A stretch of DNA of 37,192 bases, taken from the NCBI GenBank assembly GCA_001801885.1, contig MGYU01000100.1:1-37192 (forward strand). The letters are read 5' to 3'. This document shows, piece by piece, positions 1 through 37,192 of the stretch. The notes under the pieces are model-generated. The model was not told where the DNA came from. It worked only from the letters and a program-made list of their open reading frames with translations, and made no database searches. This stretch comes from Gammaproteobacteria bacterium RIFCSPLOWO2_12_47_11 (GTDB lineage Bacteria; Pseudomonadota; Gammaproteobacteria; Eutrophobiales; Eutrophobiaceae). The first letter of the stretch is position 1. Every line of letters begins with the position of its first letter. Both the position numbers and the translations under genes were made by a program.

Positions 1-2604
1 GTCAGCGGCGGCTTCGGCAGTGACACCTTCAATTTCAATACATCAACCTTCGTTTCCGGCGGAGTGTCCGGCGATTCAGCTACTGATGTGTTCAATGTGG
101 ATTTCGATGTCACGGCCAACCTGTTTGGCGGCAGTGGTGACGACACGTTCAATCTGAATGCGAACCTCTCCGGCGATATCGACGCCGGTTCCGGGGACGA
201 TACCGTCAACTTCAATGCGAGCTTGGTGTCCGGCAACGTGTTCGGCAACGTCGGCGATGACACCTTCAATTTCAGTACGACGGTCAATATCACGGATGAT
301 GTCACCGGCGGCACGGGGGATGATACGTTTAACATCTTTAGTAATGTCACGGCCAGCCTGTTCGGCGAAGATGGCAACGATACGTTCAATTTCAATGCTA
401 ACGTATCCGGCGTGGTAGATGGTAATACCGGCAATGATACCTTCAATTTCAATACATCAGTGGCCGTCACCGGAGATGTCTTCGGCAGTGACGGCAATGA
501 TGTTTTCAATGTGTCCTTCGATGTCACTGCGGACCTGATCGGTGGTAGTGCTGATGACACGTTCAATCTGAACGCAAATGTATTTGGCGATGTATTTGGC
601 AATGCCGGCATCGATACGTTTATATTGGATGGGTCTGGCAACGTCACTGGCACGACCGGGATCGATGGCGGGTTGGGCAATGACTTTTTATTCGGGAATA
701 ACTCCACCAATACCTGGAACATCACGGCGCTGAATAAAGGCAATCTGGTGGACGGGAACGGGACAAATCAATTTGTGAACATCGAGAACCTGACCGGTGG
801 GACAACCAATGATACGTTTATCTTTACCGGCGCAGCCGGCGGTGTAGCAGGGACTGTGAATGGTGGGGTCGGGGGCGGCACCAATACACTGGATTATTCG
901 GCTATAGCCGGTCCCGTGTCAGTGGTATTGAATGCAACGGACACGGTCGGTTTCCAGGGCACGGCGACGAGGACCGGCGGTATCAGAAATATCAACAACC
1001 TGCTGGGTAGTCCGGGCAATGATAGCCTGAGTGGCACCACAGCAGCAGGCACATGGAATCTAACGGCAACCGGCGGTACCTATACCAGTGGTAATTCCTT
1101 TACTTTTTCTACTATCGAAAATGTCAATTCACGCGGAACAGATACACTCTCCGGCGGCACGTTTGCCGGTAACATTGGTATCAGTGGGGATGCCACATGG
1201 ACTTTTGTAAACGGTACACCAATCAGTAATTCAATTACGGGTGATGGCACGTTAACCATACCCAACGGCGGTGCGGTCGTTGTCGGCCCGGGAGGCCTGA
1301 TATTGCCTGACATGGCTGCCCCTGTTCCGGGAGGGTTCACCGGTCATCTGATTATCGGTGGGGCGATTACGGATCCGACACCTACTCCCGACTCTATGGC
1401 TGATGCAGACGTGATTGTTGTTAACGCTACGAGTTTGACCGTGAATAGCGCCATTATCACAGGCGGGAATCTGACGATACTCGCAGGTGATATCTTCCTG
1501 AATAATAATATTACTGCGGGTGCTGCCGGACCGGCGGGTAAGGAACTGGTTTTGTTTGCCGTGCCGGATACCCCTGATACTACGGATGGTAATATCACTG
1601 GCGTAGTCCCCGTTACACTTGCGGCAAAAAACGCCGTGTTTATTGCGGAAGGCAATGTAGTCAATCCGAATAATATATTACTGAATTTTGCCGGTGGTTC
1701 GATTGAGGTCGCCACCGGAGCGGGAACACCGTTGTCTTTCGCTCCAGGATCAACTGCTTCGAGCCCAGGCGGCCAGACACCAACATTTAATAATATTATT
1801 GGAAACCTGCTGGCTGCAGGTGCAGGCGGTATCAATTTTCAAACAGCCATAATTGTAATTCCCAATCCGGCAGCTGACCTGGCAGGTCTGGAAGAACTGG
1901 GCTTTATCGATACCGGTCTGTTCGAACAGGAACTGACGCTGTTTGGTATTATCGGCTATGGTATTGCGCTGGCACTGGCACAGTGCGAAGAAGTTGAAGG
2001 TTGCGCCCCGAACGTTACGGAAGAAGAATTAAATGAACTGATAGTCCAACTGGAAGCACGGATTGCAGAACTGGAGAAACGTTGTGATGGTGGTGATGCT
2101 GAGGCCTGTGCCTTGGTTGAAGGATACAACGAAGAACTTGGCAAGTTCATGGCCTATCGTGAAGAGCTCCAGCAATATCTTACTGCCGGTGCAGAAGAAG
2201 AACTGGGTGATGAATTCACTGACGAGTTTGGTGGGGAAGAGCCGGCAACAGGTGCACAGGCAAGTATTAATGTTCTCGTCAGGATGCTGGAGTCGGTCAA
2301 GGCAAGGATCCAGTGGCTTGAGGGCCTCCTGACCAATCCGGAAGAGCGTGCACGCCTCGGCGCCATTACCGGTATAGAGCTGACCCTGGAAGCCTTGAAC
2401 GAGATAATCGAAGGCGCCAAGGTCCAATCGCAATTCATTGAACGGCAGATTAAACTGTTACAGGAAGGTACGCAGGCACAACAGGTAGTCCCGCCGGTAT
2501 TTACCGCTGAAGCCGCAGATTACAGCAGAATACAGACTGTGGTTTATGGTCCGTCACTTCTCGATCTGAACCAGAAATTAACGATGAATGGGAACTGGAA
2601 CTGA
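1..2604 (+). CDS. Large secreted beta-roll / filamentous-hemagglutinin-like repeat protein, 5'-partial (continues off the window edge)
   Basis: Reading frame is open from base 1 (VSGGFGSDTFNFNTS...). About ten 19-21 aa repeats of type G(S/N)xG(D/N)DTFN(F/L)NxxVxxxVF. Then FHA-like beta-strand text (AGDIFLNNNITAGAAG) and a helical, acidic C-terminal region with Cys residues. Confidence 0.8.
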   Translation, partial: VSGGFGSDTFNFNTSTFVSGGVSGDSATDVFNVDFDVTANLFGGSGDDTFNLNANLSGDIDAGSGDDTVNFNASLVSGNVFGNVGDDTFNFSTTVNITDDVTGGTGDDTFNIFSNVTASLFGEDGNDTFNFNANVSGVVDGNTGNDTFNFNTSVAVTGDVFGSDGNDVFNVSFDVTADLIGGSADDTFNLNANVFGDVFGNAGIDTFILDGSGNVTGTTGIDGGLGNDFLFGNNSTNTWNITALNKGNLVDGNGTNQFVNIENLTGGTTNDTFIFTGAAGGVAGTVNGGVGGGTNTLDYSAIAGPVSVVLNATDTVGFQGTATRTGGIRNINNLLGSPGNDSLSGTTAAGTWNLTATGGTYTSGNSFTFSTIENVNSRGTDTLSGGTFAGNIGISGDATWTFVNGTPISNSITGDGTLTIPNGGAVVVGPGGLILPDMAAPVPGGFTGHLIIGGAITDPTPTPDSMADADVIVVNATSLTVNSAIITGGNLTILAGDIFLNNNITAGAAGPAGKELVLFAVPDTPDTTDGNITGVVPVTLAAKNAVFIAEGNVVNPNNILLNFAGGSIEVATGAGTPLSFAPGSTASSPGGQTPTFNNIIGNLLAAGAGGINFQTAIIVIPNPAADLAGLEELGFIDTGLFEQELTLFGIIGYGIALALAQCEEVEGCAPNVTEEELNELIVQLEARIAELEKRCDGGDAEACALVEGYNEELGKFMAYREELQQYLTAGAEEELGDEFTDEFGGEEPATGAQASINVLVRMLESVKARIQWLEGLLTNPEERARLGAITGIELTLEALNEIIEGAKVQSQFIERQIKLLQEGTQAQQVVPPVFTAEAADYSRIQTVVYGPSLLDLNQKLTMNGNWN
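1921..2200 (+). other. C-terminal 'IGYGIALALAQCE' module (copy 1)
   Basis: FGIIGYGIALALAQCEEVEGCAPNVTEEELNELIVQLEARIAELEKRC resembles FKSIGMGIALSLAQCEGQDQCQVIDADEIEQLLGALDIRINNLILR in the next gene. Confidence 0.7.
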
Positions 2605-3272
2605 TGTCCCGTATTAAGCAACTTCTGAACAAGTCTCTATTCCGTCATGCTGGCGAATGCCAGCATCCAGTAAACAATGGTTTTTACTGGATTACGTTCA
2701 TCACTTTAATTGCGTGGCTACTGGTGATAAACACACCATTCGTTTTTGCCGCTACCGGCAGGATACTCGAAGGCATAGAGGCCGAACAGGCCGATAAAAA
2801 AGCGTTGGTTGCAGAAGCGAATATTTTCAAATCCATTGGCATGGGCATTGCGCTTTCACTGGCACAATGTGAAGGCCAGGATCAATGCCAGGTAATAGAT
2901 GCCGATGAAATAGAACAATTACTAGGTGCATTGGATATACGGATTAATAATCTTATATTACGCCAGGGTGGAGGTGAAGGAGAGTATACGGAAGTGCTCA
3001 CTGTATATATTGATCAGCGTGAAAAATATTTGAAGTATCAGGACAAACTGGAAGAAATAATCGGAACAGAAGCAGCAGTAGATGAAACAGCGCAAGACGC
3101 TCCTGAAACACAGGCATTTGGCACGGATGAACAGGAAGGAGGGGTTGATTTAAGTATCTTCGAGGATGTTGAGGTTGAGGAAGACCTCGGTGGTGATGCA
3201 GGCCCCGGTGCTGATGAAATTCCCAGTGGTGAAACGTTTGAAGATGAATATAGTCCGGAAGATATTCAGTAA
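2604..3272 (+). CDS. Small secreted protein containing the same IGxGIALxLAQCE module plus an acidic tail; signal-peptide-like N-terminus
   Basis: 222 aa ORF; its ATG overlaps the upstream TGA (TGATG). Hydrophobic stretch WITFITLIAWLLVINTPFVFA. Module similarity to the end of the preceding CDS. Confidence 0.75.
   Translation: MSRIKQLLNKSLFRHAGECQHPVNNGFYWITFITLIAWLLVINTPFVFAATGRILEGIEAEQADKKALVAEANIFKSIGMGIALSLAQCEGQDQCQVIDADEIEQLLGALDIRINNLILRQGGGEGEYTEVLTVYIDQREKYLKYQDKLEEIIGTEAAVDETAQDAPETQAFGTDEQEGGVDLSIFEDVEVEEDLGGDAGPGADEIPSGETFEDEYSPEDIQ
2647..2704 (+). repeat. Palindromic repeat inside the 5' coding region (copy A)
   Basis: ATGCTGGC-GAAT-GCCAGCAT hairpin (2647-2666), then CCAGTAAA...TTTACTGG (2667-2690). 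The part atccagtaaacaatggtttttactggatt...tcatca recurs imperfectly at 3264-3304. Confidence 0.65.
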
Positions 3273-3304
3273 ACAAATGGTATAACTGGATTCCCGCTCA
3301 TCAA
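3264..3304 (+). repeat. Second half-copy of the same repeat at the stop codon (copy B)
   Basis: attcagtaaacaaatggtataactggattcccgctcatca versus atccagtaaacaatggtttttactggattacgttcatca. Confidence 0.6.
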
Positions 3305-3310
3305 TTACCC

Positions 3311-3358
3311 GCCGCTCCTGCGCATCCATGCGCTCGCGGCATACCGTACATCCTGTAC
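3311..3358. repeat. Double hairpin intergenic element
   Basis: Nested GCCGC..GCGCAT-CC-ATGCGC..GCGGC (3311-3340), then GTACA-TCC-TGTAC (3346-3358). Confidence 0.6.
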
Positions 3359-3393
3359 ATAATCACCAATTGCTATTCACTAATCACTGTCAG

Positions 3394-4470
3394 TTAATCA
3401 AACCACGGCGGTACTTCCAGTACCACCAATACCGCGGCCACGATCAACCAGACTATGGTGATCGGAATAAAAACCTTCCAGCCGAGCCGCATAATCTGAT
3501 CATAACGATAGCGCGGGAAGGTTGCACGTAACCATAAAAACAAAAACAGGAACGATGATGTCTTGGCCAGCAGCCAGAATACGCTTGGTGCACCTAAAAC
3601 AGGAACACCCTGGAACGGTGACAACCAGCCTCCAAAAAACATGATCGAGCATAATATTGCTATCAGGATCATATTGGCATATTCCGCCATGAAAAATACG
3701 GAAAAGGCCATGCCTCCATATTCGACATGAAATCCGGCCACGATCTCTGATTCACCTTCAGTCACGTCAAAGGGTGCACGATTGGTCTCGGCCACACCCG
3801 AAATGAAATAGACACCCACTAAGGGAAGCAACGGCAACCAGAACCAGTGGATGATACTGCCATCCTGGGCTGCGACAATGTCACCAAGATTAAGGCTTCC
3901 TGATGCGATCAATACACCAACCAGGGCAAATCCCATGGCTATCTCATAGGCAACGATCTGGGCCACAGATCGCATAGCGCCGAGAAAGGCATATTTCGAA
4001 TTGGATGCCCAACCGGCAATGATGATGCCGTAGACTGCAAGTGAGGTCAGCGCCAGGATATACAACAAACCGGCGTTAATATCAGAAAGCACCAATACAT
4101 CATTAAACGGGATCACTGCCCAGGCGGCGAGGGATGGCGCGACCGAGAGTATGGGGGCAATGATAAACAATGTCTTGCTGGCGCCACTCGGTATGATGAT
4201 CTCCTTGAAGATCAATTTCATGGCATCGGCGATCGGCTGCAGCCAGCCTCTCGGGCCAACACGGTTCGGTCCGATGCGAACCTGCATATAACCAATGATC
4301 TTGCGTTCGGCATACGGCAACCAGGCGACAGTGATCAACACCGGGACCAGGATCGCGACGATCTTGGTAATAATTTCCAGCATTGATACTGCATAGGGCT
4401 GAATCTCGGCAGGAAATAATGCGCCACTGATGGGAAGAAACAGATAATTACGTAACAGTTCCATCATCAC
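3394..4470 (-). CDS. nuoH: NADH-quinone oxidoreductase subunit H
   Basis: 358 aa; [33 protein letters not shown] and [26 protein letters not shown] signatures. Confidence 0.97.
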
Positions 4471-6848
4471 GATTTACCCAGTTTAATCTCACCATACCAT
4501 GCGCCGAGTTGTGCATGACACGGTTGCGCTGCATGTATTAATACACAACGACCCGGGATACGATTATCAATGACAACGGGTAATGTCAGGGTTTGCTCAT
4601 CCTGCTCGACTTTGGCCTTGTCACCTTCTTGCAGACCCAATTGTCTGGCAAGTGCTGCATTGATATGTGCTGCACCATCAGTAATATCTGCTGTTTGTTG
4701 CAGTGACTTCGCCCGGCGTGTGACTGGATCAATCGCATTCATCGGAATATCCGCAATTCGTTGCAGACCATGACTGTCTGATGATATTGAAACCGGTATT
4801 TTCCAGTTCACATTATTGGATGGCACCACATCAGCAATGGTCATTTGCAGTTCATCCCGGATCTCGACAGAGGTGTTGTAATCAAAACCCGGAAGATTAA
4901 ACAGATTGCCCATAACACGCAGTATCTTCCAGCCCGGACGCGCCTCACCGGCAGGTTGAACAACACCATTAAAACTCTGACTGCGGCCTTCATTATTTAT
5001 ATAGGTGCCGGAAGTTTCGGCAAATAATCCGACAGGTAACAGGACATGCGCATATGACTTCATCATATCCGTCTGGTACGCAGTCAAGCTGACGACAAAC
5101 CCGGCAGATCGCAACGCTTGTAAAGCCTGAAGGCCATTCCAGCAATCAAGTTCCGGCTCAATACCCATCAGCACATAAGCTTTTAATCCCTCTGAAAACA
5201 TGCTGCCGGCATCCAGACCGGATTTGTCAGATTTTGTGCCACCGGGCTTGCGATGCGGCAGCATACCGGCCAGGCATGCACCTGCGCTATTGGCAGATTC
5301 CGCCAGGAATCCGATCTTCACATTGGCAAGTCTTGCGATTGCACCGGCCAGTGCCCGTAAAGTTGAAAATTCAGGATGTGCTGTGGCCAGATTTCCCAAC
5401 AGGATCATACCGTTTTGCGCATCCTTTAATTTGCCCGCCATTAATCTGTGTTCATCCGTAATGGCGACTGAATTCACATGATTCATCAAGGTTGCATCGA
5501 CACCTGCTCCACCTTGCCCGGTTAATGCCTTCAGAATTCCTGTCAGTGCGGTTGCCAATCCGGCAGGTGTAACGATGATCTTTGCGCTGGTATTAAAGTT
5601 AAAATCATAATCCACCGGGTTGACAATCAGCAGACAGCAACCACGCATGGATGCCTTGCGCAACCGGTGATTGATGATTGGCTGTTCCTTGCGTACGTTA
5701 CTACCGATCAATAACACACAATCAAGCTTTTCCAGATCAACAATCCCGGTTCCCAACCAGGGAAAGAGCGGATCAGCATCCTGATCAGTAAAATCACCTT
5801 GCCGGATACGGTGATCAATATTGTGACTGCCTAGACCTCTCATTATTTTTTGCAACAGATAAAGTTCTTCCAGTGTGGACGAAGGTGATGCGAGTGTGGC
5901 AATGTTGCCGGCACCTGATTTCTTGATTACATTGTTGATACCATCGATGGCGAACTGCAGTGCAGTTTCCCAGTCTACCCCGCTCCAGGTATTGCCTTCC
6001 CTGATCATCGGCACAGTCAGACGATCAGAATGATATAACCCCTCATAACTGAAACGGTCCCGGTCCGACAACCAGACTTCATTGATCGATTCGTTCTCAG
6101 CGGGGACCACACGCTTGACCCTGTCCTGTTTGATATGAATTTGAATATTTGAACCCACGCTATCATGCGGTGCGATACTATCGCGCTGCTGCATCTCCCA
6201 GGCACGGGCGGAGAAGCGGAATGGCTTGGAGGTCAATGCGCCGACCGGGCAGATATCAATAATATTCCCGGACATTTCGGACACCATGCTCTTTTCTATG
6301 TAGGTACCGATCTCCATATGTTCCCCACGACCGGTGGCCCCCAGTTCACGCATACCCGCGATCTCCTGGCCAAACCGCACACATCGTGTGCAATGAATAC
6401 AGCGGGTCATGTCGGTCTGCACCAATGGGCCGATGTTCTTGTCCTGAACCACTCGCTTGTTTTCCTGGTAGCGAGAGACATCGCGACCATAACCCATTGC
6501 CAGATCCTGTAATTCACACTCGCCACCCTGATCGCAGATTGGGCAATCCAGCGGGTGATTGATCAACAGAAACTCCATCACCGCTTTCTGTGACTCGAGA
6601 GCACGTTGAGACCGGGTCTTTACCTTCATCCCTTCCATGACCGGCGTGGCACAGGCTGGTAATGGTTTCGGCGCTTTCTCCACATCCACGAGACACATAC
6701 GGCAATTTGCAGCTATAGACAATTTCTTGTGATAGCAGAATCGCGGCACATAGATATCATTATTATCCGTGACTTCAATCAGCATCTGCCCCTTGCGTGC
6801 CTGCAAAAGTTTGCCGTCTACTTCGATTGTTATGAGGTCAGTAGTCAT
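4467..6848 (-). CDS. nuoG: NADH-quinone oxidoreductase subunit G
   Basis: 793 aa; 2Fe-2S N-terminus ([21 protein letters not shown]), [30 protein letters not shown]. Confidence 0.97.
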
Positions 6849-6900
6849 TTGTCAGTCGTCAGTTGTTATCAGTTACCAATCACTAATTACTAATCACCAT

Positions 6901-8208
6901 TCATGCCGCCATGTTCTTTTCGTTACCCACCATGCAGGTCTTGTGCTTGATGTGATATTCAAACTCATTCCGGAATTGTTTGACGAAACTTCTGACCGGC
7001 CACGCCGCGGCTTCACCGAGTGCACAAATCGTATGACCTTCAATCTTGCTAGCCACACTGTCCAGTTTGTCCAGGTCTTCCGGTAATCCTTTGCCATTCT
7101 CTATGCGGCTTATCACACGATATAACCAGCCGGTACCTTCACGACAGGGTGTGCATTGCCCGCATGATTCCGAATAATAGAAACGCGAGATACGTTCCAG
7201 CACACGTACCATGCAGGTGGTATCATCCATAACGATCACTGCCCCTGAACCTAACATTGATCCGGCCTTCTGGATCGATTCATAATCCATATTGGTTTCC
7301 ATCATGACATGACCCCGCACGACAGGAACGGAAGAACCACCGGGAATCACCGCCTTCAACTGGCGGCCATTGCGCACGCCACCGGCCAACTCGAGTAATT
7401 TTGCAAAAGGTGTACCCATAGGTAATTCAAAATTACCCGGATTATTGACATGACCGCTGACCGAAAAACATTTGGTGCCGCCGCTGTTCTGTACACCCAT
7501 TCCCAGAAACCAGGTGGCACCATTGCGTATGATCGATGGGACTGAAGCAAATGACTCGGTGTTATTAACCGTGGTCGGGCGTCCATAAAGACCAAAAGTC
7601 GCCGGAAACGGCGGTTTGAATCTGGGCAATCCTTTTTTCCCTTCCAGTGATTCCAGTAAGGCCGTTTCTTCACCACAGATATAAGCGCCAGCACCGAGTG
7701 TGCCATAAATATCAACGTCAACATTGCTACCCAGCACATTCTTGCCGAGATAGCCCTCGGCATAGGCCTCTTTCAGGGCCGCTTCAAAACGCCGCCAGGG
7801 TTCATCCATGAATTCACCGCGCATGTAGTTGTAGGCCACTTTGGTATTCATGGCATAACAGGCGATGGCCAGACCTTCAATAATTGCATGTGGATTGAAG
7901 CGCAGGATGTCCCGGTCCTTGCAGGTACCGGGCTCACTCTCGTCTGAATTGCAGACCACGTATCTCGGACCTTCAATATTACGCGGCATGAAGCTCCACT
8001 TGAGACCGGTCGGGAAACCCGCCCCGCCCCGTCCGCGCAGACCGGAAACCTTCACGTCTTCAATAATTTTCTCCGGGGGTATCTTTTCCCGAAGGATCTT
8101 TGTCCATGCCTCGTAACCATCGACCCGGCGATAATTCTCCAGTGTCCAGGGTTCATCAAACCGGAGCGTTGCGTAACAGACCTGATTGATATTCCTTTCT
8201 GCAGTCAT
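6901..8208 (-). CDS. nuoF: NADH-quinone oxidoreductase subunit F
   Basis: 435 aa; [50 protein letters not shown]. Confidence 0.97.
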
Positions 8209-8705
8209 TCCAGTTTATCCAGTATCTCATCCACTTTTTCCGGGGTGAGGTCTTCATAATAGACATGATCAACCATCATCATCGGCCCGCCACAACAGGC
8301 CGCCAGGCATTCCTCTTCGAGTTTCAGATAATAGCGTCCATCTTTGGTTGATTCGCCGGTTTTTATACCCAGTTTCTTTTCAATATGGGTGACTATCTCG
8401 TCAGAACCGCTCAACATGCAGGAAATATTCGTGCACACCGAAATGCTGCGACGGCCGCAGGGTTGGGTCTCCAGCATGGAATAAAATGAAACCACCTCAT
8501 ACACCGTGATCTTCGGCATCTCCAGGTAATCCGCCACAGCATCCATGAGTTCAACCGTCAAATACCCCTTGTTCTCATGCTGCACTTCCCGCAATGCCGC
8601 GAGCACCGCCGACTGTTTTTTATCAGCTGGATATTTTTTTATCCACCGATCGATCTCCTCACGGGCGTGATTTGAAAGCTCAGTTTTTTTCAATGCTTCA
8701 GTCAT
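8205..8705 (-). CDS. nuoE: NADH-quinone oxidoreductase subunit E
   Basis: 166 aa thioredoxin-like 2Fe-2S protein; [11 protein letters not shown] and [11 protein letters not shown]. Confidence 0.96.
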
Positions 8706-8741
8706 TTTTTAAAATTTAATTATTCTTCCAATGAGCAAGTA

Positions 8742-8840
8742 TTTTGCGTTCAGGCAAGGCGCGAGGTCCTTTGCACCCGCAGCGTACACACTAGTACGTG
8801 AGGACTGCAAAGGGCCAAGCAACACAGCATGAGCGCAAAA
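8742..8840. repeat. Nested palindromic element between nuoD and nuoE
   Basis: TTTTGCGTTC/GAGCGCAAAA (outer), CCTTTGCA/TGCAAAGG (inner), CGTAC-acacta-GTACG (centre). Ends 8 nt after the nuoD stop codon. Confidence 0.7.
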
Positions 8841-8848
8841 GACGCAGC

Positions 8849-10102
8849 TCATCGGTCTATTTCGCCAAAGACTATGTCCTGCGTTCCAATTACAGCTACA
8901 ACGTCCGCCAGCATATGCCCCTGCACCATTTCATTCATCGCGGACAGGTGGGCAAAACCGGCCGCACGGATCTTCACACGATAAGGTTTATTGGCCCCGT
9001 CTGAAACAAGATAGATACCGAACTCCCCTTTCGGATGTTCCACCGCCGAATAAACCTCGCCTTCCGGTACACAATAACCTTCTGTAAACAATTTGAAATG
9101 ATGGATGAGGGATTCCATATCATCTTTCATCTCCACACGTGAGGGCGGCACCAGTTTGTGATCATCGATGATTACCGGACCGGGATTTTTACGCAGCCAG
9201 TCCACACATTGTTTAATGATCCGGTTGGACTGGCGCATTTCTTCTATACGCACCACGTAACGATCATAACAATCACCGTTGGTGCCAATCGGTATATCAA
9301 AATCCATCTGGCCATAAACTTCATAGGGTTGCTTTTTGCGCAGGTCCCAGGCAATACCGGAACCACGCAACATAGGACCGGTAAACCCCAGTTGCAGTGC
9401 CCGCTCCGGTGAAACCACACCGATACCCACCGTACGTTGCTTCCAGATCCGGTTGTCTGTCAGTAATGTTTCATATTCATCCACGGCGACCGGAAAGCGA
9501 TCAGTAAATGATTCTATGAAATCCAGCAGTGAACCCTGCCGGTTTTCATTCAGTTTTCTGACTTCTTCTGCATTGTGCCATTTCGAGGGCTGGTAATGCG
9601 GCATGGATTCCGGCAGATCACGATAGACGCCTCCGGGCCGGAAATAGGTTGCATGCATCCTGGTGCCGGAAACGGCCTCATAACAATCCATCAGGTCTTC
9701 GCGTTCGCGGAAACAGTAGAGAAATATCGTCATCGCACCGATATCGAGACCATGCGAAGCAAGCCACAAGAGGTGGTTGAGTATTCGCGTTATCTCGGAA
9801 TACATGACACGGATATACTGCGCGCGTAATGGCGGGGTGACGCCCAGCAACATCTCGATGGCACGCACATAGGCATGTTCGTTACACATCATGGAAACAT
9901 AATCGAGACGGTCCATGTATCCGATGCTCTGATTGTAGGGTTTGCTCTCGGCCAGTTTTTCGGTGGCACGGTGCAGGAGGCCGATATGCGGATCGGCGCG
10001 TTCGATGACTTCACCATCCATCTCCAGCACCAGACGCAACACCCCATGCGCCGCCGGATGCTGCGGTCCGAAGTTCATGGTCATGTTGCGTATTTCGGGC
10101 AT
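8849..10102 (-). CDS. nuoD: NADH-quinone oxidoreductase subunit D
   Basis: 417 aa; [34 protein letters not shown]. Confidence 0.97.
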
Positions 10103-10139
10103 AAAACTACGTTATTCCTAATAATTTTGTTTACTGTTA

Positions 10140-10267
10140 GTTTCTCTGTTTTTTATGCAAGAATTCAGAAGTTAGAATACAGAATTCAGTATTTTTATTC
10201 TGACTTCTGACTTCTGACTCCTGTATTCTTCTTTACCAATCACCAATCACCAATCACGATTCACGAA
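10140..10267. repeat. Degenerate heptamer-like tracts between nuoC and nuoD
   Basis: tctgacttctgacttctgactcctgtattc, then accaatcaccaatcaccaatcacgattcacgaattacgaatcacc. Confidence 0.7.
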
Positions 10268-10945
10268 TTACGAATCACCGGTTTTAAATCTGTTATCTTC
10301 CCGGATCACTTTCGGCACCAACACGCGATTGGTGATTGTGACCGGTTGGTATACCACGCGCTGTTTTTCCGGGTCGTAACGGACCTCGACATTGCCTTCC
10401 AGCGGGAAATCCTTGCGAAACGGGTGGCCGACAAAACCGTAATCGGTCAACAGGCGGCGCAGATCCGGGTGCCCTTCAAATAAAATCCCGAACAGATCAA
10501 AGGCCTCGCGTTCATACCAGTTGGCTGAAGACCATATATTAATGACGGAACTGATGCGTGGTGGATTGCTTTCCGGACGGCAACGCAGGCGCAGGCGCCG
10601 GTTGTGTTTAAGCGAGAGCAGGTGATATACCACTGCAATGTTATGTTTTTCACCAGCTTCAGGCTTATGGAATACACCTTTATATACACCACGGCTGAAA
10701 CCTGTACTGGTGGTGTCCTGTGTTTCCCACTCTGCCTGACCATAAGTGGAATAATCCACACCACAAAGATCAGAAAGTTGTTCGAAGGAGAATGCCGGTT
10801 CGTCCCGTAAAGCCTGACATATGTTTATCAGGTTGACGGGAGATATTTCAATGGTCACCTGTCCGTGTGCAATCTTGCATACACTGATCTGATCCGCAAA
10901 CCGCCCCTGCAACCGGCTGGCAAATGTCTCCAAGGATTCTGTCAT
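10268..10945 (-). CDS. nuoC: NADH-quinone oxidoreductase subunit C
   Basis: 225 aa; WYEREAFDLFGILFEGHPDLRRLLTDYGFVGHPFRKDFPL. Confidence 0.97.
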   Translation of the reverse strand: MTESLETFASRLQGRFADQISVCKIAHGQVTIEISPVNLINICQALRDEPAFSFEQLSDLCGVDYSTYGQAEWETQDTTSTGFSRGVYKGVFHKPEAGEKHNIAVVYHLLSLKHNRRLRLRCRPESNPPRISSVINIWSSANWYEREAFDLFGILFEGHPDLRRLLTDYGFVGHPFRKDFPLEGNVEVRYDPEKQRVVYQPVTITNRVLVPKVIREDNRFKTGDS

Positions 10946-10965
10946 ATCCGGTTTATCTGGTTAGC

Positions 10966-11445
10966 TCAGCGTGCTATGGAGTTGGTACGTTTGATCTTGT
11001 TCTGCAACTGGATGATGCCATACAACAGTGCCTCTGCCGTAGGCGGACAACCGGGCACATAGATATCGACCGGGACAATGCGATCACAACCGCGCACCAC
11101 TGCATAGGAATAATGGTAATAGCCACCGCCATTGGCACAGGAACCCATAGAGATCACCCAGCGTGGTTCCGCCATCTGGTCATAGACCTTGCGCAAGGCG
11201 GGCGCCATCTTGTTCACAAGCGTTCCGGCAACGATCATGACATCAGACTGGCGTGGGCTGGGGCGGAAAATCACTCCGAAACGATCCAGATCATAACGTG
11301 AGGCGCCGGCATGCATCATTTCCACTGCACAACAAGCCAGTCCGAAAGTCATCGGCCACATCGAGCCGGTGCGTGCCCAGTTCACCAGATTATCCACCGT
11401 CGTGGTGACTATGCCATGCTCATGGATTTTTTCTTCTACTCCCAT
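10966..11445 (-). CDS. nuoB: NADH-quinone oxidoreductase subunit B
   Basis: 159 aa; [31 protein letters not shown]. Confidence 0.98.
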
Positions 11446-11804
11446 TCCAGCGCACCTTTACGCCATTCATAGATAAACCCGATAACCAGCACACCGAGAA
11501 AGATCATCATGGCCCAGAATCCGGCCATGCCGATATTTGCCAATGCCACAGCCCAGGGGAACAGAAACGCGATCTCAAGATCAAAGATGATAAACAGAAT
11601 GGCAACCAGATAATAACGCACATCAAACTTCATACGGGCATCTTCAAAGGCCTCAAACCCGCATTCATAAGGGGATAGTTTTTCAGTATCCGGCCGGTCG
11701 TGCCCCATTATTTTACCGAGTACCAGCCCCAAACCTATCAACAGTGCACCGATGACGGCACCTATGACAAGAAAAATCAGAATGGGGAAGTAATTTTCCA
11801 GCAT
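11436..11804 (-). CDS. nuoA: NADH-quinone oxidoreductase subunit A
   Basis: 122 aa; [44 protein letters not shown]. Confidence 0.97.
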
Positions 11805-12565
11805 GGTTGCTCTATAAATATACCAGTAATTTCATTGAGTTAAAGAAATATATGAATATTCATACGACATGCCGATTATTATACAAACAAGTCGACAGAC
11901 AAGCACTGAAAAAATTATAAACAGGGGATTACATCGATTACATTCATTAAGGAATCAGCAATAAATGTTCACAATGGGTCATCAAGACATGGGTGTGAAT
12001 TACACAATGATATTGCTTCGACCGTTCATGCCGGGTTTGAAAATAATCACGACAATCATTTAAATCAAATCAGACTATTCTCAGTAGGAATTAACAAAAA
12101 AACAGTTGTCTGTCCCCTCTTATTACAGATCCGATTGGCATAATATCCCACACGCCATTCACTTCCCGGATAATCGTACTCGACATTATACAATGAATAT
12201 TTTTTCCAGTTTAATCCTCTCATCCTAAGATAACTGTTTACATACGATAACGGAAATAGGCAATCCGCAAAGCGTCAGAACGTGAATGTCGAAGTGTTTC
12301 AAATTCGATTGGGTTATTGATACGTGAGCATTGTAAAAAAACAGGGATTAAAATCCCCGAACAGGGAAAATGATAAGAACAATTAACTAACATGCTTTTC
12401 AAATGTATGCCTCCATTTATTTAGATGGGGCCGGGGTGAGCGGCTACGAATAAATTGACAATGCCCATTTCTTCCTATAATGATCTATAAAAGGAATTTT
12501 ATTTTCCTATATATGGTTACGACAGCTTTTTTTGATTGGCCTTTGAACACTGAGGAAAGATAAAG

Positions 12566-14374
12566 ATGCTATTCCGTCATCTTTACATTGGAACAATGTT
12601 ATTGGTATGTGGTCTCGTGGCTGCTTCCCCCACAGGATATGCTGTAGACGATGATCGTCTGATAAACGCCCATGCGGATAGCACCAACTGGCTGACTTAC
12701 GGCCATGGATACAGCAATCAACGCTATTCCGAACTGGATGAAATCAACCGGGACAATATAAAGAAATTAGCCCCCAGGTGGATCTATCAGACAGGCATCC
12801 AGGGCACATTCCAAAGCAATCCCCTTGTGGCGGACGGCGTCATGTACCTCAGCACGCCGTTTAACCATGTGGTCGCCCTGGATGCCGCGACAGGAGAAGA
12901 AAAGTGGCGCTATCAGCATGAGCTTAAGACTGAAAAGCTTTGCTGCGGACCCACAAATCGTGGGCTCGCGTTGGGTTACGGAAAGATTTACATGATCACT
13001 GTGGATGCCCGCGTGATTGCGCTTGATATACAAACCGGGGCGGTACAGTGGGATATTCCCCTCGCCGGCCCAACCACAGGCACACCGGAATCCCTGGATA
13101 TTTTGTCAGATGCTGACGCGCTGAAAAACTGGGATGTAATCGGCTGGACGGGTTTTTCGGGGAATATGGCGCCGCTGGTCTTTGATGGTTTGGTCATTGT
13201 CGGTGTCAGTGGCGCCGGTTACGGCCTCACTCTGCGACCGCCTTCAGAGGAAGGGCCCCATGCGGTCGTTGGAGTATCCGGCGTGAAGTATGGGCTCCGT
13301 GCCTTTGTATCGGCTCACGACGCCCAGACCGGGCAGTTGCGATGGCGCTGGTATTCAACTCCGGAGCAAGGCTGGGAAGGGGAATATACTTCCAGGACGC
13401 TTGCGGGAGACACGCTTGAGCGGGATATTGAGGCAGAGAAAGCCGCCTCTTCCCTATATCCGGATTCCTGGAAATACGGGGGCGGTTCGGTGTGGACTCA
13501 TCCGGCCCTCGATCCGGAACTGGGTCTGCTCTATGTAGGCACGGGCAACCCTGCACCAGAGATGGATGATACTACCCGCCCCGGTGACAATCTCTATACC
13601 TCTTCCCTGGTTGCCCTCGATGTGCGGACAGGCCAGTTAAAATGGTTTTTCCAACAGGTCCCTCATGACCTGTGGAACTATGATGTCGCGAGCTCTCCGA
13701 TCCTCATCAATGTGATGCATAACGGCCACCTTGTGCCAGCCGTGGTCCAGGCGGGAAAGACGGGTTGGCTTTATGTTCATGACCGCGTTACCGGTGAATT
13801 GCTATTACGTTCTGAGCCTTTCGTCCCGCAGAACAACATGTTTCGGCGTCCAACCCGAGAAGGTATCGTGATCTCCCCCGGTCTGGTAGGCGGTAATGAC
13901 TGGTCTCCGGCTGCATACAACCCGCAAACCGGCTGGGTCTATTCGGCAGCCGTACACCTGCCCACAAAATACACGATCCATGACATCCCGGCGCAGGACC
14001 GCCAACCTGGACTCGGCGAAACCTATGTCGCCGCAACCAGCACTGAGGTTCCCGGAACGGGGCGGTTAACCGCCGTTGATCCCGTCTCCGGCAAGATCAA
14101 ATGGCAGATGGAGACAGACAAACTCCTGGTGGGAGGGGTGAGCACTACTGCGGGAGGATTACTGTTCGTCGGGGAAAGTAATGGTTATTTCACTGCCCGT
14201 GATGCAGCGAACGGCCAGTTATTGTGGCGGTTCCAAACAGGGGCCGGCGTTAATGCACCACCCATCGTGTACCAGGCCGGGGGGGAGGAATTCGTAGCAG
14301 TGGCTGCGGGGGGACACCAGAAATTCCAGTTCCCCCCTGGAGATGCGGTCATCGCGTTCGCCCTGGTCAAATGA
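12566..14374 (+). CDS. PQQ-dependent (quinoprotein) alcohol dehydrogenase-type protein, periplasmic, no cytochrome c domain
   Basis: 602 aa; signal peptide; NWLTYGHGYSNQRYSELDEINRDNIKKLAPRW; adjacent CC pair (KLCCGPTNRG); beta-propeller motifs (GGSVWTHPALDPELGLLYVGTGNPAP, RPGDNLYTSSLVALDVRTGQLKW); no CxxCH seen. A gaggaaag Shine-Dalgarno-like sequence precedes the ATG. Confidence 0.92.
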   Translation: MLFRHLYIGTMLLVCGLVAASPTGYAVDDDRLINAHADSTNWLTYGHGYSNQRYSELDEINRDNIKKLAPRWIYQTGIQGTFQSNPLVADGVMYLSTPFNHVVALDAATGEEKWRYQHELKTEKLCCGPTNRGLALGYGKIYMITVDARVIALDIQTGAVQWDIPLAGPTTGTPESLDILSDADALKNWDVIGWTGFSGNMAPLVFDGLVIVGVSGAGYGLTLRPPSEEGPHAVVGVSGVKYGLRAFVSAHDAQTGQLRWRWYSTPEQGWEGEYTSRTLAGDTLERDIEAEKAASSLYPDSWKYGGGSVWTHPALDPELGLLYVGTGNPAPEMDDTTRPGDNLYTSSLVALDVRTGQLKWFFQQVPHDLWNYDVASSPILINVMHNGHLVPAVVQAGKTGWLYVHDRVTGELLLRSEPFVPQNNMFRRPTREGIVISPGLVGGNDWSPAAYNPQTGWVYSAAVHLPTKYTIHDIPAQDRQPGLGETYVAATSTEVPGTGRLTAVDPVSGKIKWQMETDKLLVGGVSTTAGGLLFVGESNGYFTARDAANGQLLWRFQTGAGVNAPPIVYQAGGEEFVAVAAGGHQKFQFPPGDAVIAFALVK

Positions 14375-14675
14375 TCTCCGATTATCGTTTCCGCCATATC
14401 TCAGGTTTTATACGCGGCCTTGTTTAAGTAAAATCAATAAGGTCAATGTGGTAAAAATATTCAATAAATAAAGGTAGTCATACTCAAAGTCATGAAATGA
14501 AGATCAAGAAAAAAGACAGGGGCAAAATAAAAGAAAACAGGGTAAAAATAACAAACCAAATAAAATTAGACTTTTAACAAAAAAGGGCGAAATATTTAAA
14601 GACATTAAAATAAAATGCACGAATTGCAAAAAAGAATTTAGTACTGTTACCTACTATAGAGAGACCACTATAATA

Positions 14676-14760
14676 TGGTGCCGATGGGGAGACTCGAACT
14701 CCCACGGGTTGCCCCACTACCCCCTCAAGATAGCGTGTCTACCAATTCCACCACATCGGC
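14676..14760 (-). tRNA. tRNA-Leu (anticodon GAG), CCA encoded
   Basis: Minus strand GCCGATG...CATCGGCACCA acceptor; anticodon loop TTGAGGG; long variable arm; TTCGAGTCT T-loop; 85 nt. Confidence 0.93.
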
Positions 14761-14812
14761 TTGAATACAGTTATAAGTCACAAGTTAAAAGTTACAAGTG
14801 ATGTGTAACAAT

Positions 14813-15223
14813 TTACTCTTCTGGTAACACCGGGACATCCATTGGTGCGGAAGAAGTATCTACCGATGCTTCATCCTGAATATCCTGCGGTATAGCGCCG
14901 GCCTCATCCTGCACCGGCATGTCGGTAACCGGTGGGAGTACTATGCCTGGTTCACTGTCCAGAAGACTGGCGGGTGCCTTGACTCTCTGCGTAGACAGAT
15001 AGCCCAGTAACAGGCTGTTGGCAAGAAAGACTACCGCCAGTACGGTCGTCACCTTTGTCATAAAGTTACCCGATCCGCGGCTGCCGAATACCGTGGCCGA
15101 AGCACCACTACCGAAGGCGGCACCGGCATCAGCACCCTTGCCATGCTGGATCAGGATAAAACCAATCAAGGTTATTGCGACAATAATCTGTAATACGAAT
15201 AATAGAGTCTGAATTGTTTCCAT
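14813..15223 (-). CDS. secG: Preprotein translocase subunit SecG
   Basis: 136 aa; METIQTLLFVLQIIVAITLIGFILIQHGKGADAGAAFGSGASATVFGSRGSGNF. Confidence 0.95.
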   Translation of the reverse strand: METIQTLLFVLQIIVAITLIGFILIQHGKGADAGAAFGSGASATVFGSRGSGNFMTKVTTVLAVVFLANSLLLGYLSTQRVKAPASLLDSEPGIVLPPVTDMPVQDEAGAIPQDIQDEASVDTSSAPMDVPVLPEE

Positions 15224-15242
15224 AGATTTTCCTTCCAGTTTA

Positions 15243-15368
15243 TTGAAAAACTACTACGCCCGGCCATCCGCCGTTAAAAACTGGCTCGAAATACTCATTT
15301 ACTTGTATGTAAACTCCGTTTTCTTACCAGTTTTGCCTTGTCTGGTCTTCGCTCGTCACGTTTTTCAA
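15243..15368. repeat. Nested palindromic element between tpiA and secG
   Basis: TTGAAAAAC/GTTTTTCAA (outer), AAAACTGG/CCAGTTTT (inner), TTTAC-ttgtat-GTAAA (centre). Confidence 0.7.
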
Positions 15369-15378
15369 GAAATTGTTG

Positions 15379-16140
15379 TTAAGCTGCGCGGCAGATAGCG
15401 AGGAAATCGTTGGCATCCAGAGATGCACCACCGATCAGACCTCCATCGATATCCGCCATGGTAAATAATTCCTCTGCATTTGTTGCCTTGACACTGCCGC
15501 CATAAAGTATGCGGACATTATCGGCAATCCTTTCATCATGTCTGGCCAGCCTCAACCGGATGAAGGCATGGACTTCCTGGGCCTGTTCCGGAGTGGCGGT
15601 CCTGCCCGTCCCGATGGCCCAGACCGGTTCATAAGCGATCACGGCCTGATCAAAACTTTCTATACTGCATTTTGATATCACTGCATCCAGTTGCCTGGCA
15701 ATGACATTATCGGTATCGCCTGCTTCCCGTTCCTCGAGATATTCACCAACACACAGGATCGGTGTCAATCCGGCTTTATTTGCCTGGGCAAATTTTTCCG
15801 CTACCAGGACATCGGTCTCACCATACAGTGTACGCCGCTCGGAATGGCCCACAATGACGTACCGGCATTGATAATCCAGCAACATGGCTGCCGAGATTTC
15901 ACCGGTATAGGCCCCGGAATCATGCCGGGCCAGGTTTTGTGCACCCAGCACCATGCCGCTTCTTCCCAGTAAACTGGCCACTTCAGCCAGATAGACAAAC
16001 GGCGGACAGATGACAATTTCGGCCTTTACATCTGCCCGTATCCCTTCAATTAGCTTGCCCATCAGTGGACGAATGGTATCCAGGCTTCCATTCATCTTCC
16101 AGTTTGCAGCAACAAGCGGTTGGCGATCAGAACTCATCAT
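15379..16140 (-). CDS. tpiA: Triosephosphate isomerase
   Basis: 253 aa; AANWKMNG, VIVGHSERRTLYGE, AYEPVWAIGTG, ILYGGSVKATN, GLIGGASL. Confidence 0.97.
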   Translation of the reverse strand: MMSSDRQPLVAANWKMNGSLDTIRPLMGKLIEGIRADVKAEIVICPPFVYLAEVASLLGRSGMVLGAQNLARHDSGAYTGEISAAMLLDYQCRYVIVGHSERRTLYGETDVLVAEKFAQANKAGLTPILCVGEYLEEREAGDTDNVIARQLDAVISKCSIESFDQAVIAYEPVWAIGTGRTATPEQAQEVHAFIRLRLARHDERIADNVRILYGGSVKATNAEELFTMADIDGGLIGGASLDANDFLAICRAA

Positions 16141-16223
16141 CAGGGAAATCAGGCTCTAAAAGGCCGCCCAGCTTACAGATTGCAGGCACTGAAATCAACG
16201 GTGGTTGATATATCAGGCATTGA

Positions 16224-16967
16224 TTATTTGACCTCATCCAGAAAACGATTGACCTCTATCCTGTCCAGTTCGTAATAATGACCCGGACGCAAATCTCTGG
16301 GAAGAAAATATGGTCCGTAACGTACACGTATCAAGCGGCTGACGGTGATACCCAGTGATTCCCACATGCGCCGCACTTCCCGGTTGCGTCCTTCCATGAT
16401 CGTTACGTGATACCAGTGATTGGTCCCCTTGCCGCCGCCATCATGGATGGTGGTGAATCTCGCCTTGCCATCTTCAAGTTCGATACCATTAACCAGTCTT
16501 TTCAATGTTTCCTTACTGGCCTCACCAAAAACACGCACGGCATATTCCCGTTCTAACTCACTGGAGGGGCGCATGAGCTTATTAGCCAGATCACCATCAT
16601 TGGTAAACAGCAACAACCCGGAGGTGTTGATATCCAGCCGGCCGATGCCAATCCAGCGGCCTTTTTTGATCCTCGGTAATCTCTCAAAAACGGTCGGACG
16701 GTCCTTTTCATCCTTGCGGGTACAAACCTCACCCACCGGTTTATGATAGGCAAGGATCCGTGTTTTTTGAGTTAACGATAGTCCCGGATGTAACAACTGT
16801 CCATCAAGCCTGACCTTGTCGGCCGGTGTGATTTTGTCACCCAGCTGTGCACGTTGGCCATTGATGCTGAGGCGCCCTGCCTTGACCCATCCCTCGATCT
16901 CGCGGCGCGATCCTATGCCGGCCTGGGCGAGGACCTTTTGTATTCTTTCGGGAGATAATTGAGACAT
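16224..16967 (-). CDS. rluB: Ribosomal large subunit pseudouridine synthase B family (RluB/RsuA family)
   Basis: 247 aa; S4 domain (ERIQKVLAQAGIGSRREIEGWVKAGRLSING), IGRLDINTSGLLLFTNDGDLANKLMRPS, EGRNREVRRMWE. Confidence 0.9.
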   Translation of the reverse strand: MSQLSPERIQKVLAQAGIGSRREIEGWVKAGRLSINGQRAQLGDKITPADKVRLDGQLLHPGLSLTQKTRILAYHKPVGEVCTRKDEKDRPTVFERLPRIKKGRWIGIGRLDINTSGLLLFTNDGDLANKLMRPSSELEREYAVRVFGEASKETLKRLVNGIELEDGKARFTTIHDGGGKGTNHWYHVTIMEGRNREVRRMWESLGITVSRLIRVRYGPYFLPRDLRPGHYYELDRIEVNRFLDEVK

Positions 16968-17003
16968 GTGGTTACTTACAATTTTTACTTTGATAAGGAA
17001 ATG

Positions 17004-17124
17004 TTGTCATTTCGAGTGTATGCGAGAAATCCTGTTTTTTTACATATAAGATTTCTCGTCCGCCGTTCCCGGCGCGGCTCTACCTCCTCCATCCATGGAA
17101 TCGTCCCTTCGGTCGAAATGACAA
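17004..17124. repeat. Palindromic element between scpB and rluB
   Basis: Perfect 12-bp terminal inverted repeat TTGTCATTTCGA ... TCGAAATGACAA; internal GAGAAATC / GATTTCTC. Ends immediately before the scpB stop codon (17125). Confidence 0.8.
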
Positions 17125-17826
17125 TTAATGCGTAATCGGGATTACCTTGTCATCTTCTGTGCTGAATTCTTCCGCTACAGATTCATGGATTTCAACATCC
17201 TCATCATTTTCAATTCTGTTTGATTCCTGTTCATGATCCTGGACACCTTCAACCTCTGGATTTTTCAGCGAGTCAAACAGATCGGGATTTATCTGGCTGA
17301 GTTCCTTGATCTCGGCCAGTGTTGGCAGATCAGAGAGTTTTTTCAGATTGAAATAATCAAGGAATTCTTTCGTAGTAGCGAGTAACTCCGGTCTGCCCGG
17401 TACATCCTTGTGCCCCACTACCTTGATCCATTCGCGTTCCTGCAAGGTCTTGATAATGGTGGTACTGACTCCCACACCACGGATGTCTTCGATCTCGGCG
17501 CGGGTCAGTGGTTGACGATAGGCAATGATGGCGAGTGTTTCCAGCAGTGCACGTGAATAACGCGGCGGTTTCTCATCGAACAACCGGTTGACCCATTCGG
17601 CATAATCACTCTTCACCTGTACGCGATAGCCGCTTGCAACCTCACACACTTCGATACCACGATTTTTATAGTCCTCCTGCAATTGATCCAGTGCGGCCTT
17701 GACCATCTCCCGGTCAGGTTCTTCAATATCCTTTTCAAACAGTGCGAGTATGCGGGCCATGCTGAGTGGTTTGTCTGACACCATCAGTGCCGCTTCAATA
17801 ATGCATTTAATCTTTTCATGGTTCAT
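17125..17826 (-). CDS. scpB: Segregation and condensation protein B
   Basis: 233 aa; ALLETLAIIAYRQPLTRAEIEDIRGVGVSTTIIKTLQEREWIKVVGHKDVPGRPELLATTKEFLDYF. Confidence 0.95.
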   Translation of the reverse strand: MNHEKIKCIIEAALMVSDKPLSMARILALFEKDIEEPDREMVKAALDQLQEDYKNRGIEVCEVASGYRVQVKSDYAEWVNRLFDEKPPRYSRALLETLAIIAYRQPLTRAEIEDIRGVGVSTTIIKTLQEREWIKVVGHKDVPGRPELLATTKEFLDYFNLKKLSDLPTLAEIKELSQINPDLFDSLKNPEVEGVQDHEQESNRIENDEDVEIHESVAEEFSTEDDKVIPITH

Positions 17827-18650
17827 GCTGCAGCCTTGACATAAATAGGACCATACAATTCATTCTGTACCATTTCAATCAGTGCATCTTTTAACAATTC
17901 CAGTATGGCCAGCAGGGATACAATCACACCAGCCCGCCCTTCTTCTACAGAAAATAATGAAGTGAATTCAATAAACTCATCTGCCGATACACGTTCCAGT
18001 ATGATACTCATACGTTCCCGCACAGACAGGGGTTCACGGGTGATGTGATGATGAGAAAACATTTCGGCCCGGGACAACACTTCGGCAAAGACCTTGAGCA
18101 ATGCATCCAGCGATACGTTCGGGGGTCCATGATTAATGCTCCGATCCGGAAACTCGACTATCGTACCAAAAATATCCCGTTCATACCTTGGCAGGCTGTC
18201 GAGATCATCCGCTGCCTGTTTGTAACGTTCATATTCCTGCAAGCGACGGATCAGTTCTGCACGCGGATCTCCTTCCTCCTCTTCATAATCAGAACGCGGT
18301 AATAACATCCTGGATTTAATCTCGGCCAGCATCGCTGCCATCACTAGGTAATCACCGGCCAGTTCCAGTTGCAATACTTCCATTAATTCAATGTACTGCA
18401 TATATTGCGCAGTGATCTGGGCAATCGGGATGTCGAGAATATCAATATTCTGTCTCTTGATCAGATAGAGCAACAGATCGAGTGGGCCTTCAAAGGCCTC
18501 AAGAAATATCTCCAGTGCATCCGGCGGGATATACAGATCGCTCGGCATCTCCGACATCGGTTCGCCCTGCACAATAGCAAAGGGCATCTCTGCCTGGCTG
18601 CGGGTTGTTGTCACTGGAGTTATCTCTTTATCCGGCATCACGTCATTCAA
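17823..18650 (-). CDS. scpA: Segregation and condensation protein A
   Basis: 275 aa; FEGPLDLLLYLIKRQNIDILDIPIAQITAQYMQYIELM; overlaps scpB by 4 nt. Confidence 0.95.
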   Translation of the reverse strand: MNDVMPDKEITPVTTTRSQAEMPFAIVQGEPMSEMPSDLYIPPDALEIFLEAFEGPLDLLLYLIKRQNIDILDIPIAQITAQYMQYIELMEVLQLELAGDYLVMAAMLAEIKSRMLLPRSDYEEEEGDPRAELIRRLQEYERYKQAADDLDSLPRYERDIFGTIVEFPDRSINHGPPNVSLDALLKVFAEVLSRAEMFSHHHITREPLSVRERMSIILERVSADEFIEFTSLFSVEEGRAGVIVSLLAILELLKDALIEMVQNELYGPIYVKAAA

Positions 18651-18657
18651 TTACAGG

Positions 18658-19869
18658 TTAAGTATAGTCCAAACCCATGGCTTCCCTGACCTCCTCCATG
18701 GTCTCACGGGCCACATCGCGGGCCACCTCACAACCGTCAGCGATGATCGCCTTTACCGTCTCCTTGTCCTTTTGATATTCCTTCGCCCGTTCCCGGATAG
18801 GTGATTGTTCCCTGAGAATGGCATCGACTACGGGCTTTTTGCAATCAAGGCAACCAATCGTTGCGGTTGTACATCCTGCCTGTACCCACTGTTTGAGATC
18901 ATCATCAGAATAAACCTGGTGCAGACCCCAGACCGGGCATTTGTCCGGATCACCGGGGTCACTGCGCCGGATCCGGGCCGGGTCAGTTGGCATGGTTCTG
19001 ATCTTTTCCCCAACACTTGCCGGACTTTCCCTGAGGTTGATTGTATTACCATAGGATTTCGACATCTTCTGGCCATCGAGACCGGGCATCTTGGAGGCTG
19101 GCGACAGCAGGGCCTGCGGTTCCGGGAAGATGACTTTTCCACCACCTTCCAGGTAACCATATAATCGTTCCCGGTCACCGATAGAGATATTCTGTTGTGA
19201 TACGAGCATCGCTCTGGCTTTATCAAGTGCCAGGGTATCCCCCTGTTCCTGATAACTGCGGCGCAGGTCGTGATAAAGCTTGTTGTTTTTCTTGCCCAGC
19301 TTTTTTGCTGCGGCTTCGGCCTTTTCCTCAAAGCCGGGCTCGCGGCCATAAAGATAATTGAACCGCCTGGCTATTTCCCGCGCCAGTTCGACATGGGCCA
19401 CCTGATCTTCACCTACCGGTACATTCCCTGCCTTGTAGATCAGGATATCAGCCGATTGCAGCAATGGATAACCGAGAAATCCATAGGTCGTCAGGTCCCT
19501 GTTTGAGAGTTTTTCCTGCTGATCCTTGTAACTTGGCACCCTTTCCAGCCAACTGAGCGGGGTGCACATGGATAACAGCAGATGCAGTTCGGCATGCTCA
19601 GGGATATGGGACTGGATGAAGAGTTTGGCCGTTCCCGGGTTAATTCCGGCGGCCAGCCAATCTATCACCATATCGAAGACACTTCCGGCAATTTCCTGTG
19701 GTGCCTCGTATTCTGTGGTAAGCGCATGCCAGTCCGCCACAAAAAAGAAACACTCATATTCATTCTGTAATTTGAGCCAGTTCTTTAATACCCCGTGATA
19801 ATGGCCCAGATGGAGTTGGCCGGTTGGCCGCATGCCGGACAAAACCCGCCGGTTTGCACTACTGCTCAA
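18658..19869 (-). CDS. trpS: Tryptophanyl-tRNA synthetase
   Basis: 403 aa; GMRPTGQLHLGHYHGVLKNW, GQKMSKSYGNTI. Confidence 0.97.
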   Translation of the reverse strand: MSSSANRRVLSGMRPTGQLHLGHYHGVLKNWLKLQNEYECFFFVADWHALTTEYEAPQEIAGSVFDMVIDWLAAGINPGTAKLFIQSHIPEHAELHLLLSMCTPLSWLERVPSYKDQQEKLSNRDLTTYGFLGYPLLQSADILIYKAGNVPVGEDQVAHVELAREIARRFNYLYGREPGFEEKAEAAAKKLGKKNNKLYHDLRRSYQEQGDTLALDKARAMLVSQQNISIGDRERLYGYLEGGGKVIFPEPQALLSPASKMPGLDGQKMSKSYGNTINLRESPASVGEKIRTMPTDPARIRRSDPGDPDKCPVWGLHQVYSDDDLKQWVQAGCTTATIGCLDCKKPVVDAILREQSPIRERAKEYQKDKETVKAIIADGCEVARDVARETMEEVREAMGLDYT

Positions 19870-20012
19870 GTATGATCCTCCCCTGGGAAGTGCTTGATTG
19901 GTATGGAATTCATATAGATGGCAGAATTATAACCCAGATACCTGCCAGACCCTATGCCTTATCAAGACACGGCGAAAATGGCGCAGGTACGGAATAGAAC
20001 GCGCAACAGTTT

Positions 20013-20630
20013 TCATACGGCATGGATATTGCCCTTACCCTGCCGGACTATGACCGGCTGTTCACCCGCCAGATCAACAACCGTCGTCGATTCAATACCA
20101 CAGATGCCACCATCCAGGATCAGATCCACCTGTTTACCGAGTTTATTGTTTATTTCTTCCGGATCGGTCAAGGGCAGATCCTCACCCGGCAGTATCAGGC
20201 TGGTGCTGAGTATCGGTTCATGCATCTCGATTAACATTGCCTGGGTCACCGGATTATCCGGTACTCTGACGCCGATAGTCTTGCGCTTCGGATGCTGGAG
20301 CCGTTTCGGGACATCCCGGGTTGCCAGCAGAAGAAAAGTATACGGGCCGGGCATATAGGCCTTCATCAAACGAAATACCGGATTGTTGACCTTCGCATAA
20401 GTTGCAATTTCGGAGAGATCCTCACACATCAGTGTCAGATTATGTCCTTCATCCAGATGACGAATGCGCCGGATGCGTTCCAGTGCATCCTTATCACCAA
20501 TACGGCAGCCTATGGCATAACAGGAATCCGTGGGATACACCACCACACCGCCTTCGCGCAGAATATCTGCCGCCTGACTTATCAGGCGTTTCTGCGGATT
20601 TCCCGGATGAATGCGGAAATATTGGGTCAT
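20013..20630 (-). CDS. yciO: Sua5/YciO/YrdC/YwlC family protein (YciO-like)
   Basis: 205 aa; REGGVVVYPTDSCYAIGCRIGDKDALERIRRIRHLDEGHNLTLMCEDLSEIATYAKV, GPYTFLLLATRDVPKRL. Confidence 0.88.
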   Translation of the reverse strand: MTQYFRIHPGNPQKRLISQAADILREGGVVVYPTDSCYAIGCRIGDKDALERIRRIRHLDEGHNLTLMCEDLSEIATYAKVNNPVFRLMKAYMPGPYTFLLLATRDVPKRLQHPKRKTIGVRVPDNPVTQAMLIEMHEPILSTSLILPGEDLPLTDPEEINNKLGKQVDLILDGGICGIESTTVVDLAGEQPVIVRQGKGNIHAV

Positions 20631-20687
20631 AGAGTGTAGTGTAAGGTGCTTTTTCGTTATGATTGTAAAAACAGAACGTTATATACA

Positions 20688-21248
20688 ATGAAAATATTAT
20701 TCGATTTTTTCCCGGTACTGGCCTTCTTCATCGCCTATTACCTGCCTGCAGATCGGTCCCAGGCCATTTACATCGCAACCGCTGTCGCCATCATTGCTGC
20801 GATCATACAGGTCGCGGGTTACTGGCTCATGACGCGGCGCTTTGAAAAAATGCATCTTATCACACTCGCCCTCATAGTTATCCTGGGTGCCGCCACCCTG
20901 CTTCTGCATGACAAACGTTTCTTCATGTGGAAACCGACCGCAGTCAACTGGTTATTCGCGCTGGCTTTCCTGGGCAGTGAATTTATCGGCAAGAAAAATA
21001 TGATACAACGTATGATGGACCACGCCATTACTGTCCCGCAAAATGTCTGGTTGATACTGAACAGAAGCTGGACGGTTTTTTTCTTCCTGATGGGCGCATT
21101 GAATCTGTTCGTCGCCTACACGTTCGCAGAAAATATCTGGGTCAATTTCAAACTGTTCGGCATGCTGGGGCTCACTTTGCTGTTCGCCGTGGTCCAGGCT
21201 GTCTATATGTCACGTTATATCAGCGATACCGGAGAGAATAAGGAGTAA
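20688..21248 (+). CDS. yciB: Septation / intracellular septation protein YciB (IspZ)
   Basis: MKILFDFFPVLAFFIAYYLPADRSQAIYIATAVAI...; the ATG at 20688 is preferred over 20646 by homology to the family N-terminus. Confidence 0.92.
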   Translation: MKILFDFFPVLAFFIAYYLPADRSQAIYIATAVAIIAAIIQVAGYWLMTRRFEKMHLITLALIVILGAATLLLHDKRFFMWKPTAVNWLFALAFLGSEFIGKKNMIQRMMDHAITVPQNVWLILNRSWTVFFFLMGALNLFVAYTFAENIWVNFKLFGMLGLTLLFAVVQAVYMSRYISDTGENKE

Positions 21249-21254
21249 AGGCAT

Positions 21255-21560
21255 ATGTATTACGCTATCATCAGCCAGGACGTTGAAAACAGCCTGGAAA
21301 AACGTTTAAGCGTCCGGCCCGGACACGTAGCGCGTTTGCAAGCATTACAGGATGAAGGACGCATGCTGCTGGCGGGGCCGTATCCAAAAATTGACAGTGA
21401 AGACCCGGGGCCGGCAGGATTTACCGGCAGTCTGATCGTGGCTGAATTCGATTCACTGGAAGCGGCACAACAATGGACCGATGAAGATCCCTATATCGCT
21501 GCCGGAGTCTATAAAAAGGTGACCGTTAAACCTTTCAAAAAGGTATTCCCGCATGCCTGA
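21255..21560 (+). CDS. yciI: YciI family protein
   Basis: 101 aa; [52 protein letters not shown]...[39 protein letters not shown]. Confidence 0.93.
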
Positions 21561-21843
21561 TCCCAATGGTCATGACGTGGGACGCGTGGAAATGATCAGG
21601 GAACGCCTCACTAATGCACTCACACCAACCAGGCTGGAAATTACTGATGATTCCTCACAGCACAGAGGACATGCCGGTGCAGCCAGTGGCGGCGGGCATT
21701 TTTCCGTCACCATAGTTTCAGAAAAATTCAACAACCAGAACATGATCCAAAGACACCGGATCGTGTATCTGGCTGTCAATGACATGATGCCACAGGAAAT
21801 CCATGCACTGAGCATCAATGCATTATCACCTGGCGAAGTCTGA
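21553..21843 (+). CDS. BolA family protein
   Basis: 96 aa; [79 protein letters not shown]. Confidence 0.92.
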
Positions 21844-21858
21844 CCTGTTGATAACAGC

Positions 21859-22666
21859 ATGAAACCTTTTCTGAAATGGCCCGGCGGGAAATACCGGCAG
21901 GTTGGCCGTATCTGCAAACAACTCGGTGATGGCAACAGACTGGTAGAACCATTTGCAGGATCAGCTGCATTGTTCCTGAATACTGATTTTAAATATTATC
22001 AGCTGGCCGACAGCAATTCTGATCTGATCAATCTGTACCAGCAACTTCAGTCAGAAGGTGAATCATTTATTCAATATTGCCAGAAGTTTTTCAACACAAG
22101 AAATAACAACAAGGATGTGTATTATGAATATCGATCCAGATTCAACCGGACCGATAACTTGCGGCTTAAATCTGCATTGTTCCTATACCTGAATCGTCAC
22201 GGTTACAACGGCCTGTGCCGTTATAATTCAAAAGGTGATTTCAATGTTCCATTTGGCCGTTACGGACGGCCCTATTTTCCATACCGGGAAATGCATTTTT
22301 TTATCAAAAATCCTGCTATGCAAGATTCATCCATGCTTTTTTTCAGGAACCATGCGCCAGATTAAAAAAGGAGATGTGGTATATTGCGATCCACCATACG
22401 CGCCATTGAGCAATACCGCTTATTTTACCGGCTACGCCAGCGGTGGTTTCAATTGGGAACAACAGATAGAACTGGCGGAATGGGCCCGGAAACTATCAGG
22501 CCAGGGAATAAAAGTCGTGATTTCCAACCACAACATAAAATCGATCACAGACTTGTATAAAAATGGTGGTGCGGCCATGGAACAGTTCAAGGTAACCCGC
22601 ACGATCAGTTGTCTGGCAAATAATCGTGTTAAAGTAGGCGAATTGCTGGCAGTTTTTCAACCATAA
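21859..22666 (+). pseudogene. dam: DNA adenine methylase (Dam), split by a +1-type frame change at a T7 tract
   Basis: ORF 21859-22365 (MKPFLKWPGGKYRQVGRI, FNVPFGRYGRPYFP) and ORF 22235-22666 (DVVYCDPPYAPLSNTAYFTGYASGGFNWEQQIELAEWAR...VISNHN) are the two halves of one Dam protein. Removing one T from TTTTTTT (22337-22343) gives ...MLFSGTMRQIKKGDVVYCDPPYAPL.... Confidence 0.9.
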
Positions 22667-22672
22667 ATCCCA

Positions 22673-23806
22673 ATGAGTATGAGTACAACCCTGACACTTG
22701 CAAAAGACCTCATCAGCCGTGCTTCAGTGACGCCGGAGGATGCCGGTTGCCAGCGACTGATCGCTGAACGTCTTGAGAAGATCGGTTTCAAGGCCAAACA
22801 CCTGCGCTTTGCTGATGTGGATAATCTCTGGATCACACGTGGTGAGGGTGCACCTTCTTTAATCTATGTCGGGCACACCGATGTGGTCCCTGCCGGCCCG
22901 CTTGAAAACTGGACTTCTGATCCGTTCCAACCGGAAATCCGGGACGGCTGTCTTTATGGCCGCGGCGCGGCAGACATGAAAGGCAGTATTGCGAGCATGA
23001 CCACGGCACTGGAACGGTTCATTGCAGAACATCCCGATCATAAGGGCACCATAGGCATGTTGATCACCAGCGATGAAGAAGGTCCGTCTATTAATGGGAC
23101 ACTGAAAGTCGTTGATTATTTAAACTCAAGGAATATTAAAATCGACTGGTGCCTGGTCGGTGAACCCACTTGTATTAATACCGTTGGTGATGTGGTCAAG
23201 AACGGCCGCCGTGGCTCTTTGGGTGCAACACTCAGGGTCCATGGTGTACAAGGGCATGTGGCCTATCCGCATCTGGCCAGCAATCCGATCCATCTGGCCA
23301 GTCCGGCATTGACCGAACTGGGAAATACCACCTGGGACAATGGGAACGAATTTTATCCACCAACCACCTTCCAGATTTCCAATATTCATGCCGGCACCGG
23401 CGCGGACAATGTCATCCCCGGGCATATCGATATCATGTTCAATTTCCGTTACTCTTCCGAAGTCACGCATGAAGAATTAAAAAACCGGGTTGAAAGCATA
23501 CTTGATAACTATCAACTCAGTTACGACATAGAATGGAAGTTGTCCGGTGAACCCTTTCTCACACCAAAAGGCAAACTGCTGGAAACCGTTGTGGCTTCCG
23601 TCAAGGAAATTACCGGCAATGATCCGGAAATCTCCACCAGCGGCGGCACATCTGACGGGCGCTTTATTGCCCCGACCGGCGCGGAAGTCGTTGAACTGGG
23701 CCCGGTGAATGCCAGTATCCACAAAATCGATGAATGCGTAAAGGTGGACGATCTGGAAACTTTGTCTAATATATACGAACAAATATTAAGGCAACTGATA
23801 AAGTAA
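22673..23806 (+). CDS. dapE: Succinyl-diaminopimelate desuccinylase
   Basis: 377 aa; [57 protein letters not shown]. Confidence 0.96.
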
Positions 23807-23830
23807 ATTTAACCTGACAGGAGTAAATCT

Positions 23831-24340
23831 ATGTCCCGAATATACCTTGCTGTGCTGACTGTATTTTTCTATGTGCTGACATCAATTAATGCAATGGCTG
23901 CAGGCAATATTTCCGTATCAAAAACTGTAGGCGTTGACGCCACTGCTGCAATAGTCTGGGCAAAAGTAAAAGATTTCAATGCGCTGAATACCTGGCATCC
24001 GGCTGTAGCAAAGGATGAGATCCTTGAAGGTGAAAACAACAAGCCAGGTGCAGTACGCCTGTTGACCTTAAATGATGGTGGTACAATCAATGAAGAATTG
24101 TTGAGCTGGAATGAAGACATGATGACTTTCAGCTACAAGATTTTTGAAAGTGTGCTTCCAGTCAGTGATTATGAAGCTACCCTGACAGTCGAGGCAACAT
24201 CCAATACCAGCAGTAAAATCATCTGGTCCGCATCATTTAACGCAGGCAAAGGCGCGGATGATCAAACTGCACGGGATACTATCAGTGGTATTTTTGATGC
24301 AGGGCTCGAAAATCTGGTGAATATATTAATCAACCAGTAA
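23831..24340 (+). CDS. SRPBCC-fold secreted protein (MxaD-like / polyketide-cyclase-like)
   Basis: 169 aa; signal peptide, then SVSKTVGVDATAAIVWAKVKDFNALNTWHPAVAKDEILEGENNKPGAVRLLTLNDGGTINEELLSW. Confidence 0.75.
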   Translation: MSRIYLAVLTVFFYVLTSINAMAAGNISVSKTVGVDATAAIVWAKVKDFNALNTWHPAVAKDEILEGENNKPGAVRLLTLNDGGTINEELLSWNEDMMTFSYKIFESVLPVSDYEATLTVEATSNTSSKIIWSASFNAGKGADDQTARDTISGIFDAGLENLVNILINQ

Positions 24341-24370
24341 TCACACTTCTGATTAAGCGCCAGTTTCTGT

Positions 24371-25183
24371 TTAATCAAATACAGCATTATTTAAATCCCT
24401 GGCTTTATCAAGACCAGTCAGTGTGTCCTTGCCCTTGATATTTTTAAATACTGTGCCAGTCAGTTTGGCATAAGTCAGATTCGCTCCAGTCAGATCAGCA
24501 CCGGTGAAATCAACCATGCTTAAATCACACCAGGTGAAATCAACATCTTTCAGATGGGCATTCTGCAATTTTCCGAAACGCAAGGTACAGTATGACAGGT
24601 CAGCGCCTTCCAGATTGGCATTCTTCAGATTTGCATTTTCCAGTTGTGTCCGAATCATCCCCATGGGCTGGTTTTTCATATTGGCCCCAGCCATGGCATT
24701 AACAAGTATTGCCCCCTCCAGGTCAGCCCGGTTCATTTTTGCTACCAGGTTGGTATTACTCAGGTTGGCATTCTTCAGGTTGGCGCCATCCATACTGGTG
24801 TTATTCATTGATGCATTGGTAAAATTTGCACCTTCCAGGTTGGCATCAAGCATAATCGCCAGATCGAGATTAGTATTAGCAAAATTTGCACCGGAAAGAT
24901 TTACTCCACGCATGTGAGTGTAAAAAAAATCTGCGCCCCTGAAATCAACTCCGGACATGTCCTGCCCGCGAAAATCCTTTTCTCTCAAATCCGGTATTTC
25001 GCCCTCAGGTGTATTCTTGATTAACTCCAGGACTTCATCTCGCGTCATCTTTTGCCAGTATGTATCTGCAGCATAACCAGAGTACCCGGACGTGAGTAAC
25101 GGGAAAAGAAAAAGAAAGATTACTTGATAGTTGCGCATAATGAACACTGTCCTGGAAAGATTGCTCTTTCTATTCCGATTCAC
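24371..25183 (-). CDS. Exported pentapeptide-repeat protein
   Basis: 270 aa; many A(D/N)LxxA repeats (ANLEGANFTNASMNNTSMDGANLKNANLSNTNL), N-terminal hydrophobic segment. Confidence 0.9.
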   Translation of the reverse strand: MNRNRKSNLSRTVFIMRNYQVIFLFLFPLLTSGYSGYAADTYWQKMTRDEVLELIKNTPEGEIPDLREKDFRGQDMSGVDFRGADFFYTHMRGVNLSGANFANTNLDLAIMLDANLEGANFTNASMNNTSMDGANLKNANLSNTNLVAKMNRADLEGAILVNAMAGANMKNQPMGMIRTQLENANLKNANLEGADLSYCTLRFGKLQNAHLKDVDFTWCDLSMVDFTGADLTGANLTYAKLTGTVFKNIKGKDTLTGLDKARDLNNAVFD

Positions 25184-25262
25184 GCATTATTCAAAAGTTC
25201 TTCCCGAATCAGGCAAATGATAAAAGAAAAGGAGGATAAAAACAGCCTGTATCAAATGACAA

Positions 25263-26669
25263 TCACTTTTTTATCCCGCCCCTGGTCAACTCCAGTGGTT
25301 CAAGCAATCGATCGAGTTCTGCGTCCGATAAATTTGTCATTTCCTTTGCCACTTCTTTTATTGGCCGGCCTTCAGCGTAGGCCTGCTTGGCGATCTCTGC
25401 ACCTTTTTCATAACCGATCACGGCATTGAGCGCAGTCACCAGTATCGGATTACGTTCAATGGCCTTGTTGATCTGTTCCTGATTGACGGTGAATCCGGCA
25501 ATCGCCTGGTCTGCCAATAACCGGGATACATGGGCGAGTATCTCGATACTCTGTGTGAGGTTATAGGCAATGACCGGCAACATGACATTCAACTGGAAAT
25601 TACCGGATTGCCCGCCCACAGTGATCGTCAGATCATTCCCAATCACCTGAGCACACACCATACAAACGCTTTCCGGTATCACCGGGTTGACCTTGCCCGG
25701 CATGATGCTGCTGCCCGGTTGCAATGGCGGTAATGCAATTTCGGCGAGACCCGCAAGCGGGCCGCTGTTCATCCAGCGCAAATCATTGGCAATCTTCATC
25801 AGGCTGACGGCAACTGTTTTTAATTGCCCGCTCATCTCCACGGCGGCATCCTGCGTGCTCAGACCTTCAAAGTAATTTTCTTTTGGTTTGAATTTCACGC
25901 CGGTTGCTGCAGCAAGATGGGCGGCAACTTTCGCGCCAAACTCCGGATGCGCATTGATGCCTGTGCCCACAGCCGTACCGCCGATGGGCAATTCAACGAG
26001 TCTCTCCAGTGCGGAATTGATTCTTTGCTGACCATGACGGACCTGGGTTTCCCAGCCGCTGAGTTCCTGTGCCAGTGTCACCGGCATGGCATCCATTAAA
26101 TGAGTACGCCCGGTTTTAACTACGCCACTCAGTTCTTTTGAACGGCGATGGATTGCATCGGCCAGATGTTCCAGTGCCGGTAATAATTCTTCCGTAACCA
26201 GCAGGCAACCGCTGACATGGATGGCTGTGGGGAATACATCATTACTGCTCTGCCCCATGTTCACATGATCATTGGGGTGCACTTTCCGTCCCAGCCGCTG
26301 GCTGGCAATGTTGGCGATGACCTCGTTGGCATTCATATTGGAACTGGTGCCGGAACCGGTCTGGAAAATATCCACCGGGAAATGCTGGACATGATTGCCC
26401 TTGGCAACTTCATGGGATGCTGCCTGGATCGCCTCGGCCATGTCTGCTTCGATTAAACCCAGATCCTGGTTGGCTTTGGCGGCGGCGGCCTTGATGAGTC
26501 CCAGGGCCCGGATGACAGAACGCGGCAAGATCAGGCCACTGACGGGGAAATTATCCACGGCGCGCTGGGTTTGCGCGCCATACAGGGCATCGGCGGGCAC
26601 GCGAACCTCACCCATGCTGTCTTTTTCAATCCGGTAATCCTTACTGGTCATACGGTCATTATAAAACAT
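25263..26669 (-). CDS. fumC: Class II fumarate hydratase
   Basis: 468 aa; MTSKDYRIEKDSMGEVRVPADALYGAQTQRA, GSSIMPGKVNPVIPES. Confidence 0.96.
   Translation of the reverse strand: MFYNDRMTSKDYRIEKDSMGEVRVPADALYGAQTQRAVDNFPVSGLILPRSVIRALGLIKAAAAKANQDLGLIEADMAEAIQAASHEVAKGNHVQHFPVDIFQTGSGTSSNMNANEVIANIASQRLGRKVHPNDHVNMGQSSNDVFPTAIHVSGCLLVTEELLPALEHLADAIHRRSKELSGVVKTGRTHLMDAMPVTLAQELSGWETQVRHGQQRINSALERLVELPIGGTAVGTGINAHPEFGAKVAAHLAAATGVKFKPKENYFEGLSTQDAAVEMSGQLKTVAVSLMKIANDLRWMNSGPLAGLAEIALPPLQPGSSIMPGKVNPVIPESVCMVCAQVIGNDLTITVGGQSGNFQLNVMLPVIAYNLTQSIEILAHVSRLLADQAIAGFTVNQEQINKAIERNPILVTALNAVIGYEKGAEIAKQAYAEGRPIKEVAKEMTNLSDAELDRLLEPLELTRGGIKK
26605..26653. repeat. 49-bp direct repeat, copy 1 (start region of fumC)
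   Basis: acctcacccatgctgtctttttcaatccggtaatccttactggtcatac, identical to 27022-27070. Confidence 0.95.
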
Positions 26670-26719
26670 GGTCCAGCTGAATGGCAGGAGATTATTATCA
26701 GGCGCAAGGCGGCCTGATC

Positions 26720-26938
26720 CTAGAATTTCTGCGGCAGACCGTTGCGGAAGATCTTGAACTCATTTTTTTGCATGATGTTCCAGTCTTCATTATCTGTGAG
26801 TGCGCGTGAGGTAACGATAGTGACGATATCTTTCGGTGTGGTGAGTTTGCGGAAATCCACGATTTCTCCGGTGTCGATCAACCGTGCCTTGCCGAAAGGA
26901 TGTTTGCGTGTGATCCAGCACATGTTGTTGGTGCAGAA
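26720..26938 (-). pseudogene. C-terminal fragment of a class II glutamine amidotransferase (paralogous to 29261-30040)
   Basis: MCWITRKHPFGKARLIDTGEIVDFRKLTTPKDIVTIVTSRALTDNEDWNIMQKNEF versus MCWITRRHPFGKARLIDTGEIVDFRKLTTPKDIVTIVTSRALTDNEEWHHMKKGEF in the intact gene. Confidence 0.9.
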
Positions 26939-26944
26939 AGCAGA

Positions 26945-27018
26945 AGTTCGGGGTCAGAGTAAAAACTCACAAGAATAGCTCGGGTTTTGTGCGTTAGTTT
27001 TTACTCTGACCCCGAACT
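26945..27018. repeat. Perfect 23-bp inverted repeat (GGGGTCAGAGTAAAAA type)
   Basis: AGTTCGGGGTCAGAGTAAAAACT (26945-26967) and AGTTTTTACTCTGACCCCGAACT (26996-27018), with an inner CACAA...TTGTG. Confidence 0.95.
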
Positions 27019-27021
27019 ATT

Positions 27022-27070
27022 ACCTCACCCATGCTGTCTTTTTCAATCCGGTAATCCTTACTGGTCATAC
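27022..27070. repeat. 49-bp direct repeat, copy 2 (displaced piece of fumC start)
   Basis: Identical to 26605-26653; on the minus strand it encodes MTSKDYRIEKDSMGEV. Confidence 0.95.
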
Positions 27071-27071
27071 C

Positions 27072-27479
27072 GTTACAGTACCGAATGGTGTCGATTTCAA
27101 CAACTGCTTTATCTATTACGTCGGTCCGGCAGGCCCGACCACAGCAACCCGTATGGATAAATTTACGGACATGATGCTGGAAAAAACCGGATTGCTCGGC
27201 ATGATCGGCAAGGCCGAACGCGGCCCGGTCGCCATTGATGCCATCCGGAAACACAAAGCGGTTTATCTGATGGCCGTGGGTGGCGCGGCTTATCTGGTCT
27301 CGAAAGCCATTACCGGCTCAAAGGTAGTTGCATTCGAAGATCTCGGCATGGAAGCCATCCATGAATTTGAAGTGAAAGACATGCCGGTGACCGTGGCCGT
27401 GGATGTCAACGGCAACTCAGTCCATCAAACCGGCCCGGAAGAATGGCGGGAGATTATTGTTAAGCGGAAGATTGCGTAG
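27072..27479 (+). pseudogene. C-terminal remnant of class I (Fe-S) fumarate hydratase
   Basis: VDFNNCFIYYVGPAGPTTATRMDKFTDMMLEKTGLLGMIGKAERGPVAIDAIRKHKAVYLMAVGGAAYLVSKAI...VAFEDLGMEAIHEFEVKDMPVTVAVDVNGNSVHQTGPEEWRE; N-terminal catalytic domain absent. Confidence 0.92.
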
Positions 27480-27494
27480 ACAATCTAGAATATA

Positions 27495-28595
27495 TTATTG
27501 CCTTTGTGAAAACATATACTGAACGTATTCAAATTTTCGCTGGCATATATCATCGCATTTAGTATTGCAATCTGGCAGATAATAGTTATTTTCAAACGAT
27601 ATAGCCTTTCCTGTTAATCCCCATGCGCCCATTGTTCTTTCTATAGCATCCTGATCATAATTTTCAAGCTCTACTACAGGTATATCCATATTTAGGTCAT
27701 AATATTTATAACCATTAAGTTCGGCATCCCATATTAAATTTGCAATATACTTTTGCCCAATATTTACTGCACCATAAAAAATATCTATTACCTCCCCTTC
27801 CGATTTGCCTTTAATTAGCGAAACAATTCTTGCTTTCACCCTCGAACCGCCTCCTTCTTCTAATGGAATCATATGGCCGGATATAGTTTGAACAACTGCA
27901 ACCAAGTCGGATTTGTTATAAGCATCTACTTTTAATTGATGTGGCGGGAATCCTTCGGCAAAAAACCATGGTTTCCACGCTCTTTCCATAAGCTCTGCCT
28001 TTAAAGGTTCTATTTCAACATTACTGATATTTTTTATTTTCTCATGTGTTGCTACCAGCATGATAAATGCAGGATCATCTCCATCAAAATAATGCGTGCT
28101 GAAATAATGATAGTCCCACTTATTACCCATAATTAAAATGTTGTTATTCTCCATCCTGATAGGTAGATACTTTTCGGAAGTAGATCTCTCTTTAGAAAGG
28201 GAGTTATCACCTATAAATGTTATAAATGAATCATTAATCTCCCAATGACCTTTCTCATATATTGTTTCAGGCATTATGTCTGCCCATTTTGTGTAAAGAT
28301 ATGTGCCATCAGGAAAAATATAAAATAAAGAGCCTGAGGTACCTCTTCCCAGCCGCTCTAACATAGTTGGCCCATAAGTCGAGTATATACCCGGGATTTC
28401 ATTTTTATGTTTTTCGAAGTCGAAGGATTTAATATTTGGCACATGCGATTGTATTTCAGAGAACATCTTGTTCGCATCATTCATGATGTCTGATTCTTCA
28501 ACAGCATTAACAGATGATGTAGAAAATATGATAGATAAAAAGACAATGAGTTGTGATTTCAAATATCTGGATGGCTGAGAGATTCTGAAATCCAT
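27495..28595 (-). CDS. Hypothetical exported protein
   Basis: 366 aa, signal peptide (YLKSQLIVFLSIIFSTSSVNA), four Cys near the C-terminus (PDCNTKCDDICQRKF counts three). caggaggt Shine-Dalgarno-like sequence upstream. Confidence 0.75.
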   Translation of the reverse strand: MDFRISQPSRYLKSQLIVFLSIIFSTSSVNAVEESDIMNDANKMFSEIQSHVPNIKSFDFEKHKNEIPGIYSTYGPTMLERLGRGTSGSLFYIFPDGTYLYTKWADIMPETIYEKGHWEINDSFITFIGDNSLSKERSTSEKYLPIRMENNNILIMGNKWDYHYFSTHYFDGDDPAFIMLVATHEKIKNISNVEIEPLKAELMERAWKPWFFAEGFPPHQLKVDAYNKSDLVAVVQTISGHMIPLEEGGGSRVKARIVSLIKGKSEGEVIDIFYGAVNIGQKYIANLIWDAELNGYKYYDLNMDIPVVELENYDQDAIERTMGAWGLTGKAISFENNYYLPDCNTKCDDICQRKFEYVQYMFSQRQ

Positions 28596-28626
28596 GCTGA
28601 ATACCTCCTGTTTTCCCTTGTTAAAA

Positions 28627-28745
28627 TTACTTTAGCTTAAACTTCTGCTGTTCGCCATCCTTGAACACCACAAATTCGCCTTTCTTCATGTGATGCCATT
28701 CTTCGTTGTCGGTGAGTGCGCGTGAGGTGACGATGTGTATGATAT
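28627..28745 (-). pseudogene. Second C-terminal fragment of the class II glutamine amidotransferase
   Basis: Minus strand encodes ...IVTSRALTDNEEWHHMKKGEFVVFKDGEQQKFKLK*, near-identical to the tail of 29261-30040. Confidence 0.88.
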
Positions 28746-28794
28746 TTTTGACAGGGTTGTATAAATCTCCCTGTGATTCTTTAAACTGAATTGA

Positions 28795-29007
28795 TTATGC
28801 CGCCATCTCGATATATGAGGATCGGCTGACAGGCTTGGGGATTTCATATCCTTCTTCCTTGAGTCCTTCAATATGAAATGCGATGGCCTCTCGCATATTC
28901 TGTTCAGTTTCTTCCGGTGTGCTACCTGTTGAGACACAGCCGGGCAAATCGGGGGAATAGGCGGAATAACCGGTCTCGGATTTTTCTATAATGATCAGAT
29001 ACTTCAT
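28795..29007 (-). CDS. hicB: HicB-family antitoxin (intact)
   Basis: 70 aa; MKYLIIIEKSETGYSAYSPDLPGCVSTGSTPEETEQNMREAIAFHIEGLKEEGYEIPKP. Confidence 0.88.
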   Translation of the reverse strand: MKYLIIIEKSETGYSAYSPDLPGCVSTGSTPEETEQNMREAIAFHIEGLKEEGYEIPKPVSRSSYIEMAA

Positions 29008-29191
29008 GATTTGAGCCCTGCCTGTTTCAGGATACTGTTTATTGTAGCCGGTGCGAGGTCATCTTTCATCTTCCCTGGAATGGTTACAAGCCCTTTTTCT
29101 GAGGGTGCTTGTATTGCCGGTCACTGCCCCGTGTTCTGACATGATACCAGCCATCATTTTCAATCAGTTTAATGGCTTCCCTGACTTCCAA
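29004..29191 (-). pseudogene. hicA: HicA-family toxin, frameshifted
   Basis: TTG start: LEVREAIKLIENDGWYHVRTRGSDRQYKHPQKKGL then TAA (29084-29086). Resumes one frame over as VTIPGKMKDDLAPATINSILKQAGLKS*. Length of 188 nt is one short of 63 codons; ATGA overlap with hicB. Confidence 0.85.
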
Positions 29192-29260
29192 AGTTTTATT
29201 CCTTGTAGCTGAGCTAAATAACAATCCATGCTGAAAACCTCCTGTTTATCCTTTGGAAAA

Positions 29261-30040
29261 TTAATTTAGCTTAATTTTCTGCTGTTTGCCATCCTTGAAT
29301 ACCACAAATTCACCTTTCTTCATGTGGTGCCATTCTTCGTTGTCGGTGAGTGCGCGTGACGTTACGATAGTCACAATATCTTTTGGGGTGGTCAGCTTGC
29401 GAAAATCCACAATCTCACCGGTATCAATCAACCGGGCCTTGCCGAAGGGATGACGTCGTGTGATCCAGCACATGTTGTTGGTGCAGTAAACATACAGATA
29501 ATACGAATCACTCATCAGAAAACTGAACACACCCAGCTTGCTGACTTCTTCTGCGAGCTTGTGTATATATCGCCATAACTGTTGTGAATTGGCGGGACGT
29601 TTTGGATATTTCTTTCTTATTTGATCCAGCATCCAGCAGAAAGCATGTTCGCTGTCGGTTGTGCCGATGGGTTGATAAAACTTCAGGCGTTTTATCTTGA
29701 TTCCATTCAATTGCCCGTTATGCGCAAACACCCAACTGCAACTCCATAATTCGCGCGTAAACGGATGTGTGTTTTCCAGACAGATCTTGCCGCGATTGGC
29801 CTTGCGAATATGGCTGATAATAATCTTGCTCTTGATGGCATAGCGCTGGATCAATTCCGCGATTTCCGAAGCAACACTGGGTCGCGGATCATGAAAGGAA
29901 CGGCTGCCGCGTCCTTCATATAAACTGATCCCCCAGCCATCACTGTGTGGGCCGGTCCGGCCACCGCGTTGCACCAGGCCGGTGAAGCTGAAACAGATGT
30001 CCGTCGGCACATTCGCGCTCATGCCCAGTAATTCACACAT
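29261..30040 (-). CDS. Class II glutamine amidotransferase (YafJ/EgtC-like)
   Basis: 259 aa; MCELLGMSANVPTDICFSFTGLVQRGGRTGPHSDGWGISLYEG, Cys2 nucleophile, HIRKANRG, FAHNGQLNG. Confidence 0.92.
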   Translation of the reverse strand: MCELLGMSANVPTDICFSFTGLVQRGGRTGPHSDGWGISLYEGRGSRSFHDPRPSVASEIAELIQRYAIKSKIIISHIRKANRGKICLENTHPFTRELWSCSWVFAHNGQLNGIKIKRLKFYQPIGTTDSEHAFCWMLDQIRKKYPKRPANSQQLWRYIHKLAEEVSKLGVFSFLMSDSYYLYVYCTNNMCWITRRHPFGKARLIDTGEIVDFRKLTTPKDIVTIVTSRALTDNEEWHHMKKGEFVVFKDGKQQKIKLN

Positions 30041-30154
30041 TTCTCACCTTGCTGCAAAGTTGAGTTAACGGGCATTTTAACCCGCCCCGGCGGCGCTTCC
30101 ACCTGCTTTTACTGTCACTGGCAAAAGTCGGGGAATTATGATTATCATGGTCAC

Positions 30155-30694
30155 ATGAAAATCCCGTCATTCCTGCTCCCTCTGGTTTTTTCTGCCCTGA
30201 CCTGTCTGTTAGCTGGTGGATGTGACCAGACCGGTGATAATGCTTCAGTCACCCGGGAAAAAGAAGTCCCGGTTGCCGCTGTCAGTCAGGCTGCACCGGT
30301 GCCGGTGACACCGCAAACACAATTCACTATTGGTAACAAAAATTATTTGTTTGATATATCGAAGCACAGCATTGAAGAACTGGAGGCCTTGTTGCAACGT
30401 GCCCGGGAAATTACCCAACTGGATTCCAGTAATTACGGCGATCTTGAGATCGTCATGATCCTGCACGGACCCGATATTGACTGGTTTACACAACAGAACT
30501 ACGAGCACAATCTTGAACTGGTAGATCTCGCGGCAAAACTGGATGCCTTTGATATTATCGATATGAAAGTTTGCGAGACGGCGATGAGTGCCAGAGGCAT
30601 CAAACGCGAAGACATTCCCTCATTTATCGAATCGGTACCCTATGCACCGGACGAGATGAAGCGGTTGCTGCAGGAAGGCTATATCAATCTCTGA
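30155..30694 (+). CDS. Putative lipoprotein with DsrE-like domain
   Basis: 179 aa; lipobox LLAGGC; LEIVMILHGPDIDWFT...LAAKLDAFDIIDMKVCETAMSARGIKREDIPSFIESVPYAPDEMKRLLQEGY pattern. Confidence 0.75.
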   Translation: MKIPSFLLPLVFSALTCLLAGGCDQTGDNASVTREKEVPVAAVSQAAPVPVTPQTQFTIGNKNYLFDISKHSIEELEALLQRAREITQLDSSNYGDLEIVMILHGPDIDWFTQQNYEHNLELVDLAAKLDAFDIIDMKVCETAMSARGIKREDIPSFIESVPYAPDEMKRLLQEGYINL

Positions 30695-30746
30695 TGCTAA
30701 AAATGATAATTACACCATTCCCTTTAATTATTTCGTGGATCCAACA

Positions 30747-31256
30747 ATGAGTGAGCATGAAAAATCATTATATATGACCATCCTGATGACACCGGACATG
30801 GCCAACTTTTCCGGCAAGGTGCATGGCGGCCATATATTGCGTTTGCTGGATCAGGTGGCCTTTGCCTGCGCCGCCCGTTATTGCAAGAATTACGTGGTGA
30901 CGCTTTCGCTGGATCAGGTCACATTCAAGGCACCGGTCAATGTCGGAGAACTGGTCTCCTTTCGTGCACATGTAAATTATGTGGGAAAAACTTCGCTGGA
31001 AGTGGGTGTGAAAGTAATCGCCGAAGATTTGCATACCAAGGTCAAGCGCCACACCAATTCCGGTTACTTCACCATGGTGGCAATCGATGATAACGGCAAA
31101 CCTGCAGCCGTGCCACCTCTGGAAACGGAGACCGAATTCGAACGTAAACTTTATGAAGCAGCGGTGATGCGCAAGGAAATGAGGGAAGAGGCCGTGCGCA
31201 GGAACAAGGAGATCACGGCGGACATACCGGATTACAATACGGATGTGACTGGCTAA
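30747..31256 (+). CDS. Acyl-CoA thioesterase (hotdog fold)
   Basis: MSEHEKSLYMTILMTPDMANFSGKVHGGHILRLLDQVAFACAARYCKNYVVTLSLDQVTFKAPVNVGELV; the ATG at 30735 is an alternative start. Confidence 0.92.
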   Translation: MSEHEKSLYMTILMTPDMANFSGKVHGGHILRLLDQVAFACAARYCKNYVVTLSLDQVTFKAPVNVGELVSFRAHVNYVGKTSLEVGVKVIAEDLHTKVKRHTNSGYFTMVAIDDNGKPAAVPPLETETEFERKLYEAAVMRKEMREEAVRRNKEITADIPDYNTDVTG

Positions 31257-31262
31257 TTTATT

Positions 31263-31302
31263 TGCCATCCATGGCACTGGGTCCTGTACATTCCATGTAC
31301 AG
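31263..31302. repeat. Double hairpin intergenic element between convergent genes
   Basis: TGCCAT-CC-ATGGCA (31263-31276) and CTGTACAT-TCC-ATGTACAG (31284-31302). Confidence 0.65.
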
Positions 31303-31322
31303 AATGACGATTTTATTAATGA

Positions 31323-32276
31323 TCAAAAATGTTGGTACGCTTTTCCTTTTGGATGATACAGACTTCCATCTGCACGCCGCCAGATCATTCCAGGCGTACC
31401 AGTAATTTCCCCGATACAACTCAGTTGATAATATTTCTTCAGCTCATTTTCTACCAGTGTCTGTTTTCCGGGTGGCACGGTAAAACAGAGTTCATAGTCA
31501 TCACCTGAAGTTAAAGCCATATCCGCAGCTTCCGGTTGCTGTTTCACCGCATCAGACATCGGCAAGTCGTCTATGTTGATCACCGCGCCTTTATTGCTGG
31601 CCACCAAGATATGATTCAGATCTGCCAGCAACCCGTCAGAGATATCAATGGTACTGGTCGCCTTATTGCGTAGTGCCATACCCAGTTCGATTGCTGGTGC
31701 CGGCCGGTTCAAACGATTTAATAAATATCCCCGGTATTTTTCTTCTGTCTTGCAGCGTCCTTCCAGTAGACCAAGTGCCAGACCGGCATCACCCAGTGTG
31801 CCACTGACATAAATTAAATCATCAGTCTTTGCGCCATGCCGGTACATGCCGGTGCCTTCCGGTAAATATCCATGGATTTGTATTGTGATGGATAACGGGC
31901 CACGTGAAAGATCGCCGCCAATAAGGGAGAGTGAATATTGTCTGGCCAATATGCTGAATCCTTCCATGAATCCGGCAAGCCAGTCCGGATCGTTTTCCGG
32001 CATGGTCAAGGATAATGTGGCCCAGCGCGGTTCCGCCCCCATCGCCGCCATATCACTCAGGTTTACTGCCAGTGATTTATAACCAATGTCTTGTGGTGAG
32101 GTTGTTGACGGGAAATGTACACCGGCCACCAGTGTGTCCATCGATAACGCCAGGTGCATGCCCTGAGGCACGGAAACTACTGCAGCATCATCTCCTATCC
32201 CGCACCTGACATCCGGGCCATTTTTAAATGCATTCCTGAAATATTTACCGATGAGATCAAATTCGGAGAGTGTCAT
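31323..32276 (-). CDS. thiL: Thiamine-monophosphate kinase
   Basis: 317 aa; GIGDDAAVV, SMDTLVAGVHFP, DIGYKSLAVNLSDMAAMGAEPRWATLSL, ISDGLLADLNHI. Confidence 0.96.
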   Translation of the reverse strand: MTLSEFDLIGKYFRNAFKNGPDVRCGIGDDAAVVSVPQGMHLALSMDTLVAGVHFPSTTSPQDIGYKSLAVNLSDMAAMGAEPRWATLSLTMPENDPDWLAGFMEGFSILARQYSLSLIGGDLSRGPLSITIQIHGYLPEGTGMYRHGAKTDDLIYVSGTLGDAGLALGLLEGRCKTEEKYRGYLLNRLNRPAPAIELGMALRNKATSTIDISDGLLADLNHILVASNKGAVINIDDLPMSDAVKQQPEAADMALTSGDDYELCFTVPPGKQTLVENELKKYYQLSCIGEITGTPGMIWRRADGSLYHPKGKAYQHF

Positions 32277-32345
32277 TCTAGAACAGAACCTGTTTCAAAA
32301 TGTTACGAGCGCAGGTGAGTCAAGGCTCATTGAATAATAAGCGGA

Positions 32346-32365
32346 CGCCTGCATGGATGTAGGCG
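32346..32365. repeat. Hairpin within a longer intergenic repeat-like segment (about 32290-32440)
   Basis: CGCCTGCAT-GG-ATGTAGGCG (one G-T wobble). Confidence 0.55.
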
Positions 32366-32485
32366 GTAGAGCGAAGCAGGAGCCAGAGCCGAGTGTACAC
32401 GATAAGTCTGCCGCTTCCCGGCCCCGCACTTTCGAATTCGTTTTCAACGCAGTATCACCAAGCGCAATAGTTTTGAGATGGGTTC

Positions 32486-32938
32486 TCAGGAGACATTGCT
32501 GATTTCGGTAATCCTCACCTTGCGGGCGATCTTGTCCAGCACTCCATTGATGAATTTATGCGACTGCTCGGCACCAAACATCTTGGCCAGTTCCACTGAT
32601 TCATTCACTATCACGCGCCAGGGCAGTTCCGGGTGATGAAGCAATTCATAAACACCTATGTGCAAAACCGCGCGTTCGACCGGATCGAGTTCATTAACCG
32701 GCCGGTCCAGAAATGGCGCCATTTTATTATTCAGTTCATCAATTCTGCCGGTAATGCCCCCCAGTAAATCACAAAAATATTCCTTGTCGGCTTTTTTCAT
32801 TTCATCCCGTTCATCAATAAATTCCTTGATCACATCGGCTGTAACAGCCTGTGTCATCTCACATTGATATAACGCCTGTACGGTGGAGCGCCTCGCCTTG
32901 ATTCTGGCATGTTTTGAAAATGACGGGCTGGTGGACAT
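32486..32938 (-). CDS. nusB: Transcription antitermination factor NusB
   Basis: 150 aa; ARRSTVQALYQCEMT, LDPVERAVLHIGVYELLHHPELPWRVIVNESVELAKMFGAEQSHKFINGVLDKIA (ORF text KARRSTVQALYQCEMT). Confidence 0.96.
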   Translation of the reverse strand: MSTSPSFSKHARIKARRSTVQALYQCEMTQAVTADVIKEFIDERDEMKKADKEYFCDLLGGITGRIDELNNKMAPFLDRPVNELDPVERAVLHIGVYELLHHPELPWRVIVNESVELAKMFGAEQSHKFINGVLDKIARKVRITEISNVS

Positions 32939-33447
32939 TATTTTATGTTCCGTATGACGTTAATCATCTGCATAGCGGCCTTGGCGGCCTCCGCGCCCTT
33001 GTTACTTTCTTCATCACCGGAACGATCCATGGCCTGTACCGTATTATCAACGGTCAAAACACCAAAGATCACCGGTATATCCTGATTAAGGGCAATCTGC
33101 GCGAGACCATGCGAACATTCCTGCGCTATAAATTCAAAATGCGGTGTTTCACCACGGATGATGGCGCCTAGTGCGATGACCGCCTCACATTCTCCTTTCA
33201 ATACCAGGCGTTGTACGGCAACAGGAATTTCGAATGCACCGGGCACGTGCACAACAATGATATCTTTTTCTCTGATCCCGGCCTTCACAAGCGTTGCAAT
33301 ACATGCAGTCAGCAGACGGTCCACAATATGACTGTTAAAGCGGCTCGTGACGATGCCGATCATGACCTGTTCGGGCTTGCCCTCTCCTGAAATAAGTTGA
33401 TAACCTGCCATATTAATGTGATGTTGTTGTTTCCGCTTAACTGACAT
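32938..33447 (-). CDS. ribH: 6,7-dimethyl-8-ribityllumazine synthase
   Basis: 169 aa; VTSRFNSHIVDRLLTACIATLVKAG, VHVPGAFEIPVAVQRLV, ALGAIIRGETPHFEFIAQECSHGLAQIAL. Confidence 0.96.
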   Translation of the reverse strand: MSVKRKQQHHINMAGYQLISGEGKPEQVMIGIVTSRFNSHIVDRLLTACIATLVKAGIREKDIIVVHVPGAFEIPVAVQRLVLKGECEAVIALGAIIRGETPHFEFIAQECSHGLAQIALNQDIPVIFGVLTVDNTVQAMDRSGDEESNKGAEAAKAAMQMINVIRNIK

Positions 33448-34543
33448 ATTCGACTACTTCAAGCCCGAAACCTGAAATAGCATGTATTTTTTTGGGTGCA
33501 CTCAATACCCGCATTTTGCGTACACCCAGATCGGAAAGGATCTGCGCACCCAGACCAATCGTACGCAGATCCTTGCTGTTCTGTTTCCTTGTTACTATGG
33601 CACCATTATTTTGATCACCATACGCTGCAAGTTGATTGATCAATTCCAGCGACGTAAACTGGTTACACAGTATGACCACTACTCCCGCCTGTTCCTGTGA
33701 AACCCGTTTTAATACATCACGTATCGGCCAACCACATTCTTCACGCAGACTGCCGGTGAGATCGCATACAGGATTTTGTATATGCACCCTGACCAGGACC
33801 GGCTTTTCTGAATCTATCTTACCCTTGACCATCGCAAAGTGCAGATAATTTTCTACACCATCCTTGTAGGCAACCACGTGGAAATCACCAAATACTGTAG
33901 GCAGATTACATTCAATCACACGTTCAACAGTTTTTTCATTTTCAATCCGGTAATGAATCAGGTCCGCAATCGTTCCAATCTTGAGGTTATGTTCCTTTGC
34001 AAATAATTCCAGATCAGCACGCCGGGCCATGGTGCCGTCATCTTTAAGGATTTCAACAATAACACCCGCTGGTGTTAATCCTGCCAGTCTGGCCAGATCA
34101 CATCCTGCCTCGGTATGACCGGCGCGCGATAACACACCACCGGGATGGGCCATCAATGGAAATACATGTCCCGGCTGCACCAGATCAGAAGGTTTGGCAT
34201 TTTCAGCAACAGCTGTTTTGATGGTATGTGCACGGTCCGCTGCGGAGATACCGGTAGTCACACCCTTCGCCGCCTCAATTGACACAGTGAAATTGGTGTT
34301 GTCGCTGGAATAACTGTTACTTGCCATCAATGGCAGGTTAAGCCTTTGACAATGTTCCCTGTTCAGGGTCAGGCAAATCAGGCCACGAGCATAACGTGCC
34401 ATAAAATTAATGTCTTCAGGACGCACGCAATCGGCAGCAATAACGAGATCACCCTCGTTTTCCCGGTCTTCGTCATCCATGAGGATCACCATCTTGCCTT
34501 CACGAATGTCTTCGATTAATTCTTCTGTAGTATTCAGTGCCAT
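33437..34543 (-). CDS. ribB: 3,4-dihydroxy-2-butanone 4-phosphate synthase fused to a GTP cyclohydrolase II-like domain lacking the usual Zn-site cysteines (RibBX-like)
   Basis: 368 aa; [40 protein letters not shown]-terminal domain reads [21 protein letters not shown]. Confidence 0.92.
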
Positions 34544-34633
34544 ATATAGCTGTGTAACAAATTTCGCTTTTGATTATAACTTGGAAAAAGATTTACTGCT
34601 CTATACTGGTTAAGCCTGTTTTACTTCTTTATG

Positions 34634-34721
34634 AGATTGCTTCGTCCCGCAAGTATTGCGGTCCTCGCAATGACGTCAAAAATGGTCATTGCGAGGGAGC
34701 CAAAGGCGAACGTGGCAATCT
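34634..34721. repeat. Palindromic intercistronic element abutting the riboflavin synthase stop codon
   Basis: Outer AGATTGC/GCAATCT; inner perfect 12-bp CCTCGCAATGAC (34663-34674) / GTCATTGCGAGG (34685-34696). Confidence 0.75.
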
Positions 34722-35308
34722 TATGGTATCAATGTTTCAAGGTATCTGGCGATAATATCGACCTCAATATTGACACGGGTTCCTTTTGTATAATTGCTGA
34801 TAATAGTCTGCTCCAGGGTATGTGGAATGATATTTACCGAAAAACCGGTTGCGGATTTTTCATTCACCGTGAGGCTGACCCCATCAATACAGACAGATCC
34901 CTTTTTGCTGACGTACCGAAGCAGGTTCGGTGGACAATCTATGTCTATCCTCTCGGACCGTGCATCCGGTTTACGGTCCTTGATAGTTCCAACCCCATCC
35001 ACGTGACCGGTGACCAGATGACCATGCAATCTGTCTGATAAATGCAAGGCCTTTTCAAGATTCACTTTCGATCCGTCCTTGAACTCATTAAAGGTGGTAC
35101 AGTCAAGTGTCTCTACAGAAACATCAACAGTGAATTGATTACCTGAGCAATCTGTGACGGTCAAACAGACACCATTCACGCAAATGCTGTCTCCTGCCTT
35201 TATATCATTGAGGCCCATCGTACCTGCATTTATAGAAAAGCGTTTGTCACCTGCGTGATCTTCTATCGCCGCAATCCTGCCTATAGCTTCAATTATTCCG
35301 CTGAACAT
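34721..35308 (-). CDS. ribC: Riboflavin synthase alpha subunit
   Basis: 195 aa; MFSGIIEAIGRI, GDSICVNGVCLTVT, HLVTGHVDGVGTI, SVCIDGVSLTVN. Confidence 0.96.
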   Translation of the reverse strand: MFSGIIEAIGRIAAIEDHAGDKRFSINAGTMGLNDIKAGDSICVNGVCLTVTDCSGNQFTVDVSVETLDCTTFNEFKDGSKVNLEKALHLSDRLHGHLVTGHVDGVGTIKDRKPDARSERIDIDCPPNLLRYVSKKGSVCIDGVSLTVNEKSATGFSVNIIPHTLEQTIISNYTKGTRVNIEVDIIARYLETLIP

Positions 35309-35399
35309 ACTCTCGTGATTCGTGATTCGTTATTCGTGACTGATGAATCTTCATATTTTACTTTCCAATTACCAATTACGAATTACCAATTACGGGTTT
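35309..35399. repeat. Degenerate heptamer-like tract between ribD and ribC
   Basis: ctcgtgattcgtgattcgttattcgtgactgatg... ccaattaccaattacgaattaccaattacgg. Confidence 0.65.
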
Positions 35400-36485
35400 T
35401 AATGTGATCCTGATATCCTGCCCCACCATTCTGGTATCGGTAATTTCCAGTTTCATCCTGGCATCCATGGATTTGATGCCGGATAGATTTAATAATGCTT
35501 TCGCCTCATGGCCCAGCAATACCGGCGCCATATAGATAATCAGTTCATCCACCAGACCGGCCTGTAATAAACCTCCTGCCAATGTCGGCCCGCTCTCGAC
35601 AAGAATTTCATTCACTTCTTTTTCTTTTGCGAGATAGTGCAGGACACCCAGCAGAAAATCCTTTTCACCCGAACCATCAATCCGGACCACCGGGCGGCCG
35701 GCATTTGTCAGTGCCTGTTCCTTGTCCGGGCAACCATAAACAGTAAATACCAATGTCTCCCCGGGCTGGCTGAATAATTTTGCCTCTTCCGGGATCTTCA
35801 AACGCCGGTCCAGAATGACGCGCAGGGGTTGTCTGCCCAGAGTATCAATATCCCGTACGGTCAGACCTGGATCATCAGCCAATACTGTATTGATGCCAGT
35901 CAGGATAGCTGACGATCGTGCCCGCAAGCGTTGTACATCTGCTCTCGCCGCTTCTCCGGTGATCCACTGGCTCTTGCCATCGGCTATGGCGGTGCGACCA
36001 TCCACACTCATGCCCAGCTTGCACCGGACATAAGGCCGTCCCTTACGCATACGCATTTCAAATCCGGGGTTAAGTGCCTGCGCCTGCGTTTGCATCAAAC
36101 CGGTTTCAGTGTTGATCCCGGCCTGGTTTAATGCACTTATACCTTTGCCAGATACCTTGGGGTTTGGATCAATTGCTGCAACCACGGCCCGCTTGATTCC
36201 GGCAGTGATAATGGCATCCGTGCATGGTGGTGTTTTGCCGGTATGCACGCAGGGCTCCAGTGTCACATAACAATCCGCTCCACGTGCTTTATCTCCGGCA
36301 GTATTCAATGCATGCACCTCGGCATGCGGGCCACCAGTCTGTTGATGCCAGCCTTCGGCTATGGTCCGGTTGTCCTTGACGATAACGCAGCCGACACGCG
36401 GATTGGGATGGGCAGTATAAAGACAGCGCCTTGCGAGTTGCAGGGCGCGCGACATGTATTGATAATCTGTTTCACTCCAGTTCAC
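35376..36485 (-). CDS. ribD: Bifunctional diaminohydroxyphosphoribosylaminopyrimidine deaminase / 5-amino-6-(5-phosphoribosylamino)uracil reductase
   Basis: 369 aa; [56 protein letters not shown]. Confidence 0.96.
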
Positions 36486-37000
36486 TTATCACCGTTGTTG
36501 CCATCACTGGGCAACAAATCCAGTTGACTCTCCTTGAGTTCCGGTGGCAATTCATTTTCCAGTCGTTCGATCTCATCAAGAAATGCGCGGACATCTTCAA
36601 AACTCCGGTATACGGATGCAAAACGGACATAAGCCACCTGGTCCAGACTGCGTAGCTGTTCCATGACCCAGTCACCCAGCTTGCGCGATTTGACCTCACG
36701 GTCACCCAGCGCGCGGAGTTTGTGCTTGATCTGTTCAACGGCAATATCGATACGTTCCATCTCCACCGGGCGCTTTTCCAGTGCCCGCAAAATGCCACCA
36801 CGCAGTTTTTCTTCCTTGAACGGTTCCCGCCTGCCATCGGATTTGATAATGCGGGGATAATTCAGTTCGGCAAGTTCATACGTGGTAAAGCGATCCTTGC
36901 ACCTGGTGCATTCACGACGACGCCGTATCTGGTCACCCTCGCCAACCAGACGTGAGTCAATCACACGTGTATCCAGATCAGAACAAAAAGGACAACGCAT
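36482..37000 (-). CDS. nrdR: Transcriptional repressor NrdR
   Basis: 172 aa; [42 protein letters not shown]. Confidence 0.97.
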
Positions 37001-37034
37001 AAACCTGCCTCTATATATTTCCTGACGTTAATGA

Positions 37035-37063
37035 AACAAGGGATAGCAGGGCTATCCCTTGTT
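37035..37063 (-). terminator. Perfect 13-bp hairpin between glyA and nrdR (candidate terminator or mRNA stabiliser)
   Basis: AACAAGGGATAGC-agg-GCTATCCCTTGTT; minus strand continues TTTCATT (weak U tract). Confidence 0.6.
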
Positions 37064-37096
37064 AATAAAAATAACTACAAGCTTTCAGGCTGGAAG

Positions 37097-37192
37097 TTAT
37101 TTACCGTATACCGGGAAACGTTTGCAGAGCTTGAGCACTTCACCCTTGACCCGTTTCTCGACCGAACTTTTGCCCAGATTATCAATGATGTC
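37097..37192 (-). CDS. glyA: Serine hydroxymethyltransferase, C-terminal end only (partial)
   Basis: Minus strand: DIIDNLGKSSVEKRVKGEVLKLCKRFPVYGK*; typical glyA-nrdR adjacency. Confidence 0.85.
   Translation of the reverse strand, partial: DIIDNLGKSSVEKRVKGEVLKLCKRFPVYGK

Follow-up and report, generated by a model that had tools for sequence, protein, structure and literature searches.

A conserved C-terminal module and its exported paralog in a two-partner secretion operon: a possible additional partner in retaining giant proteins at the cell surface

Introduction

Only a few cases—HMW1, HxuA, CdrA, and FhaB—show how very large two-partner exoproteins are held on the cell, and whether this attachment is regulated. 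In HMW1 and HxuA, a disulfide-bearing C-terminal domain is kept in the periplasm and locks the protein in its TpsB (PMC5422565; PMC8151025). For CdrA, the tether to its TpsB is a C-terminal cysteine hook (PMC7616799), and release of the protein is regulated (PMC5422565); in FhaB, the C-terminal prodomain is degraded stepwise by the proteases DegP and CtpA (PMC8263021). Small helper proteins are also found among type V systems: SadB and TpgA are small periplasmic helpers of trimeric autotransporters (PMC8151025).

Here we describe a locus at the start of a 37,192-nucleotide contig of Gammaproteobacteria bacterium RIFCSPLOWO2_12_47_11 (MGYU01000100.1, forward strand); we refer to this whole stretch of analysed DNA as the window. 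The locus holds the end of a giant TpsA gene, followed by a gene for a small exported protein that is a paralog of the giant's C-terminal module. The pair has long been kept together in a two-partner secretion operon, and it appears to represent an as yet undescribed additional partner that may keep such giant proteins attached to the cell surface. The combination of a conserved module and its free paralog within one operon, present in uncultured Gammaproteobacteria and in cultured Marinospirillum, Natronospirillum, and Hylemonella, makes a specific retention mechanism testable; it also provides a new protein family with two defined roles to annotate.

When compared by their described features, HMW1 and HxuA of Haemophilus resemble this locus in having a close cysteine pair at the TpsA C-terminus, here C-x5-C. 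The locus differs from both in having a helical module of ~100 residues, further helices, and a free exported paralog next door; the module itself has neither a curated family match (Pfam, NCBIfam) nor a PDB relative. The likeness to CdrA of Pseudomonas, drawn in the same way, is that of a TpsA with a C-terminal cysteine feature; in contrast to the CdrA/LapG system, the linked genes here encode a kinase, a phosphatase, and a nucleotide cyclase. A LapG-type protease (PF06035) is missing from the window's own genome and from 16 of the 19 other carrier genomes—with 17 of 20 lacking it, LapG-controlled release is unlikely as a rule.

FhaB of Bordetella is likewise a large TpsA, with a C-terminal region that is processed in the periplasm (PMC8263021); the module described here is, however, short, with a C-x5-C loop and a free paralog, and the sources mention no free paralog of the FhaB prodomain. 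The small gene itself recalls BcpO, SadB, and TpgA, helpers encoded beside a type V secreted protein and often exported or membrane-associated (PMC5422565; PMC8151025). These are described as separate helpers, whereas the small protein is a paralog of the cargo C-terminus, a relationship reported there for none of them.

The Giant Exoprotein and Its Operon

The 3' part of the giant, repeat-rich TpsA-type gene occupies positions 1 to 2604 on the forward strand; the contig begins inside the gene, and the frame is open to the contig start. Its domains and its neighbours identify the giant as a TpsA exoprotein of two-partner secretion (type Vb). The giant ORFs of relatives run from 4,500 to more than 13,500 residues with a TPS domain at the N-terminus, and the TPS domain PF05860, present in relatives, is also found on the 5' part in the window's own genome (E 4.2e-31). 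The original prediction had raised the prospect of an exporter encoded upstream, and one is present: a TpsB gene, with a ShlB barrel (PF03865) and a POTRA_2 domain (PF08479), lies directly upstream in the own and related genomes, and its position upstream of the giant is evident from coordinates in Marinospirillum perlucidum, Natronospirillum, and Hylemonella.

In the window's own genome, the single ShlB/TpsB gene is located on another contig, C91, after a PPIase gene; next comes a TPS-domain ORF truncated by the end of the contig (L073:7151-9625). Since there is a single TpsB gene and the gene order is conserved, we infer that one tpsA gene has been split by an assembly gap, with its 5' part on C91 and its 3' part on the window contig; the two contigs share no long exact overlap.

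The gene order in the own and related genomes is parvulin PPIase, TpsB, giant TpsA, small paralog, and usually SapC (PF07277), which comes after the small gene in 13 loci read from the own family and is non-adjacent in G009 and G000. The SapC-family gene of the window's own genome lies on a separate contig, C79 (L074:305-1075), beside Sel1-like and leuC/leuD-like genes; such genes also adjoin SapC downstream of the small gene in relatives. On the other side of the operon, genes for a Ser/Thr kinase, a PP2C phosphatase, and a nucleotide cyclase-FHA protein diverge from PPIase-TpsB-TpsA (L073:1-3408), and the kinase of relatives carries Pkinase and FGE-sulfatase domains. In Marinospirillum, Natronospirillum, and Hylemonella, the orthologous cyclase-FHA, PP2C, and kinase genes come after the small gene in the same direction—orthologous cassettes adjoin the operon in both arrangements, divergent from the PPIase gene or downstream of the small gene. 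A search of mostly freely accessible literature found no paper describing the cassette.

The Shared Module

The small gene (2604–3272, forward strand) encodes 222 residues comprising a signal-peptide-like N-terminus, a helix, a C-x5-C pair, a hairpin, and an acidic tail with an FxD motif. As the original prediction stated, its start overlaps the giant's stop; the two ORFs share 1 nt in the sequence TGATG (2602–2606, forward strand), a geometry typical of translational coupling. The proposed similarity of the two proteins is also significant by each measure applied. The giant's last ~250 residues align with the small protein at 33% identity over 116 aa (BLASTP, E 6e-12); the Smith-Waterman score of the two segments is 145, against a mean of 38.6 and a maximum of 65 in 1000 shuffles; and profile-profile comparison of the giant-module and small-protein families by hhalign gives 99.3% over 113 columns (E 1.1e-20). 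The giant C-terminus and the small protein are the only two copies of the module in the window's own genome.

The module had been put forward as undescribed, and the library searches agree. No Pfam, NCBIfam, or PHROGs model matches either the giant module or the small protein, and searches of PDB sequences and PDB folds returned nothing beyond weak coiled-coil-like matches, such as Tsi2 (E 0.006); identity with a known domain was rejected on these results, the profile searches having given no identifying match to an unrelated one.

The common unit is made up of a D-x-G-L-F-E-x-x-L-x-L-F-G-x-I-G-x-G-I-A-L-x-L-A-Q-C helix, a C-x5-C loop, and a two-helix hairpin. In the giant it spans 1909 to 2271 on the forward strand, as delimited by invariant alignment columns, similarity to the small protein, and predicted helices; the end of the hairpin, at about 2271, is the limit of giant/small similarity. 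The cysteine codons lie at 1984–1986 and 2002–2004 in the giant and at 2868–2870 and 2886–2888 in the small gene. A C-x(5-6)-C pair had been predicted: the pair is present in both proteins, and the spacing is C-x5-C in both and invariant in the aligned sequences. Residues D24, F28, E29, L32, L34, G36, G39, G41, E50, G54, P57, L64, L92, Y106, and both cysteines are invariant in 28 aligned giants; in 29 aligned small proteins the invariant positions are both cysteines, one glutamate, and one tail phenylalanine. The C-x5-C pair provides the sole cysteines past the signal region in 28 of the 29 small proteins.

The two proteins differ in what follows. The giant continues into a second helical segment (2254–2463, forward strand) without counterpart in the small protein, marked by conserved A3 columns (R156, L160, L163, I190, and E201) and by predicted helices at residues 139–164 and 183–208 of the 254-residue segment. 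The small protein instead has an acidic tail with a conserved FxD...L motif, which the giant lacks. A strongly acidic tail had been proposed for both proteins; this describes the C-terminus of the small protein, whereas the acidic stretch of the giant is an internal linker before the second helical segment.

Structure predictions, built on shallow alignments (10 rows), give the small protein a signal helix, a three-helix core (residues 65–163, pLDDT mostly 80–97), and a disordered acidic tail. The AlphaFold model of the giant segment has low confidence (mean pLDDT 57.5), with helices at positions matching those of the small protein, so the case for a shared structure rests on sequence. By eye, the N-terminus of the small protein is signal-peptide-like and has no lipobox; the protein is therefore likely to be periplasmic and to meet the giant C-terminus there. 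The length of its n-region is unusual because a dispersed palindromic repeat (2643–2670, forward strand) sits within it. This repeat has 17 sites in the window's own genome at ≤3 mismatches, compared to 0 for a reversed control, and leaves the frame of the small gene intact.

Conservation and Evolution of the Pair

The giant C-terminal segment is matched in 31 of 193 related genomes; 26 of the 31 belong to the window's own family, and 25 of these 26 also have the small gene. Both genes lie in one stretch at 28 loci, a count that includes those of Marinospirillum (3), Natronospirillum, and Hylemonella. At each of these loci the giant is immediately succeeded by the small gene in the same orientation, with −11 to +12 nt between the giant stop and the small gene's start (start codons were picked by hand, and single values may shift). 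Whether the pair always co-occurs had been posed as a check; the coupling holds at every locus with both genes, but the giant module is also found on its own, in G021 of the own family and, outside it, in G060, G148, G184, G264, G268, G296, and G366, with some of these cases near contig ends. Among the genomes compared, no small gene was found in any where the giant could be excluded; in G020 and G050, which carry the small gene, the giant sequence is interrupted by a contig end or transposase-like ORFs. These patterns make the small gene dependent on the giant, with no dependence in the other direction.

Two loci have further features. In G050, the transposase-like ORFs lie directly upstream of the small gene (L070:8776-10133), and the signal peptide and upstream giant sequence are lost. 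G411 has the pair plus a second small gene; this second paralog is of the Marinospirillum type and is found on a different contig, C188 (L088, L101).

In a class-wide sample of 369 genomes, the giant model matched 16 genomes and the small model 12, with several of the small-model matches being to the giant only; in a phylum-wide sample of 399 genomes, there was no match beyond the window's own. In a tree that compares 38 giant modules with 32 small ones, each kind falls on its own side of one branch with 99/99 support, and groupings within the giant side and within the small side partly match (the tree was built from 122 columns, and its inner forks are often unresolved). As read from this tree, the pair is the product of one old duplication in which both copies were kept without sequence exchange, since giant and small copies never intermix; the 99/99 split rules out a recent tandem duplication or gene conversion.

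Proposed Mechanism and Alternatives

The original prediction had left the pair's role open among secretion, anchoring, and co-assembly; its interpretation is partly supported, and our analysis favours a role in anchoring or retention within a two-partner system. We assign a probability of about 0.5 to a joint explanation: a periplasmic disulfide-loop anchor formed by the giant's module, and a small protein dedicated to pairing with it as a third partner. The giant chain would be exported via Sec, aided by the operon's parvulin PPIase, and would then move through TpsB with its N-terminus leading. The module, once oxidised and looped, would be unable to pass, and would remain in the periplasm or the barrel mouth, holding the giant on the surface; such an anchor would be membrane-proximal and consist of a glycine-rich hydrophobic helix, the disulfide-closed C-x5-C loop, and the helical hairpin. 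The small protein, a Sec-exported free copy of the module made from a translationally coupled gene, would stay periplasmic and most likely pair with the giant module via the same helix and hairpin surface. By capping, locking, or chaperoning the giant, it could help to retain the chain or shield the C-terminus from periplasmic proteases. Control of the system probably lies with the adjacent cyclase-FHA protein, PP2C phosphatase, and Ser/Thr kinase.

The cases of HMW1, HxuA, and CdrA suggest the anchor role by analogy, and an invariant C-x5-C close to the end of the giant fits it. As a paralog of the putative anchor that is coupled to it in translation, the small protein is most readily seen as a binding partner; it cannot be essential to the module everywhere, since several lineages have the giant module and no small gene.

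A different and rather unlikely account is that the giant C-terminus is an FhaB-like periplasmic prodomain, with the small protein blocking or competing for the processing protease and no anchor complex being formed. The stepwise removal of the FhaB prodomain by DegP and CtpA is a precedent (PMC8263021), and the conserved FxD...L tail may be an end that a tail-reading protease could recognise; however, the giant does not carry this tail motif, the conserved cassette contains no protease gene, and a LapG-type protease is present in just 3 of 20 carrier genomes.

We also give a low probability to the small protein being a secretion chaperone that binds the unfolded giant chain or the POTRA domains of TpsB during export, with no anchoring role. 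The parvulin PPIase and TpsB genes in the operon would suit such a function, as would coupled translation, which suggests matched amounts, and the known small periplasmic helpers SadB and TpgA of trimeric autotransporters (PMC8151025). A generic chaperone, however, need not be a paralog of the last domain of its cargo, and several lineages have, and presumably export, the giant module in the absence of the small protein.

It is very improbable that the small gene is an orphan C-terminal cassette for recombination (cf. orphan cdiA-CT) or encodes immunity to a toxic C-terminus: its position directly downstream of a TpsA gene is that seen in CDI loci (PMC5422565) and the hairpin has weak profile similarity to the immunity protein Tsi2 (E 0.006), but the giant C-terminus is conserved and not polymorphic, the separation of the two copies in the tree (99/99) argues against sequence exchange, and the small protein, unlike CDI immunity proteins, is a homolog of the supposed toxin that carries a start and a signal peptide of its own. 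A CDI toxin-immunity system was rejected on the grounds of this conserved C-terminus and a neighbour that is a paralog with a signal peptide.

The anchor-and-partner reading can be extended, tentatively, to a distinct two-partner class. The anchor of such systems would have been duplicated to yield a periplasmic third partner that holds giant adhesins in place or lets them go, under kinase/PP2C/cyclase-FHA control.

Local Genome Context

Downstream of the small gene, positions 3273–3393 of the window connect the TPS operon with a nuo operon whose last gene is nuoH (the nuo genes were named by eye), and NuoI is found at the start of another contig (C26:96-461). This junction contains a dispersed repeat (3302–3366, strand not assigned) between the small gene and the truncated nuo operon; with 94% identity over 65 nt, the repeat recurs at L074:289-352, just upstream of the SapC gene on C79. 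A repeat-mediated rearrangement or an assembly join accounts for the junction; the giant-small pair, conserved elsewhere, is unaffected by it. Further along the window, at 21859–22666, a DNA adenine methylase-like gene appears, by eye, to be split over two overlapping frames through a frameshift or a sequencing error.
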